Shown one piece after another: positions 1-64,000 of a DNA stretch of 64,000 bases; the first letter of the stretch is position 1; each line of letters starts with the position of its first letter. This DNA is from Pseudomonas silvicola. GTDB lineage: Bacteria; Pseudomonadota; Gammaproteobacteria; Pseudomonadales; Pseudomonadaceae. The notes under the pieces are model-generated. The model saw only the letters and a program-made list of their open reading frames with translations, searched no databases and had not been told where the DNA came from. The position numbers and the translations under genes are program-made. Location: the NCBI RefSeq assembly GCF_026651855.1, contig NZ_CP093280.1:6656501-6720500 (forward strand). The letters run 5' to 3'.

Positions 1-344
1 GGCGCTACGCTTGTCTCAAGCAACAACGAAAGGCATTGAGGAGAGCGCCATGAGCAAGTACCTGCCCCACATTCCCGGTTTCCACTGGCAGAACAACACC
101 GACCATACCGGCGAGCTGATCGGTTTGCCGCTGATCGGACTGGGTGGAGTGCTGATCGTCTCGGGCGTGCTGGACGCCAGCTTCCTTCCCCTGGCTGTCG
201 GCGTGATAGGCGTGGTGGCCGGGCTTGGGTTGCGCAAAGCGCATTGATCCGCTGCCGCACAACCCTGTCGTTTACCCGAACACGGTGACCGTCTGACGAC
301 TGATGGCCACCAACTCCCCCGCTTCCGTCCACAGCATCGCCGAG
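1..344. repeat. Left copy of an 874-bp tandem duplication (incomplete at window edge)
   Basis: Bases 1-344 match 875-1218 at a constant offset of 874 with one difference (A at 148, C at 1022). The copy holds the small membrane-protein gene and, at 272-344, the last 24 codons of the minus-strand thioesterase gene. At 333-344 it stops matching the thioesterase and continues as a chemotaxis-receptor gene. The junction is a 12-bp stretch, AGCATCGCCGAG, that could belong to either gene. This is the expected product of a tandem duplication whose original unit ran from the receptor gene to the thioesterase 3' end. The intact receptor would lie just left of the window. Confidence 0.9.
50..247 (+). 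CDS. Small two-segment membrane protein, copy 1
   Basis: A 65-residue protein starting at ATG 50, preceded by GAGGAGAG at good spacing. An in-frame TTG at 11 would add 13 residues but has no clear ribosome binding site. The N-terminal 25 residues are polar with aromatic residues (PHIPGFHW). Two hydrophobic stretches separated by a short turn follow (about residues 25-40 and 43-60), and it ends with a basic RKAH tail, so an inner-membrane hairpin is likely. I do not recognise a named family. It is identical in protein sequence to the copy at 924-1121; the one nucleotide difference is a silent Gly codon change. Confidence 0.7.
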   Translation: MSKYLPHIPGFHWQNNTDHTGELIGLPLIGLGGVLIVSGVLDASFLPLAVGVIGVVAGLGLRKAH

Positions 345-821
345 CAGACCAACCTGCTGGCCCTGAACGCCGCCATCGAAGCGGCGCGGGCTGGGGAAAT
401 GGGCCGCGGCTTCGCCGTGGTGGCCGATGAGGTACGCAACCTGGCCAAGCGCGTGCAGACCTCTACCGACGAAATCACCACCATGATCACCGCCCTGCAG
501 GCCGGCACCCGCGACGCCGTCGACTTCATGCAGGAGAGCTCGTTCAAGGCCGACGATTGCGTGCAGCAGGCCCGCGAAGCCGGTGAGGCGCTGGCGCAGA
601 TCACCGGGGCCGTGGCGCAGATGCGCGAAAGCAACACGCAGATCGCCGTCGCCGCCGAGCAGCAAAGCCAGGTGGCCGAGGAAATGAACCGAGCGGTGGT
701 GAGCATTCGCGACGTCACGGAAAATACCGTGCAGCAGACCGTCGACTCCGCCGCCACCAGCACCGACCTGGCCAGCTTGGCCACGGAATTGAACCGGGCC
801 ATCGGGCAGCTGAAGCTGTAA
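333..821 (+). pseudogene. Methyl-accepting chemotaxis protein, C-terminal signalling fragment
   Basis: This is the 3' part of a chemotaxis receptor gene. It begins inside the conserved hairpin tip that binds CheA/CheW ([20 protein letters not shown], then [17 protein letters not shown]) and runs through the descending helix to a natural stop at 819-821. The sensor domain, membrane segments, HAMP domain and ascending helix are missing. The 5' edge is the duplication junction, where antisense thioesterase sequence replaces receptor sequence. An ATG at 303, inside that antisense sequence, would allow a 172-residue product with ten foreign N-terminal residues. No promoter is seen, so I call it a non-functional duplicate of a receptor expected intact just upstream of the window. 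Confidence 0.85.
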
Positions 822-828
822 AGAAGAC

Positions 829-847
829 GGCTATCGCAACGATAGCC
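829..847 (+). terminator. Hairpin after the receptor fragment
   Basis: GGCTATCG-CAA-CGATAGCC is a perfect 8-bp stem starting 7 bases after the receptor stop codon. It lacks a strong T tract, so termination is plausible but not certain. Confidence 0.5.
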
Positions 848-857
848 AAGCATCATT

Positions 858-878
858 CGCCGGGCTCGGCGCCCGGCG
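858..878. repeat. GC-rich perfect inverted repeat
   Basis: CGCCGGGC-TCGGC-GCCCGGCG forms an 8-bp stem with a 5-base loop between the receptor tail and the second small-protein gene. It could be a REP-like element or a bidirectional terminator. Confidence 0.4.
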
Positions 879-1218
879 CTACGCTTGTCTCAAGCAACAA
901 CGAAAGGCATTGAGGAGAGCGCCATGAGCAAGTACCTGCCCCACATTCCCGGTTTCCACTGGCAGAACAACACCGACCATACCGGCGAGCTGATCGGTTT
1001 GCCGCTGATCGGACTGGGTGGCGTGCTGATCGTCTCGGGCGTGCTGGACGCCAGCTTCCTTCCCCTGGCTGTCGGCGTGATAGGCGTGGTGGCCGGGCTT
1101 GGGTTGCGCAAAGCGCATTGATCCGCTGCCGCACAACCCTGTCGTTTACCCGAACACGGTGACCGTCTGACGACTGATGGCCACCAACTCCCCCGCTTCC
1201 GTCCACAGCATCGCCGAG
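875..1218. repeat. Right copy of the 874-bp tandem duplication
   Basis: Matches 1-344 with one mismatch. In this copy the sequence passes straight through the AGCATCGCCGAG microhomology into the rest of the thioesterase gene, so this is the ancestral-looking arrangement. Confidence 0.9.
924..1121 (+). CDS. Small two-segment membrane protein, copy 2
   Basis: This 65-residue protein has the same sequence as the product of 50-247 and the same GAGGAGAG ribosome binding site. Two hydrophobic segments are predicted, with no recognisable domain. It sits between the receptor tail and a convergent thioesterase gene. Having two identical copies is a consequence of the tandem duplication and may raise dosage. 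Confidence 0.7.
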   Translation: MSKYLPHIPGFHWQNNTDHTGELIGLPLIGLGGVLIVSGVLDASFLPLAVGVIGVVAGLGLRKAH

Positions 1219-1943
1219 GTATGCCCGTACCCATCACGGGCATGCTCGATAGTCGCGCAATAACGGCACCAGTCCAGCGTGGTCAAGGCTGCCAGCGGTT
1301 GCACGAATTCAAGGGTCCAGGCCAGGGTGCTGCCCGGCGCCGGGTGGCGCAGGTGGGGCAGTACCGCCGGGGGCCAGGCGTCCACCAGCGCCAACAGGTG
1401 CGCTTCGGTGACAGGGGCGGCCGCGGTTTCGTCACGCAACCGCACCCAGCCGCCCATCTGCCGACCACTGCCACCGGTGAACGGCAAGCCACCCCTTCCC
1501 CAGCGCATGTCCAGGTGGCGGATGTACTCGGGGGTCACGCCCTTGACGTAAGGCAACGCCGTGGACTCGGCCAGGGGTTTGAGTTCCACCGCCGGCAGCG
1601 CCGGCACGTCGATGGCCGATTCGCGCGGCGCGCCGAAACTGGCCTGCATCAGCGTCACCGTGCCGCCTTCGGCCACCGCCCGGCCCAGCAGGGAAACCAC
1701 CGATTTGCCTTCGCGCAGCATTTCCACATCAAAACGAATGGGCGCTTCCAGCGGCGCGGGCGCCACGAACGTGATGGCCAGTGACCGTACCGGGCGGCCC
1801 GGCCCGACCTTCGCCTGCAGCGCTTCGAACAACAGCGCCGCCACCAGCCCACCGTACCCCGCGCGGCCCTGGGCCCACTCGCCGGGAATGACCACGGCCT
1901 CGGGATGTTGACGGACAGCAGCAAGCAGGTCAGCGAATTTCAT
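1146..1943 (-). CDS. Acyl-CoA thioesterase family protein (double hot-dog)
   Basis: A 265-residue protein with the layout of TesB-like / 4HBT_3 thioesterases. The N-terminal hot-dog domain has the GRAGYGGLVAALLFEAL helix and a following strand (RSLAITFVAPAP). The second half, with GGSGRQMGGWVRLRD and DAWPPAVLP, matches the C-terminal hot-dog domain that carries the catalytic Asp in this family (D in LVDAWPP). The family hydrolyses acyl-CoA thioesters in the cytoplasm; the substrate here cannot be told. It ends convergently with the small membrane-protein gene. The last 24 codons are also present at 272-344 as a duplication remnant. Confidence 0.8.
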   Translation of the reverse strand: MKFADLLAAVRQHPEAVVIPGEWAQGRAGYGGLVAALLFEALQAKVGPGRPVRSLAITFVAPAPLEAPIRFDVEMLREGKSVVSLLGRAVAEGGTVTLMQASFGAPRESAIDVPALPAVELKPLAESTALPYVKGVTPEYIRHLDMRWGRGGLPFTGGSGRQMGGWVRLRDETAAAPVTEAHLLALVDAWPPAVLPHLRHPAPGSTLAWTLEFVQPLAALTTLDWCRYCATIEHARDGYGHTSAMLWTEAGELVAISRQTVTVFG

Positions 1944-2026
1944 GGCAACCTCGAATACGGTGGCAAAGGCCGATCTTAACCAGCAACCTCAGGGCCGGCA
2001 GGCCCTGTTTCAGCCATTTTCGCGGC

Positions 2027-2791
2027 TTAATGCTTCAGGGCAGCAAGCAGTTTGTCCAACGCCCGGTCACTGCGCTGCTCACCTTTGACCAGCGCGGCCT
2101 GCCATTCGGGCAGGCAGGGCAAGAGGTCCGGTTCCTGCTCTACTTGCAGCAGCCACTGCCAGTTGTCGTGCCAATCGCCCAGGGCACCCTGGGCCTGCCT
2201 GAGCCGCTTGACCAGTGGTTCGCTGGCGCGGCTGAGCGCCGGGTAGGCCTCTACGCCGTAGCGCACCCGCTTGATCAGCAAGCGCAGGCGATGGCGGTCA
2301 TGCCCCGGGTCTTGCAGTGCCTCTTCCAATTGCCGCCACTGCTTGCCCAGCCGCTTGTCGACCCGCTTGTGCAGCCCGCCCAGCAACTTTTCCCGTTGGG
2401 CCGCGCGGGCAAAACGCGGGAAGCCATCGAGGATGCGTACCAGCCGCGCCAATTCGGCACTGGCCGCGACCTGCGGGTATACCCCGCGCATCTGTGCCAC
2501 ACGTCGCTGAGCCAAGGCTTGATGCCCGCGCGTGTGCAGATGGGCGGCCAAGACTTCACGGTCCCGGTAGGGCGTGGTCAACTGGCCGACGCCCTTGGCG
2601 GCCTCTTCCAACTGATCGACGCCCGGCAGCCCCCGCAGTGGCCGGGTCAGGCTGCGCAAGCGACGCACCGTGGTGCGCAGGTCGTGCAGCGCCTCGGGAT
2701 CGGTGTGTGCTTCCAGGCGCGCCTGGCACGCCAGCAAGCGTATTTCGATACCCACCAGGTGGGCGATGACTTCATCCAGCAATTTCGACAT
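2027..2791 (-). CDS. CHAD domain-containing protein
   Basis: A 254-residue, strongly basic helical protein with the CHAD pattern: conserved His and basic residues in ALHDLRTTVRRLRSL near residue 37, then a second repeat with HRLRLLIKRVRYGVEAY. CHAD domains bind inorganic polyphosphate through these lysines and arginines and are often linked to polyphosphate granules. There is no CYTH domain, so this is the stand-alone form. The gene starts immediately after the transglutaminase stop codon (ATG at 2791, stop at 2794), which suggests it is the last gene of the MoxR/DUF58/TgpA operon. Confidence 0.85.
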   Translation of the reverse strand: MSKLLDEVIAHLVGIEIRLLACQARLEAHTDPEALHDLRTTVRRLRSLTRPLRGLPGVDQLEEAAKGVGQLTTPYRDREVLAAHLHTRGHQALAQRRVAQMRGVYPQVAASAELARLVRILDGFPRFARAAQREKLLGGLHKRVDKRLGKQWRQLEEALQDPGHDRHRLRLLIKRVRYGVEAYPALSRASEPLVKRLRQAQGALGDWHDNWQWLLQVEQEPDLLPCLPEWQAALVKGEQRSDRALDKLLAALKH

Positions 2792-4774
2792 TTAAGACGA
2801 CTCCCGAACCGCCACGCGATGCACGCCGTCCAGGCTGGCCCGCACTGCCTTGAATTGTTGACGCAACTGCCGCAGGTCTGCCGGCTGGCCGCCATAACGC
2901 TGGGCGATGAATGCCTCACTGAACGCCTCGATCACGGCCGCCTGGGCCGCGAAATGCCGGCCAGCACGGCGGGCGTACGCCTGGGCGCCCTCCCCTGGGG
3001 CGCGTGGCAAACCGTGGCGCGCCAGCAGCGTTTCAAAACCCTGGTACACCTGCAACTGGCTATCGACGGCACGCCGCCAGGGCTTCAACAGCACCAGCGC
3101 CAGCACGATCAACAGCACCAGTAAGCCCACCGGCAATACCGAACTGGCCAGGCCCTTGAACCAGCGGTTGAGGAAGTTCAGTTGCTGCGCGCTCTGGTAG
3201 TCCAGCACCCAACGCTGCCAGCCATAGTTAAGGTTATCCCAGCCCAGGCGCAAGTCGTTGGCCCAACTGAAGTGACGCAGGCGCAACGGTGAGAACGGCG
3301 CGTCGCTGAGAAACTCCTCATCGCCGGCCAGCGCCGCTTCCGGCCCCTGGTCAATGCGCAGCGGCGACACAGCCGCCGTGGGGTCGGCGCTGCGCCAGCC
3401 ACGGCCCGCCTGCCAGTATTCAACCCACGCGTGGGCATCGAACTGGCGCAGGGTCAGGTAGCGCCCGGCCGGGTTCAACTCACCGCCCTGGTAACCCACC
3501 ACCATGCGCGCCGGGATGCCGGCGGCCCGCAGCAGGTACGTCATGGCCCCGGCATAGTGAGCGCAGAACCCGGCACGGCTGTTGAACAGGAAACCGTCGA
3601 CACTGTCAGCGCCCAGCGCTGGCGGCTTGAGGGTGTAATGATAATCCTCGTCGTGAAAATGCTGGAGCACCGCCTGCACCAGGGCATCGGGCTGGGGGTA
3701 ACGCGCCTTGAGTTCCTGGGCCCATTGGCGCGTGCGCGGATCACCGTTGGCCGGCAGGCGCAGGTCCTGGCGGCGAATGGCCTCGCTCAACTGCAGGTCG
3801 CGGATGGCCTGGGGCGACGACGTCACGTTGTACAGCAAGGGTCGGTCCAGGGGCTGCATCCGGGTCAGGCGGAAGTCCGCCATCTGGCGCACGCCAGGCA
3901 GGTCCGTGTGCGCCACGTCCATGCCGTACAGCCAGCGATCGCCGGGCTGCTGAATGATGCGGTAGCGCAGTTGCGGGCCGTTGGGCTGCCAGGCGGCCAC
4001 CGGCAAACCTCGGGACATTTCCGATTGGCTCCAGCGCCCGCCGTCGAACCGCTCCAGGGTGAAGGCCCGCCAGTACAGCGCCTGGCGAGGTGGCATCGGC
4101 CCCTCGAAGCTGACCTGCATCACCAGTTGCGCCGAGCGCCCCAGTTCGGCCACATCTCCCGGTGTCATGCTCTCGGCCAGGCCGGTCTGCGCCTTGTTGC
4201 TGGGGATCGGCAACGACCACAAGGGCTCCAGGCGCGGGAAGAACACAAAGAACAACAGCATCAGCGGCAGCGCCTGAGCCAGAATCGCCAAGGCCAGGCG
4301 CAAGGTCGCCAGCGGCTGTGCCACCAGGCGGGTCTGTTGCAGGCCGATCATGGCGGTCAGCAGCGCGGTCACTGGCAGCACGCTGTACAGTGCCCACGGC
4401 AGACTGGCGTCGTACAGGTAGGCCACCACCACACAGAAGAAACCCAGATAGATCAGCACCCGGGCGTCGCGCAAGGTGCGCATTTCCACCACTTTGAGCA
4501 TGAAGGTGGCCACCAGCAACGTCGCCGCCGCGTCCAGGCCGATGAGCACCCCCCGGGACATGAACACCCCGGCCGCCGTGGCCACCACCATGCCCGCCTT
4601 CACCAGCAAGCCCGGGAACGCCGCGCGCATGCGGAAAATCTGCACCCGCCACAGGGTGCACCCCAGCCACAGGCCCACCATCCACAGGGGCACATGGGGC
4701 CAGAACGGCACGATCACCAGGCACTGCGCCAGCAGCAACCATCCCAGGCTGATACGCGGAATGGTCGGCGTCAT
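2792..4774 (-). CDS. tgpA: TgpA-type membrane transglutaminase
   Basis: A 660-residue membrane protein. About six hydrophobic segments fill the first 200 residues. A large periplasmic part follows with a transglutaminase-like core: the Cys of RAGFCAHYAGAM, the His of FDAHAWVEYW and the Asp of WRSADPTAA form the Cys-His-Asp triad. A further membrane segment (LPVGLLVLLIVLALVLL) and a cytoplasmic DUF4129-like tail complete it. This is the architecture of P. aeruginosa TgpA, an essential inner-membrane protein with periplasmic transglutaminase activity. I chose ATG 4774 because it overlaps the DUF58 stop by four bases (ATGA). A longer reading upstream would overlap DUF58 heavily. Confidence 0.9.
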   Translation of the reverse strand: MTPTIPRISLGWLLLAQCLVIVPFWPHVPLWMVGLWLGCTLWRVQIFRMRAAFPGLLVKAGMVVATAAGVFMSRGVLIGLDAAATLLVATFMLKVVEMRTLRDARVLIYLGFFCVVVAYLYDASLPWALYSVLPVTALLTAMIGLQQTRLVAQPLATLRLALAILAQALPLMLLFFVFFPRLEPLWSLPIPSNKAQTGLAESMTPGDVAELGRSAQLVMQVSFEGPMPPRQALYWRAFTLERFDGGRWSQSEMSRGLPVAAWQPNGPQLRYRIIQQPGDRWLYGMDVAHTDLPGVRQMADFRLTRMQPLDRPLLYNVTSSPQAIRDLQLSEAIRRQDLRLPANGDPRTRQWAQELKARYPQPDALVQAVLQHFHDEDYHYTLKPPALGADSVDGFLFNSRAGFCAHYAGAMTYLLRAAGIPARMVVGYQGGELNPAGRYLTLRQFDAHAWVEYWQAGRGWRSADPTAAVSPLRIDQGPEAALAGDEEFLSDAPFSPLRLRHFSWANDLRLGWDNLNYGWQRWVLDYQSAQQLNFLNRWFKGLASSVLPVGLLVLLIVLALVLLKPWRRAVDSQLQVYQGFETLLARHGLPRAPGEGAQAYARRAGRHFAAQAAVIEAFSEAFIAQRYGGQPADLRQLRQQFKAVRASLDGVHRVAVRESS

Positions 4775-5730
4775 GCGCGCCCCTGCCCGTACAGCGCCAA
4801 GGCGCGCAGGCAGGCCTCGCGGTGGCCGTCGCTGGTGTCCACCGGCAGGTAGCAATCCGGCAACCGCAGGGCAAACGGCCGCTGCTCGCGGGACAGCTCC
4901 AGCACCCAATGGCACAGGCGCGACAGACGCTGCTCAAGGTCGCCGCCCAATGCCATGAAATCCAGGCACAGTTCGCGGCCGCGCAGGTCAGCGAACTCCT
5001 TGACCAGCAGCTGTCCGCCACGCGAATAGGCCTTCCAGTGCAGGCGCCGCCACGAGTCGCCCGGTTGGTAGTCCTTCAAGCCTTGGTAGTCATCCACCCC
5101 CTGCCCGGCTACCCGCTGGCCCTCGCCTTCACTGTCATCGACGGCGCTGGCCATCACGGGTAATTCACCCTCCAGGGGGCGCGGGTAGACCAGCACGCGC
5201 TGGCCCAGGTTGAAGTAGCTCCACGCCCGCAGCACGCCCAGCGGAAAGGTGCTCTGCAGGCGCATGCGTGGCGCGGCCAGCCACCCGCGCGTGGCGGTGG
5301 GCAAATTCAGTTCCAGCTCCAGCGCCGTGCCGGCGGCCACGTCGACACTCTGCAGCGAGTCCGCAGACCAACCCACCGCGATGGCCTGGTGTTCTCGCCC
5401 CGCGCTTTCCAGGCGCAGCAGGAACCGCGCGTGCTCACCGGCGAACACCGCCGGGGTGCCGGCACCGGCGACCCGCAAGCCACTGACGTTGCGAAAGGTA
5501 TGCAGGATGGCCACCACGAATACCGAGCCCAGCAGGAACACCAGGGCGTAGGCCATGCTGTTCTGGTAGTTGATGGCCGCCAGCAGAATCAACAACAGCA
5601 CCACGGCAAAACCGGCGCCGCTGCGGTCGGGCATGATGTAGATCTGCCGCTGGCCCAACTGCACCTGTGCCACGGGCGGTGCGCGGCGGTCCTGCCACCG
5701 CCGCACGCCCTGGCGCAGGCGGGCGATCAC
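4771..5730 (-). CDS. DUF58 domain protein of the MoxR-TgpA operon
   Basis: About 319 residues. Two hydrophobic segments near the N-terminus (FAVVLLLILLAA and MAYALVFLLGSVFVVAIL) anchor it. The C-terminal half has the DUF58 signature GQGVDDYQGLKDYQPGDSWR followed by HWKAYSR and LLVKEF. DUF58 proteins are von Willebrand A-related and accompany MoxR ATPases; the biochemical role is not settled. I favour the GTG start at 5730, which overlaps the MoxR stop as GTGA. An upstream start at 5757 would add nine residues. It is translationally coupled to both neighbours. Confidence 0.85.
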   Translation of the reverse strand: MIARLRQGVRRWQDRRAPPVAQVQLGQRQIYIMPDRSGAGFAVVLLLILLAAINYQNSMAYALVFLLGSVFVVAILHTFRNVSGLRVAGAGTPAVFAGEHARFLLRLESAGREHQAIAVGWSADSLQSVDVAAGTALELELNLPTATRGWLAAPRMRLQSTFPLGVLRAWSYFNLGQRVLVYPRPLEGELPVMASAVDDSEGEGQRVAGQGVDDYQGLKDYQPGDSWRRLHWKAYSRGGQLLVKEFADLRGRELCLDFMALGGDLEQRLSRLCHWVLELSREQRPFALRLPDCYLPVDTSDGHREACLRALALYGQGRA

Positions 5731-6644
5731 AGCGCCGCCACTTCTTTGAGCAACCACTGCACCAGTGCCCCACCCCCCTGGCCCGTGGGGTCGGCACGCT
5801 CGCGCAGGCGGTGGCTGACCACCGAGGGCAACACCGCCTGCACGTCTTCGGGAATCACATAGTCGCGCCCCAGCACCAGGGCCCAGGCCCGCGCCGCGGC
5901 CAACAGTGCCAGGCTGGCGCGAGGCGACAGGCCCCAGGCGAACTGTGGCTGGGTACGGGTGGCCTCTACCAGCCGCAGCACGTAGTCCACCAGCGCATCG
6001 CTGACCCGCACTTCGCGGGCTAGTTGTTGCAGCATCGCCAGCTCTTCATGGTCCAGCACCGCCGCCATGCGCGGCAGCAGGTCGCGACGAGACTCGCCCA
6101 GCAGCAAGGCCTTTTCCGCTGCCTTCGCCGGGTAGCCCAGTGACAGGCGCATGAGGAAACGGTCCAGCTGCGATTCGGGCAGCGCAAAGGTGCCGCCCTG
6201 ACTGGTAGGGTTCTGGGTCGCGATGACGAAAAAAGGCTGCGGCAACGGCCGGGTGGCGCCTTCGATGGTCACCTGGCCCTCTTCCATGGCCTCCAGCAGC
6301 GCGCTCTGACTCTTGGGGGTGGCGCGGTTGATCTCATCCGCCAGCACCAGTTCGGCGAAGATCGGCCCTGGGTGAAAGACGAACTGCCCGCTGTCCTTGT
6401 CGAACACCGAGGTACCGAGGATATCGCTGGGCAGCAGGTCGGACGTGAACTGGATACGCTGGAAGCGCAGGCCCATGACGCGGGCCAGGGTGTGGCTCAA
6501 GGTGGTCTTGCCCATGCCCGGCAAGTCCTCGATCAACAGGTGCCCGCCGGCGATCAGGCAGGTCAGCGCCAGGCGAACCTGGTGTTGCTTGCCCAGCAAC
6601 ACCTCATTGACGGCTTCGAGGCAGGCGTTCAATTGGCTGTGCAT
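5727..6644 (-). CDS. MoxR-family AAA+ ATPase
   Basis: A 305-residue AAA+ ATPase of the MoxR class. Walker A is LIEDLPGMGKTTL, Walker B is LVLADEINRATPKSQSALLEAM, sensor 1 lies in FFVIATQNPT, and the arginine-finger and sensor-2 regions follow. The family acts as a chaperone-like remodeller that works with DUF58/VWA partner proteins. I chose ATG 6644 because GGAGGTGAC lies directly upstream; an ATG at 6659 lacks this. It is the first gene of the operon moxR-DUF58-tgpA-CHAD, with four-base overlaps between its first three genes. Confidence 0.9.
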   Translation of the reverse strand: MHSQLNACLEAVNEVLLGKQHQVRLALTCLIAGGHLLIEDLPGMGKTTLSHTLARVMGLRFQRIQFTSDLLPSDILGTSVFDKDSGQFVFHPGPIFAELVLADEINRATPKSQSALLEAMEEGQVTIEGATRPLPQPFFVIATQNPTSQGGTFALPESQLDRFLMRLSLGYPAKAAEKALLLGESRRDLLPRMAAVLDHEELAMLQQLAREVRVSDALVDYVLRLVEATRTQPQFAWGLSPRASLALLAAARAWALVLGRDYVIPEDVQAVLPSVVSHRLRERADPTGQGGGALVQWLLKEVAAL

Positions 6645-6722
6645 GTCACCTCCTTCCATGGGCGCCCCGACAGGGGAGCGGTCTGCAGGCGCTGGCCAGC
6701 CAGCGCCTGCAGGACAGAACGA

Positions 6723-7001
6723 TCAACGGCCGGCGCGGGACTCCTTGATGTAGAAGCGGGCTTTCTCGGCCTTGTCGGTACAACCTTCATAGGCCTCGAA
6801 CTGCTGCTGGGTCTTGGCCCCGGTCAGCAGCGACAGCGCCTTGGAATAACTCACGGTGCCGGCAAAACCTTCCGCCTTGGCCAGGTCCAGTTCATGCCAG
6901 GCGGCATCGAGCTGGGTGGCGCAATTATCGCGATAGGCCGTCTTGCCGGCGCAACCTGTCAGAACCAACGCAAACAACGGCAGGCAGATCCAGGCTTTCA
7001 T
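6723..7001 (-). CDS. Small lipoprotein
   Basis: A 92-residue protein with a lipoprotein signal peptide: MKAWICLPLFALVLTGCAG has a lysine, a hydrophobic core and an LTGC lipobox with Cys17. The mature part is helical and charged (ATQLDAAWHELDLAKAEGFA, then EGCTDKAEKARFYIKES) and holds two further cysteines that might pair. The family is unrecognised, and it resembles small Pseudomonas envelope lipoproteins of unknown function. It lies upstream of moxR on the same strand with a gap of about 78 bases, so it could be co-transcribed. Confidence 0.75.
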   Translation of the reverse strand: MKAWICLPLFALVLTGCAGKTAYRDNCATQLDAAWHELDLAKAEGFAGTVSYSKALSLLTGAKTQQQFEAYEGCTDKAEKARFYIKESRAGR

Positions 7002-7201
7002 GGGGTGACACCTCTGAAGAAAAACAGCGTTAGGTGCTGGCTCAGACGGCCAGCGGGGGAAAAAGTGCCCTGAAAGTAGCGTAGCAGGGGGGTGGAAGGC
7101 CAGGGGTGCATACTCTGGTTTCTCGATCGCCCTTGTCCCGCCCCCACCCGATGGCGCATTGTGAGCTCACCAACCACCGCAATGGTTCCGGGGGCTCAAG
7201 C

Positions 7202-8242
7202 ATGAAGAAACGCGTTGCACTGGTACTGGGCTCCGGCGGCGCCCGGGGGTATGCGCACATTGGCGTCATTGAGGAAATCGAGCGTCGAGGGTATGACATC
7301 GCCTGCGTGGCCGGCTGTTCCATGGGCGCGGTGGTCGGCGGCATCTATGCCGCCGGCAAGCTGGACGAATACCGCCGCTGGATCGAAAGCCTGGACTACC
7401 TGGATGTGCTGCGCCTGGTGGACGTGAGCTTCCGGCTGGGGGCCATTCGCGGCGAAAAGGTGTTCGGGCAGATCCGCAAGATCGTTGGCGAGCTGAACAT
7501 CGAAGACCTGCGCATTCCCTACACGGCGGTCGCCACCGACCTGACCAACCAGCAGGAAATCTGGTTCCAGGAAGGCTGCCTGCACCAGGCCATGCGCGCC
7601 TCCGCGGCCATTCCCAGCCTGTTCACCCCGGTAGTGCAAGGCAACCGCACGCTGGTGGATGGCGGGTTGTTGAACCCTTTGCCCATCGTGCCGGTGGTGT
7701 CCAGCCATTGCGACCTGATCATTGCGGTGAACCTCAACTCCACCAACCAGAAACAATACCAGTTGCCGGTGATCGAACGGCCGGCGGCGTTCAAGATGCG
7801 TTTCGATGCATTGCTCAACTCCCTGGGGTCGCATCTGCCGTTCCGGCGCAAGCAGGCCGAGGTGCTGTTGCAACTGGAACAGCAAACCCTCAAGCCCGCG
7901 GCGGCAGAGTTGCCCAACCCCTGGTTGGCGGACGCGGCCGTGCCCAGCGCCCGGCAGCCGGCGGCGCCGGAGGAAGATGGCGCGCCCAGTTCGGCGACGG
8001 GCTCGGTGATCGTCGAGAACATCGGGCCGGCGTCGTTGCTGGACCTGATCAACCAGAGTTTCGAGGTGATGCAGACCTCCTTGGCGCAATACAAGATCGC
8101 CGGCTACCCGCCCGATATTCTGATCAACGTGCCCAAGCGCGTTTGCCGGTTTTTCGAATTCTACAAGGCGCCGGAGCTGATTGCCCTGGGACGGGAGATT
8201 GCTCGGGATACGCTGGACAGTTATGAGCGGGAGAAGCGGTGA
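7202..8242 (+). CDS. Patatin-like phospholipase, RssA/NTE type
   Basis: A 346-residue protein with a clear patatin domain. The oxyanion hole is GSGGARG at residues 10-16, the nucleophile elbow is GCSMG at 38-42 with Ser40, and the catalytic Asp is in VDGG near residue 151. Patatin-like enzymes are serine lipid acyl hydrolases using a Ser-Asp dyad. No signal peptide or autotransporter barrel is present, so it should be cytosolic or membrane-peripheral. Residues 235-265 are proline- and alanine-rich and look like a linker before a helical C-terminal tail. ATG 7202 follows a G-rich Shine-Dalgarno. It is divergent from the lipoprotein/moxR operon. Confidence 0.88.
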   Translation: MKKRVALVLGSGGARGYAHIGVIEEIERRGYDIACVAGCSMGAVVGGIYAAGKLDEYRRWIESLDYLDVLRLVDVSFRLGAIRGEKVFGQIRKIVGELNIEDLRIPYTAVATDLTNQQEIWFQEGCLHQAMRASAAIPSLFTPVVQGNRTLVDGGLLNPLPIVPVVSSHCDLIIAVNLNSTNQKQYQLPVIERPAAFKMRFDALLNSLGSHLPFRRKQAEVLLQLEQQTLKPAAAELPNPWLADAAVPSARQPAAPEEDGAPSSATGSVIVENIGPASLLDLINQSFEVMQTSLAQYKIAGYPPDILINVPKRVCRFFEFYKAPELIALGREIARDTLDSYEREKR

Positions 8243-8452
8243 TCGAGCGTCGGGCGGGCGGCGCTTGGTCTCGGGATAACCCCACCTGCCACCTTGAAAT
8301 ACGGACGTACCCGAAAACCGCCCCACCTCGCAAATCCAACATTTCCCGCCTGCCAACCTCCCCCCACCCCCCTGGATAGATTAAAGTAGTGCCCCCGGCC
8401 CGGCCGTTACCTCGACGCCCGCCCCGGCCACCCTTTCCAGGAACCTTCATCG

Positions 8453-9412
<960 letters not shown>

Positions 9413-9417
9413 CCACC

Positions 9418-10362
9418 ATGCCGACCCCACTGCAGGCCGAACCCGGCATTCGCGTCAGCCTCGCCGAACTGATCGAGATGCGCCACCGCGTGCGCGAAGT
9501 CCAGCTGTTCTCAACCCCCGGCCAGCGCAGCCCGCTGATCGGCCTGCACCACTCCAAGCTGCGCGGGCGCGGCGTGGACTTCGACCAGGTGCGCGTGTAC
9601 CAGGCCGGCGACGACGTGCGCAGCATCGACTGGCGCGTGACCGCCCGTACCCAGGAACCGCATACCAAGCTCTTTCACGAGGAGCGTGAACGGCCCATCT
9701 ACATCCTGGTGGAGCAAAGCCAGCGGCTGTTCTTCGGCTCGGGGCTGATGTTCAAGTCGGTGCTGGCCGCCCAGGCCGCCGCGCTGATCGGCTGGGCCGC
9801 GCTGGGCCACAATGACCGCATCGGCGGCCTGGTGTACGGCGACGGCGAGTTCTACGAGGTCAAGCCGCGACGCAGCAAGCAAAGCCTGTTGCAACTGCTC
9901 AACCGCCTGGTGCGGGTCAACCAGTCGTTGCACACCGACCGTCGCCACGACGACGAAGCCCTGAGCATGGCCCTGCGCCGCGCCCGGGAAGTGCTTCGCC
10001 CGGGCAGCCTGGCGTTCATCATCTGCGACGAACGGGCGCTGAGCAGCGCCGCCGAGCAACAATTGAGCTTGCTGTCGCGCCACTGCGACCTGCTGTTGCT
10101 GCCCTTGTCCGACCCCCTGGACCACGCCCTGCCCGCCGCGGGACTGCTGCGTTTTGCCCAGAACGACGCGCAGTTGGAACTGGACACCCTCAACCCGGAA
10201 CTGCGCAAGGCCTATCGCGCCCAGAGCGAGGCGCGTATCGCCCGCTGGGAGCGCCTGGCGCAGAAGCTGCGGGTGCTGATGATCTCCCTGAGCACCCAGA
10301 GCGAAATGATCGAACAGCTGCGCGCCTACCTGAACCCGCACAAACCGGGCAAAAGCCAATGA
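9418..10362 (+). CDS. DUF58 domain protein of the Bat operon
   Basis: A 314-residue soluble DUF58 protein. The hallmark is KLRGRGVDFDQVRVYQAGDD followed by SIDWRVTAR, which aligns with the DUF58 core. There is no membrane segment, unlike the DUF58 protein at 4771-5730. The C-terminal part has a VWA-like fold (IYILVEQSQRLFFGS, then LAFIICDERAL) with no intact MIDAS. Its ATG lies five bases after the MoxR stop, and its 3' end overlaps the DUF4381 start by four bases, so these genes are likely coupled. It probably acts as a partner or substrate of the adjacent MoxR. Confidence 0.88.
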   Translation: MPTPLQAEPGIRVSLAELIEMRHRVREVQLFSTPGQRSPLIGLHHSKLRGRGVDFDQVRVYQAGDDVRSIDWRVTARTQEPHTKLFHEERERPIYILVEQSQRLFFGSGLMFKSVLAAQAAALIGWAALGHNDRIGGLVYGDGEFYEVKPRRSKQSLLQLLNRLVRVNQSLHTDRRHDDEALSMALRRAREVLRPGSLAFIICDERALSSAAEQQLSLLSRHCDLLLLPLSDPLDHALPAAGLLRFAQNDAQLELDTLNPELRKAYRAQSEARIARWERLAQKLRVLMISLSTQSEMIEQLRAYLNPHKPGKSQ

Positions 10363-10853
10363 GCAGCCTGGCCGACCTGCAACCGCTGATACCGCCACCG
10401 GCCATCAGCCTGTGGCCGCCGGCGCCCGGCTGGTGGGTGCTGCTGGCCCTGCTTCCGGTACTGGCCTGGGGCCTGTGGCGGCTGCGCCGTTTCCTGCCAA
10501 GGCGCCAGGCCCAGCAAGTCCAGGAGCAACCGCTGGACCCGGTACGCCAGGAAGCCCTGGCAGAACTGGCGCGCCTGCCCAAACCCTACGACAAAGCCCC
10601 CGCCGGTGCCTGGCTGCAGCAGATCAATGCCCTGCTCAAACGCCTGTGCCGCAACCATTACCCCAACGCCCACAGCCACACGCTCAACGGCCGTCAATGG
10701 TTGGCGTTCCTCGACAACCGCTGCCCGGCCGCGGGCCTGACGCGCTGGATGGTGCTGGTGGAAGGCGCCTACAAACCCGAATGCAAACTCGACGACAAGG
10801 CCATCGCGGGCCTGAACCACTCGGTCGAGACCTGGATCCGCAAACATGTTTGA
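10359..10853 (+). CDS. DUF4381 membrane protein
   Basis: A 164-residue protein with one N-terminal transmembrane segment (WWVLLALLPVLAWGLW) and a cytosolic helical domain containing LAELARLPKPYD and TLNGRQWLAFLDNRCP. These features match DUF4381, found almost only between DUF58 and BatA genes. Its start overlaps DUF58 (ATGA) and its end overlaps BatA by eight bases. The function is unknown; its position suggests a membrane anchor or assembly factor for the Bat complex. Confidence 0.85.
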   Translation: MSSLADLQPLIPPPAISLWPPAPGWWVLLALLPVLAWGLWRLRRFLPRRQAQQVQEQPLDPVRQEALAELARLPKPYDKAPAGAWLQQINALLKRLCRNHYPNAHSHTLNGRQWLAFLDNRCPAAGLTRWMVLVEGAYKPECKLDDKAIAGLNHSVETWIRKHV

Positions 10854-11922
10854 GTTCGCCTGGCCGTGGATTTTCCTGCTGGCACCGCTGCCCTGGGTGA
10901 TGCGTGCCCTGCTGCCGGTGGCCGACAGCGGCGAGCCGGCACTGAAAGTCACCTTCCTCCATGAGCTGGAAGGCCTGGCCCGGCGCCGCGCGCGCATCAG
11001 CTTGCCGAGCTGGCGCCAGCAGGCGCCCTTCATTCTGCTATGGCTGTTGCTGCTGGCCGCCGCGGCCCGCCCGCAATGGCTGGGCCAGCCGCTGCCCATC
11101 GCCGCCAGCGGCCGCGACCTGCTGGTGGCGGTAGACGTGTCTGGCTCCATGGACTACCCCGACATGCACTGGGACGACGAAGACGTGAGCCGCCTGACCG
11201 CGGTGAAACGCCTGTTGGGTGACTTTCTGGAAAACCGCAAGGGCGACCGCGTGGGTCTGATCCTGTTCGGCAGCCAGGCTTACCTGCAGGCCCCGCTGAC
11301 CTTCGACCGGCATACGGTGCGCACCTGGCTGGACGAGGCGCGCATCGGCATCGCGGGCAAGAACACCGCAATAGGCGACGCCATCGGCCTGGGCCTCAAG
11401 CGCCTGCGCCTGCGCCCGGCGCAGAGCCGGGTGCTGATCCTGGTCACCGACGGTGCCAACAACGGTGGCGAAATCCACCCGCTCACCGCAGCCAAGCTGG
11501 CGGCCGAGGAACATGTGAAGGTGTACACCATCGGCATCGGCGCCGACCCGTCCGAAGACGGCGCGGTGGGCATGCTGGGCATCAACGCCACCATGGACCT
11601 GGACGAAGCCAGCCTGACCGAAATCGCGCGCATGACCGGCGGCCAGTATTTCCGCGCGCGCGACGGCAACGAACTCAAGGCCATCGGCGCGGCCCTGGAC
11701 CGCCTGGAACCGGTGACCCAGCAGCCGACCCAGGCACGCCCTGTCCAGGCCCTGTATAGCTGGCCCCTGGCCGCCGCCCTGCTGATCAGCCTGCTGTGGG
11801 TGGTGCGCGAGCAATGGCCCAGCGCCCCCTGGCAGCGCCTGATGCAGCGCCGCACCTACCTGCCGCCTGCCAGCGACTGGCGCGAACGGCTCAAGCGTCT
11901 GCGCCTGCGGAGGCGCCGATGA
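10846..11922 (+). CDS. batA: BatA-like von Willebrand factor A protein
   Basis: A 358-residue membrane protein. The N-terminal BatA segment (FAWPWIFLLAPLPWVMRALL) and a second hydrophobic segment (FILLWLLLLAAAARP) precede a VWA domain with an intact metal site: DVSGSMDY gives the DxSxS motif near residue 100, and VTDGANNGG gives the later Asp. A final transmembrane segment (WPLAAALLISLLWVV) leaves a basic tail. The VWA domain should therefore be periplasmic and able to bind Mg2+ and a partner. It overlaps BatB by four bases. Compared with BatB, this is the subunit that keeps a functional MIDAS. Confidence 0.88.
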   Translation: MFEFAWPWIFLLAPLPWVMRALLPVADSGEPALKVTFLHELEGLARRRARISLPSWRQQAPFILLWLLLLAAAARPQWLGQPLPIAASGRDLLVAVDVSGSMDYPDMHWDDEDVSRLTAVKRLLGDFLENRKGDRVGLILFGSQAYLQAPLTFDRHTVRTWLDEARIGIAGKNTAIGDAIGLGLKRLRLRPAQSRVLILVTDGANNGGEIHPLTAAKLAAEEHVKVYTIGIGADPSEDGAVGMLGINATMDLDEASLTEIARMTGGQYFRARDGNELKAIGAALDRLEPVTQQPTQARPVQALYSWPLAAALLISLLWVVREQWPSAPWQRLMQRRTYLPPASDWRERLKRLRLRRRR

Positions 11923-13676
11923 TCGCCCTGTGGCCCCACTGGTTCCGGCCCGCCTGGCTGTTGCTGGTGCCCGTGCTCGCCTGGTTGCTGTGGAAAGTCT
12001 GGCACCGGGAAAAACGCACCGGCCGCTGGCAACTGCTGTTGCCCCAGGCCTTCCATGCCACGCTGCTGCGCGGCGGTAGCGGCCGCGGCAGCAAGACGCC
12101 CTGGGTAGCCCTGGGCCTGGCCTGGCTGCTGGCCGTGCTGGCGCTGCTGGGCCCCAGTTGGCAGCGTGTGGAGCAAACCAGCCAGAAGCCCGCCGACCCG
12201 CTGGTGGTGATGCTGGAACTGACCCCGGACATGCTCGCCACCGACGTGGCGCCCAACCGCCTGGAGCAGGCCAAGCGCAAGCTGCTTGACCTGCTGCAGG
12301 CGCGCCGCGACTCGCAGACGGCGATCATCGTCTATGCCGGTTCCGCCCATGTGCTGGTGCCGCTCTCCGACGACCTGGCCACCAGCCGCAATCTGCTGGA
12401 TGCGGTCAAGCCGTCGATCATGCCGCAGAGCGGCCACCGGGCCGACCTGGCCGTGGAAAAGGGCCTGACCCTGCTGCACCAGGCGGGCCTGGGCCAGGGC
12501 CGCTTGCTGTTGATTGGCTCGTCACTCAGCGACGCGGAGCGTGACGGCCTCATCCAGCGCCTCGACCGCCAGGACCCACCCTTGCTGATGCTGGGCATCG
12601 GCACCCGGGACGGGGCACCCGTGCGCGACGAACACGGCGACTACCTCAAGGATGCCCAGGGCGGGATCCTGATGCCGCGCCTGGACAGCATCGGCCTGAA
12701 GACTTTCCTTGGCGAAATGCACGGTGCCTACCGCCAGGCCCACCTGGAAGACGACGACCTGGGCGAACTGGGCCTGCTCGACGGCCCACTGAGCCTGCGC
12801 AGCAATGGCCAGACCGTGCGACTCGACAGCTGGGCCGACCAGGGCTACTGGCTGCTATTACCGCTGTTGCTGCTGGCCGCCTGTGCCGGCCGTCGCGGCT
12901 GGCTGTTCTGCCTGCCCCTGCTGTTGTGCCTGCCCCAGCACAGCTTCGCCGCCAGTTGGCAAGATCTGTGGCTGCGCCCCGACCAGCAGGGCGAGCGCCT
13001 GCTGCACCAGCAGCGCCCCGCCGAAGCTGCCCGCAGCTTCCAGGACCCGCAATGGCAAGGTATCGCCCTGTACCGGGCCGGCGACTACGCCGCTGCCGCC
13101 CAGCGCTTCGCCGAAGGCAACGAAGCCCGCGACCATTACAATCGCGGTAACGCCCTGGCCATGAGTGGGGAGCTGGAAGCAGCGCTGGATGCCTACGACC
13201 AGGCCCTGGAACGCCAGGCCGACCTGGCCCCGGCCCTGCGCAACAAGGCCCTGGTGGAACAACTGCTCAACCAGCAGCGACGCCAGGCCCAGGCCGCCGC
13301 CGACGCAGCCGCCGAGGCCGCGCGCAATGCCGCCAGCGCCACCACCGCCCCGGCGCAAAACGGCCAGCCCGATGCCGCCGCCCAGCAGCAGGCGCAACCC
13401 AGCGACAGCGCCCCCCAGGACAAGCCACCCCAGGCGCAGAGCACCACCAGCAACACCGCGGCCCCCCGCGACAATGACAGTGCCGATACCAGCAACCAGA
13501 CCCCGGACGCCCAGACGCCGGTGTTTGCCCCGCAGCCACCGGCCGACGGCGACCTCAATGACGAGCAGCGCCAGGCCCTGGAACAATGGCTGCGGCAGAT
13601 ACCCGACAATCCGTCGGAACTGTTGCGGCGCAAATTCTGGTACGAACAGCAACAGCATCAGGAAAAGACCCGATGA
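11919..13676 (+). CDS. batB: BatB-like VWA protein with TPR region (BatB/BatC fusion)
   Basis: A 585-residue protein. The first half is BatB-like: two N-terminal membrane segments, then a VWA fold in which the expected DxSxS motif reads LELTPDM, so the metal site is degenerate. Two more hydrophobic segments lie around residues 310-345. Then come TPR-like helices (GDYAAAAQRFAEGNEARDHY, SGELEAALDAYDQALERQ) as in BatC. Residues about 455-545 are an Ala/Gln/Pro-rich low-complexity linker, followed by a conserved C-terminal tail (QALEQWLRQIPDNPSELLRR). The start ATG overlaps the BatA stop. A BatB/BatC fusion is common in Pseudomonas. Confidence 0.86.
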   Translation: MIALWPHWFRPAWLLLVPVLAWLLWKVWHREKRTGRWQLLLPQAFHATLLRGGSGRGSKTPWVALGLAWLLAVLALLGPSWQRVEQTSQKPADPLVVMLELTPDMLATDVAPNRLEQAKRKLLDLLQARRDSQTAIIVYAGSAHVLVPLSDDLATSRNLLDAVKPSIMPQSGHRADLAVEKGLTLLHQAGLGQGRLLLIGSSLSDAERDGLIQRLDRQDPPLLMLGIGTRDGAPVRDEHGDYLKDAQGGILMPRLDSIGLKTFLGEMHGAYRQAHLEDDDLGELGLLDGPLSLRSNGQTVRLDSWADQGYWLLLPLLLLAACAGRRGWLFCLPLLLCLPQHSFAASWQDLWLRPDQQGERLLHQQRPAEAARSFQDPQWQGIALYRAGDYAAAAQRFAEGNEARDHYNRGNALAMSGELEAALDAYDQALERQADLAPALRNKALVEQLLNQQRRQAQAAADAAAEAARNAASATTAPAQNGQPDAAAQQQAQPSDSAPQDKPPQAQSTTSNTAAPRDNDSADTSNQTPDAQTPVFAPQPPADGDLNDEQRQALEQWLRQIPDNPSELLRRKFWYEQQQHQEKTR

Positions 13677-15307
13677 GTCGCGCAAGCGTCCTGCCCCTCA
13701 CCCTGCTGATGGCTACCCTGGCCAGCCAGGCCCACGCCGCCGTGCTGACCGCCAGCGTCGACCGGGCCCGCCTGGACGTGGGCGAAACCCTGGTGCTGAC
13801 CCTGGAAACCAGCGATGTCACCCAGTTCGGCAAGCCCGACCTTTCCGCGCTGGATGGCGCCTTCGAGGTGCGGGACACGCGCCAGGTCAACCAGCTGCGC
13901 ACCCTGGGCGCCGACAGCCAGGCCACCACGCGCTGGTTGATCACCCTGCTGCCACGCCAGACCGGCACCGTGGTGATCCCGGCGCTGCAGATCGGCGACC
14001 TGCGCAGCGAGCCCATCAGCGTGCAAGTCCAGGCCGGCCAGGCACCCGATGCCAACACCGAGGCACCTGTGTCCATCGAGGCCAGCCTGGACAGCGACAG
14101 CGTCTACGTGCAGGCCCAGGCGTTGCTGACCGTGCGGGTGTACCACTCGGTATCACTGTACGACGACAGCAACCTGACGCCCCTGCAGTTGGCGGATGCC
14201 CGCATCGAGCCGGTGGGCGAGCCCCGCACCTATGAAAAGCTCATCAATGGCGTGCGCCATGGGGTGATCGAAACCCGCTACGCCATCTACCCGCAGCACA
14301 GCGGCAGCCTGCAGGTGCCGGCGTTGACCTTCAGCGCCACCGAGGTCGCGCCCGCGCCCCAAGGCCAGGACGCCGGCGGCAACACCCCGCACCCGGGGCA
14401 AGTGGTGCATGTCAGCACCACGCCCCTGAACCTCACGGTCAAGCCCAAGCCCGCCGCCTACCCGGCCGACGCCCCCTGGCTGCCGACGCGCAGCCTGACG
14501 CTGACGGAAAGCTGGAACCCCGAGCCTGACCACGTGCAAGTGGGCGATTCGCTGACCCGCACCATCAGCGTCAAGGCCGAGGGCCTGTCGGCCGCGCAAC
14601 TGCCGCCGTTGCCCAGCACCGATAGCACCGCCCTGCGCCGCTACCCTGACCAGGCGCAACTGAGCAACAGCACCAGCGAGCGCGGGCTGATCGGCAGCCG
14701 TGACGAGCGTGAAGCCCTGGTGCCGGCCCGCGACGGGGCCATTGAAGTACCCAGCGTCGATGTGGTCTGGTGGAACACCCTGGAAGACCACCTCGACCAC
14801 ACCAGCCTGCCGGCGCGCACCCTGCAGGTGGCACCGAACCCGGCCATGGCCGTCGATACCCCCGCCACCGGCACCGGCGAGCAACCCTTGCTGTGGCCCT
14901 GGCAACTGAGCACCCTGGTGCTGGCCCTGACCACCCTGACAGGCTTCGTGCTGTGGTGGCGTGCCCGTTCGCAGCCCGCCGTGGCTCGCACGGCGCAGAC
15001 CGGGCCCAGCCCGCGCACCCTGCTCGACGACCTCAAGCGTGCCTGCCTGGCCAACGACCCCCAGGCCACCCGCCAGGCCCTGGATGCCTGGGCGCGCCAG
15101 CAACCGGAAACCCTGGCCGACATGGCCGCCCGTTTCGTGCCGCTGTCCGACGCCCTGGACGGCCTCAACGGCGCGCTCTACAGCGAGACCGGCCAGCAAT
15201 GGCAAGGCCAGGAACTGTGGCGTGCCATCGGCACCATTCCGGCGTGCGAAGCCGTGCAACCGGCCAGCCCGGACAACGGCACCTTGCCGCCCCTGTACCC
15301 CAAATGA
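13673..15307 (+). CDS. batD: BatD-like BAM-independent exported protein
   Basis: A 544-residue protein with a signal peptide (ASVLPLTLLMATLASQAHA). Repeated Ig-like beta domains then span most of its length (ASVDRARLDVGETLVLTLET is the typical BatD opening). A transmembrane segment (WPWQLSTLVLALTTLTGFVLWW) lies near residue 420 and a cytoplasmic helical tail of about 110 residues follows. The start overlaps the BatB stop (ATGA). The cytoplasmic tail, from about base 15014 on, is the left end of the 1,863-bp tandem duplication and reappears fused to SbcC at 16877-17170. Confidence 0.88.
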   Translation: MSRASVLPLTLLMATLASQAHAAVLTASVDRARLDVGETLVLTLETSDVTQFGKPDLSALDGAFEVRDTRQVNQLRTLGADSQATTRWLITLLPRQTGTVVIPALQIGDLRSEPISVQVQAGQAPDANTEAPVSIEASLDSDSVYVQAQALLTVRVYHSVSLYDDSNLTPLQLADARIEPVGEPRTYEKLINGVRHGVIETRYAIYPQHSGSLQVPALTFSATEVAPAPQGQDAGGNTPHPGQVVHVSTTPLNLTVKPKPAAYPADAPWLPTRSLTLTESWNPEPDHVQVGDSLTRTISVKAEGLSAAQLPPLPSTDSTALRRYPDQAQLSNSTSERGLIGSRDEREALVPARDGAIEVPSVDVVWWNTLEDHLDHTSLPARTLQVAPNPAMAVDTPATGTGEQPLLWPWQLSTLVLALTTLTGFVLWWRARSQPAVARTAQTGPSPRTLLDDLKRACLANDPQATRQALDAWARQQPETLADMAARFVPLSDALDGLNGALYSETGQQWQGQELWRAIGTIPACEAVQPASPDNGTLPPLYPK

Positions 15308-16876
15308 AGCCACCGCCGGCCCGATGGTTGAACCCTGTGGGACCGGGCAACGCGTTACCCTCTGTTCCACGACGAGTTAACCAAGGATTTACCCGATGCG
15401 TCTGTTCCACACCTCCGACTGGCACCTGGGCCAAAGCCTCCACGGCCAGGAGCGCGACTTCGAACATGCCGCCTTTCTAGCCTGGCTGCTGGCCCGCCTG
15501 GCCGAGCGCCAGCCCGATGTGCTGCTGATCGCCGGGGACATCTTCGACACCGTGAACCCGCCGGTCAAAGCCCAGGAACGCCTCTACGACTTCATCGTCA
15601 ACGCCCATGAACAACAGCCCGCGCTGACCATCGTGATGATCGCCGGCAACCACGACTCCGGCTCGCGCATCGAGCTGCCCGCGCCATTGATGCGCCGCCT
15701 GCGCACTCACGCCCTGGGCCGCGTGGTATGGCTGGATGACGGCCAGCTGGATAGCGAGCGCCTGCTCATTCCACTGCCCGACGCCAGCGGCACGGTAAAG
15801 GCCTGGTGCCTGGCCCTGCCCTTCCTGCGCCCGGCCGAAGTCACCGGCGCCACCCTGGGCGACGACTACATCAAAGGCATCGCCCACGTGCACGAACGCC
15901 TGATCGCCGCAGCCGAAACCAAGCGCCAGCCCGGCCAGGCCCTGATCGCGATCAGCCATGCGCACATGGCCGGCGGCTCGGTGTCGGTGGACTCGGAACG
16001 CAGCCTGGTGATCGGCAGCGCCGAAGCCCTGCCCGCCAGCCTGTTCGGCGACAGCATCAGCTACGTGGCCCTGGGGCACCTGCACAAGCCCCAGCAGGTC
16101 AATGGCGAGTCGCGCATCCGCTACAGCGGCTCGCCCATCCCGCTGTCGTTCTCGGAAGTGGACTACCCGCACCAGATTCTCGAAATCCACTGCGACGGCG
16201 AGCAACTGCTCAGCGTCGAACCGCACCTGATCCCCCGTGCCGTGGACCTGATTCGCCTGGGCCCCGCGCGGTTGCAGGAGGTGCTGGAAAAACTGGCCGA
16301 GCTTCCCCAGGTCGACCTCTTGGCCAACCTCACCCACCAGCCCTGGCTGGAGGTACGGGTGATACTCGACGAACCGCAACCGGACCTGCGCCAGCAGATC
16401 GAGACCGCGCTGCAGAACAAAGCCGTGCGCCTGGTGCGCATCGGCGCCGAATACGCTGGCAGCCGTGGCAGCGATGACGGCGACACGCCGCTGATCGAAC
16501 TGGACCAGCTCAGCCCTCAGGAACTGTTCAGCCGCGCGTGGCTGGACACCTATGGCAGCGAAGTGGACACCGCCACCCTGGATGACTTCGCCCTGCTGTT
16601 GCAGGAAGTGCAACTGCAAGGAGAGCAGCCATGAAGATCCTCGCCATTCGCCTGAAGAACCTGGCATCTCTGGCCGGCCCCGTGGAGCTGGACTTCACCG
16701 CCGAGCCCCTGGCCAGTGCGGGCCTGTTCGCCATCACGGGCCCCACCGGCGCAGGCAAAAGCACCCTGCTGGACGCCTTGTGCCTGGCGCTGTTTGGCGC
16801 GGTGCCGCGGCTGAGCAAGACCGGCCGTGACGGCAAGGTGCCGGACGTGGACGGCGAACTGAGTACCGGCGACCCG
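15014..16876. repeat. Left unit of a 1,863-bp tandem duplication
   Basis: Bases about 15014-16876 match 16877-18739. The unit holds the BatD tail, the 88-base batD-sbcD spacer, the whole of sbcD and the first 83 or so codons of sbcC. I counted nine substitutions, at 15130, 15476, 15677, 15713, 15752, 15833, 15962, 16456 and 16666, and every one is silent. The joint at 16877-16887 is CGCACCCTGCT, an 11-base word present at the corresponding places of both batD (15014-15024) and full sbcC (18740-18750). Confidence 0.95.
15396..16634 (+). CDS. sbcD: SbcD exonuclease subunit, copy 1
   Basis: A 412-residue Mre11-type nuclease subunit of SbcCD. The phosphoesterase motifs are in order: SDWHLG (Asp8, His10), AGDIFD, AGNHDSGSR, SHAHMAGG and ALGHLHKP, so all metal ligands are present. 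With SbcC it forms an ATP-dependent double-strand exonuclease and hairpin endonuclease that processes cruciforms and blocked ends. AAGGA lies upstream of the ATG. It is full length and identical in protein sequence to the copy at 17259-18497. Downstream of this copy only a truncated, fused sbcC remains. Confidence 0.95.
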   Translation: MRLFHTSDWHLGQSLHGQERDFEHAAFLAWLLARLAERQPDVLLIAGDIFDTVNPPVKAQERLYDFIVNAHEQQPALTIVMIAGNHDSGSRIELPAPLMRRLRTHALGRVVWLDDGQLDSERLLIPLPDASGTVKAWCLALPFLRPAEVTGATLGDDYIKGIAHVHERLIAAAETKRQPGQALIAISHAHMAGGSVSVDSERSLVIGSAEALPASLFGDSISYVALGHLHKPQQVNGESRIRYSGSPIPLSFSEVDYPHQILEIHCDGEQLLSVEPHLIPRAVDLIRLGPARLQEVLEKLAELPQVDLLANLTHQPWLEVRVILDEPQPDLRQQIETALQNKAVRLVRIGAEYAGSRGSDDGDTPLIELDQLSPQELFSRAWLDTYGSEVDTATLDDFALLLQEVQLQGEQP

Positions 16877-17170
16877 CGCACCCTGCTCGACGACCTCAAG
16901 CGTGCCTGCCTGGCCAACGACCCCCAGGCCACCCGCCAGGCCCTGGATGCCTGGGCGCGCCAGCAACCGGAAACCCTGGCCGACATGGCCGCGCGTTTCG
17001 TGCCGCTGTCCGACGCCCTGGACGGCCTCAACGGCGCGCTCTACAGCGAGACCGGCCAGCAATGGCAAGGCCAGGAACTGTGGCGTGCCATCGGCACCAT
17101 TCCGGCGTGCGAAGCCGTGCAACCGGCCAGCCCGGACAACGGCACCTTGCCGCCCCTGTACCCCAAATGA
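16631..17170 (+). CDS. In-frame SbcC-BatD chimera created by the duplication
   Basis: A 179-residue open reading frame. The first 83-86 residues are the SbcC N-terminus with an intact Walker A, GPTGAGKS at 37-44. The last 94 or so are the cytoplasmic tail of BatD, joined in frame at TGDPRTLLDDLK, with the BatD stop. It keeps the sbcC start and the ATGA overlap with sbcD copy 1, so it is probably translated. It has no Walker B, signature motif or zinc hook and cannot act as SbcC; it might bind ATP poorly or compete with SbcC or BatD. Treat it as a by-product of rearrangement rather than a designed gene. Confidence 0.85.
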   Translation: MKILAIRLKNLASLAGPVELDFTAEPLASAGLFAITGPTGAGKSTLLDALCLALFGAVPRLSKTGRDGKVPDVDGELSTGDPRTLLDDLKRACLANDPQATRQALDAWARQQPETLADMAARFVPLSDALDGLNGALYSETGQQWQGQELWRAIGTIPACEAVQPASPDNGTLPPLYPK

Positions 17171-18739
17171 AGCCACCGCCGGCCCGATGGTTGAACCCTG
17201 TGGGACCGGGCAACGCGTTACCCTCTGTTCCACGACGAGTTAACCAAGGATTTACCCGATGCGTCTGTTCCACACCTCCGACTGGCACCTGGGCCAAAGC
17301 CTCCACGGCCAGGAGCGCGACTTCGAACATGCCGCCTTCCTAGCCTGGCTGCTGGCCCGCCTGGCCGAGCGCCAGCCCGATGTGCTGCTGATCGCCGGGG
17401 ACATCTTCGACACCGTGAACCCGCCGGTCAAAGCCCAGGAACGCCTCTACGACTTCATCGTCAACGCCCATGAACAACAGCCCGCGCTGACCATCGTGAT
17501 GATCGCCGGCAACCACGACTCCGGCTCGCGCATCGAGCTACCCGCGCCATTGATGCGCCGCCTGCGCACTCACGCACTGGGCCGCGTGGTATGGCTGGAT
17601 GACGGCCAGCTGGACAGCGAGCGCCTGCTCATTCCACTGCCCGACGCCAGCGGCACGGTAAAGGCCTGGTGCCTGGCCCTGCCCTTCCTGCGCCCAGCCG
17701 AAGTCACCGGCGCCACCCTGGGCGACGACTACATCAAAGGCATCGCCCACGTGCACGAACGCCTGATCGCCGCAGCCGAAACCAAGCGCCAGCCCGGCCA
17801 GGCCCTGATCGCGATCAGCCATGCACACATGGCCGGCGGCTCGGTGTCGGTGGACTCGGAACGCAGCCTGGTGATCGGCAGCGCCGAAGCCCTGCCCGCC
17901 AGCCTGTTCGGCGACAGCATCAGCTACGTGGCCCTGGGGCACCTGCACAAGCCCCAGCAGGTCAATGGCGAGTCGCGCATCCGCTACAGCGGCTCGCCCA
18001 TCCCGCTGTCGTTCTCGGAAGTGGACTACCCGCACCAGATTCTCGAAATCCACTGCGACGGCGAGCAACTGCTCAGCGTCGAACCGCACCTGATCCCCCG
18101 TGCCGTGGACCTGATTCGCCTGGGCCCCGCGCGGTTGCAGGAGGTGCTGGAAAAACTGGCCGAGCTTCCCCAGGTCGACCTCTTGGCCAACCTCACCCAC
18201 CAGCCCTGGCTGGAGGTACGGGTGATACTCGACGAACCGCAACCGGACCTGCGCCAGCAGATCGAGACCGCGCTGCAGAACAAAGCCGTGCGCCTGGTGC
18301 GCATCGGCGCCGAATACGCCGGCAGCCGTGGCAGCGATGACGGCGACACGCCGCTGATCGAACTGGACCAGCTCAGCCCTCAGGAACTGTTCAGCCGCGC
18401 GTGGCTGGACACCTATGGCAGCGAAGTGGACACCGCCACCCTGGATGACTTCGCCCTGCTGTTGCAGGAAGTGCAACTGCAAGGAGAGCAGCCATGAAGA
18501 TCCTCGCCATTCGCCTGAAGAACCTGGCCTCTCTGGCCGGCCCCGTGGAGCTGGACTTCACCGCCGAGCCCCTGGCCAGTGCGGGCCTGTTCGCCATCAC
18601 GGGCCCCACCGGCGCAGGCAAAAGCACCCTGCTGGACGCCTTGTGCCTGGCGCTGTTTGGCGCGGTGCCGCGGCTGAGCAAGACCGGCCGTGACGGCAAG
18701 GTGCCGGACGTGGACGGCGAACTGAGTACCGGCGACCCC
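16877..18739. repeat. Right unit of the 1,863-bp tandem duplication
   Basis: Second copy of batD tail - sbcD - sbcC start, differing from 15014-16876 at nine silent positions. On the right it runs on into the complete sbcC gene. Confidence 0.95.
17259..18497 (+). CDS. sbcD: SbcD exonuclease subunit, copy 2
   Basis: A 412-residue protein identical to the product of 15396-16634, with the same phosphoesterase motifs (SDWHLG, AGDIFD, GNHDS, SHAHMAGG, GHLHKP). The genes differ at seven silent positions. This copy is the one coupled to full-length sbcC, with a four-base ATGA overlap at 18494-18497. It is preceded by a duplicated BatD tail and the original 88-base spacer, so any promoter in that spacer is duplicated too. 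Confidence 0.95.
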   Translation: MRLFHTSDWHLGQSLHGQERDFEHAAFLAWLLARLAERQPDVLLIAGDIFDTVNPPVKAQERLYDFIVNAHEQQPALTIVMIAGNHDSGSRIELPAPLMRRLRTHALGRVVWLDDGQLDSERLLIPLPDASGTVKAWCLALPFLRPAEVTGATLGDDYIKGIAHVHERLIAAAETKRQPGQALIAISHAHMAGGSVSVDSERSLVIGSAEALPASLFGDSISYVALGHLHKPQQVNGESRIRYSGSPIPLSFSEVDYPHQILEIHCDGEQLLSVEPHLIPRAVDLIRLGPARLQEVLEKLAELPQVDLLANLTHQPWLEVRVILDEPQPDLRQQIETALQNKAVRLVRIGAEYAGSRGSDDGDTPLIELDQLSPQELFSRAWLDTYGSEVDTATLDDFALLLQEVQLQGEQP

Positions 18740-21700
18740 CGCACCCTGCTGCGTCGCGGCACCGGGGCAGGCTTCGCCGAGGTCGATTTCGTGGGCATCG
18801 ACGGGCGCCGCTACCGCGCGCGCTGGGAAGCCAACCGCGCCCGCGACAAGGCCGGCGCCAAGTTGCAGCACAGCCGCCAGAGCCTGCGAGACCTGGACAA
18901 CGACCAACTGCTGACCAGCCAGAAAAGCGAATACAAAGGCCTGCTGGAAACCTGCCTGGGCTTGAACTTCGAGCAGTTCACCCGTGCCGTGATGCTGGCC
19001 CAGAGCGAATTCAGCGCCTTCCTCAAGGCCGACGACAACGAGCGCAGCGAACTGCTGGAAAAGCTCACCGACACGGCCCTGTACACCCGCCTGGGCAAAC
19101 GTGCCTTCGAAAAGAGCCGGGACGCCCGGGACGCCCACAAGCAACTGCAAGACCAGGTGGGCAACACCGCCCCCCTGTCTGCCGAAGACCGCGAGGCCCT
19201 GGACCAGCAGTACAGCGAAGCCCTTGGCCAGCTGCGCACCGAGCAGGCGCGCCTCAAGCAGTTCGAACAGCAGCGCCAGTGGCACCAGGAAAGCCAACGC
19301 CTGCAAGGCGACCAGCAGGCCGCCGCCGAGCAACTTCAGCAGGCCGAGCAGCGCGCGCAGCAGTTGGGCGAGCAACGCGATACCCTGGTGCGCCTGGACA
19401 CCTTGGCCCCCCAACGCCACCTGTTCAGCCGCCAGGCTGAACTGAATGCCGAACTGCAACCGCTGGCGGCACATATCCACGACCATCAGCAGGCCAGCGA
19501 ACACCTGCGGCAACGCCAGGCACAGTTGCAGCACGCCCGGGAACAGGCGCGCAACGCCTTGGGCGCCGCCCTCGACGCCCAGGCCAAGGCCGAGCCCGCC
19601 CTGCGCCAGGCCTTCGACGAACAAAGCCACCTGGCCCGCCTGGATGAACAGGCCGCGCCGCTGCAGGCGGCCCTGGCCGCCGCCGAGCAGGCCCGCGATC
19701 ATGGCCGCGCGGCCATCCAGCACCTGGAACACAGCCAGCAGGCCAGCACCCTGCGTCTGAACGCTATCACCGAACACCTGCAGGCCAGCCAGGCCATGGG
19801 GCCGCTGGCCGACGCCTGGGGCGTGTGGCGCCCGCGCCTGCAACAGGCAATCACCCTCAGCGCCCGCCTGATCAAGGGCCGTGAAGAATTACCAGGCCTG
19901 GAACAACGCGCCGAGGCCAACGGCCAGCAACTGGCCGAGCAGCAACGGGCATTGGACACCCTGTACCAACAGGCCGGTTGCGCCCCTCATGAACTGGCGG
20001 AACGCCTGGGCACCCTGACCCGCCAGGTCCAGGAAAGCCGCCAGCACCTGCGCAGCATCGAGGAATTGCAACGGCACTGGCAGCGTCATCAGGAGTTGCT
20101 GGCCCAGCAGCAGACCCTGGCCGAACAGCAACGCAGGGCCGCCGAGCAACGCGAACTGCGCACCCGCGAGGGCCTGCAGCTGAAGGGCGAACACGAAGTC
20201 GCCGTGCAGCAACTGGACATCACCGTCGCCCTGCTCAACCGCCAGCGCCTGGCCCGCAGCGCCAGCGTCGAAGAGCTGCGCGGCCAGTTGCAGCCCGACC
20301 AGCCCTGCCCGGTCTGCGGCAGCGCCGAACACCCCTGGCACCAGCGCGAAGCCTTGTTGCAGGCCCTGGCCGGCCACGACGACAGCGAAGAGCGCAGCGC
20401 CCGCCAAGGGGTGGAAAAACTCGCCGCGCGCCTGGCCGAGTTGCGCGTGGAAGTGGCTGCCCTGCGCGATCAGCAACAGCAGTACAAACAGCAGGATGAA
20501 CAGCTTCAAGGCCAGCTCCAGGCGGTTCAGCCCCTGCTGCACGGCCACCCGCTGTTCGCCGTCGAGCACGACGCCCCATGGCTGAACCAGCAACAAGAGG
20601 CGGCGGCCGAGCGCATCCAGACGTTGGAACAGCAACAAGGCGCGCTGCTGACCCTGCAACAACAGGCCGGCCACCTGCACCAACAGCTGCAACAAACCCA
20701 GCAGGCCAGCCAGGATGCCGGCCGCTTGCTGGCCGAACAGCGCCAACACCTGCACAGCGACCAGCAACGGCTGGATGAGGAACTGCTGGCGTTTGCCGAC
20801 GTGCTGACGGCGGCCGAGCGCGACGGGCTGCTGACCAGCCCCGCCGCCACTTTCATGGCGCTCGACAACGGCGTCAGCCAACGCTTGCAGCAACGCGAAC
20901 AGCAACGTGAAGAGCAGCAGGAACATGACGAACGTCGCCAGCGCCTGGAACACGAACGCCTGCTGCAACAGGGCCGCGAGCAACAGGCCCAGGCCAAGAC
21001 CGATGAACTGGCCCAGTGTCAGCAGCAGCGCCAGGCGATCAGCGAACGCCTGAGCGCCCTGCTCGGCGAGCAGCCCAATGCGGCCGCCTGGCAAAGCGCC
21101 CTTGAGCGCGCCGTCAACCAGGCACGTGCGGGCGAAACCGACGCCGCTGGCCAACAGCAGGCTGCCGAGACCCAAGCGGTACAACTGGCCAGTGAACTCA
21201 AGGCCCAGCAGCAGCGCCAACACCAATTGAGCGAAGCCCTGGCCACGCTGGACGCCAGCCTCGCCGCCTGGCGCCAGCAGCATCCGCAGCTCGACGACGC
21301 CGGGCTGACGGCCCTGCTGGCCATCGACGAACAACAGGTCGCGCAACTGCGCCAGCAATTGAGCAACGCCGACAAGGCCGTGGAACAGGCCCGCGTCCTG
21401 GTCCAGGAACGCGAACAGCGCTTCCAGGCTCACCAGGCCCAGGCCAACGGCGCTGTCGCATGGGAGGAACTGGAAGCCAGCCTGCTGCAGGCGCACCAGC
21501 AATGCAGCGCCTGCGAGGAAACCTGCGCCGAACTGCGCGCCCGCCAAGTCGAAGACCAGCGCCGCCTGGCCGCCCACGCCCAGTTGCAGGTGCAGATCGA
21601 CCAGGCCTACGCCGAGTACCAGCGTTGGGCCCGCCTGGCCGCCCTGATCGGCTCGGCCGAAGGGGAGAAATTCCGCAAACTGGCCCAGGCCTATAACCTC

Positions 21701-22120
21701 GACCTACTGGTGCACCATGCCAACGCGCAGCTGCGCCAACTGGTGCGCCGCTACCGACTCAAGCGTGGCGGCAGCATGTTGGGCCTGCTGGTGCTGGACA
21801 CGGAAATGGGCGACGAACTGCGCTCGGTGCATTCCCTGTCCGGCGGTGAAACCTTCCTGGTCTCCCTGGCGCTGGCGCTGGGGCTGGCCTCCATGGCGTC
21901 GAGCACGCTGCGCATTGAATCGCTGTTCATCGACGAAGGCTTCGGCAGCCTCGACCCCGAATCACTGCAACTGGCCATGGACGCCCTCGACGGCCTGCAA
22001 GCCCAAGGCCGCAAGGTAGCGGTGATCTCCCATGTGCAGGAAATGCACGAACGCATCCCGGTGCAGATCCAGGTCAAGCGCCAGGGCAACGGCCTGAGCA
22101 GCGTGGAGGTGGTGGGGTGA
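18494..22120 (+). CDS. sbcC: SbcC, SMC-like ATPase subunit of SbcCD nuclease
   Basis: A 1,208-residue Rad50-type ATPase. Walker A GPTGAGKS is at residues 37-44. A long glutamine-rich coiled coil (about 200-1030) is interrupted by the zinc hook (QPCPVCGSAEHPW, CxxC near residue 605). The C-terminal lobe has the signature LSGGETFLVSLALALGLASM and Walker B SLFIDEGFGSLDPES. It provides ATP-driven clamping of DNA for the SbcD nuclease. The length is slightly above E. coli SbcC (1,048). The start is fixed by the four-base overlap with sbcD copy 2, and the stop overlaps the next gene (GTGA). Confidence 0.97.
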   Translation: MKILAIRLKNLASLAGPVELDFTAEPLASAGLFAITGPTGAGKSTLLDALCLALFGAVPRLSKTGRDGKVPDVDGELSTGDPRTLLRRGTGAGFAEVDFVGIDGRRYRARWEANRARDKAGAKLQHSRQSLRDLDNDQLLTSQKSEYKGLLETCLGLNFEQFTRAVMLAQSEFSAFLKADDNERSELLEKLTDTALYTRLGKRAFEKSRDARDAHKQLQDQVGNTAPLSAEDREALDQQYSEALGQLRTEQARLKQFEQQRQWHQESQRLQGDQQAAAEQLQQAEQRAQQLGEQRDTLVRLDTLAPQRHLFSRQAELNAELQPLAAHIHDHQQASEHLRQRQAQLQHAREQARNALGAALDAQAKAEPALRQAFDEQSHLARLDEQAAPLQAALAAAEQARDHGRAAIQHLEHSQQASTLRLNAITEHLQASQAMGPLADAWGVWRPRLQQAITLSARLIKGREELPGLEQRAEANGQQLAEQQRALDTLYQQAGCAPHELAERLGTLTRQVQESRQHLRSIEELQRHWQRHQELLAQQQTLAEQQRRAAEQRELRTREGLQLKGEHEVAVQQLDITVALLNRQRLARSASVEELRGQLQPDQPCPVCGSAEHPWHQREALLQALAGHDDSEERSARQGVEKLAARLAELRVEVAALRDQQQQYKQQDEQLQGQLQAVQPLLHGHPLFAVEHDAPWLNQQQEAAAERIQTLEQQQGALLTLQQQAGHLHQQLQQTQQASQDAGRLLAEQRQHLHSDQQRLDEELLAFADVLTAAERDGLLTSPAATFMALDNGVSQRLQQREQQREEQQEHDERRQRLEHERLLQQGREQQAQAKTDELAQCQQQRQAISERLSALLGEQPNAAAWQSALERAVNQARAGETDAAGQQQAAETQAVQLASELKAQQQRQHQLSEALATLDASLAAWRQQHPQLDDAGLTALLAIDEQQVAQLRQQLSNADKAVEQARVLVQEREQRFQAHQAQANGAVAWEELEASLLQAHQQCSACEETCAELRARQVEDQRRLAAHAQLQVQIDQAYAEYQRWARLAALIGSAEGEKFRKLAQAYNLDLLVHHANAQLRQLVRRYRLKRGGSMLGLLVLDTEMGDELRSVHSLSGGETFLVSLALALGLASMASSTLRIESLFIDEGFGSLDPESLQLAMDALDGLQAQGRKVAVISHVQEMHERIPVQIQVKRQGNGLSSVEVVG

Positions 22121-22701
22121 TTCTGTATTCATTCCGCCGCTGCCCCTACGCCATGCGTGCGCGCATGGCGCTGCGCTACAGCGGCGTGGCCGTGGAGATT
22201 CGCGAAGTGAGCCTCAAGGCCAAGCCCGCCGACATGCTCGCCGCATCGCCCAAGGGCACCGTGCCGGTGCTGCTGCTGGACGACGGCCGCGTCATTGACG
22301 AGAGCCTGGACATCATGCGCTGGGCGTTGGCGAGCAACGACCCCGACGGCTGGCTGCAGGCCGATGCCGACGCCATGGCAACGTTGCTGGCCGGCAACGA
22401 TCGCCCCTTCAAGCAGGCGCTGAACCGCTACAAATATGCCGACCGCTACCCCGAACACCCCATGACGTATTACCGGGACCAGGGCTGTGAGTTTCTGCGG
22501 GTGCTGGAAGGCCGGCTTGAACGAGGCGCCTGGCTATGCGGCGAACGCATGACCCTGGCCGATGCAGCCATCGCCCCCTTCATTCGCCAGTTTCGCGGCG
22601 TGGACCCGGCGTGGTTCGCCCAAGCGCCCTACCCGCGGGTTCGCGAATGGATCGAAGCCTTCATCGAATCCACGCTGTTCACCGCCATCATGGCTCGTTG
22701 A
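22117..22701 (+). CDS. Glutathione S-transferase family protein
   Basis: A 194-residue protein with a thioredoxin-like N-terminus: YSFRRCPYAMRARMALRYSG has the active-site Cys-Pro-Tyr, and SPKGTVPVLLLDDG has the cis-Pro VPVL that holds glutathione. The C-terminal helical domain (MTLADAAIAPFIRQF) has the conserved N-cap/Asp motif of GSTs. The Cys-type active site suggests a glutaredoxin-like or omega/beta-type enzyme rather than a classical conjugating one. It starts with GTG overlapping the sbcC stop as GTGA, so it is translated with sbcDC. Confidence 0.9.
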   Translation: MILYSFRRCPYAMRARMALRYSGVAVEIREVSLKAKPADMLAASPKGTVPVLLLDDGRVIDESLDIMRWALASNDPDGWLQADADAMATLLAGNDRPFKQALNRYKYADRYPEHPMTYYRDQGCEFLRVLEGRLERGAWLCGERMTLADAAIAPFIRQFRGVDPAWFAQAPYPRVREWIEAFIESTLFTAIMAR

Positions 22702-22754
22702 ACGGGCTGAAGCAGCGAATCCGCGCGCCATACGGTATGCCTGGCACCACCCGG

Positions 22755-22785
22755 CGCCCGGGACGCGGCCAGGTCCGCTGCTACC
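22755..22785. repeat. REP-like sequence, type GGGACGCGGCC-GGTCCGCTGCTAC
   Basis: The word GGACGCGGCCAGGTCCGCTG followed by CTAC recurs with one change at 55808-55831, also in an intergenic position at the end of a minus-strand gene. It contains an imperfect GGAC...GTCC palindrome, so it is likely a REP-type intergenic element. Confidence 0.5.
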
Positions 22786-22891
22786 CCATTACGAGCTGGG
22801 TGGCCAGTGTGGCAGCGAGCATCACGGCCACGTACAGGCCGATGGCGAGGTAGGCGCCCTGACGGGCGGAAGAAAGCAGGGCACTGGCCAT
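22781..22891 (-). CDS. 36-residue single-span membrane peptide
   Basis: A short gene: ATG at 22891, TAG at 22781-22783. The product starts MASALLSSARQGAYLAIGLY and continues as one long hydrophobic helix (VAVMLAATLATQLVMG). The positive charge at Arg10 and none after the helix predict N-in topology. There is no recognisable family. It stands alone between the GST gene and a small exported protein on the same strand. The codon usage looks like that of its neighbours, which supports a real gene, but the length is small. Confidence 0.5.
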   Translation of the reverse strand: MASALLSSARQGAYLAIGLYVAVMLAATLATQLVMG

Positions 22892-23033
22892 GATCAAGGC
22901 TCCGTGGAACGAATTCAGGCGGACAGCATCGGGTATCGCGGGGTCGAAAACCAGTGACAAAGATCAATGGCAGTCATCGACTTTTTTGATTGTAGCCCAG
23001 CGCCAGGCGACCACTGGGCTAGCTCAATGCGGA

Positions 23034-23213
23034 TCAGTGCTGAACCTTGTGGTCCAGCGCGGCGTAGAAATTGGCGCTTTTCTGAAGGTACTGCTGGGTG
23101 TAGCTGCTGACAGCCGCCTTGCGTTCCTGAATCTGCGCACTGGCGTGGGCAGGCAGGGCAACGGTGGCGGAAACGGCGGAGGCGGCGATCACGGAAAAGA
23201 GATTGAAGTTCAT
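23034..23213 (-). CDS. Small exported protein
   Basis: A 59-residue protein with a signal peptide (MNFNLFSVIAASAVSATVAL, cleavage likely after PAHA). The mature part is about 35 residues, helical and polar (QIQERKAAVSSYTQQYLQKS). It ends with a His-rich DHKVQH. ATG 23213 is preceded by a weak GAGG-like site; a longer reading upstream has no start signal. The family is not recognised; it is of the type found as small periplasmic Pseudomonas proteins. Confidence 0.6.
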   Translation of the reverse strand: MNFNLFSVIAASAVSATVALPAHASAQIQERKAAVSSYTQQYLQKSANFYAALDHKVQH

Positions 23214-23412
23214 GGCGGTAGTCCTCGAAGTCGGTGGTTTGGCTGGGGCCGGTGAGGCCATGGGTCAAACTTACGCCCGAGGTACGCCGGGTTGAAATTC
23301 ATTGGGGTGGTAGCGGATATCACTGGGATTGATGTTTACCCTTTGCTGACAGGGCTACACGCGGAGAGCAAGCACATTCAGGAACAACCTGTCAGTCGAC
23401 GTCATAATAGAA

Positions 23413-23454
23413 TCGGTTTACAATTCATAGATATTTATAAATTCCGTAAACCGA
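23413..23454. promoter_or_regulatory. Inverted-repeat operator of the Xre-ImmA gene
   Basis: TCGGTTTAC (23413-23421) and its exact complement GTAAACCGA (23446-23454) flank 24 AT-rich bases, just 20 bases upstream of the Xre-ImmA start codon. The AT-rich spacer can hold the -10 region. An operator of this kind is expected for an autoregulating Xre protein. Confidence 0.6.
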
Positions 23455-23474
23455 CGAGTGACGAGGAGGTCGAC

Positions 23475-24542
23475 ATGATCGGCGAACGCTTGAAACGCGC
23501 GCGTGCCGCCACCGGCCTGTCGATGCAGGCGCTTGGAGCAGAAGTTGGCGTAAGCGCCAACATGATCAAGAAATACGAGCATGACCAAAGCATGCCTGGT
23601 TCAGGCGTACTCGTACGCCTCAGCAAGGCGCTGGAGGTGCGCAGCGAATATTTTTTCCGGCCAGTTAAAGTCGAGCTGACCGGGGTCGAATACCGAAAAC
23701 GCTCAAATGCACCCCGAGCCGTCCTGAAACGGATCGAGGCAGATGTGCTCGATCAGGCTGAGCGCTGGCAGGAACTGGCCAATTTGTGGCCGTCTTTCCC
23801 CGTCCCGCAGTTTTCCCTTCCTGCCATGCTGCCAAGCTCGATTGGCTCCATGGATCATATCGATGAAATAGCAGATCTGGTCCGTACTGACTGGAACCTC
23901 GGTTTGAGTCCGATTCCCGATCTTATAGATGCCCTGGAATCTCACGGTATTTTGGTGATCGTCACTCAAGTTGATGCCCAAGCAACATTCGACGGTTTGC
24001 AGGCGTCAGTGGCAGGCAAACCTGTTGTGGTGGTATCGACCAACTGGCCAGGTGACCGGCAGCGTTTCACACTTGCGCATGAATTAGGCCACCTGTTGCT
24101 CCATGATCGGCTGCCGGCGCACCTTGATGAGGAAAAAGCGTGCAATCGTTTCGCTTCCGCGTTTTTGGTGCCGGCATCGGCTCTGCGCCGCCAACTGGGT
24201 GAAAAACGTCACGCCCTTGAGGTTCGAGAACTGTACCTCCTCAAGCTTGAATACGGCCTCAGCATGCAGGGATGTCTGTACCGCGCGGCCGACCTTGGCA
24301 TCATTTCGCAAACGGTTCGCGAGCGAATGTTCATATCATTCGCCACTCAGGGTTGGCGCAAACAGGAGCCTGGCCAGCCGTATCGCCAGGAAATCACCTT
24401 CCTCTTCCAGCAACTGGTCTATCGCGCACTCGGTGAAGGCATCATAGGAGAGTCCAAGGCCGCCGAACTATTGGGTATCCCGGTATTCGAGTTCCATCAA
24501 GCCCGCAAGCTGGAGTTACTCGATGCAACTGCTCATCAGTGA
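23475..24542 (+). CDS. Xre-family HTH / ImmA-IrrE metallopeptidase fusion (antitoxin-like)
   Basis: A 355-residue protein. Residues 1-60 are an Xre helix-turn-helix (MIGERLKRARAATGLSMQAL, with the recognition helix VSANMIKKYE). The C-terminal half is an ImmA/IrrE (COG2856) zinc peptidase with HELGH at 202-206 and the downstream EEKACNRFASAFLVP carrying the third Glu ligand. Such proteins repress promoters and can be, or can cleave, their own regulators. ATG 23475 follows GAGGAGGT at ideal spacing. The gene overlaps a PIN-domain gene by 20 bases, the usual layout of a toxin-antitoxin or regulator/effector pair. An inverted repeat sits in its promoter. Confidence 0.88.
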   Translation: MIGERLKRARAATGLSMQALGAEVGVSANMIKKYEHDQSMPGSGVLVRLSKALEVRSEYFFRPVKVELTGVEYRKRSNAPRAVLKRIEADVLDQAERWQELANLWPSFPVPQFSLPAMLPSSIGSMDHIDEIADLVRTDWNLGLSPIPDLIDALESHGILVIVTQVDAQATFDGLQASVAGKPVVVVSTNWPGDRQRFTLAHELGHLLLHDRLPAHLDEEKACNRFASAFLVPASALRRQLGEKRHALEVRELYLLKLEYGLSMQGCLYRAADLGIISQTVRERMFISFATQGWRKQEPGQPYRQEITFLFQQLVYRALGEGIIGESKAAELLGIPVFEFHQARKLELLDATAHQ

Positions 24543-25020
24543 CGCGAACATCCTGATTGATCTTGAAGAGGGAGAAATACTCGAGTCGCTTTTCGGCCTG
24601 CCTTTTCGCTTCAAGGTTCCAGACATCTTGTTTTATGAGGAACTTGAGGCACAGCATGCGCACCTGCTCGCCATGGGGTTGATGCTAGGCGAGCTCACAC
24701 CACAGACAATGCTTTACGCTATCGAGCTCTCCTCCCGAGTCAGTGGTCCAAGCCGGAATGACTGTTTCGCGCTGGCGTTAGCCAGGCAGGAAAATTGCCC
24801 GTTACTGTCGGGAGACAGGGATTTGCGCAGAACTGCTGAAAACGAAGACATAGAGGTGCATGGGACTATCTGGCTGGTCGAGCAAATGATCATCAACCAG
24901 ATCATTACAGTGCCAAGAGCCAGGCGTGCCTACAAACGAATGAAAGAGAATGCACGACGTCTGCCGTGGGGGCTAGCGTTTGAGAGCCTTGAGGTGTTTG
25001 GGCAAACTCGACGGCGATAA
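24523..25020 (+). CDS. PIN-domain protein (toxin-like ribonuclease)
   Basis: A 165-residue PIN-fold protein. The acidic metal ligands are visible: Asp7 in ISDANILIDLE, Glu39/Glu40 in LFYEELEA, Asp80 in SRNDCFALALA, and Asp98/Asp100 in SGDRDLRRTAE. PIN domains cleave single-stranded RNA with Mg2+. The start lies 20 bases inside the Xre-ImmA gene with GGAG upstream, so the two are translated together. It may be a type II toxin controlled by the neighbour, although ImmA partners also occur in stress-response and prophage regulation. The GC content of both genes is lower than their surroundings, which suggests acquisition next to the tRNA gene. Confidence 0.8.
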   Translation: MQLLISDANILIDLEEGEILESLFGLPFRFKVPDILFYEELEAQHAHLLAMGLMLGELTPQTMLYAIELSSRVSGPSRNDCFALALARQENCPLLSGDRDLRRTAENEDIEVHGTIWLVEQMIINQIITVPRARRAYKRMKENARRLPWGLAFESLEVFGQTRRR

Positions 25021-25113
25021 CCATAGCCCAGAGCGGGCAGTGAAATCGACACTGCTCTGCATGAGCAAATTTATTTACACGACGCTATGAGCAGGAGATA
25101 AAAACTAGAAGAA

Positions 25114-25188
25114 TGGCAGGGGCGGCTGGATTCGAACCAACGCATGGCAGGATCAAAACCTGCTGCCTTACCGCTTGGCGACGCCCCT
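25114..25188 (-). tRNA. tRNA-Gln (anticodon TTG)
   Basis: Read on the minus strand, a 75-base tRNA folds with acceptor stem AGGGGCG/CGCCCCT, D arm, anticodon arm GCAGG-TTTTGAT-CCTGC with anticodon TTG, T arm with GGTTCGAATCC, discriminator G and encoded CCA (25114-25116). This is tRNA-Gln. It directly follows the PIN gene (convergent), and tRNA 3' ends are frequent integration sites. Confidence 0.97.
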
Positions 25189-25336
25189 GTATCTGTTGCT
25201 GCGAGTGGCTGGCACTCGTTTTTGACTGTCACTGGTGTGTCTCGGTGACAGGGCGCAAATTTACCAGCTTGTTTCGTACTTGGGAAGCCCAAATGCAAAA
25301 AAATGTTTTGAAAACAGGTGCTTCCACGATTTTTCC

Positions 25337-25364
25337 GTAGCAGCGGCCTCTTGGTCGCTGCTAC
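25337..25364. repeat. Perfect inverted repeat downstream of uvsE
   Basis: GTAGCAGCG - 10 bases - CGCTGCTAC. It lies eight bases past the UvsE stop on that gene's 3' side. It could fold in RNA and stop transcription, but no T run follows. The CGCTGCTAC half is shared with the REP-like sequences near 22.8 and 55.8 kb. Confidence 0.5.
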
Positions 25365-25372
25365 CGGGCTCG

Positions 25373-26392
25373 TCAGGCCAGGTACTGGCGGTAGAAGTCG
25401 AGCACCGCCAGGTTCTTGTCCTTGGCTTCAAACATGATGTCGAAGCGCTCGCTGAATTGCAGCGCGTAGGCGTTGGTCCAGCGGTTCCACATGCGCTCGC
25501 TGTGGGCGTACAGGTCGCGCTTGGGCAGTACGTCAAGCAAATCCGCCATTTCCAGCTTCTGGTCGGCACCGAAACCCAGTTGCTGCAAACGCTCCTGGGG
25601 CTGCGAGTAATGCATCACCGGCCGCACCCCACGCCAACTGTCGATGATGCGGGCCACCCGCGGGTCATCCGTGGCGATGTAGTCGTTCTCGTTGATCCAG
25701 CAATGGTGGATATCCAGCACCACCGGCGCCAGGTCGGCCAATTTCAGACAGTCATCAACGCCGTAGGTTTTTTCTTCGTTCTCGAAGGTAATGCAACGGC
25801 GCGCCACGTCCGAAAGCCGTGGCCAAACTGCACGCACACCCTCCCCGCCCAGGCGACCAGCAATGTGCACATTGCATTTGAAGTCCTGGAACTGAACGCC
25901 GTAGCCCATCATGCGGATCATGTCGGCGTGGTATTCAAATTCCGCCAGGCTGTTCTCCACCACACCCGGCTTGTCGGAGCCCAGTACGCAGAATTGTCCG
26001 GGGTGAAACGACAGGCGAATATCCGCCGCCCGCGCCAACTCGCCAATGACGGCGAAGCGCTCACCCAGCCATTGCTGCATGGCCGGGGCCTGGTAAAAGG
26101 CGCGCACATCGGCATGGCTGTAGAACGGCAGCAGGTCGCTGCTCAGGCGCAGCATGCGCAGGGTCGGCGGCAGGTCAGCCACATAGGCCAGCAGGCGCAA
26201 TTGCGCGTCGAGGTTGTGGGTCACCACTTCCATCAGTTTCGCCTGGGCAATCTTGGGCTCCACCCCAGACATCCAGCGCAAGGTGGTGGTACGGGGGTTG
26301 AACGCAGTTTCGATGGCCTTCAAGTCGGCCAGCGACAGGTCGCGAATGGAGTGCCGGTACTGGCAGGCGAAGCCGATGCGGGGGTGGGACAT
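25373..26392 (-). CDS. uvsE: UV damage endonuclease UvsE/UVDE
   Basis: A 339-residue TIM-barrel endonuclease. Family motifs are present: RIGFACQYRHSIRDLSLADL at the N-terminus, LSFHPGQFC and ITFENEEKTYGVDD with metal-binding His/Glu, and LDIHHCWINEND. UVDE enzymes nick DNA 5' of cyclobutane dimers and 6-4 photoproducts and start an alternative excision repair. ATG 26392 is preferred over longer upstream readings, which would add about 40 residues outside the family. It is a single gene. Such genes are patchily distributed in Pseudomonas, so horizontal gain is possible. Confidence 0.9.
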   Translation of the reverse strand: MSHPRIGFACQYRHSIRDLSLADLKAIETAFNPRTTTLRWMSGVEPKIAQAKLMEVVTHNLDAQLRLLAYVADLPPTLRMLRLSSDLLPFYSHADVRAFYQAPAMQQWLGERFAVIGELARAADIRLSFHPGQFCVLGSDKPGVVENSLAEFEYHADMIRMMGYGVQFQDFKCNVHIAGRLGGEGVRAVWPRLSDVARRCITFENEEKTYGVDDCLKLADLAPVVLDIHHCWINENDYIATDDPRVARIIDSWRGVRPVMHYSQPQERLQQLGFGADQKLEMADLLDVLPKRDLYAHSERMWNRWTNAYALQFSERFDIMFEAKDKNLAVLDFYRQYLA

Positions 26393-26585
26393 GGAACCTG
26401 GGCCTTGAGGTGAGGGTCGTCTGGCTATGGACAACGGCGCGTGCTGAATTTCCCTGCGCAGGTGACGTTCGGTTGAACGAGTGGGCCTGTGGCGCAGTGT
26501 CAAAGTTGACAGTTGCGGCACAAAACCTCGCGCAGCATCCTCATCATTGACACCAAGCCAGGTGCCTCACGAGGAGTATGGGACC

Positions 26586-27053
26586 ATGAGTGAAAAAAAT
26601 ATCAACGTCACGCTGCGCAACGAAGACGACGAAACGCTTTATTACTTTTTCTTCCAAAGCGCCACGGGCGACGGGTCAAGAAATATATTAAGCAACAGTG
26701 CCAGCCGGTTTGAGACCACAGTGGCTTCAAGCGGAAAATTGATCGTGAGTCGAAGCAATTACTACGACTCGCCTCCTGACAACTCTGCGGCCGTACGCTT
26801 TAATCTCACCAATAACGAGAGTTTCTCGATTGAGGTTCTTCCACTGGTTAGTACACCTCAGCCTTCCGCCGGATCGACGCAGTACGAAGCAGTGGCCAAA
26901 GACATTTACAACCAGTATCCGGAGGTCACCAGTGAAATTTTTCTTCCAGATCCTTCCACGAATACTGAACCGCCCTGGACGGTAGAATCTGGGAGAATCA
27001 AGCTCATCAACGTGCCTGACGGAACCCCACTGACAGTGCGCAAGCTTGCATGA
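26586..27053 (+). CDS. Hypothetical protein, beta-rich
   Basis: A 155-residue protein of unrecognised family, rich in Asn, Ser and Thr and predicted mostly beta (NINVTLRNEDDETLYYFFFQ, then RFNLTNNESFSIEVLPL). There is no signal peptide, membrane segment or cysteine. A conserved-looking middle segment (YEAVAKDIYNQYPEVTS) is followed by a Pro-rich stretch. ATG 26586 follows GAGGAG at a wide spacing; an ATG at 26579 hits a stop at once. GC is lower than in the neighbours, so it may be acquired. Confidence 0.65.
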   Translation: MSEKNINVTLRNEDDETLYYFFFQSATGDGSRNILSNSASRFETTVASSGKLIVSRSNYYDSPPDNSAAVRFNLTNNESFSIEVLPLVSTPQPSAGSTQYEAVAKDIYNQYPEVTSEIFLPDPSTNTEPPWTVESGRIKLINVPDGTPLTVRKLA

Positions 27054-27087
27054 TGATCCAGCACGGCACGGGGCAGAAGAGACGCGA

Positions 27088-27297
27088 ATGAACACTACCT
27101 TCAAAGCAGGCGATGCAGTGCGCTGGAACTCAGAGGCAGGAGAAATTCACGGCAAGGTCGTCAAGGTGCATACCCATGACGTGGAGTTTCTCGGGAAGAC
27201 GCGTCGCGCGTCCAGGGAGGAGCCGCAATACGAGGTCAAGAGTGACAAGACCGGGCACCTGGCGATGCATCATGGTGATGCGTTGAAATCGACTTGA
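27088..27297 (+). CDS. DUF2945 (HVA-domain) small protein
   Basis: A 69-residue protein matching the hypervirulence/HVA-like DUF2945 family: FKAGDAVRWNSEAGEIHGKV opens a small SH3-like barrel and YEVKSDKTGHLAMHHGDAL closes it. The family is small and soluble with unknown function. The start ATG at 27088 is 35 bases after the preceding gene's stop and may be co-transcribed with it. Confidence 0.8.
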   Translation: MNTTFKAGDAVRWNSEAGEIHGKVVKVHTHDVEFLGKTRRASREEPQYEVKSDKTGHLAMHHGDALKST

Positions 27298-27312
27298 CTC
27301 TTGCGGCGGCTG

Positions 27313-27380
27313 CTTCCCGAGCTTCGTCCGGTGCAGCAGGGTTCACGCATACCCCTGCAGGACCGGGCGAAGCTTGGGAA
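27313..27380. repeat. Pair of inverted REP-like elements (CCGGGCGAAGCTCGG family)
   Basis: TTCCCGAGCTTCGTCCGG and, 30 bases later, CCGGGCGAAGCTTGGGAA are inverted copies of one intergenic element. Each can fold by itself (CCGGGC-GAA-GCTCGG with one wobble pair). The same family recurs near 43.1, 54.6-55.1, 59.2 and 61.75 kb. Confidence 0.75.
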
Positions 27381-27403
27381 CGAGACGCTGCGAACGCTCT
27401 CGC

Positions 27404-28573
27404 TTAGCGCAGGAACTTCACATCCGACGGCGCATCAATGTCGAACTTCTGCACGGTATCGCCCAGCTTGCCAGTGGCGGGGTCACGCTTGACCACGACG
27501 ATCTGGTTGCTCTTCTGGTTGGCGATCAGCACGAACTTGCCGCTCGGGTCGAAGGTGAATTCACGCGGTTCAACGCCTTCCACGGAGCGACGCTGAACTT
27601 CCTTCAGCTCGCCCGTGGCCTTGTCGACGCTGAACGCCAGCAGTTCACTCGCTTCGCCCCGGTTGGTGACGTAGAAGAACTTGCCGTCGGCCGAGAAGTG
27701 CAACGCGGCCGCGGCCTTGTGCTTGGCGTCGCCGCCAGCGGCCAGTTCCACCACCTGTTTCTGCACCAGGTTGCCAGCCTTGACGTCGAACACGAACACC
27801 TGGGCGCTCATTTCGGTGGTCAGATAGGCATGCTTGCCGTCAGCGCTGAACAGCAGGTGACGCGGGCCGCTGCCAGGTGGCAGTTGAATGGATGCCGGCG
27901 ACGCGGCGGTCAGCGGCTTGGCCTTATTGGCGGCGTCGTAGTGGTAGGCGAACACCTTGTCGGCACCCAGGTCCTGCACATAGACGAAACGGCCATCGGG
28001 GCTGGAAACCACCGAGTGAACGTGATCGCTGGCCTGACGGTCGGCAACGACCTTGGAGGCGGCGTCGTGGCTTTCCTGCTGCACCAGCTCGCTCAGCGTA
28101 CCGTCGGCGCCCACGCCGAACACGGACAGGCTGCCGTTCGGGTTAGGGTGGACTTCGTAGTTGGCCACGAACAGGTGTTTTTCACCTTTGGCCAGGCTTG
28201 AGAACGTCGGGTCCTCGCCCTTGGCTTCGACCTGGTTGATCAGGGTCAGGTCGTGGGTCTTGGGGTCGATCTTGAAGGAACTGACCTTGCCCACTTTGTC
28301 ATGGGTGGAGTCCGGGCCGTTTTCGTTGACCGCGAACAGGTGTTTCTGGTCCTTGCTGATGGTCAGCCAGGATGGGTTTTCCACCTTGGTCACTTGCAGC
28401 GGCTTGGCACCGATCTGGCCGGTGGCGCTGTCGAAGTGGTAGCGGTAAATGCCTTCACTGGTGTTGTTGGTGTAGGTGCCCACCAGCAGGTCATAGCCGC
28501 TGGCGGCCATGGCGTGGGAAGAGAGCACGGTGATTCCGCTGGCCAGCAGCAGGGGCAGGAGATGACGTTTCAT
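27404..28573 (-). CDS. Secreted lactonase, 6-phosphogluconolactonase-like beta-propeller
   Basis: A 389-residue protein with a signal peptide (MKRHLLPLLLASGITVLSSH, cleaved near AMA-ASG) and a seven-bladed propeller of the cycloisomerase-2/Pgl family. The N-terminus YDLLVGTYTNNTSEGIYRYH is the typical opening blade. Repeated blades carry ...DGRFVYVQDLG..., ...SADGKHAYLTTE... and ...SADGKFFYVTNRG.... Export to the periplasm argues against the cytosolic pentose pathway. With the adjacent sugar-acid genes, hydrolysis of an aldonolactone in the periplasm is a reasonable guess. It is transcribed on its own, 74 bases from the next gene. Confidence 0.85.
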   Translation of the reverse strand: MKRHLLPLLLASGITVLSSHAMAASGYDLLVGTYTNNTSEGIYRYHFDSATGQIGAKPLQVTKVENPSWLTISKDQKHLFAVNENGPDSTHDKVGKVSSFKIDPKTHDLTLINQVEAKGEDPTFSSLAKGEKHLFVANYEVHPNPNGSLSVFGVGADGTLSELVQQESHDAASKVVADRQASDHVHSVVSSPDGRFVYVQDLGADKVFAYHYDAANKAKPLTAASPASIQLPPGSGPRHLLFSADGKHAYLTTEMSAQVFVFDVKAGNLVQKQVVELAAGGDAKHKAAAALHFSADGKFFYVTNRGEASELLAFSVDKATGELKEVQRRSVEGVEPREFTFDPSGKFVLIANQKSNQIVVVKRDPATGKLGDTVQKFDIDAPSDVKFLR

Positions 28574-28646
28574 TGTGTTTGTTATCCTCGACGGGTCCGT
28601 ATCAGGAGACCCCGGTCATTTTCAGAAGTTGGCGCACAGGAACCGA

Positions 28647-28925
28647 TTATTCCTGCTCGTCATCCTCGTCACTGGGGGAGAAAGCACTGAGGCAGACTAG
28701 ACGATAGCTGCCTTTGTCGTTGCTGATTGCCCAGAACTGTTGCGTTTCATCGAAGTTCGCTGCCGCCATTTGCGCGGCAGTGAAATGCCAGCGCTTGAGC
28801 TCGCGGCCATCCATGCATTCGATACGCAGTTCGCCCGCGTCCAGGACAAAATCAAAGGCATGCAGATCATCGATCAACACCATGCCGCTTGTTGCTAGTT
28901 GTTCGGTAAGGCCGGTCATGACCAT
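28647..28925 (-). CDS. Hypothetical protein, acidic tail
   Basis: A 92-residue protein of unknown family. It reads as a small alpha/beta fold (ATSGMVLIDDLHAFDFVLD, LRIECMDGRELKRWHFTAAQ, FWAISNDKGSYRLVCLSAFS) ending in a very acidic SDEDDEQE tail. It lacks membrane and signal sequences. Two ATGs (28925 and 28919) are possible and neither has a strong ribosome binding site. It lies between the lactonase and the transporter genes on the same strand. Confidence 0.6.
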   Translation of the reverse strand: MVMTGLTEQLATSGMVLIDDLHAFDFVLDAGELRIECMDGRELKRWHFTAAQMAAANFDETQQFWAISNDKGSYRLVCLSAFSPSDEDDEQE

Positions 28926-29008
28926 CTTTCATAAAAGGGGTGGAGAGGCGCCCATGATATGCCAAATCGGCCAAGTTGAAACCGGTTTCTGCTTCAATAT
29001 GTCGCACC

Positions 29009-30319
29009 TTACCGTGCGTAATAACGCCGCGGCACGCCCCACAGGATCAACGCCACCGCCAGCAGGCTGATGATGCTCAGCACGTAAAGGGCTGGGGTAG
29101 CCGCGCCGGTAAGGTCCTTGATGCGGCCGATCAGGTAGGGCGCGATCACCCCGCCCAACTGGCCCAGGGAGTTGATCAGGGCAATGCCGGCGGCCGCGGC
29201 CAGGCCGCTGAGAAAACGCGGCGGGATGGTCCAGAAGATAGGCATCCAGGCGATCAGCCCCGCCATGATCAGGCTCAGGCCCAGCATCAGCGGCAGCAGT
29301 TGGCCAGCGAAGGCCGCGCACACCAGGTAGCCCACCGCGCAGAGCATGGCGCAGCTTGCCATGTGCCACCGGCGCTCGCCATGGCGGTCGGAGCTGATAC
29401 CCATCAGCACGTTGAACGCCGCGGCCCCGATGTAGGGCAGCGTGGTCAGCAGGCCGATGTGCAGGCTGTCGGCCACCCCCGCGCTGCGGATCAATTGCGG
29501 CATCCAGAACAGCAGCCCGGTCAAGGCCATGACTAGGCATAGGTAAATCGCTGACATCACGTAGGTCGTCGGGTGCTTCCATAATCCGCTCAGGGAATGG
29601 GACGCGGGGGTTGACGTCTCCTGGGACAGGCGTTGAAGCATCAACGCCTTCTGCGCGGGGCTGAGCCACGTGGCCTGCTCGATACGGTCACTGACGAACC
29701 ACAGCACCACGAAGCCGAGGATGATCGACGGGATGGCTTCGAGCAGGAACAGCCACTTCCACCCCGCCAGGCCATAGGCGCCATCGAGGCTGCCCAGGAT
29801 CAAACCCGCCAGCGGGCCGCCCACCACACCGCACAGGCAGATGGAACTCTTGAAGTAGCTGTTGACCCGGGCGCGCCGCGTAGCCGGGTACCACTGGGTG
29901 AAGAAATACAGCACGCCCGGCACGAACCCGGCCTCCATCACGCCGATCAGAAACCGCAGGGTGTAGAACCAGAACTCGCTCTGCACCAGCATCATGCAGG
30001 CCGAGGTGACGCCCCAGGTGATCATGATGCGCGCTATCCACAACCGCGCGCCCACGCGGTGCAGCAACAGGTTGCTGGGCACCTCGAAGAGGAAATAGCC
30101 GACGAAGAACAGGCTGGCGCCCAGGCCGTAGACGGTATCGCTGAAGCCCAGGTCGCTCTGCATTTCCAGCTTGGCGAAGCTGATGTTGACCCGGTCCAGG
30201 TAGGCGAACAGGAAGCAGAGGATGAACAGCGGCACGATCCGCCAGTTCACCTTGCGGTACAGCGCGTCCTCGGACAGCTCGCCGGTGGCGGCGCCCAGTG
30301 CAGCGGTTTGCGTGGCCAT
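29009..30319 (-). CDS. MFS transporter, anion:cation symporter type (sugar acid)
   Basis: A 436-residue, 12-helix major facilitator. The N-terminal half has FAYLDRVNISFAKLEMQSDL, the signature of the ACS/phthalate-galactonate subfamily, and the motif RWHMA after the central loop. ACS members import carboxylates such as hexonates, tartrate or phthalate with protons. It ends the minus-strand operon MFS - FAH - KGSADH - MFS, 57 bases after the dehydrogenase stop. AGAGGTGTG lies before ATG 30319. The expected substrate is an aldonate or aldarate. Confidence 0.9.
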   Translation of the reverse strand: MATQTAALGAATGELSEDALYRKVNWRIVPLFILCFLFAYLDRVNISFAKLEMQSDLGFSDTVYGLGASLFFVGYFLFEVPSNLLLHRVGARLWIARIMITWGVTSACMMLVQSEFWFYTLRFLIGVMEAGFVPGVLYFFTQWYPATRRARVNSYFKSSICLCGVVGGPLAGLILGSLDGAYGLAGWKWLFLLEAIPSIILGFVVLWFVSDRIEQATWLSPAQKALMLQRLSQETSTPASHSLSGLWKHPTTYVMSAIYLCLVMALTGLLFWMPQLIRSAGVADSLHIGLLTTLPYIGAAAFNVLMGISSDRHGERRWHMASCAMLCAVGYLVCAAFAGQLLPLMLGLSLIMAGLIAWMPIFWTIPPRFLSGLAAAAGIALINSLGQLGGVIAPYLIGRIKDLTGAATPALYVLSIISLLAVALILWGVPRRYYAR

Positions 30320-30376
30320 GTCACACCTCTGTTGTTTTTATAGGCGTTGTGCCGGTGTTGCAGGGCAAGCCAGCGC

Positions 30377-31951
30377 TCAGAGCGCAGCGCGGCTCGGAGC
30401 GCCGTCCACCAGCCGGGTCAGGCCCAGGGGGTTGGCATTGCGCAACGGCTCGGGCAGCAGTTCGTCCGGGTAGTTCTGGAAGCACACCGGCCGCAGGAAA
30501 CGGTCGATGGCCAGGGTACCCACCGACGTGCCACGGGCATCGGAGGTAGCCGGGTACGGGCCGCCATGCACCATGGCTTCGCACACTTCCACCCCGGTGG
30601 GGTAGCCGTTGAGCAGGATGCGCCCGACCTTCTGTTCCAGCAGTGCGGTGAGTTCACCAAACTGACGCAGGTCACTGGGCTCACCGATGATCGTCGCCGT
30701 CAGTTGGCCGTGCAGGGCGTGCAACGCCGCCTGCAACTGGTACGTATCGGCCACCTCGACGAGAACAGTGGCGGGGCCGAAGACCTCTTCCTGCAGCACT
30801 TCATCGCCCTCGAGCAACAGGCTGACATCCGCCTGGAACAACTGTGGCTGCGCCTGGTTGCCCTGTTGCGCCGCACCGGCCAGGTGGTGGATGCCTTCAT
30901 GGGCGTGCAGCGCCGCCAGCCCTTTGCCGTAACTGCGCAACGTGCCGGCGTTGAGCATGGTCTGCGCCGGCTGCGCGCCCATGGCCGCGGCCAGTTGCTG
31001 AACGAACACACTGAAACCCGGCGACTTCAGGCCGATGACCAGGCCGGGGTTGGTGCAGAACTGCCCACAGCCTTGCACCACCGAGGCCGTCACCTCGCGG
31101 GCGACGGTTTCGCCGCGCACCTCCAGGGCCTGGGGCAGAACAATCACCGGGTTGATGCTGGACATCTCGGCGAACACCGGAATCGGCTGGGGGCGCGAAG
31201 CCGCCATGTCGTACAGCGCCCGGCCGCCCTTGAGCGAGCCGGTGAAGCCCACGGCCTGAATGGCCGGGTGCTTGACCAGCGCCTCCCCTACCCCGGCGCC
31301 ATAGATCATGTTGAACACCCCGGCGGGCATCCCGCTGCTCACCGCTGCGCGAATGATTGCGTCAGCCACCCGCTCGGCCGTGGCCATGTGGCCACTGTGG
31401 GCCTTGAACACTACCGGGCAACCCGCCGCCAGGGCCGCGGCGGTGTCACCGCCTGCGGTGGAGAACGCCAGGGGAAAGTTGCTGGCGCCGAACACCGCCA
31501 CCGGGCCCACGCCGATGCGGTACTGGCGCAGGTCCGGCCGTGGCAGGGGTGTGCGCTCAGGCAAGGCGCGGTCGATGCGCGCACCGTAGAAGTCCCCTCG
31601 CCGCAGCACCTTGGCGAACAAACGCATCTGCCCGCTGGTGCGGCCCCGCTCGCCCTGGATACGCGCGGCCGGCAAGGCGGTTTCCTGGGTCACCAGGGCG
31701 ATGAAGTCATCGCCCAGGCTATCCAGCTCATCGGCGATGGCGTCCAGAAACTGCGCCCGCCGCTCACTGCTCACACTTCGGTAGGCGGGGTACGCCGCCT
31801 GGGCGGCACGGGCGGCTGCGTCCACTTCGGCAGGCGTGGCCTGGTAGAAATCGAACGGCAGTTCAGCGCCAGTGCTGGCGTCCACGCTTTTGACGATCAC
31901 GCTGCCCTGGGCACTGCGCCCGCCGCCAATGTAGTGATGACCACGAATCAT
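30377..31951 (-). CDS. Alpha-ketoglutaric semialdehyde dehydrogenase
   Basis: A 524-residue NADP+-type aldehyde dehydrogenase. Recognisable parts are the cofactor-binding VAVFGASNFPLAFSTAGGDT, FTGSLKGGRALYD, the catalytic Glu in FAEMSSINPV and the catalytic Cys in VQGCGQFCTNPGL. Length and sequence are those of KGSADH enzymes that oxidise 2-oxoglutarate semialdehyde to 2-oxoglutarate, the last step of non-phosphorylative pentose and hexarate degradation. It starts nine bases after the FAH gene with a strong GAGGAGG site. It is the exit of the pathway into the TCA cycle. Confidence 0.92.
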   Translation of the reverse strand: MIRGHHYIGGGRSAQGSVIVKSVDASTGAELPFDFYQATPAEVDAAARAAQAAYPAYRSVSSERRAQFLDAIADELDSLGDDFIALVTQETALPAARIQGERGRTSGQMRLFAKVLRRGDFYGARIDRALPERTPLPRPDLRQYRIGVGPVAVFGASNFPLAFSTAGGDTAAALAAGCPVVFKAHSGHMATAERVADAIIRAAVSSGMPAGVFNMIYGAGVGEALVKHPAIQAVGFTGSLKGGRALYDMAASRPQPIPVFAEMSSINPVIVLPQALEVRGETVAREVTASVVQGCGQFCTNPGLVIGLKSPGFSVFVQQLAAAMGAQPAQTMLNAGTLRSYGKGLAALHAHEGIHHLAGAAQQGNQAQPQLFQADVSLLLEGDEVLQEEVFGPATVLVEVADTYQLQAALHALHGQLTATIIGEPSDLRQFGELTALLEQKVGRILLNGYPTGVEVCEAMVHGGPYPATSDARGTSVGTLAIDRFLRPVCFQNYPDELLPEPLRNANPLGLTRLVDGAPSRAAL

Positions 31952-31960
31952 GGAACCTCC

Positions 31961-32953
31961 TCACAAAATACCGATGGCGCCTGGGGTGAACACCGCTTCG
32001 GCACGGCCAACACGGTTGTTCAGCGGCGCGCCGAATTCATCCAGGCTGATCTCGAACCGGTCGCCCACCTGGGTGCTGATGCCATCGGCGAACGACAGCG
32101 TGGCCGTGCCGAAGAAATGGATGTGCACGTCACCGGGGCGCAGGAACTGCGCATACTTGAAGTGGTGGTATTCCAGGTTGTCGAAGCTGTGGCACATGTT
32201 CGCCGCGCCGCTGAGGAACTCCTTCTCCCACAGCAGTTTGCCGTCGCGCCAGATACGGCTGGTGCCCGCCAGGTGCTGGGGCAATTCGCCCACGCGCAAT
32301 TCCGGCCCGTAGGAACAATGGCGCAACTTGGAATGGGCCAGGTACAGGTAGTTCTTGCGCTCCATCACATGGTCGGAGAATTCGTTGCCCAGGGCGAAGC
32401 CCAGGCGATAGGGTTTGCCGTCATGGCCGATCACATACAGGCCGCCCAGTTCCGGCTCCTCGCCAGCGTCCTCGGCGAATGGCGGTACCGGGAACTCGCC
32501 ACCGGGGCGTACCACGATGCTGCCGTCGCCTTTGTAGAACCATTCTGGCTGCACACCCGCCTGCCCCGCCACGGGCTTGCCGCCTTCCAGGCCCCATTTG
32601 AAGATTTTCATGCTGTCGGTGATGGCGCTTTCGTCGCCCACCTGCTGGTGCATCTTGTCGCGCGTAGCGGCGCTGCCCAGGTGGGTCAGGCCGGTGCCGG
32701 TCACCAGCATATGCGCCGGGTCCGGGTGGTCCAGGGGCGGCAGGAGGCGGCCTTCGTCCAGCAACTGCTGGTAATCATGGTGCTGGCCCAGCCCCAGGTC
32801 GTCGACCTGGCGAGCCAGGCCAGCACCGGCCTCGATGGCCGCCAGGGCCAGTTCGCGCACGCTGGTGGCGCCGCGCACTTCGTGGACGCGGTCGCCGTCG
32901 ACCAGGCCGACGCGGCGCTGGCCATCCATCAATTGGAATTGCACTAGACGCAT
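31961..32953 (-). CDS. FAH-family 2-keto-3-deoxy-sugar-acid dehydratase (AraD1/GguC-like)
   Basis: A 330-residue member of the fumarylacetoacetate hydrolase superfamily. The metal-binding set is visible: the Glu pair in EDAGEEPELGGLYVIG and the Asp-containing YRLGFALGNEFSDH, plus KMHQQVG and YLYLAHSKLRHCSYGPEL, typical of the AraD1/GguC branch. In known pathways an FAH-type enzyme can dehydrate 2-keto-3-deoxy-pentonate to 2-oxoglutarate semialdehyde. Its place between a transporter and KGSADH, with no DHDPS-type AraD nearby, supports that role. GGGAG precedes the ATG. Confidence 0.85.
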   Translation of the reverse strand: MRLVQFQLMDGQRRVGLVDGDRVHEVRGATSVRELALAAIEAGAGLARQVDDLGLGQHHDYQQLLDEGRLLPPLDHPDPAHMLVTGTGLTHLGSAATRDKMHQQVGDESAITDSMKIFKWGLEGGKPVAGQAGVQPEWFYKGDGSIVVRPGGEFPVPPFAEDAGEEPELGGLYVIGHDGKPYRLGFALGNEFSDHVMERKNYLYLAHSKLRHCSYGPELRVGELPQHLAGTSRIWRDGKLLWEKEFLSGAANMCHSFDNLEYHHFKYAQFLRPGDVHIHFFGTATLSFADGISTQVGDRFEISLDEFGAPLNNRVGRAEAVFTPGAIGIL

Positions 32954-32974
32954 GGTGAAAGCTCCCTTGTTTGA

Positions 32975-34306
32975 TCAGGTACGCGCGCTGGGTTGCGCGC
33001 TGCGGGCACTGGCGGCGAACTGCTCGGCCGGCAGCGCATGGCGGCGCTCCAGCAGGCGGTAGACGACGCCGGTCAGCAGCAGGCCGAACAGCATCACGCC
33101 AGTGAGGAAATACAGGCCGCTGGCCAGGTTGCCGGTGTACTCCTTGAGCGCACCGATGACGAACGGGCCGATGTAGCCGCCCAGGTTGCCCACCGAGTTG
33201 ATCAGGGCAATCCCGGCGGCCGCACTGGCACCGGCGAAGAATCGGCCCGGCAGGGTCCAGAACACCGCCGTGCAGGAAAACAGCGAGAAGGCCACCAGCG
33301 ACAGCGCCACCAGTTGCAGCACCGGCACGCTGAGCCAGGCACTGAAGAACAACCCCGCCGCGCCCAGCACATACAGCACGGCCAGGTGGCCATAACGGTC
33401 ATTGAGGCGGTCGGAGCTGCGCGGCACGATCAGCAGGCCGACGATGCCGAAGATGTACGGCACCGCCGACACGAAGCCCGTCACCAGGTCGCTGCCACCG
33501 AACTGCTTGATCAGGGTAGGCAGCCACAGGCCCAGGCCATAGATGCTGAGGGTCACGGGCAAGTAGAACAGCGCCAGCAGCAGCACGCGGTAGTCCTTGA
33601 GCGCGTGCAGCGGGTTGCCGTGGCGGGTCTGGCCGTACACGTCCAGGTCCTTTTTCAGCTCACCGGCCAGCCAGCCTTTTTCGACGTCGGTCATCCAGCG
33701 TACCTGCGCCGGGCCGTCGGGCAGCCAGCGCAGCACGGGCCAGGTCAGCAGGATGGCCGGGGTGCCGATGGCGATGAACAACCATTGCCAGCCATGCAGG
33801 CCCAGTACCCCGTCCATGCCCAGCAGGCCACCGGACACGGGGCCTGTGATCATCATGGCGATGGGCTGGGAGAGGATGAACAGGCCGAGGATCTTGCCCC
33901 GGTGGCGAACCGGGAACCATTGGGTGATGTAGTACAGCACGCCAGGGAAAAAGCCCGCCTCGGCGGCGCCCAGCAGAAAGCGCATCACGTAGAAGCTGTT
34001 GGGCCCCTGCACGAAAGCCATGCCGATGGTGATGGCGCCCCAGGTAATCATGATGCGGGCGAACCAGCGGCGTGCGCCGAAGCGCGACAGCAGCAGGTTG
34101 CTGGGAATTTCCAACAGGAAGTAGCCAATGAAGAACAGCCCCGCGCCCATGCCGTAGGCGGCATCACCGATGCCCACGTCACTGCCCATGTGCAGCTTGG
34201 CGAAGCCCACGGCGGAGCGGTCCACGTAGGCCACCAGGTACAGCAGGATCAGGAAGGGGATCAACTTGAGGGTGATACGCCTGACCAGGCGAAGTTCTTC
34301 GCTCAT
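32975..34306 (-). CDS. MFS transporter, anion:cation symporter type (sugar acid), first gene of operon
   Basis: A 443-residue, 12-helix ACS-type symporter paralogous to the product of 29009-30319: YVDRSAVGFAKLHMGSDVG, AARRWFARIMITWGAITIG and GFFPGVLYYITQWFP are the family motifs. I chose ATG 34306, with GGAG upstream, over a TTG 15 bases earlier. It opens the operon and is divergent from the dehydratase gene, sharing a promoter region that holds a GntR-type operator. Two related transporters in one operon may differ in substrate, for example pentonate and hexarate. Confidence 0.9.
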   Translation of the reverse strand: MSEELRLVRRITLKLIPFLILLYLVAYVDRSAVGFAKLHMGSDVGIGDAAYGMGAGLFFIGYFLLEIPSNLLLSRFGARRWFARIMITWGAITIGMAFVQGPNSFYVMRFLLGAAEAGFFPGVLYYITQWFPVRHRGKILGLFILSQPIAMMITGPVSGGLLGMDGVLGLHGWQWLFIAIGTPAILLTWPVLRWLPDGPAQVRWMTDVEKGWLAGELKKDLDVYGQTRHGNPLHALKDYRVLLLALFYLPVTLSIYGLGLWLPTLIKQFGGSDLVTGFVSAVPYIFGIVGLLIVPRSSDRLNDRYGHLAVLYVLGAAGLFFSAWLSVPVLQLVALSLVAFSLFSCTAVFWTLPGRFFAGASAAAGIALINSVGNLGGYIGPFVIGALKEYTGNLASGLYFLTGVMLFGLLLTGVVYRLLERRHALPAEQFAASARSAQPSART

Positions 34307-34393
34307 GGCAACGGTCTCCAATTGTTCTTGTTATGGAAATGGGGATCGCCAGGCGCGCGGGGCGGCTGTTCGTCCTCCGTTGCGACCGACTAT

Positions 34394-34406
34394 ATAGTAT
34401 TACTAT
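34394..34406. promoter_or_regulatory. Perfect GntR/FadR-type operator in the divergent promoter
   Basis: ATAGTA-T-TACTAT is a perfect palindrome. Its core TAGTATTACTA fits the FadR-subfamily consensus TNGTNNNACNA. It lies in the 187-base gap between the divergent transporter and dehydratase genes, so one regulator could control both directions. No regulator gene is in the cluster. Confidence 0.65.
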
Positions 34407-34493
34407 TTAACCGACAACGGCTTCACAAGCTGAGCGTTTAGGCCTATTTTACCTATCAGCGCCGCCATTAAGTCTTACAATAAGAGAATTCCC

Positions 34494-36233
34494 ATGTCTG
34501 ATAAGAAACCTACCCTGCGCTCCGCCCAGTGGTTCGGCACCGCCGACAAGAACGGCTTCATGTACCGCAGCTGGATGAAGAACCAGGGCATCGCCGACCA
34601 TCAATTTCATGGCAAGCCGATCATCGGCATCTGCAACACCTGGTCGGAGCTGACCCCCTGCAACGCCCACTTCCGTACCATTGCCGAACACGTCAAGCGT
34701 GGCGTGCTGGAGGCCGGCGGCTTTCCGGTGGAATTCCCGGTGTTCTCCAATGGCGAGTCGAACCTGCGCCCCACCGCCATGCTCACCCGCAACCTGGCGA
34801 GCATGGACGTGGAGGAAGCCATCCGCGGCAACCCCATCGACGGCGTGGTGTTGCTCACCGGCTGTGACAAGACCACCCCCGCCCTGCTGATGGGCGCTGC
34901 CAGTTGCGATGTGCCGGCCATCGTCGTCACCGGCGGGCCGATGCTCAACGGCAAGCACAAGGGCCGCGACATCGGCGCCGGCACCATCGTCTGGCAAATG
35001 CATGAATCGCTGAAAGCCGGGCAGATCAGCCTGGATGAGTTCCTCTCGGCCGAAGCCGGCATGTCGCGCTCGGCCGGTACCTGCAACACCATGGGCACGG
35101 CGTCGACCATGGCGTGCATGGCTGAAGCGCTGGGCACTTCCCTGCCCCACAACGCCGCCATTCCAGCGGTGGACTCGCGCCGCTATGTGCTGGCGCACAT
35201 GTCCGGCATGCGCGCGGTGGAGATGGTCAAGGAAGACTTGCGCCTGTCGAAGATCCTCACTCGCGAAGCCTTCGAAAACGCCATCCGCGTCAACGCGGCC
35301 ATCGGCGGCTCCACCAACGCGGTCATCCATTTGAAAGCCATCGCCGGGCGCATCGGCGTGGACCTGGAACTGGACGACTGGACCCGCATCGGCCGTGGCA
35401 CCCCCACCCTGGTGGACCTGCAGCCATCCGGGCGTTTCCTGATGGAAGAGTTCTATTACGCCGGCGGCCTGCCTGCCGTGCTGCGCCGCCTGGGTGAAAA
35501 CAACCTGATCCCCAACCCCGAGGCCCTGACGGTCAACGGCAAGAGCCTGTGGGACAACGTGCGCAACTCGCCCATCTACGGTGACGACGAAGTCATCCGC
35601 GCCATCGACAACCCCTTGGTGGCCGACGGCGGCATCTGCGTGCTGCGCGGCAACCTGGCGCCCCTGGGCGCGGTGCTCAAGCCTTCCGCGGCCACCCCGG
35701 CCCTGATGAAACACCGCGGCCGCGCCGTGGTGTTCGAGAACTTCGACCAGTACAAGGCGCGCATCAACGACCCGGAACTGGACGTGGACGCCGACTCCAT
35801 CCTGGTGATGAAAAACTGCGGGCCGAAGGGTTACCCAGGCATGGCCGAAGTCGGCAACATGGGCCTGCCGGCCAAGCTGCTGGCCCAGGGCGTGACAGAC
35901 ATGGTGCGCATCTCCGACGCGCGCATGAGCGGCACCGCCTATGGCACCGTGGTGCTGCATGTGGCGCCGGAGGCTGCCGCTGGTGGGCCATTGGCGGCGG
36001 TGCAGGAAGGTGACTACATCGAACTGGACTGCAGCACCGGGCGTTTGCACCTGGACATCAGTGACGCCGAGCTGGCCGCGCGCTTGGCGGACTGGCAGGC
36101 ACCGGTGAACAACCTGCTGGCCGGTGGGTACCGACAGTTGTATGTGGACCACGTAATGCAGGCGGACCAGGGCTGCGACTTCGACTTCCTGGTAGGCTGC
36201 CGAGGCGCGGAAGTGCCACGGCATTCGCACTGA
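34494..36233 (+). CDS. IlvD/Edd-family sugar-acid dehydratase (L-arabonate dehydratase-like)
   Basis: A 579-residue Fe-S dehydratase. The cluster cysteines are Cys47 (GICNTW), Cys124 (TGCDKTTPA) and Cys197 (GTCNTMGTAST). The conserved FSNGESNLRPTAML and NCGPKGYPGMAEVGNM match the pentonate-dehydratase branch rather than IlvD or Edd. The reaction removes water from an aldonate to give a 2-keto-3-deoxy acid, which would feed the FAH enzyme and KGSADH encoded divergently. AAGAGAA precedes the ATG. The likely substrate is L-arabonate, or D-xylonate or D-fuconate; sequence alone cannot decide. Confidence 0.9.
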   Translation: MSDKKPTLRSAQWFGTADKNGFMYRSWMKNQGIADHQFHGKPIIGICNTWSELTPCNAHFRTIAEHVKRGVLEAGGFPVEFPVFSNGESNLRPTAMLTRNLASMDVEEAIRGNPIDGVVLLTGCDKTTPALLMGAASCDVPAIVVTGGPMLNGKHKGRDIGAGTIVWQMHESLKAGQISLDEFLSAEAGMSRSAGTCNTMGTASTMACMAEALGTSLPHNAAIPAVDSRRYVLAHMSGMRAVEMVKEDLRLSKILTREAFENAIRVNAAIGGSTNAVIHLKAIAGRIGVDLELDDWTRIGRGTPTLVDLQPSGRFLMEEFYYAGGLPAVLRRLGENNLIPNPEALTVNGKSLWDNVRNSPIYGDDEVIRAIDNPLVADGGICVLRGNLAPLGAVLKPSAATPALMKHRGRAVVFENFDQYKARINDPELDVDADSILVMKNCGPKGYPGMAEVGNMGLPAKLLAQGVTDMVRISDARMSGTAYGTVVLHVAPEAAAGGPLAAVQEGDYIELDCSTGRLHLDISDAELAARLADWQAPVNNLLAGGYRQLYVDHVMQADQGCDFDFLVGCRGAEVPRHSH

Positions 36234-36258
36234 CCCCGTCCGCAAGAACGCGAACGGC

Positions 36259-36346
36259 CTGTAGGAGCACAACTTGCTGGCGAACGATGCAACGCGATCC
36301 ATCAGGAAATCGCGCTGCCTTTTTCGCCAGCAAGCTACCCACAAGG
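36259..36346. repeat. Inverted pair of a second REP family (TTGCTGGCGAA)
   Basis: CTTGCTGGCGAA at about 36273-36284 and its complement TTCGCCAGCAAG at 36323-36334, each with a GTAGGAGC/CTACCCACAAGG border, form a long hairpin. This is the usual look of fluorescens-group REP doublets. It could also terminate the dehydratase transcript. It differs from the GGGCGAAGCTCGGG family. Confidence 0.7.
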
Positions 36347-36480
36347 ACAATGCCCGCCGCCCGTCATCAGCTTGCGCCCCCATGACAAAAAACTCATGTT
36401 TCAGGGTTGTAACACTGGTGACACCCCACGCCCGCCTGTATCCTGTGTCGCAAATTTATTTCCAAATGTAAGGGACTACG

Positions 36481-37377
36481 ATGAAATACCTGCGCCCCCT
36501 CCTGGCCGCAGCCTTGCTGTGCGCCGTGAATTTGCCTGTGCATGCCGATACCCCACCCGGTACCACACAGACGCAGCCAAAAATGACCGCCGAACAACTG
36601 CTGGCCTCCCTCAAGCCCCAGCACGGCACCATCCAGCTGCCCGGCGACATCGCCACCCTCACGCTCAACGATGATTTCTATTACCTGTCGCCGGCAGACA
36701 CCGAGCGCGTGCTCAATATCGGCTGGGGTAACCCGCCGGGTATCGAAACCCTGGGCATGATCGTGCCCAAGGCCACCAACCCGCTGTCGGAGCGCGGTTG
36801 GGGGGTGATCGTCAGCTACCAGGAAGACGGCCATATCTCCGACGACGACGCCGCCAAGATCGACTACAGCCAGTTGCTCAAGGACATGCAGTCCGAGGAC
36901 GAGGACGACAACAAGCAACGCCGCGAGCAGGGCTACGATGGCATCAGCCTGGTGGGCTGGGCCGAGCCGCCACACTACGATGGCCAGAGCCACAAGATCT
37001 ACTGGGCCAAGGAGCTGCGGGCCGACCACGCCGATGTCAACAGCCTGAACTACAGCATCCGCGTGCTGGGCCGCAAAGGCGTGCTGGAGCTCAATGCCGT
37101 GGCCACCATGAACGACCTGCCCACCATCAAGCGCGAACTGCCACAGGTGATGGCCTTCGCCGACTTCACCGACGGCAACCGCTATGCCGACTACAGCCCG
37201 GCCACCGACAAACTGGCCTCCTACGGCCTGGCGGCCCTGGTAGCCGGCGGCGTGGCCAGCAAGGCCGGCCTGTTCGCCAAGCTGGGCGTGCTGTTGCTGG
37301 CGTTCAAGAAGTTCATCGTGATCGGCGTCGTCGCGGTCGGCGCTTTCCTGCGCAAGCTGTTCAAGCGCAAGGGCTGA
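36481..37377 (+). CDS. DUF2167 membrane protein
   Basis: A 298-residue protein with a signal peptide (MKYLRPLLAAALLCAVNLPV, cleaved near HA-DTP). The periplasmic domain has the DUF2167 landmarks: DFYYLSPADTERVL, GWGVIVSYQEDGHISDDDAA and LVGWAEPPHYDGQSHKIYWA. Two hydrophobic segments lie near the C-terminus (YGLAALVAGGVASKAGL and FIVIGVVAVGAFL), followed by a basic tail KLFKRKG. The function of the family is unknown; some relatives sit in envelope-stress loci. It appears to be a single transcription unit. Confidence 0.85.
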   Translation: MKYLRPLLAAALLCAVNLPVHADTPPGTTQTQPKMTAEQLLASLKPQHGTIQLPGDIATLTLNDDFYYLSPADTERVLNIGWGNPPGIETLGMIVPKATNPLSERGWGVIVSYQEDGHISDDDAAKIDYSQLLKDMQSEDEDDNKQRREQGYDGISLVGWAEPPHYDGQSHKIYWAKELRADHADVNSLNYSIRVLGRKGVLELNAVATMNDLPTIKRELPQVMAFADFTDGNRYADYSPATDKLASYGLAALVAGGVASKAGLFAKLGVLLLAFKKFIVIGVVAVGAFLRKLFKRKG

Positions 37378-37432
37378 ACACCCTCCGGGCGCTGTACGAT
37401 ATGCATGCCGGCGCGGCCATTTCATACAACCC

Positions 37433-38593
37433 CTAGGGCAACGCCGCGGCGCAATCAGGCAACGTGACATGACAGCCGGTGAACCCACCGTCATCGGTGC
37501 CCAGCAAGCGGTTGTACACCAACCGGCTGAGCACCGATTGCGGCAGGTTGAAGTTGCGCCGAAACGGCGTCACCACCCATTCGTTGGCGACGCTTTTTTC
37601 CATCAACCGCTCGAAGCTGCCCACCACCGACTTGGCGGCATGGTCGCGGCTGACCCCGCCACGCTGGTAGAACGCCGCGGCATCACGCGCCGCGCGGAAC
37701 AGAATGTTGCACACCTGGGCCACGCTGAACACCTTCAACGCCGTGACCACCATGGCCCGGGTCTTCTCCCCCGCCCGGTACCCCAAGCGGTACTCCTCCA
37801 GCGCCATCTCCAGGAAGGCCAGGCATTCGAGCAAGGCCATCTGGTCGCAACACGCCTTTATCGGGCCGGCGCCCGCCGTGATGAACCCAGGTTCCAACAC
37901 GTGGGCTTCCAACCGTTCGTACAACAACACACCACTGGCACCCTGGACCGTCGGCAACCAGCGCACCCCGGTGAAATGCACGCGGGCGTTCTGTTGGCTG
38001 TCGAGCTCGATGGCAGTGCAGATCGATTCCGGGTCCACGGCAATCACACCGTTGCGCCACAGTTCGTTGATCAGGTCACGGTCGAAATCGCGCAGGGGGG
38101 TCAGCCGCTCATGGCGCACCTGGCAATAGGGGCGAATGTAGGCCAGGTCTTCGCTGCCGGCGTACTTGAGCAATGCCCACAGGTACAGGCAATGGCGCGG
38201 GTCCAGCTGCGCCAGGGGCTTTGCCTGGGCCATGGACCGCTCCAGCGCCTCCACCAGGCGCAGGCGCTTGGCGCACGCCAATTGTTCGCGCTCGGTCGCC
38301 GTGCAGGCAGCGCACTGGAACACACGGCGCTCAGCACGGGAGATGTAGTCGCTGCGGGTGGCAAACTGCATGGGCTCACCGCAGCGCGTGCACTTGATCA
38401 GCGTCGACCAGGCCCGGGAATGGCGCTTGACCAGCGCCGTGAACTCGGTCTGGCTGATCCCTTCGTCACGGTAGATCCTGGCCACGGTTTCGACGAAACG
38501 GCCGCCCTCCACGCGCCAGTAGCGCAGGCACAGCGCCTGGGTCACGGGGTCGGCGTCCACGTACTCGATGTGCAGGCCTGGTTTTTCACTCAT
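37433..38593 (-). CDS. Hypothetical protein with zinc-ribbon
   Basis: A 386-residue protein I cannot assign. Residues 67-100 hold two CxxC pairs (IKCTRCGEP and FQCAACTATE) spaced 24 residues apart, so a zinc ribbon is likely. The N-terminal 60 residues resemble a small helical DNA-binding region (GISQTEFTALVKRHSRAWST). The remainder is helical with no obvious catalytic motif; a Cys-Cys pair (IKACCDQMALLECLAFLEMA) is in the middle. No signal or membrane segment is seen. FlhC-like zinc regulators came to mind, but the length does not fit. Base composition is like the core genome. Confidence 0.7.
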   Translation of the reverse strand: MSEKPGLHIEYVDADPVTQALCLRYWRVEGGRFVETVARIYRDEGISQTEFTALVKRHSRAWSTLIKCTRCGEPMQFATRSDYISRAERRVFQCAACTATEREQLACAKRLRLVEALERSMAQAKPLAQLDPRHCLYLWALLKYAGSEDLAYIRPYCQVRHERLTPLRDFDRDLINELWRNGVIAVDPESICTAIELDSQQNARVHFTGVRWLPTVQGASGVLLYERLEAHVLEPGFITAGAGPIKACCDQMALLECLAFLEMALEEYRLGYRAGEKTRAMVVTALKVFSVAQVCNILFRAARDAAAFYQRGGVSRDHAAKSVVGSFERLMEKSVANEWVVTPFRRNFNLPQSVLSRLVYNRLLGTDDGGFTGCHVTLPDCAAALP

Positions 38594-38726
38594 GGGGGCG
38601 GGTCTCGGGTGGCGGTTCCAGAGCGCAGACTCTAGGCAAAGTCCCCGGAGAAAGAAGCGGGACCGTTCCCAAGGGTTGGAGTGAAATTTCCTAAAGCCTT
38701 CAGGCGCCTATCGCACAGCCCTACGG

Positions 38727-40070
38727 TCAATAGTCGCCCACCGCCCACCTCACCCGCTCCAGCGCCCCGCGCAATGCCTCGATGGGCGCCGAGCCCAGCG
38801 CCAGCCGAATCGCGTGGGGCACATGCGCAGCCACCGCGAACGGCTCGGCGGTGGAGACCGACACCTGCTCGCGCATCAGCGCCATGGCCACCTGGTCGGC
38901 GCGTACCTCCTCGGGCAACGGCAGCCACAGAAAATAGGAACTGGGGTGGCCCACCGTCGGCATGCCCGCCAGTACCTGCGCCGCCAGCGCCTGGCGGGCC
39001 TGGGCGTCCAGGCGTTTCTGCGCTTCGCAGCGGGCCACCGTACCGTCCTTCAGCCATTGGCAGGCGATGGCCGTCATGACCCCCGGGGTGTTCCAGTTGG
39101 TGGCGCGAATCACCCGTTCCAGCGTGGTGACCCAGGGCAGTGGCGCCGCCACGAAGCCGACACGCAGGCCCGCCGCGACACTTTTCGAATAGCCGGACAC
39201 ATAGACCGTGCGCTCGGGGGCGAACGTTGCCAGCGGTGGTGGCGCATCGGCGATCAGAAACGCGTAGGCGGCATCCTCGATCAGCATCAGATCGTGCTGA
39301 CGGGCAATGTCGGCCAGGCGCTGGCGCTGCTGATTGTCCAGCACCCAACCCAACGGATTTTGCAGGGTCGGCATGCAATATACCGCTCGCACCCGGCGCT
39401 GGCGGCACAGGGCATCCAGCGCGTCCAGGTCGGGGCCTTGCCCGCGGGCGGGCAGGGGCGCCAGCTCCACGCGGTGTGTCTCGGCGACTATCTTGAAACC
39501 GGGGTACGTCAACGCATCCACCGCCACCACATCCCCCGGCTGCAACAGGCCCAGCACCGTCACCGCCAGGCCATGCTGGGCGCCGGTGACCACCAGCACC
39601 TGCTCGGCGCTCACCTGCAAGCCCGACAGCGCCACATGCTCGGCCACCGCCGCGCGCTCCACGGGCCGCCCGGCGTGGGGCTGGTAACGCAACAACGCCT
39701 CAAGGTCGCCCGCCGCCGCCAGGTTGCGCAATGCCGTGCGCAGCAGTTCTGCCTGGCCGGGCACCGAGGGGTAATTGAAGTTGAGGTCCAGCATGCCACT
39801 GGCAACGCTCGCCTGGTCGATACCATGCCCGGGCGGCAACTGCATCTCGCGCACGAAAGTGCCGCGGCCGGTTTCGCCGCTCACCAGGCCCAGGCCCGCC
39901 AGCTCCGCGTACACCCGCGACGCCGTGACCAGCGCCACGCCTTCGCGCCGGGCCAGCTCCCGGTGGGTGGGCAAACGCGTGCCGGCCTGCAACCGGCCGG
40001 CGCGGATGTCAGCGGCGAAGCGGTCGACCAGCAGCTTGTAGCGCGAAGTGGGCATAGCGGATGTATCCAT
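38727..40070 (-). CDS. MocR-type regulator: GntR winged helix fused to aminotransferase fold
   Basis: A 447-residue protein. Residues about 10-75 are a GntR helix-turn-helix (RYKLLVDRFAADIRAGRLQA, ELARREGVALVTASRVYAEL). The rest is a class I/II aminotransferase fold with the PLP pocket: VTGAQHGLAV, DALTYPGFK, MPTLQNPLG, DAAYAFLI and the Schiff-base lysine in VSGYSKSVAAGLRVG. MocR proteins sense PLP or an amino compound and control neighbouring genes, often an exporter. The divergent DMT exporter at 40149 is the natural target. Start ATG 40070; a second ATG 18 bases later is possible. Confidence 0.9.
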   Translation of the reverse strand: MDTSAMPTSRYKLLVDRFAADIRAGRLQAGTRLPTHRELARREGVALVTASRVYAELAGLGLVSGETGRGTFVREMQLPPGHGIDQASVASGMLDLNFNYPSVPGQAELLRTALRNLAAAGDLEALLRYQPHAGRPVERAAVAEHVALSGLQVSAEQVLVVTGAQHGLAVTVLGLLQPGDVVAVDALTYPGFKIVAETHRVELAPLPARGQGPDLDALDALCRQRRVRAVYCMPTLQNPLGWVLDNQQRQRLADIARQHDLMLIEDAAYAFLIADAPPPLATFAPERTVYVSGYSKSVAAGLRVGFVAAPLPWVTTLERVIRATNWNTPGVMTAIACQWLKDGTVARCEAQKRLDAQARQALAAQVLAGMPTVGHPSSYFLWLPLPEEVRADQVAMALMREQVSVSTAEPFAVAAHVPHAIRLALGSAPIEALRGALERVRWAVGDY

Positions 40071-40148
40071 GACAATTATTTGATTGTACTGCTGGTCGAT
40101 TCTAGCATCCACGACACGTCACCCCGCGCTCGCCCACAGAGACTTACC

Positions 40149-41045
40149 ATGGAACAGACAGGCACCCTCCCCACCGCTCCCGTCACCAGAAGCAGCAGCG
40201 GCTGGCTCAACGGTTTCATCGGCGTGCTGATCTTCAGCGGCTCACTGCCGGCCACGCGTCTGGCGGTGCTGGACTTCAGCCCACTGTGGCTCACCGTCAC
40301 CCGGGCCACTTTGGCCGGGCTGCTGGCGCTGTGCGTGTTGCTGATGTTCAGGCAGCGCCGCCCAGCCCGCGCGCACCTGATACCCTTGGTAGTGGTCGCC
40401 CTGGGCGTGGTCATCGGCTTTCCGTTGCTCACGGCTTTGGCGCTGCAGCATGTCACCTCCGCCCACTCCATCGTCTTTCTCGGCTTGCTGCCCATGGCCA
40501 CGGCCGTGTTCGGCGTGTTGCGCGGCGGCGAGCGACCACGCCCGGCCTTCTGGCTGTTTTCCACCCTGGGCAGCCTGCTGGTGGTCGGCTTCGCCCTGAC
40601 CCAAGGCGTGGCCGCCGCGCCGCTGGGGGACGTGCTGATGCTATGCGCCGTCATTGTCTGCGGCCTGGGCTATGCCGAGGGCGCGCGGTTGTCGCGCAGC
40701 CTGGGCGGCTGGCAAGTGATCTCCTGGGCTCTGGTGCTGTCGCTGCCCTTGATGGGCATCGCCACCTGGCTGCTGATGCCCCAAAGCTTCGCCCACGTGC
40801 ATGTGGCCGGCTGGTGGAGCCTGGGCTACGTGTCCGTGTTCAGCATGTTTGTCGGCTTTGTATTCTGGTACCGCGGCCTGGCCCAGGGCGGTATCGCGGC
40901 GGTCGGGCAATTGCAGTTGCTGCAGCCGTTCTTTGGCCTGGCGTTGGCCGCCACGTTGTTGGGTGAGCAGGTCAGCCCGGGGATGGTCGCGGTCACGGTG
41001 GGGGTCATCGGGTGCGTGGTGGGGGTGCGGCGGTTTGCGCGGTGA
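40149..41045 (+). CDS. EamA/DMT-superfamily exporter
   Basis: A 298-residue, ten-helix drug/metabolite exporter with two EamA repeats (GVLIFSGSLPATRLAVLDFS near the start, then GYVSVFSMFVGFVFWYRGLA and LLQPFFGLALAATLLGEQVS in the second repeat). Members export amino acids and other small metabolites. It is divergent from the MocR regulator with 78 bases between start codons, so the pair probably forms a regulator-exporter unit. The substrate is unknown. Confidence 0.88.
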   Translation: MEQTGTLPTAPVTRSSSGWLNGFIGVLIFSGSLPATRLAVLDFSPLWLTVTRATLAGLLALCVLLMFRQRRPARAHLIPLVVVALGVVIGFPLLTALALQHVTSAHSIVFLGLLPMATAVFGVLRGGERPRPAFWLFSTLGSLLVVGFALTQGVAAAPLGDVLMLCAVIVCGLGYAEGARLSRSLGGWQVISWALVLSLPLMGIATWLLMPQSFAHVHVAGWWSLGYVSVFSMFVGFVFWYRGLAQGGIAAVGQLQLLQPFFGLALAATLLGEQVSPGMVAVTVGVIGCVVGVRRFAR

Positions 41046-41075
41046 GGCGGGCCGCTACCCGCTTGGTGGCAGCGT

Positions 41076-41891
41076 TCAAAAACCTTTCCAGTAATCCATG
41101 AACCCTTCCTTGCCCACCAGCCAGGTGCTTTGCAGCTCCCGGTTCACCGCTTCAACCTTGTCCTGCACCTCGCGCCAGGGTTGACGCAGCAGTACCCAGC
41201 ACTTGCTCGGCGGGCAATAGATGGAGGACTGGTAGCCCCACTGCTCCATCAGGATATTCATGCTTTTGTTGGTATGAAACGCCACATGCACCGGGGGCCG
41301 CAGGTAGAACCAGTCGCTGTTGCGGGGCACGTTTTCACATACCACGGTGTGCAGGATGAGGCAGCCATCGGGCGCGACCAATTCGTGCACGCTATCCAGA
41401 TCCTGCCGGGTGAGCACATGTTCGAACATCGCCGAATTGATCACGGTCTTGTAGCTGCCCGGCACCGGTTCGCGGATGTAGCAGTCCAGGTCCGCGGCCT
41501 GCACGTAGGGGTCGTAAATGGGCAGGCGCACGTTGAAGTAGCGCGCCAGCAGGCGGCTCAGGCTGCCGTAGCCAGCGGCATAATCGAGCATGCCATCGGC
41601 AGCGATGAGGCCGTGCGCTCGCAACAGCGCCAGCATCATCGCCTGCTCTGCGTAGGGCGGCTGGTTGATGGGGCTGTCAGGGTTTTCGTTGTAATGGTGG
41701 AATTGGTCGTTCAGTTCAGCCCATTGTGCATGGGGCAACTGGGCATGTGTCTGCGAAAACACAAACCCACAGGCCTCGCAGCGGCGGTAATCCACCGTGC
41801 CAATGTCACGCATGAAGTCGGCAAACGGCGCCTCGGTGTAGGTCTTGCTGAAGTAATAGGCAGCAGGACGACGGCAGATCATGCAATCCAT
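41076..41891 (-). CDS. Class I SAM-dependent methyltransferase with N-terminal zinc cysteines
   Basis: About 271 residues. An N-terminal MDCMICRR and CEACGFVFS give two CxxC pairs, as in the zinc-finger head of Methyltransf_13-type C-methyltransferases. The Rossmann SAM site reads GMLDYAAGYGSLSRLLA, with the acidic residue in PIYDPYV. The post-motif INSAMFEHVLTRQDLDSVHE is typical of methyltransferase_11-like folds. The substrate is unknown; sugar-nucleotide C-methylation is known for the zinc-headed family. I chose the ATG at 41891 because it puts the CxxC motif at the very start. A 42-residue N-terminal extension looks non-homologous. Confidence 0.8.
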   Translation of the reverse strand: MDCMICRRPAAYYFSKTYTEAPFADFMRDIGTVDYRRCEACGFVFSQTHAQLPHAQWAELNDQFHHYNENPDSPINQPPYAEQAMMLALLRAHGLIAADGMLDYAAGYGSLSRLLARYFNVRLPIYDPYVQAADLDCYIREPVPGSYKTVINSAMFEHVLTRQDLDSVHELVAPDGCLILHTVVCENVPRNSDWFYLRPPVHVAFHTNKSMNILMEQWGYQSSIYCPPSKCWVLLRQPWREVQDKVEAVNRELQSTWLVGKEGFMDYWKGF

Positions 41892-42060
41892 TGGAATAGG
41901 GTTCCCGAGGCCGAGTGGCCGAATGCAACAGAATGTATCACCACCATTACATAACAGCGATAGCGGGCTTCTGCGCACTTCATTGATCGACACACTCGCG
42001 CCCCTGGACTTGCTCACCCGGTGGTGGTCGGCACCGTTACCACCCGTGAATCTGTAGCGG

Positions 42061-42624
42061 TCATGCGCTCAGGTGTTCGTAAAGAATGGTGGCGCCCACC
42101 AGCATCAGCACCACACCCCCGACGATTTCCGCCCGCTTGCCGACGATGTGCCCCAGCACACGGCCCAGCATCACGCCCAGGGTCACCATGGTCATGGTGG
42201 CCAGGCCGATAGCGGCAGCCGCCACCAGGATATTCACATTCACAAACGCCAGGCCAACCCCCACCGCCAGCGCATCGATGCTGGTGGCCACGGCGGTCAC
42301 CGCCAAAATCATGAATGAATGCTGCTGAGGCTTTTCTTCCTCCTCGGCCTCGTGCTTCACCCCATGCCAGATCATGTGCAGGCCCAGGGCAACCAGCAGG
42401 GTGAACGCAATCCAGTGATCCCAGTTCTCCACCCAGCGGGTGGCGGCATGGCCGATGGCCCAGCCGATCATGGGCGTGATGGCTTCGATGACACCAAAGA
42501 TAAGGCCAGTGCGCAGAGCCTCGATAAAGCGGGGTTTATGCAGGCTGGAGCCTTTGCCGATCGCCGCCGCGAAGGCGTCGGTGGACATGGCGAGGGCAAG
42601 AAAAACGAGGGCAACGGGATTCAC
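42061..42624 (-). CDS. mntP: Manganese efflux pump MntP
   Basis: A 187-residue, six-helix membrane protein. The two repeats each carry the conserved Asp signature: [17 protein letters not shown] and [19 protein letters not shown]. The central loop is acidic and histidine-containing ([12 protein letters not shown]). MntP exports Mn2+ when it is in excess. A yybP-ykoY riboswitch in its leader (42693-42803) explains the control. It is a single gene. Confidence 0.95.
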
Positions 42625-42692
42625 GGTTCACTTCCAGTCGGGCAAGGAATCAACGACACAGCCACACGCCCGACTATCGGCATGGCAGTGTC

Positions 42693-42803
42693 GCTGGTCT
42701 CTCCAACCCAAATGGGTGTTCGCACCACGGCAGGTGGCCGAGAATGTTGATGCGAACGCTTCAGGCACCGGGCCCGAAACAGGTTACTCCCCAACGAAGG
42801 GCT
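42693..42803 (-). promoter_or_regulatory. yybP-ykoY manganese riboswitch of mntP
   Basis: On the minus strand the leader holds the conserved core of this family: GGGGAGTAACC on the 5' side, CATCAACATTCTCGGCC in the middle and GGAGAGACC on the 3' side, followed by a possible expression stem (CGACACTGCC...GTGTCG). The family binds Mn2+ and turns on mntP-type exporters. Confidence 0.85.
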
Positions 42804-43036
42804 GCATCATAGCCTGGAACAGATGAAAAAAATGTTATGGATATGAACACGTTGCCCGTGATGAATAAGCAAGAACGGCCAAAAACAGCCCACCGAGGGC
42901 GTGATGCGCACTCCAAGCCCAGCGACCTGGGGTGCCCCACCTTCCAGAAAAGGCCAGGCAGCGGTAATGTGGGGGATGATCCGCCACCCAGGCGCCGCAC
43001 CATCGAGAAGAAAACACACTGAGCCCGCCCCCACGC

Positions 43037-43128
43037 CTGTAGGACCGGGCGAAGCTCGGGAAAGCAGCACCGCGGTAAAACTGGGTACACGCGGCATGAT
43101 TTTCCCAAGCTTCGCCCGGCCATACAGG
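43037..43128. repeat. Inverted pair of REP-like elements (CCGGGCGAAGCTCGG family)
   Basis: CTGTAGGACCGGGCGAAGCT (43037-43056, continuing CGGGAA) and the inverted TTTCCCAAGCTTCGCCCGGC (43101-43120, continuing CATACAGG) form a doublet 92 bases long. The 170 bases between the riboswitch region and this doublet hold no gene I can support. Confidence 0.75.
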
Positions 43129-43183
43129 GAGGAGGCGAACATCGCGTTCAACAGCCCTACACAAAAAAGAACAAGGAATTCCC

Positions 43184-43594
43184 ATGCAAGCCGTAATGGA
43201 TTACGCCACCCTCCTCGCCCTGGCCACTCAAACCTCCGCTATCACCGAGCCGTGCGAGTGCTCCCTCAAATCCCTGACCGGCTGGGAAGGCTGGCCCGTG
43301 ACGCTGCGCGAAGCGCAATTGCAGCAGATCGGCACCCTGGCCCAATTCGCGGAAGAAGAAGCCACCCTGGACGAATACCACCCCCAGGGCACCAGCTACT
43401 GGTCCGCCGAAGCGCCCATCGCCCCGCTCTACCATCCCTATAACCAGTGTGGCGTATGGCAATGCACGGCGTGCAACCGCAGCTACCTGCGCTACAACGA
43501 CGACGGCGCCTACCACTCGGAAAGCCGGATTCGCGCGTTGAGCGGGCACTTGCTGGTGGACGCGGAACATCCTACTCACGGGCGGTATAGGTGA
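43184..43594 (+). CDS. Hypothetical protein with CxxC
   Basis: A 136-residue protein of unknown family. Helices at the N-terminus (YATLLALATQTSAITEPCEC) are followed by a segment with a single CxxC in VWQCTACNRSYLRYNDDG, and a Cys pair earlier (PCEC) could complete a zinc site. It ends with basic residues. AAGGAAT precedes ATG 43184; an in-frame ATG at 43196 is also possible. The base composition is core-like. Downstream, 43595-43897 holds no gene I trust. Confidence 0.6.
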   Translation: MQAVMDYATLLALATQTSAITEPCECSLKSLTGWEGWPVTLREAQLQQIGTLAQFAEEEATLDEYHPQGTSYWSAEAPIAPLYHPYNQCGVWQCTACNRSYLRYNDDGAYHSESRIRALSGHLLVDAEHPTHGRYR

Positions 43595-43897
43595 TGCGCC
43601 GGTATCAGTTGGCGTTGCTGATTGCGATGCTTGTGATCAACTCACCGCCGGTCATGATGCCTTGGGCTGCGCGGGGGATGCGGCCGGTGGTGCCGAATGT
43701 GGTGTTTAGTAGTTCGGCACATGGGTCGCCTGAGAGAAAAGCCCTGCGCAGCGAAAAAATGCATGGAAACACGGAGGATGGCCTACCCGCGGCATACGGC
43801 TAGGGTCGGTGATGCAGCGCACGCGTATGGATAGTTTTTGAAGGATGGGGTTCGGTTGACTAGTGAAGACGAGCTCTCGTCGGGCGTAACTTTGTTT

Positions 43898-44332
43898 TGT
43901 AGTGGTCAACTGATCCCGGACACTGCGTTAAGTTTTTCCTCTGCGACCGCAGGCGGTAGCCCTTCGTTGAATTGATGCGGTCGCCGCCAGTTGTACCGCT
44001 GCATCAAAAACCGACTGATATCTTCCTGTGCCAGCACAGCGCTCATGTAGCCCACCGTCGGTATCCATTCAGTCTCTGGCGTCAGAGCCTTGCTGGTGGG
44101 AGTAACACCGCCACGTTCTTGCTGAAGCTGGCTCACCCATCGACGAAGCGCCGATTCGATCAATCCGAGCGAACGGGCGGCTTCGATATGGCTGTAGCCT
44201 TGGTCGAGCACCAGGCACGCAGCCTCGCGTTTGAACTCAGGGGTAAAGGTACGACGTTGCTTGGTCATCAGACACCTCTCTATGGCGAGCATTCTCGCCT
44301 AAATGGGTGTCCGGTTTCATTAGACCACTACA
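43898..44332 (-). mobile_element. Internally deleted IS3-family element (435 bp)
   Basis: The terminal inverted repeats are TGTAGTGGTCAACTGATCCC on the left (43898 onward, continuing GGACAC) and the complement of TGTAGTGGTCTAATGAAACC on the right (ending 44332, continuing GGACAC), about 20 of 26 identical. The interior holds one fused transposase remnant. The length is about a third of a complete IS3 member, so the element cannot transpose alone. No clear target duplication flanks it. Confidence 0.85.
43906..44292 (-). pseudogene. IS3 transposase remnant, OrfA start joined to OrfB end
   Basis: A 128-residue reading frame. Residues 9-75 are the OrfA helix-turn-helix (TKQRRTFTPEFKREAACLVL, then SLGLIESALRRWVSQLQQER). 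At about residue 78 it switches in frame to the OrfB C-terminus (LMQRYNWRRPHQFNEGLPPA). The DDE catalytic core is missing. The in-frame fusion could still encode a DNA-binding inhibitor, but nothing shows that it does. Confidence 0.85.
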
Positions 44333-44669
44333 AAGACACACCGTGTATCCCCTCATCCAAAGTTTGGATGAGATCATCTACTACGATAGCCGGGGTTTCC
44401 AGTAGCGCAGGCAGCGACTCTGCCCATGCCCCCGGCAGCCAAAACTCCCCAACCGTTATCTTCGACCGGTCCAGCAAATCGACCAATCCACCCGCGTGAT
44501 CATGGTCAGCATGGGTGCAGATAACCACGTCCAGGTGATTCACACCGTATTTAGTCAACTCTTTTGAGAGAAGTGCGCTGCTTCTTCCACCGTCGACCAG
44601 AATTAATCGATTTGCGCGGCGTAGTAAAAATGCGTCACCTGAAACCGGCAACGCTATGAGCTGATCCAT
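44328..44669 (-). pseudogene. MBL-fold hydrolase, 3' truncated by the IS3 remnant
   Basis: The N-terminal 110 or so residues of a metallo-beta-lactamase fold protein: an opening strand with NRLILVDGG and the zinc motif ICTHADHDHAGGLVDLL (HxHxDH complete). The reading frame runs into the IS3 terminal repeat and stops after four foreign residues, losing the second half of the fold. It resembles ComEC-like stand-alone MBL hydrolases seen in conflict and signalling loci. ATG 44669 has AGGAGAATT upstream and overlaps the stop of a short upstream ORF as TGATG. Confidence 0.75.
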
Positions 44670-44923
44670 CAATTCTCCTGTGTCCTTCCACTGACTTTAA
44701 ATATGCACGCAGGCAGTGCACCAACCATCCTCGTAGGGGAAGGGAACCCGGTAACAGACTGCCTCAGCCATTCTATCAGAATAGGCGAGCAATGATGGCA
44801 AATAGCCTTAATCGCGTGCGTAGCCCAGTTCGATTCCCTCCAGCCTTGAGGAAGAGCAGAAATTAATGGTCTGCGCCTGATACAGTAGATAGGAGCTTTA
44901 AAGCCTCTCAGCGCGATGTCCAC
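44669..44923 (-). CDS. Possible small protein coupled to the MBL gene
   Basis: An 84-residue reading frame whose stop overlaps the MBL start (TGATG), as coupled genes do. The sequence shows no recognised domain, is rich in Pro, Ile, Cys and Trp and may be a frame-shifted remnant. From 44924 to 45217 I see no supported gene, only a triplicated GTGTAAGYC word near 45089-45115. Confidence 0.25.
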   Translation of the reverse strand: MDIALRGFKAPIYCIRRRPLISALPQGWRESNWATHAIKAICHHCSPILIEWLRQSVTGFPSPTRMVGALPACIFKVSGRTQEN

Positions 44924-45217
44924 CGTATGTCAATGACTCAACGATGAACGTCGGATCCGTATGTGTTCCGCTTCTGGTTTAACCACGCCGGTTCGGGAGA
45001 GAGGCCGCCCCTAACCAGGTCGCCTGTTCGTAGGGGGCATCGCTCAGGAAGGCCAACCCGCTCCGCTGAAGCTTCCAGGGGGGGGCCTCGTGTAAGTCGT
45101 GTAAGCCGTGTAAGAGCAGCCCCCTGCTACGAGTTATCATTTGGCCACTAGGCGCTTCAAAAAAAGGAAGCGAGTGCACATCGGACAACCCCAACGTGCA
45201 CTGTCAACTCAAAGGGG

Positions 45218-45359
45218 TCATTCGTCGTCACAGTCCAAGGGAGCATCAAGATCAATCCCGACGTCTTGGATTAGTTCTTGGATACGCTGCACGAGAGCTG
45301 GATCGATGGGTTTGAGGTGCTGAGGATTGGTTTCAAGGTCATCGGAGAGCGCCTTGAGA
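45218..45359 (-). pseudogene. PrlF-family antitoxin, C-terminal fragment
   Basis: The last 46 codons of a PrlF/SohA-type AbrB-like antitoxin: ALSDDLETNPQHLKPIDPAL, then VQRIQELIQDVGIDLDAPLD and the acidic CDDE end. In the family this segment follows the AbrB DNA-binding domain and contacts the YhaV toxin. The fragment abuts the left end of the IS66 element at 45360, so the 5' part is lost. I could not find the missing half on the other side of the element, nor a yhaV downstream. Confidence 0.7.
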
Positions 45360-45459
45360 GTAACCGAACGGCGAACACACCTACCGAACTCCAGCATTAA
45401 GGGCGATGTTGTCCGTCTATTTTTAAGCGGACGCGATCACCCTTATCGCCAGGATTTCC

Positions 45460-45777
45460 ATGCGCCAACGAAGCTCTTACCCGAAGCCCTTCAAAGCCCA
45501 AGTCGTTCAGGAGTACCTGCAACCTGGAGCGTCAGTTTCAAGCGTCGCCATCAGTCATGGCATCAACGCCAACGTTATCCGCAAGTGGCTGCCGATTTAC
45601 CGCGACAAGGTAGTTGCGCCACTTCCTGCATTCATACCACTGCAAGCCATGCCCAAACGGCCCGCGGATGAGGCGGTGGTTATCGCACTGCCGCTGGGTG
45701 CTCAAACCATCACGGTCAAATGGCCGATCTCCGACCCGGACGGTTGCGCCCGCTTCATCCGCAGCCTTTCGCTATGA
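45460..45777 (+). CDS. tnpA: IS66 TnpA accessory protein
   Basis: A 105-residue protein with an N-terminal helix-turn-helix (PKPFKAQVVQEYLQPGASVS, then INANVIRKWLPIYRDK) and the C-terminal WPISDPDGCARFIRSL typical of IS66 OrfA. It is needed for transposition and probably binds DNA. Its stop overlaps tnpB by four bases (ATGA). Confidence 0.92.
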   Translation: MRQRSSYPKPFKAQVVQEYLQPGASVSSVAISHGINANVIRKWLPIYRDKVVAPLPAFIPLQAMPKRPADEAVVIALPLGAQTITVKWPISDPDGCARFIRSLSL

Positions 45778-46109
45778 TCCGCATCGACGCCATCTGGCTC
45801 GCCACAGAGCCCATGGACATGCGCGCTGGCACCGAAACTGCCCTTGCCCGTGTGATCGCTGTATTCGGTGCGGCGAAGCCGCACTGCGCTTATCTATTCG
45901 CGAATCGCCGCGCCAACCGGATGAAAGTACTGGTTCACGACGGCGTGGGTATCTGGCTGGCCGCGCGGCGGTTGAACCAAGGAAAATTCCATTGGCCAGG
46001 CACACACCGTGGCCACGAAGTTGAACTCGACGCCGAACAACTTCAAGCGCTGGTGCTCGGCCTGCCTTGGCAGCGGGTCGGCGCCAACGGCGCAATTACG
46101 TTGCTCTGA
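45774..46109 (+). CDS. tnpB: IS66 TnpB (Orf2) accessory protein
   Basis: A 111-residue IS66 Orf2 protein: IDAIWLATEPMDMRAGTETA followed by HCAYLFANRRANRMKVLVHD and GIWLAARRLNQGKFHWP are its conserved blocks. It is required for transposition of IS66 members and has no known catalytic activity. It is coupled to tnpA and is unrelated to the IS200/IS605 TnpB. Confidence 0.93.
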   Translation: MIRIDAIWLATEPMDMRAGTETALARVIAVFGAAKPHCAYLFANRRANRMKVLVHDGVGIWLAARRLNQGKFHWPGTHRGHEVELDAEQLQALVLGLPWQRVGANGAITLL

Positions 46110-46159
46110 ATCGGGTCTTTTAGCTGTGTCGGGTGGGCTGCTTTGGTAAAATCCACGGC

Positions 46160-47681
46160 ATGACTTCCTCGCCCAATCTCGACCAAATGATCCCCGATCA
46201 ACTGCGTGCACTCGCGGCGCAGTTGCTGTCGAAGGTCGACACTATGGGCAGAGAGAGCCGCCGCGACAAGACCGTCATCGAGCAGCTCTCTCACGAGATC
46301 GCCATCCTCAAACGCCACAAGTTTGCCAAGCGCAGTGAGCAGATCAGCCCAAGCCAGCTTGCTGGATGACTTGCTCAGCACCGACCTTGAGGCCATCGAC
46401 GCCGAGCTGAAAGCACTTCGCCCCGCCCCGGCACCGAACGAAGCACGCCAACAGCCTAAGCGCGCGCCGTTACCGCCGCAGTTCCCACGTACCGTCATTC
46501 ATCACGAGCCGGAGAACACCGAGTGTGCCTGTGGCTGCCAGCTTCAGCGCATCGGCGAAGACGTCAGCGAGAAACTGGATTACACACCCGGCGTGTTCAC
46601 CGTTGAGCAGCACGTGCGTGGCAAATGGGCCTGCCGTCAATGTGAAACACTGACTCAAGCGCCAGTGCCGGCCCAGGTGATCGACAAGGGTATCCCCACT
46701 GCCGGCTTGTTGGCCCACGTGATGGTTGCCAAGTTCGCCGACCATCTTCCGCTGTACCGGCAGGAAAAGATCTTCGGCCGTGCCGGCCTGGCGATCCCGC
46801 GCTCGACGCTGGCTCAGTGGGTCGGCCAAACCGGCGTACAACTGCAACCGCTGGTAGATGCATTGCGCGAAGCCGTGTTGGCTCAGCAAGTCGTTCATGC
46901 CGATGAAACACCGGTGCAGATGCTGGCCCCGAGCGAGAAGAAAACGCACCGCGCGTATGTCTGGGCCTACTGCACCACACCGTTTTCAGCACTGAAAGCA
47001 GTCGTCTACGACTTCAGCCCCAGCCGTGCGGGCGAACATGCGCGCAACTTCCTGGGCACTTGGAACGGCAAGCTGGTGTGCGATGACTTCGCAGGCTACA
47101 AAGCTGGCTTTGAACAGGGCATCACCGAAATCGGCTGCATGGCCCACGCCCGACGCAAGTTTTTCGACCTGCATGTGGCGAATAAAAGCCAGTTGGCCGA
47201 ACAGGCCCTGCACTCCATCGGCGGGTTGTACGAAGTCGAACGGCAGGCCAAGGACATGAGCGATGAAGATCGCTGGCGATTACGCCAAGAAGTTGCGGTG
47301 CCCGTCGCTGAGAAGTTGCATGAGTGGATGTTGGCTCAGCGCGTGCTTGTGCCCGAGGGATCGGCCACGGCCAAGGCACTGGATTACAGCCTGAAACGCT
47401 GGGTAGTGCTGACGCGCTACCTGGATGATGGTGCTGTGCCCATCGACAATAACCCGGTCGAAAATACGATCAGGCCATGGGCGCTTGGCCGTTCCAACTG
47501 GCTGTTTGCTGGGTCGCTGCGCAGTGGTAAACGGGCTGCGGCGATCATGAGTCTGATCCAGTCGGCACGCATGAACGGGCATGATCCGTATGCATACCTC
47601 AAGGATGTGCTGATGCGGCTGCCGACGCAGAAGGCCAGTGGGATCGAGCAGTTGCTGCCGCATCAGTGGGTGTCGAGCTGA
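46160..47681 (+). pseudogene. tnpC: IS66 TnpC transposase, frameshifted
   Basis: The DDE transposase is split by a +1 frameshift. ATG 46160 begins MTSSPNLDQMIPDQLRALAA and the coiled coil runs to KFAKRSEQISPSQ, where the frame stops at 46369. The family sequence continues from about 46350 in the next frame (ASLLDDLLSTDLEAIDAELK) and is intact to 47681. It includes the zinc-ribbon ECACGCQLQ, the catalytic-core HADETPVQML and CDDFAGYKAGF, and the end PVENTIRPWALGRSNWLFAG. A single extra base near 46345-46356 explains this. The element is probably inactive unless ribosomes slip there. Confidence 0.85.
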
Positions 47682-47812
47682 ACTACGCAAGGCGTATTCC
47701 CCGTACGCTTACCGCCAGCGTAGTATGGCTGTAAGTAGATAGTGGCGCCGGTACAGCGATACCTAATTCAATGTGCCAAGATTCGGCCACCACGGATGAG
47801 CACCAATCGAAT

Positions 47813-48283
47813 ATGCCTAGCCCCCGCTCCAATACCGATTTTATGCGGCTTGCTCTTGCCCAAGGGCGTTTAGCCTTACCTGTGTGCCTTCCAAACCCGC
47901 CAGTAGGTTGCGTGCTAGTAAAGGACGGCGTGGTGATCAGCCAAGGCTATACACAGGCACCTGGGCTTTATCACGCGGAAGCGATGGCGTTAAGCCGGTT
48001 AACGAATGACTGCTCCGGGATGACTGCTTTTGTCACACTTGAGCCATGCTCCTTTCATGGTCGAACTCCGTCATGTGCTCTGGCACTCATAAACAGCGGA
48101 GTAGAGAAGGTTTTTGTTGGTTTGCTTGATCCCGATCCGAGAAATTCGGGAGCGGGCATAAGAATGCTGCGAGGTGCAGGCATTACAGTTGTTGTCGGCT
48201 TATTGGCGGAGGAAGCCGCTGAAGACTTAGCTGATTTTTTGGTAAGCAAACCGGGTGTATCGTCGAATCGTAACGATCAGTAA
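47813..48283 (+). CDS. Stand-alone RibD-type deaminase
   Basis: A 156-residue cytidine-deaminase-fold protein with the RibD zinc site: His54 and Glu56 in LYHAEAMAL, Cys79 and Cys88 in LEPCSFHGRTPSC. NPPVGCVLVKDG is the RibD substrate loop. The reductase half of RibD is absent. In riboflavin synthesis this domain deaminates diaminohydroxyphosphoribosylaminopyrimidine; stand-alone copies outside a rib operon often act on other pyrimidines or in natural-product or phage-conflict loci. ATG 47813 is my choice; an ATG at 47771 adds 14 residues. It lies just right of IS66 in the island. The GC is lower than in core genes. Confidence 0.8.
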   Translation: MPSPRSNTDFMRLALAQGRLALPVCLPNPPVGCVLVKDGVVISQGYTQAPGLYHAEAMALSRLTNDCSGMTAFVTLEPCSFHGRTPSCALALINSGVEKVFVGLLDPDPRNSGAGIRMLRGAGITVVVGLLAEEAAEDLADFLVSKPGVSSNRNDQ

Positions 48284-48666
48284 ATCGTTGGCATCTCAGC
48301 GCAAGGTGGGATGCCCAGACGGTTACCCTTGAGAGAAGCGTGTATGTCTTCAAGTGAGAGCTTTTGGGCTATATGACCTCCTATGTATCTAATGAAAACC
48401 GCACTAGATGGCATGATAGCGAATGAGAGGCACCTAAGCCGCTGGGCCATTTCCGCGTAGCGGGTTGATCAGAGCCTACACCGCTTCGCGAATCAATCCA
48501 GGGTAATTGAGTGGTCGTCGAACCTCCTTCCTAGCGACAGCCAAAAATCGGCTAGAAGCGGTGAGGTCTGGGCGTTGCGGTCTCGCAAGCGAGGCGGAGA
48601 GCGGATCAGGTTCGCCGAGTTCAAGGCACGGAGTGCCAGCTAGCTTACACTCGCGACCTTAAAAAG
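48284..48666. other. Non-coding stretch of the island
   Basis: I see no reading frame or RNA gene I can support here. Between 48521 and 48660 there are several short inverted words (for example TCTCGCAAGCGAGG) but nothing that forms a known structure. It leads into the palindrome array. Confidence 0.4.
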
Positions 48667-48821
48667 TGTAATGACATAACAGTCATGATCTTGAGATGTG
48701 GAATGCCGTTACAGTCTCCCTCCAAGAAGGGGGGGGGTAATACCATTACAGTAGTGACCCTGAAAGGTGTAATGCGGTTACAGTTTCATTCCAAGAAGGG
48801 GGGGTGTAATGCAATCTCACC
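48667..48821. repeat. Array of 17-bp palindromic sites ending in umuC (transposon-end-like)
   Basis: Four copies of TGTAATGCNGTTACAGT-like 17-mers begin at 48667, 48699, 48736 and 48768, and a half copy at 48805. The spacings are 32, 37, 32 and 37 bases, so the basic unit is 69 bp holding two sites, each second one followed by CCAAGAAGG plus a G run. The last site changes to TGAGATTGCATTACAC (minus strand) exactly where umuC homology begins. A set of end-proximal repeated sites with a variant terminal copy is how Tn7- and Tn5053-like transposon ends look. Confidence 0.6.
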
Positions 48822-49172
48822 TCCAAATTTGGTGAGGTCGCCATGAATGCAGGTCAGGTCAGCAAAGCACTCATCAATCGAGTAGACCTCACTGGCCGGT
48901 ACCATCGACTCGATGATCGTCATGATTCGCTGGCTGATGTCGCCGTAAAGCGCATAGTTGCTACTGAAAGCGACCTCTCCATGCCGCCGAAGGTGATCCT
49001 TGATTTGGAAGTACGGTTGGCCCATTTTCACGAATGGCTTGGCGTCGTACGACCTAGCGATCACGCATCTATCGTTGTTCGACAGGACGACTAAGGGCGT
49101 CTTGGCGAGATCCGGTCGGAAGACACGCTCGCAACTGGCATAGAAGCTATTGCAGTCGATCAATGCAAAGAC
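48820..49172 (-). pseudogene. umuC: UmuC/RulB-type Y-family polymerase, N-terminal fragment
   Basis: About 117 codons of a UmuC polymerase: VFALIDCNSFYASCERVFRP, then VVLSNNDRCVIARSYDAKPF, FSSNYALYGDISQRIM and YSIDECFADLTCI with the catalytic Asp and Glu. Homology ends at LTKFG, at the border with the palindrome array, and the frame then runs 12 foreign residues to a stop. The thumb, little finger and beta-clamp site are missing. On its 5' side no start codon or umuD is seen; the frame is open into unrelated sequence, so both ends are broken. umuDC homologues on plasmids and islands are known insertion targets. Confidence 0.8.
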
Positions 49173-49768
49173 TGGCTCAGGTATTGGCGCCGATGTTGAA
49201 TTGACCCAAATGCCAACAGATCCCTGACTCAGTCTGAATTCTCGCTAACCATGCCTGTGCGGGGGTTATACCGATCTAACGATGGGTGAGTCTGGCTTCG
49301 GTACACGGGTTAATTTGGCATCGGCTCAACACCCTGGCAAACTTCAGCGCCTGCGCTGCTCGGAAGGCACTGTTACAGGTACAGCCAGAAACGCCTAGCT
49401 GCCCCGTACGTGAACAAGCTCGACCAGGCTGGAGTAGCTTGGGCCATCAGGGGGTAAACAAGACATTAAACCGCTGCGCTTAACCCTTGACTAGCCTCCC
49501 GTACTCAGTGCGCAGTTCAGATTGTGATTTCTCACCGAAGTCACCACTAGGCCATAACTGGGGAGCACATCATCGAGATCCTTAACACGTATAAATCTCA
49601 CTTCCTTTAATTAGGCTCAATGCTATACAGCACCTTCATTAGGGACAATCCGAAGCCTTTCTATGGGTCGATAGCTGTCCTCATTGGAGGCAGCGGGATG
49701 TTAATAGCAGGGGCCTTTGGGAAAGCGGCTTCCTTCAGGCAGGCTGGAGGAAACACCATATTCGCCAC
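49173..49768. other. Island spacer with possible IS-end remnants
   Basis: I see no confident gene. At 49195-49217 the minus strand reads TGTTGGCATTTGGGTCAATT, similar to IS21-type tips, and a related TTTGGCATCGGCTCAAC lies at 49314-49330; both may be remnants of an IS end. A 36-codon minus-strand frame from GTG 49601 to 49491 (RFIRVKDLDDVLPSYG...) reads like protein but has poor start signals. Confidence 0.3.
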
Positions 49769-51244
49769 TCATTGCAAAATTGACACACACCTATTCAGTA
49801 ACAATTCGTTGCCCACTATTACCAAATTCAAATTTTTTCTAGCCCGAGTAATATTTTGAAAAAGCATCATAACAGGGTGATAGTACGCACGCCCTGTGTA
49901 GCAAAGCTCACCATCATCATCATCATAAGAAAAATACCGATCCAATATAACTACCACCCCATCAAATTCTTGACCTATAACCTGATGAGAATTTTTCTCA
50001 TCTTGGCAAAAATAATCTTCATGATGCTCCTTATTATATTGGGACGGGGTAAAGCGCAAAACCTCCCAGCCTGGCTCATTCAAACTAGACAAATAAAGCT
50101 TGGCATCCTCCGGACTATTGAAATAATTAATCCGAATATTATCCCTACTTTCCAAAGGCAGCTTACGCCCATTATTAAATAACATCTTTACAAACGCCGA
50201 AATCTCCTTATTGGTTCTAATCTTCTCCGACAACCTATAAATAACCAGCCCATTTATGGCATTAATCTTCTCATCAATTTTGGCCCTTTCCTCCGAATTT
50301 GATAGTGTCTGAACCTTATCGTAAGAAAATATGCACCCCCCCTTGGCAGCCTCAATTTTTTGAATCACATCCTTAAGTTGCCATGCATAGATACGCTGTG
50401 CCTCATCAATCACAACCAAGTCATAAACAGCGAAGTCGTAATTGGCGTAGCGCTTGATGGGCGCTATATTCCAGCCATTCCTAACCAACTCATGCTGCCC
50501 TTCATTCAAGCTACCACAATGAATGATAATTACATTTTTGCCCGCTCTCCTAAGCTCATTTGCAATATCATATACGAGCAGCGTTTTGCCGGTACCTGCG
50601 CTACCCACAACGCTCACGAATTTAGGTGCTTTTGGGCCACTAAAATATTGCGATACTAGATTTTTAATTTCCTCCTGCTGATGAGTAAGAAAATACTTCC
50701 CCTCTAGAAACTTTTCAGTAGAGTTAAATGGAGACACCAGATAATCGGATGGATCAAAGAGATTATCCACGACCTCTGTACGATCCACCTCTTGCCTATC
50801 AAGCAGATCGCGAAGAGATACGAGATCAATCTCAGCCAAACTATCATCATCCTGGAGGCCGTACAATGTTGCGACATCCACAACATACGTACAGGCATAC
50901 ACCTTCCTCCCAGTGCACCCTAGATAATACTTATTCCTGATTAGCTGTGCCTTAACCTTATCCTCAGAACAAGTTTTTTTGAGTTCAATATTAACAACAA
51001 ACTCCTTTCCAAATCTCAATAGATCGAACTCTTTGCCTATCTGAGGGATTTTGTAACCAACATAAAACTTATCAAAGGCACTTAGCTTGCTTGGCAGCGC
51101 ATACAACGCTTTGAGCAGAACCTTCAAGTCTACGATTTCGGCAGGCTTGATCTGGATACCATGAAGGTCCAGAAATGCATTAAAACTCAATAAAGGCAAC
51201 GAATCACTTGCCTGAACCAATGACATCAGGTTGATATACTTCAT
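49769..51244 (-). CDS. Nuclease-helicase: PD-(D/E)XK-like domain fused to SF1/DUF2075-type helicase
   Basis: A 491-residue protein, AT-rich and with codon use unlike its surroundings. The N-terminal 165 residues contain KEFDLLRFGK and VVNIELKK; Asp74, Glu87 and Lys89 fit a restriction-like PD-(D/E)XK or NERD-type nuclease core. The C-terminal part is a P-loop helicase with Walker A GSAGTGKT at 214-221, Walker B LVVIDEAQR near 277-284, a motif-V-like QVIGQEFDGVVVIL and a motif-VI-like QNITRARKNLNLVIVG. This resembles DUF2075/Schlafen-helicase-type proteins, several of which act in phage defence. It has a G-run Shine-Dalgarno before ATG 51244. It is alone on its strand. Confidence 0.8.
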   Translation of the reverse strand: MKYINLMSLVQASDSLPLLSFNAFLDLHGIQIKPAEIVDLKVLLKALYALPSKLSAFDKFYVGYKIPQIGKEFDLLRFGKEFVVNIELKKTCSEDKVKAQLIRNKYYLGCTGRKVYACTYVVDVATLYGLQDDDSLAEIDLVSLRDLLDRQEVDRTEVVDNLFDPSDYLVSPFNSTEKFLEGKYFLTHQQEEIKNLVSQYFSGPKAPKFVSVVGSAGTGKTLLVYDIANELRRAGKNVIIIHCGSLNEGQHELVRNGWNIAPIKRYANYDFAVYDLVVIDEAQRIYAWQLKDVIQKIEAAKGGCIFSYDKVQTLSNSEERAKIDEKINAINGLVIYRLSEKIRTNKEISAFVKMLFNNGRKLPLESRDNIRINYFNSPEDAKLYLSSLNEPGWEVLRFTPSQYNKEHHEDYFCQDEKNSHQVIGQEFDGVVVILDRYFSYDDDDGELCYTGRAYYHPVMMLFQNITRARKNLNLVIVGNELLLNRCVSILQ

Positions 51245-51857
51245 GCGCCCCCCCCAATTCTTCCCCTACAAGACGTAAACCTGCGTATCGCCAACTTTTC
51301 TCAATGCTCGGATCTAGTATCCGCCCTACACCCGGTTGCTACTTACCAGTTAACATCCTTTCCTTATAGGCGAGTTTTCGCGAACCGGCTAGCAGCAGCT
51401 AGGAATTTTCGATAGCAACGAGAGTCGCAACACGGACAGAAAAACCTCCGCCCCCCCCCCTGAGAAACGGTGCGCCCATGCGTTACCATCCCGCTTAAGA
51501 TTCTACTGTTCGCACGCTCCTTGCCCCCCCTGAAGGGTGGTAGCCTGAGACACTGCTGCGTCCCGGTTTCTGGCAGAAGGTGACGATCGCAGATGCATTG
51601 GCGTAGGATATCAATACAGATAGGGGGGGACAAAATGTGCTTACTACTTCCGCTAGTGGCCAGACTCGTCGATGGCTTCGTCGCCTTGTCGAATTGGCCG
51701 CTAAGAGCCACCCCTTTTGCTTTCCAAAACGGGCGAGTAATGTGCCAGCTGGGCTGCTTGGCGGTTCAAGAAATTAACTGAATTTTTTAGTGACGATCCA
51801 GAACAGGTCGTCTCATGTTTAGTACCATGCAGTGAATCAGCTCAAGGTGAAGGAAAT
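51245..51857. other. Divergent intergenic region between helicase and HNH genes
   Basis: About 600 bases with no supported gene. A minus-strand frame at 51364-51711 ends in RRFFCPCCDSRCYRKFLAAA, which may be a worn zinc-ribbon remnant. Runs of G and C (for example at 51452-51461) are notable. The promoters of both flanking genes must be here, but none is obvious. Confidence 0.35.
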
Positions 51858-53006
51858 TTGGTAGATTATAAGAAGTGTGCGCTTTGCCCAAACAACTTGT
51901 CAGTCAGAAACAATACGAAGGAGCACATTATTCCTAATGCGATTGGGGGCAGAAAAAAGACGACCGAATTTATCTGCAACGATTGCAACAACAACCTCGG
52001 TGAACGGTGGGATGCTGAGCTTGCCAGGCAACTTAATTGGTTCTCTTTAGCTGTAGGGATCAATAGAGAACGGGGTGAACCGCCCAAACAGATTGTACAA
52101 ACCATCGATGGCGACAGGTACTGGTTTCTCAGTGATGGATCCTTTACACCGGAGAAATCCACATATTCGGAAGTAGATCTTGGGGATGCAACTAGAATAA
52201 ACTTGACAGCTAAGACTATGGACGAGGCAAAGCAGCGGCTCAAAGGCATTGCTAGAAAATACCCAAAGTTCGATATTCAGAAGGCTCTCAATGAGTTGAC
52301 TGTAACGACTGACTACCTTGATTCCCCCCTTCACCTTAGCTTGTCTCTAGGCGGACCAGATGCGGGCAGATCGATGGTTAAAACGGCCTTTGCCTTTGCA
52401 TCTGAGTGTAGCATCGCACATGAGCAGTGTGAAAAAGCGCTTGAATACCTGCTAAATCCAAATCTCCAGACCATTCCGTTTGGTTTTGCTTACCTATCCG
52501 ACCTGGTCGAAGACAGGCCTACGGATAGGGTTTTTCATTGCGTGTCCTTGCACGGCGATCCAAAGAAAAAACGCCTTTGGTCCTACATAGAATATTTTGG
52601 GATGTTCAGGCTTGTTGTTCTCCTGAGCGATGTATACAACGGCCCCCAAAAAAACGAGGTATACTCCATTGATCCGGTTAACGGTGAACGGATCGCGATC
52701 AAGATAAAAACACAAATCAGTGAGGCGGAATTCACGGCATTGATGGTAGGACAAGGTTTGGACGTGGACAAACACAAGGCAGCCGCGGACTACGCTCTTC
52801 CGATCATATTGGACAGGGGCAGGAGCCGAACCTTAGAGCGGACGATAAAGGAAGCCTTTGAGCATGCCGCAAAGCAGCTTGGAATAAAAAATGAGGAAAT
52901 TGTTCCCAAGGAGAAGGCTGCGGAATTTTCTAGGCTTATGATGGAAAAACTTTCTCCGTTCATACATCACTTGGTTCAAAACGGCCGTCGGGATGGTCGT
53001 TCATAA
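51858..53006 (+). CDS. HNH endonuclease-domain protein
   Basis: A 382-residue protein. Residues 7-50 form an HNH_5-like zinc nuclease: CALCPNN (Cys7, Cys10), KEHIIPNAIGG with His23, and ICNDCNNNLGERWDAEL (Cys40, Cys43). The remaining 330 residues are unassigned and mixed alpha/beta, ending in helices; they may sense or bind a partner. I accept the TTG start at 51858 because AAGGTGAAGGAA precedes it and the first CxxC follows within seven residues. GC is well below the core. Single-gene HNH proteins with large extra domains are common in defence islands, and this one lies beside the nuclease-helicase. Confidence 0.78.
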   Translation: MVDYKKCALCPNNLSVRNNTKEHIIPNAIGGRKKTTEFICNDCNNNLGERWDAELARQLNWFSLAVGINRERGEPPKQIVQTIDGDRYWFLSDGSFTPEKSTYSEVDLGDATRINLTAKTMDEAKQRLKGIARKYPKFDIQKALNELTVTTDYLDSPLHLSLSLGGPDAGRSMVKTAFAFASECSIAHEQCEKALEYLLNPNLQTIPFGFAYLSDLVEDRPTDRVFHCVSLHGDPKKKRLWSYIEYFGMFRLVVLLSDVYNGPQKNEVYSIDPVNGERIAIKIKTQISEAEFTALMVGQGLDVDKHKAAADYALPIILDRGRSRTLERTIKEAFEHAAKQLGIKNEEIVPKEKAAEFSRLMMEKLSPFIHHLVQNGRRDGRS

Positions 53007-53634
53007 TCATTCTGCCCATGTGAGGGAGCACTACACAAGACGCGGCAGAAGTAGATACAGGGCGGCAGGTTGATGCCTCCCCAACCTGCTCCGTTGCCGA
53101 GGTCCAACTGAGTCCATTCCACTGTCAGCTATCGCCGGTACCAAGTGCACCTTTTCATGAAGTTTGATGCCATTTACCTTTCCGAACCCCGCAGCTAAGG
53201 TCAGTAAGTGCGTACTACCGCTCAATGATGGAAGCAATAGTGTCCGCAGCATCGAGGTGACTGGATGGCAAGCTCACTTGCTGGATTGATACTGGAAGCC
53301 ATGTTCATGTTCGACACCCCATGGTCAACTCCCCCGCAAGGGGTGTAGCGGGCTCGCAGGCGACACCGGCACGAGGGGATTACAGTTGGGTTGAGTTTCG
53401 CCATTGCGCCCAATGAATGCATGTACCCAACAGACAGTCTTTCCTGGCGCGCAGCGGCAGGAGTTGCCTGTCGGCGCCAATAGGACCGTGAACTGCTCAC
53501 GATGGCGACTGAAGATACGCTCAGGAGACAGAAAATGGAGAACTAGAAAAAATGTAACCGGTTCGGTAAAGTCACTGATGGAGTGCACCACTTAGGTGTA
53601 CCACTGGACTGTCACACTCACGGTTTAGGAGATT
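53007..53634. other. Island edge between HNH gene and ffs
   Basis: There is no gene I can support. A minus-strand frame near 53100-53200 carries TLAAGFGKVNGIKLHEKVHL, which may be a decayed transposase or recombinase tail. An imperfect inverted repeat, GTGCACC-ACTTA-GGTGTAC, lies at about 53583-53601. The island-core boundary must fall here or at the hairpin that follows. Confidence 0.35.
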
Positions 53635-53663
53635 CCTAAACCTTTGATTTCTAAAGGTTTAGG
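53635..53663 (-). terminator. Terminator-like hairpin of the SRP RNA gene
   Basis: CCTAAACCTTT - 7 bases - AAAGGTTTAGG is a perfect 11-bp stem about 13 bases downstream of the SRP RNA 3' end on the minus strand. No long T tract follows, so it may instead mark an element end. Confidence 0.55.
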
Positions 53664-53675
53664 CAATTGGAGGCA

Positions 53676-53783
53676 ACCCCACCAGCCACACCCCGGCACA
53701 CAATGTTCCCGCTGTGGCTGCTCCCTTCCGGGCCTGACCAGGTTAACGGGTAATCGTTGCGGGGGGACCGATGGGGTCACCAT
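53676..53783 (-). ncRNA. ffs: 4.5S RNA, bacterial small signal recognition particle RNA
   Basis: On the minus strand the SRP core is clear: the tetraloop arm GTTAACCTGGTCAGGCCCGG continuing AAGGGAGCAGCC, with the symmetric internal loop bases CAGG and AGCAG that bind Ffh. Flanking arms ACCCCATC... and ...GGTGGGGT close the long hairpin. 4.5S RNA with Ffh targets nascent membrane proteins to FtsY. The ends are placed by the closing stem and are accurate to a few bases. The accessory island ends here. Confidence 0.93.
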
Positions 53784-53952
53784 AACAACACTCGCCTGGC
53801 AGCGAGCGGGGCCATTGTACCGGTCTGGGGCGAAGATACAACCATTGATTGCAGAAAAAATGTTGAGGTGGGTCAAGCACTTGCCTGCGGGGTGGATTGC
53901 GGGGACGGCAGGGAGCGCTTATAGTCCGCGCTTCGCTGCAAAATCAGCGAAC

Positions 53953-54094
53953 GGGTGTGGAAGCCCGACCAGGAACATTACTGCTGTGACTGCATGCAGG
54001 CGCCTCTTCGTGCCCGCACGCTTGCGTCATGGCGGCTACGCGCGGGACACCTTCGGGTGTACCGGGTCGTTCCTATGACCGGTCTTCCACACCC
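53953..54094 (+). ncRNA. Structured leader RNA, C4-antisense-like
   Basis: GGGTGTGGAAG at 53953-53963 pairs exactly with CTTCCACACCC at 54084-54094, closing a 142-base domain. Inside are AGGAAC/GTTCCT (53971-53976 with 54069-54074) and a hairpin ACACC-TTCG-GGTGT with a UUCG tetraloop near 54048-54061. The whole lies 69 bases upstream of a small gene. I think it resembles the C4 antisense RNA class found before small Pseudomonas proteins and in phages P1/P7, but I cannot confirm the family. Confidence 0.55.
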
Positions 54095-54162
54095 TCGCGT
54101 AGTCGCCACCTTTCATGTGGAAGTGAGAGTTGGTGGCCTGGTTTACTCATAGGGACATCATC

Positions 54163-54465
54163 ATGACGATTGAACGCTTCAAGCCAATATCTACCTCGCT
54201 GTCCAACTCACCTGTCGTCCATCTGGACACTCAAGCCGCACTCTCCGACATTTTCGGTTTTGCTGACCAACGCCTGAACCTCGCCCGCCATGTACTCGCC
54301 GCCCTTGAAGGTGCAGACGAGTGTGATTACCGCTACCTCGCCCGTGCCGCCCAGGTGCTACTGGAGGATGGCTGCGGGGTGATGGGTGTGATCGAGCGGC
54401 GGGTGGAGGGGCGGGATGGGCCGCAGCCGCGGGCTTTGGGGCGGCCGGATTTGACGGTTGTTTGA
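54163..54465 (+). CDS. Small Pseudomonas-type protein behind structured RNA leader
   Basis: A 100-residue soluble protein. The middle part is two helices with LSDIFGFADQRLNLARHVLA and CDYRYLARAAQVLLEDGCGV, the look of the DUF3077/DUF6124-like small proteins, but I cannot assign it firmly. The C-terminus is basic and glycine-rich. ATG 54163 follows AGGGACATCATC. Its leader carries an elaborate RNA structure, so expression is likely controlled after transcription starts. Confidence 0.6.
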   Translation: MTIERFKPISTSLSNSPVVHLDTQAALSDIFGFADQRLNLARHVLAALEGADECDYRYLARAAQVLLEDGCGVMGVIERRVEGRDGPQPRALGRPDLTVV

Positions 54466-54570
54466 CGGGATTATCGGGCAGGTCTTCTAGATCTGTAGAG
54501 ATAGCGCGGGCCTCTTCGCGGGCACGCTCTGGTCCCATGGTGCAATGTTGCTCAGATGCAGTGTGGGACT

Positions 54571-55110
54571 GGGCGTTAGCTCGGGACGGGAGCGCCGTGA
54601 TGTGTCTGGGGGTGCGCGGTGTCTGCTTCCCGAGCTTCGCCCGGTCCCACAGGGGATTTGTGCAAGTCTTGAGGGGTGGGTGTTGGCTTGGGAAGGGAGC
54701 GCCGTTGTGTGCCTGGGGGTCCGCGGTGGTTGCTTCCCGGGCTTCGCCCGGTCCCACAGGGGATTTGTGCAGGTCTTGAGGGTGGGCGTTAGCTCTGGAA
54801 GGGAGCGCTGCGGTGTGCCTGGGGGTGCGCTGTGTCTGCTTCCCGAGCTTCGCCCGGTCCCACAGGGGATTTGTGCAGGTCTTGAGGGTGGGCGTTAGCT
54901 CTGGAAGGGAGCGCTGTGGTGTGTCTGGGGGTGCGCGGTGTCTGCTTCCCGAGCTTCGCCCGGTCCCACAGGGGATTTGTGCAGGTCTTGAGGGTGGGCG
55001 TTAGCTCTGGAAGGGAGCGCTGCGGTGTGTCTGGGGGTGCGTGGTGTTTGCTTCCCGAGCTTCGCCCGGTCCCACAGGGGGGTTTGTGCAAGTCTTGAGG
55101 GGTGGGCGTT
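54571..55110. repeat. 106-bp tandem repeat, five copies, each with a REP element
   Basis: The word CTTCCCGAGCTTCGCCCGGT followed by CCCACAGGGG occurs at 54626, 54733, 54839, 54945 and 55051, so the period is 107, 106, 106, 106. The full unit includes GGGCGTTAGCTCTGGAAGGG, then AGCGCTG(C/T)GGTGTG, the REP word and TTTGTGCAGGTCTTGAGG. Units differ by a few substitutions. 106 is not a multiple of three, so the open frames across it on both strands are accidental. It separates the small gene from the Hsp20 promoter. Confidence 0.93.
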
Positions 55111-55169
55111 GGCACGGCGGTAAGAGCAGGCATTGCGATCGACGAGTTGAAAAAATTTTTGGGTCGTTT

Positions 55170-55197
55170 CTTGAAATCCAATTGGCCAGCCCTATCT
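55170..55197 (+). promoter_or_regulatory. Sigma-32 heat-shock promoter of the Hsp20 gene
   Basis: CTTGAAA (55170-55176), 13 bases, then CCCTATCT (55190-55197) closely matches the sigma-32 consensus CTTGAA-N13-15-CCCCAT. It lies 66 bases upstream of the Hsp20 start codon. Confidence 0.8.
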
Positions 55198-55202
55198 GTT
55201 TA

Positions 55203-55265
55203 GTACGCGATGCCGAAGTCGGGTCGCGCATTCAACCTTGCTGATTGTTCAGGAGATTTACCATG
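55203..55265 (+). promoter_or_regulatory. ROSE-like RNA thermometer in the Hsp20 leader
   Basis: The leader ends CCTTGCTGATTGTTCAGGAG-ATTTACC-ATG. TTGCT can pair with the AGGAG Shine-Dalgarno in the way the ROSE family does, and an upstream GCGATGCC...GGGTCGCGC stem is present. Heat would open the ribosome site. Confidence 0.65.
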
Positions 55266-55709
55266 ACTGCTGCATTTTCCCTCGCCCCACTGTTCCGCCA
55301 TTCCGTGGGTTTCGACCGCTTCAATGATCTGTTCGAGTCGGCGTTGCGCAATGAGTCGGGTAGCAGCTACCCACCCTACAACGTCGAGAAACATGGCGAT
55401 GATCAGTACCGTATCGTGGTCGCCGCGGCAGGTTTCCAGGAGTCCGACCTGGAGCTGCAAGTGGAGAAAGGCGTGCTCACCGTCAGCGGTGGCAAGCGTG
55501 AAGGCAACGGTGAGGCCGTGACCTATCTGCACCAGGGCATCGCCCAGCGTGCGTTCAAGTTGTCGTTCCGCCTGGCCGACCATATCGAGGTCAAGGCCGC
55601 AGGCTTGAGCAATGGCCTGTTGAACATCGATCTGCTGCGCGTGGTGCCCGAAGAGGCCAAGGCCAAGCGTATCCCGATCAATGGGGTTCAGCAGCCTGCG
55701 CTGCAGTAA
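55263..55709 (+). CDS. Small heat-shock protein Hsp20 (IbpA-like)
   Basis: A 148-residue alpha-crystallin-type chaperone. The N-terminal FSLAPLFRHSVGFDRFNDLF is the IbpA arm; the crystallin core runs from YPPYNVEKHGDDQYRIVVAA to AFKLSFRLADHIEVKAAGLS and NGLLNIDLLRVVPEE; the C-terminal RIPINGV carries the I-x-I motif that joins dimers. It holds unfolding proteins for disaggregation. Control is by sigma-32 promoter plus ROSE-like leader, and a strong terminator follows the gene. Confidence 0.93.
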   Translation: MTAAFSLAPLFRHSVGFDRFNDLFESALRNESGSSYPPYNVEKHGDDQYRIVVAAAGFQESDLELQVEKGVLTVSGGKREGNGEAVTYLHQGIAQRAFKLSFRLADHIEVKAAGLSNGLLNIDLLRVVPEEAKAKRIPINGVQQPALQ

Positions 55710-55726
55710 GATGTGATGCGGTGGAA

Positions 55727-55757
55727 AAGGGGCGCCTCTCAAGGCGCCCCTTTTTTG
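55727..55757 (+). terminator. Rho-independent terminator of the Hsp20 gene
   Basis: AAGGGGCGCC-TCTCAA-GGCGCCCCTT followed by TTTT. A 10-bp perfect stem and T tract, 17 bases after the Hsp20 stop. Confidence 0.93.
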
Positions 55758-55798
55758 TTGGGCTGACGTTGGTGGCTGCGGTGTGCCTGCCGGTTCGC

Positions 55799-55831
55799 GG
55801 CGCTTGGGACGCGGCCGGGTCCGCTGCTACA
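55799..55831. repeat. REP-like sequence, second copy of the 22.76-kb type
   Basis: GCGCTTGGGACGCGGCCGGG continuing TCCGCTGCTACAG is nearly the same as 22755-22785. Its right end overlaps the last codons of the peptidase gene. Confidence 0.5.
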
Positions 55832-56984
55832 GGACGCTGTCGGCGCGGCCGCCGGCTTGCTGCACCACCAGGTGGATGAAGTGCAGTTTGGCGATGACGG
55901 CGGGCGGTACCACGAAGGGGTAGAAGTCCGGCTGGCCCATGCTGCGCGAGAGTTCGTTGAGCATGCCGGCCAGTTCGATCCAGGCGTTGACGAAGGCCAG
56001 GAACGCGGGGCCGTGGGGGTCCTGGGGGTCGTAGAGGGTGTCCAGGGGGAACGGCTGGTAGTCCAGGTCCATGTCGTGGGCGCTCATGCCGAAGCCCTGG
56101 GCGGTGTCGACGGCGTCCATCATGTGCAGGTAGTGGGCCCAGGTTTCGGCCCAGTCTTCCCAGGGGTGCATGGTGGCGTAGGCGCTGACGTAGGACTGTT
56201 GCCAGTCCAGCGGCGCGCCCTGGTCGTAGTGGCGCTGCAGGGCGTCGGCGTAGCTTTGGGTTTCGTCGCCGAACAGGCTGCGGAATTCACCTAGCCAGTG
56301 GCTGGGCGCTACCAGGCGGTCCCAGTAGTAGTGGCCCACTTCGTGGCGGAAATGGCCCAGCAGGGTGCGGTAGGGTTCGCGCATCATCACCCGCACTTTT
56401 TCCCGGTGGGCGTCGTCCGCTTCCTTGATGTCCAGGGTGATCAGCCCGTTGGCGTGGCCCGTGGTGGGGGCGTTGCCTTCCAGGTCGATGCCGACGAAGT
56501 CAAAGGCCACGCCGGTTGCCTCGTCCACGCTCTTGGGCACCACGGGCAGGCCCAGGTTGATCAGTTGGGCAACCATGCGCCGCTTGGCGGTTTCCACTTT
56601 GCACCAGCGCTCGGGGTTTTCCGGTACGGACAGGTCGGGGATGGTGCGGTTCAGCGCGCACGAGGCACAGAAGGTCTGGCCACTGCTGGCCGGTATCAGC
56701 CAGTTGCACGCCGCGGCCGTTTCCAGGTTGGCGCAGCGGCGGAACGGGCCGGCGTCCGGGCGCGCGTCGAGCTGCCAGGTGCCGGGGTCGGCAGCGGGCT
56801 GCAACGAGGATAAAACGTTGGCGTCCGGCCAGTAGCCCAGGGCCGCGGTGCAGGCCAGGCACTGGCTGTTGCGAAAGAACACCGCCTGGCCACACTGGCA
56901 CTGCCAGACCTTGCTGTTGCGTTCGGGCTGGCGCACGAAGGGGGCGGCGATGCGGGTGCTCAACTGTTCGAAAAGACGGTACAT
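55827..56984 (-). CDS. Zinc-ribbon metallopeptidase (Peptidase_Mx type)
   Basis: A 385-residue protein. A zinc ribbon opens it (QCQCGQAVFFRNSQCLAC, near residues 30-46) and another Cys pair follows (FCASCALN). The peptidase part has GHFRHEVGHYYWDRLV with the HExxH zinc motif and the downstream acidic HPWEDWAETWAHYLH with further ligands. This is the layout of the putative zinc-binding peptidase family PF15887. There is no signal peptide, so it is likely cytosolic. ATG 56984 is chosen; an upstream reading would add 28 residues with no motif. It follows treS on the same strand. Confidence 0.85.
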   Translation of the reverse strand: MYRLFEQLSTRIAAPFVRQPERNSKVWQCQCGQAVFFRNSQCLACTAALGYWPDANVLSSLQPAADPGTWQLDARPDAGPFRRCANLETAAACNWLIPASSGQTFCASCALNRTIPDLSVPENPERWCKVETAKRRMVAQLINLGLPVVPKSVDEATGVAFDFVGIDLEGNAPTTGHANGLITLDIKEADDAHREKVRVMMREPYRTLLGHFRHEVGHYYWDRLVAPSHWLGEFRSLFGDETQSYADALQRHYDQGAPLDWQQSYVSAYATMHPWEDWAETWAHYLHMMDAVDTAQGFGMSAHDMDLDYQPFPLDTLYDPQDPHGPAFLAFVNAWIELAGMLNELSRSMGQPDFYPFVVPPAVIAKLHFIHLVVQQAGGRADSVL

Positions 56985-57024
56985 GCACTTTCTCCGGACG
57001 ACAGGGGGCCAGCGGTGGTGGTAC

Positions 57025-59088
57025 TTACAAGGGGGTACTGCTGACCACGCGCAGGGCGAGGCCTTCATAAGGGTCGAGGGTGATGGTGAAGTCGCCGCTG
57101 TCGGTGAGGTCGCCTTCTACCCGTTCGTTGATGATGTCCACCACCGGGCCTGGGGCGATGCCCGGCAGGTGCAGGGTTTCCATCAGGCTTTCGGCGCTGA
57201 AGTTCAGCGCGGTGATCTGCGTGCCCTTCCCCGCCGGCAATTCGTGCACCAGTACCAACAGGCCTGGGTGCTGCACGTCGGGAATGAGAATCTGCCGGCT
57301 GGCGGCGATGTCGTAGGCGCGGCGCACGGCCAGGATCTTTTTCAGCTGGGTGGCGAACGAGTCCGGCTGCTGCAACTGGGCCGTGATGCTGCCATACAGG
57401 GTTTTCGGCCGCGGCATGCCACCGGCAGACACCTCGGCATCCGGGTCCAGGTCGACCAGGTCGTAGGCGCCGCGGTGAATCCAGCGGGTGTCGCCGTCCT
57501 GCATCAGGTGCGCCACCTGTTCGGCCGGCAGCGGCAAGGCGCCCACCAGGTCCCAGCCCGACAAGGCGAATACACCCGGCTGCATGGCGTTGTACATCAC
57601 CAGCAGCAGGTGGATGTGCTGGATCTTGCGCACATCCTCAGGGGTGATGGCGTCCAGGTCGCGTATGCCCAGGGCCGCGGTGATGATGCTGGCGGTGGTG
57701 CAGGACACGCCGTTGGTGACGAATTTCAGGTTGTACGGCGCGTGCTCGCCTGCCAGGCGCTCGTACATTTCCTCACGGATGTGCTCGCGCAGGATGTTGC
57801 CCGGGAACGTCTGGCCCTGGTACAGGTAGGTGTCGTGGGCGTGCAGGGTCCAGAAGTGCACCAGTTCCAGGGTCAGTTCGTCGTGGTTCTGCAGGGCATG
57901 GATCAACGAGGCCGGGTCGATGCCGAAGCTGTGCACCTGGCGCAGCATCAGGCGCAGGAACTCGGTATTGCCGGTCAGCAGCGCATGCTGGTAGGCCGGG
58001 CGGGTGATGAAGTCGTAGGACAGGTCGGCGCCGCCTTTGCCCATGGCGGCGATGTCGTCGATGGTCAGGTTCAGTTCCTGGAAGCTGAAACCGCCGGCCT
58101 TGCGGATGGTGCCAGCCAGCAACTGGTTGCCGTTGACCGACAGCGGGTGGCTCTCGGACCAGGCGTTGCCTTCGGCGCGGCGCTCCACGCCCAGGAAGCC
58201 GTTGGCGTCCAGGCGCAGAATGCGCGCGCCCATGATGTCGATGGAATGCAGGGCATCGCCGATGATCATCTGTTGCGCGGCGAAGGTGGGGTCCAGCCAG
58301 TTCAACGAGGGCTGGCCTTCCTTGAAGTAGTGCAGGTACACCCAGCGGCGCGCCTTGCCGTCGACGCCGACGATGACCGGGGTGACGCTCCAGTCGGTCT
58401 CCTTGACCCCTGGCTCGAAGAAGATCACCCGTTGCAGCTGGCCGACGATGTAGTGCTTGGCCTTGAGCAGGTCGACGGTTTCGGGGTGCAGGTTGCAGGC
58501 GTCGCGGCCGTCGGCGACGTCGGGCAGCAGCGGCCAGTCTTCTTCCTTGATTTCGACCATGTGGTACAGGCCGGGGTAGTCGGCGTGGGCGCGCTCGGCC
58601 AGGCGGAAGTCAGCGCCCTTGCCGGTGTGCGACGGAATAGCGTCGTCGATGACGATGGCGTTGTGGGCGGCGGCGATGCGGCTGAGGTTGAGCATTTCCG
58701 CTTCGGTGCCCAGGTCCGGGTCGATGTCGAAGCTCATGCGGTCGAAGTTGCCGTCGACGCTGGGGGTGCGTTCGCGGCCACGCAGGCCGCCGGAGAGCTT
58801 CAGCGGGCCGTTGTGGATGCCCTGGATGCCGATGTCCGACAGCGCGTGCCACAGGGTTTCATCGCCCAAGGCTTGCAGCACCGAGCCGCCATCACGGGTA
58901 ATGATGGAAGCTGGGTAGGCCGTGAACCAGACCGAGGCGATGGCCGAGGCGTCCCGTGGCCGGGCTTCGGCGAAGGGCCGTTGCCACAGCCGGGCCTGGC
59001 CGGCGTAGTGAAGGGCGCGCTGTTTGGCCGCGTGGAGCATGGACTGGTCCACGAGCCATTGAATGTAGTCCTTGTCCGGCGTTGACAT
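57025..59088 (-). CDS. treS: Trehalose synthase TreS-like GH13 enzyme
   Basis: A 687-residue glycoside hydrolase 13 protein that reads very much like the trehalose synthase I know from Pseudomonas stutzeri. Landmarks are the opening [31 protein letters not shown]-like [33 protein letters not shown] with the nucleophile Asp, [20 protein letters not shown] and [20 protein letters not shown] with the transition-state Asp. It converts maltose to trehalose without phosphate, so it serves osmotic and desiccation tolerance. A G-rich site precedes the ATG at 59088. It is followed by the peptidase gene 40 bases on. Confidence 0.9.
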
Positions 59089-59174
59089 GGGTGACCCCCG
59101 CTATTTTGGCATTTCCTTATGAGTGCCTGGCGGTGGGATCGTTGCATAAACATAGGGCCGGTGTTAGCCCTTTG

Positions 59175-59262
59175 CAGGATCGGGCGAAGCTTGGGAAAAG
59201 GCCGACGTGAACATTGCGCAAATGCGCGGTGGCCTGTTCCCGAGCTTCGCCCGGTCCTACAG
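59175..59262. repeat. Inverted pair of REP-like elements (CCGGGCGAAGCTCGG family)
   Basis: GCAGGATCGGGCGAAGCTTG (59175-59194) and the inverted TTCCCGAGCTTCGCCCGGTC (59238-59257, continuing CTACAG) flank 43 bases between treS and ligA. Confidence 0.75.
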
Positions 59263-59282
59263 AGACAAGCGTGTGCCGTAAG

Positions 59283-62694
<3,412 letters not shown>

Positions 62695-62728
62695 TTAATC
62701 CTGTGCCTCTATGAAAAATGCTGAAAAA

Positions 62729-62751
62729 TAAAGGGTTTAAACCCCTTTAAA
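62729..62751 (-). terminator. Terminator-like palindrome after smc
   Basis: AAAGGGGTTTAAACCCTTT on the minus strand is followed by ATTTTTC. It stands about 150 bases after the smc stop and 35 before the zipA start. The 205-base smc-zipA gap shows no gene. Confidence 0.6.
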
Positions 62752-62899
62752 ACGTGGCGCCAACTCTATGTTCTGACAGGCGTTTTCCCCACGCGTACGA
62801 AAATATGTCTAATAAACTAGCACGACCAAAGATAACTTTACACCGTCTGTCGCAGCAGATACGCCAATTAAGTGCAAGCGGTCCAAATTCGCTCGCGCG

Positions 62900-64000
62900 T
62901 CAGGCGTCGACCATCGCCATCGCCTCCTCTACGTCCACCGCTACCAGGCGCGAGCAACCGGGCTCGTGCATGGTCACGCCCATCAACTGGTCGGCCATTT
63001 CCATGGCGATCTTGTTGTGGGTGATGTAGATGAATTGAACCGTCTGGGACATTTCCTTCACCAGCCGGGCGTAGCGTCCAACGTTAGCGTCATCCAGCGG
63101 TGCGTCAACTTCGTCGAGCATGCAGAAAGGCGCCGGGTTGAGCTGGAAGATGGAAAACACCAGGGCCAGGGCCGTCAGGGCTTTTTCACCGCCAGACAGC
63201 AAATGGATGGTGCTGTTCTTCTTGCCAGGGGGTCTCGCCATGATTGTGACCCCTGTATCGAGTAAATCTTCGCCCGTCAGTTCCAAATAAGCGCTACCAC
63301 CGCCGAAAACCTTCGGAAACAGGGCCTGCAAGCCACCGTTTATCTGATCAAAGGTATCCTTGAAGCGGTTACGGGTTTCCTTGTCGATCTTGCGAATGAC
63401 GTTTTCCAGGGTGTCCAGGGCTTCCACCAGGTCATCGTTCTGGGCGTCCAGGTAGCGTTTGCGCTCGGACTGCTGCTGGTACTCGTCAATGGCCGCCAGG
63501 TTGATGGCGCCCAGGCGCTGGATGCGGGCGTTGATGCGTTCCAGCTCTTCCTCGGCCTCTTTTTCGTTGGCCAGGGCGTCGAGGGTGGCGATCACGCCTT
63601 GCAGGTCGTAGCCATCCTCGTGCAACTGTTCCTGCAGGGCAGTGCGCTTGACGCTCAGGCCCTGCCATTCCATGCGGTGCTGTTCCAGTTGGCCGCGGAT
63701 CAGCTGCGACTGTTGCTCGGCCTGGGTGCGGCGCTTCTCGGCGTCGCGCAGCTCGGTGTCGGCGTCTTCCAGGGCGGCCTTGGCCAGGCGCATTTCGTCG
63801 TCGACGGCCATGCGCCGTTCCAGCAATTCTTCGAGCTTGAGGCGCAGTTCTTCCAGGGGGGCCTCGCCCTCCTCCAGGTTCAGCGACAACTGCTCGCGCT
63901 TCTCGGTCAGGCGCTCGGCCTGCAATTCCAGGCGTTCAAGGGCCTGGCGGGTGGAATCGTGCTGGGCGCGCAAGGAGCCCAGGCGCACGGCCAACTGGTG
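62900..64000 (-). CDS. smc: Chromosome segregation protein SMC, C-terminal part (runs off the window)
   Basis: About 366 C-terminal residues of SMC; the rest lies to the right of the window and the frame is open at 64000. It has the end of the coiled coil ([20 protein letters not shown]), then the C-terminal ATPase head with the signature [20 protein letters not shown] and Walker [21 protein letters not shown], and the D-loop/H-switch [23 protein letters not shown] forms the condensin that folds and separates the chromosome. It is transcribed toward zipA. Confidence 0.97.

Follow-up and report, generated by a model that had tools for sequence, protein, structure and literature searches.

The window, the 64-kb stretch of DNA analysed here, carries a umuC pseudogene interrupted by a foreign insert of ~168 bp, which consists of a tandem array of palindromic sites (Table 1). 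A complete IS66-family transposon lies to the left of the pseudogene.

Table 1. Features of the umuC pseudogene, the insert and the adjacent transposon.
Feature	Position	Strand	Remarks
IS66-family transposon with RibD-like deaminase passenger, complete	45360..48326	+	8-bp target duplication
umuC pseudogene, nt 674-718	48601..48645	-	alignment to native umuC genes and DNA search
Foreign insert (array), five tandem palindromic modules	48646..48813	.	umuC identity lost at both edges
Module 1, TTACACT...AGTGTAA, 27 bp	48645..48671	.	first T is the last umuC base; followed by gap TGACA
Module 2, 27 bp	48677..48703	.	followed by gap TGCCG
Module 3, 32 bp	48709..48740	.	followed by gap TACCA
Module 4, 27 bp	48746..48772	.	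followed by gap TGCGG
Module 5, 32 bp	48778..48809	.	followed by TGC(A) and the umuC border
Palindromic site 1, TGTAATGACATAACAGT	48667..48683	+	
Palindromic site 2, TGGAATGCCGTTACAGT	48699..48715	+	
Palindromic site 3, GGTAATACCATTACAGT	48736..48752	+	
Palindromic site 4, TGTAATGCGGTTACAGT	48768..48784	+	perfect arms
Pair of 69-bp direct repeats	48668..48805	+	repeat comparison (48668-48736 and 48737-48805), 78% identity
umuC pseudogene, nt 1-360	48813..49172	-	numbered from VFALIDCNSF; 86.7% aa identity to native UmuC

Anatomy of the array

The array contains four palindromic sites of the form TGTAA-N5-TTACA, carried in the two 69-bp repeats, and a half-site (TGTAATGC, 48805) at the umuC break, with start-to-start spacings of 32, 37, 32 and 37 bp. 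The repeats with their palindromes and this spacing had been described in the original prediction, and both were confirmed. With ≤1 mismatch allowed, TGTAA-N5-TTACA occurs within the 64-kb window at these four sites only. The segment 48640-48816 (177 bp) contains four sites at ≤2 mismatches, compared with a mean of 0.12 in dinucleotide shuffles (0 of 5000 reach four, which rules out a chance origin of the cluster), and seven exact half-sites, compared with a shuffle mean of 0.59 and a maximum of 5 (5000 shuffles); these figures overstate the independence of the sites, the 69-bp unit being duplicated.

Read from border to border, the array takes the form of TTACA...TGTAA modules of 27, 27, 32, 27 and 32 bp, separated by 5-bp gaps. 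In module 1, the left arm matches AGTGTAA perfectly over 7 bp, within the 27 bp of the module. As judged by eye, half-units with non-aligning spacers still have the site motif in common, and the two arms of the site are unlike and in fixed order, GTGTAA on the left and TTACAGT on the right. Because of this recurrence of the motif and the fixed order of its arms, the array looks like a row of recognition sites for a DNA-binding protein. The single strands of the array do not fold more strongly than shuffles (z = -1.38 for the plus strand and -1.03 for the minus strand), so a hairpin-type function is not indicated, and the array was rejected as a structured ssDNA element.

The sites resemble LexA boxes in being palindromes with TGT...ACA arms near umuC. 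The LexA boxes of umuDC operons are given as CTG-N10-CAG in an excerpt of PMC4542609, whereas site 4 is GTG-N11-CAG, one base too long, and the sites lie inside umuC rather than upstream of umuD. A LexA box reading was rejected on this spacing and position.

Borders of the insert

The native reference for both borders comprised 25 same-genus umuC genes from 29 listed loci, for which an open frame of ≥380 aa and the string CNSFYASC were required; L045, L057, L064 and L067 were left out (short frames or variant motif). At the right border (48813/48814), native umuC genes match at 48814 in 24 of 25 cases, at 48813 in 4 of 25 and at 48812 in 0 of 25, which places the break, as had been predicted, at the last variant site. 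At the left border (48645/48646), all 25 match at 48645 and none at 48646.

The array had been taken for the edge of the umuC homology. Its right border is real, but umuC resumes at 48645 on the far side, which had been overlooked. Window positions 48645-48601 correspond to umuC nt 674-718 and encode KLAGTPCLELGEPDP, in the same strand and order as the nt 1-360 piece. Because umuC continues on the far side, an element running leftwards from the array is ruled out. The array stands in place of ~313 bp of umuC, between nt 360 and nt 674. Similarly, the predicted extent of the repeats (48667-49172) holds for the array part only, since 48814-49172 is ordinary umuC 5' sequence.

When the 25 native proteins were compared with 17 kb of the window, 22 matched at the nt 674-718 piece at E ≤ 0.05 (best 4e-4), and a DNA search of the same 17 kb gave seven matches there at E ≤ 0.01 (best 1e-5). 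Positions 48323-48660, used as a DNA query against 199 same-genus genomes, matched the own genome and six others, each with parts of the 45-bp piece, and all six of these matches fall inside umuC genes. Within the insert, no umuC DNA match was found at E ≤ 1 on the strand of the gene. The stretch from TTACAC to the first site was also compared with umuC, but a continuation of the gene there was not supported (526 of 2000 shuffles were as good).

Half-sites lie 0-4 bp from both umuC borders. A further half-site, TTACAC, is present at the left border, where TTACA begins; at the right border, TGTAA stops four bases before the junction, which consists of the half-site plus TGC(A) joined directly to umuC. 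The pseudogene is also cut at its 5' end, where the upstream sequence is unlike the umuD end of the native locus, and again at nt 718.

A umuC match is present in at least 223 of 398 same-genus genomes. Among the matches listed, eight loci with an open frame <400 aa were fetched, the own locus excluded, and none of them is broken at codon 120. Six of these eight same-genus loci (L071-L076) are split, internally deleted or truncated, so umuC decay occurs elsewhere in the genus.

Neighbouring genes

A Pfam scan of 20 ORFs of ≥60 aa between 43.9 and 54.1 kb, including ten of 43.9-53.3 kb without a Pfam family, gave as transposase matches only three IS66 genes and one IS-type fragment (43906-44292), which we take to be IS3-type. 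No recombinase and no Par, Rep or repressor family was found among these 20 ORFs. The IS66 transposon is flanked by an 8-bp target duplication (CCTTGAGA, 45352-45359 and 48327-48334), and the same unit with ribD is present in the Stutzerimonas stutzeri plasmid NZ_CP091175.1. Because it is complete and has its own target duplication, this transposon is an insertion separate from the array, and it was rejected as the owner of the array.

To the left of the transposon, a minus-strand 44-aa piece matches the PrlF antitoxin family (above the cut-off in Pfam, below it in NCBIfam); a 29-aa piece to the right has no family match. It appears that a PrlF-like gene, to which both pieces would belong, was split by the transposon. 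A metallo-hydrolase fragment at 44328-44672 has Avs1a as its best NCBIfam match, far below the cut-off. At 53677-54113, a 4.5S RNA gene on the minus strand precedes a C4 antisense RNA with a1/b1 targets; the C4 RNA is presumably the phage P1/P7-type immunity RNA. A Schlafen-group-3-type helicase domain protein and an HNH endonuclease, encoded close together at 49769-51244 and 51858-53006, are possible defence genes.

Search for relatives of the array

The source genome (8.65 Mb in three contigs, flagged with 8% contamination) contains one copy of the array, and a second was not found in it. The draws of same-genus genomes that were searched overlap and include the own genome. Across 298 genomes, a DNA search matched two, the own genome and G122, the latter over 31 bp with E 0.004 per genome, a level that chance would give in 298 genomes; this match lies upstream of a gene that we read as rmf. 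The exact site was present in two of 398 genomes, the own genome and G288, which has one single site inside an ORF. A 69-mer profile model gave 18 of 348 genomes at E ≤ 1, with all 17 besides the own genome at E ≥ 0.03, and a DNA search of 144 relatives with the array returned the own genome alone. Plasmid BLAST with the array gave eight records at E ≤ 10 (best E = 2, ≤20% covered).

Two exact-pattern scans of the contigs of 84,980 species, one genome per species, yielded 0 and 34 stretches, none with more than three loose sites in 160 bp; because only near-perfect sites are caught in such scans, decayed relatives would escape them. Two Bacteroidota stretches among these were, when translated, the ends of an IS-like transposase gene, by eye presumably IS3 orfB. 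Three patterns applied to viral contigs gave 24, 12 and 24 stretches, and a homologous array was recognised in none of them; the last pattern was loose, several of its matches being by eye simple coding or short-period repeats. A literature text search returned no paper containing both site strings plus the words inverted repeat.

The original prediction had proposed a DNA search of the array against Pseudomonas genomes as a way to find full elements, and none was found in the collections searched. Nor was a described element matched in these collections, and one decayed orphan whose partner protein is missing is too little to define a new kind. A MITE reading was rejected, the array being single-copy in its genome and absent from the sampled genus genomes, with ends that by eye share TTACAC alone.

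Separately, three 9-bp repeats (CGTGTAAG(N), 45091-45115) form the second densest TGTAA cluster in the window. This TGTAAG cluster was considered as the other end of the array and rejected, as it has no similarity to it and 173 of 300 shuffles score as high.

Origin of the array

The array is real and is not the edge of a recognisable transposon; it may be the leftover of a lost mobile element or plasmid. We tentatively favour a putative stranded cluster of recombinase- or transposase-binding sites, left by a mobile element that inserted at umuC nt 360 and has since been lost. One DNA-binding protein would recognise all sites of the array, each of the form TGTAA-N5-TTACAGT, with a left outer arm GTGTAA and a right arm TTACAGT, at a period of 32 or 37 bp. 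Such sites would have formed part of the end at which the mobile element recombines, its attachment or transposase region. Following insertion of the element into umuC at nt 360, its body would have been lost by a deletion reaching from the array into umuC nt 674, leaving the site cluster stranded in the dead umuC. Binding of the sites by a recombinase or transposase, the insertion and the deletion are steps that we infer. What is shown is the anatomy, with the sites, their spacing, both umuC borders, the missing 313 bp and the single copy found in this genome; the loss of an element is the best supported reading, and an operator or centromere array and a satellite remain close to it.

Several observations are consistent with the loss of an element from this position. 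The numbers of sites and half-sites are far above those of shuffles, and the recurrence of the motif between non-aligning half-units is as in binding-site arrays. Both umuC borders fall at or next to half-sites, the right one with its half-site joined to umuC through TGC(A), and several mobile-element pieces are present in the surroundings. In addition, umuC/rulB is known from an excerpt of PMC4542609 as a landing site of recombinase elements in Pseudomonas. Against this reading, the 20 window ORFs scanned yielded no recombinase or transposase that has such sites, no site with ≤1 mismatch lies in 15 stretches around the tyrosine-recombinase matches of the genome, and neither a second copy nor a full element was found in the collections searched. 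Known rulB-targeting elements insert elsewhere and have recombinase-side ends without such an array, and the 69-bp repeats are direct rather than inverted. The missing 313 bp are not explained by a simple insertion, so that this reading needs a second event. The coincidence of borders and half-sites could be partly chance, because breaks are common in this umuC, with its further cuts at the 5' end and nt 718; we estimate a chance match at roughly 1 in 10 for the second border.

If an element end was indeed stranded here, the locus would point to a further family of elements that lands in umuC/rulB, a UV-tolerance gene and known insertion hotspot, and the geometry of the sites given above would be that of this family. 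As it stands, the locus is a warning, in that a tidy array at a gene break seemed to be the edge of an element until umuC was seen to continue beyond it.

Tandem palindromic sites of 15-17 bp at a fixed period are the form taken by partition centromeres and repressor operators. It is possible, but on the unlikely side, that the array was once an operator array, an iteron array or a parS-like plasmid centromere, and that the plasmid or phage it came from has since decayed. Illegitimate recombination would then have brought it into umuC, within a degenerating region of plasmid or prophage origin. Its tandem palindromes at fixed period fit this form, and plasmid- or phage-type pieces are nearby, namely umuC itself, the PrlF-antitoxin-like fragment and the C4 antisense RNA together with its targets. 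Perfect TGTAA-N5-TTACA sites, two or three of them ~20-38 bp apart, also occur in some viral contigs. However, no common theme was evident by eye among the neighbouring ORFs of the 13 viral stretches inspected out of 24, some of which are interrelated, the best plasmid BLAST match had E = 2, and the Par, Rep and repressor families are missing among the 20 scanned ORFs. Centromere arrays of plasmids, such as F sopC, consist of tandem repeats, each with a short palindrome. The array shares this arrangement with sopC, but it is embedded in umuC, has only about five modules and is accompanied by no parA/parB among the 20 scanned ORFs of ≥60 aa.

We consider it rather unlikely that the array is a functionless satellite, a foreign filler that was captured during break repair of a dead gene and then grew through tandem duplication and through template switching at inverted repeats. 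In favour of this reading, the dead umuC has two further cuts beyond the array borders, the 69-bp unit is duplicated in direct orientation (78% identity), the array is a single copy whose relatives were not found, and the left arm of module 1 looks like a template-switch product. On the other hand, the motif shared by non-aligning half-units, with its unlike arms in fixed order, suggests recognition sites, and the insert has no umuC DNA match.

It is improbable that the array is the sole surviving terminus of an undescribed family of umuC-targeting elements, whose ends would consist of 32/37-bp palindromic modules and which, when lost together with adjacent DNA, would leave an integral number of modules.

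Comparison with known elements

According to excerpts of the literature, umuC/rulB is a documented landing hotspot in Pseudomonas for elements with three tyrosine recombinases, which insert 123 bp into rulB and were described there as having no repeats likely to serve movement at their ends (PMC4542609); the GInts are related recombinase elements (PMC5385486), and the SEs (PMC10214605) are treated here together with the ILEs and GInts. The source genome has 18 tyrosine-recombinase matches, 17 of them over the family cut-off, and in 15 stretches of 8-14 kb around them no site with ≤1 mismatch was found. The XerD of the pUM505 element has no match in the source genome at E ≤ 1e-25. Beside its rulB junction, the pUM505 element has a single site that is similar (AGTAAATGAATTACAGT), along with two 11-mers that contain TTACA and lie 36 bp apart.

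Of the 28 loci L178-L205, 23 provided recombinase-side upstream regions. L179 gave no match, and in L196, L201, L203 and L204, which were left out, the match began beyond the N-terminus; L185 is the same as L202, and three regions are shorter than 420 bp. Five of the 23 have one weak site each, 18 have none, and an array is present in none. The nearer ones share a different end motif (CTGAGGG, GATCTGAGG, CGTTAG), which is absent from the insert.

The array thus resembles ILE/GInt elements in its landing in umuC/rulB (for the ILEs) and in the single similar site at the pUM505 element end (excerpts of PMC4542609 and PMC5385486), but differs in the position of insertion, umuC nt 360 and 674 instead of the rulB GAT at ~nt 123, in having no recombinase among the 20 scanned ORFs where these elements carry three recombinases plus ginD/tetR beside the end, and in the distinct conserved motif and missing tandem palindromic array of their recombinase-side ends. 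On these differences, it is highly unlikely that the array derives from an ILE/GInt/SE-type element end, despite the shared target gene.

Tn7-like and Tn5053/Tn402-like ends have several like-spaced binding sites at the element boundary. The array shares this arrangement, and on it the original prediction had based a stranded Tn7- or Tn5053-like transposon end. A stranded array of sites is still the single likeliest reading, but this specific identity is unsupported. The array differs from such ends in its palindromic sites, in the direct orientation of its 69-bp repeats and in having the host gene on both sides. No transposase operon of this type was found by Pfam among the 20 ORFs of 43.9-54.1 kb, no second array copy was found in the source genome as an inverted end, and no target duplication is visible around the array, the umuC flanks being 313 bp apart in the gene.

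Other observations

Two umuC matches with identical scores occur on the third contig of the source genome (G000:C3:15045 and G000:C3:57485), which suggests that a stretch of this contig is duplicated. Within the window, a tandem duplication begins at ~14996, where the sequence up to 16884 is repeated 1863 bp downstream. It contains two 412-aa ORFs (15396-16634 and 17259-18497), which we take to be sbcD-like, with identical proteins and 1232 of 1239 bases identical. This duplication is perhaps real and perhaps an assembly artefact.
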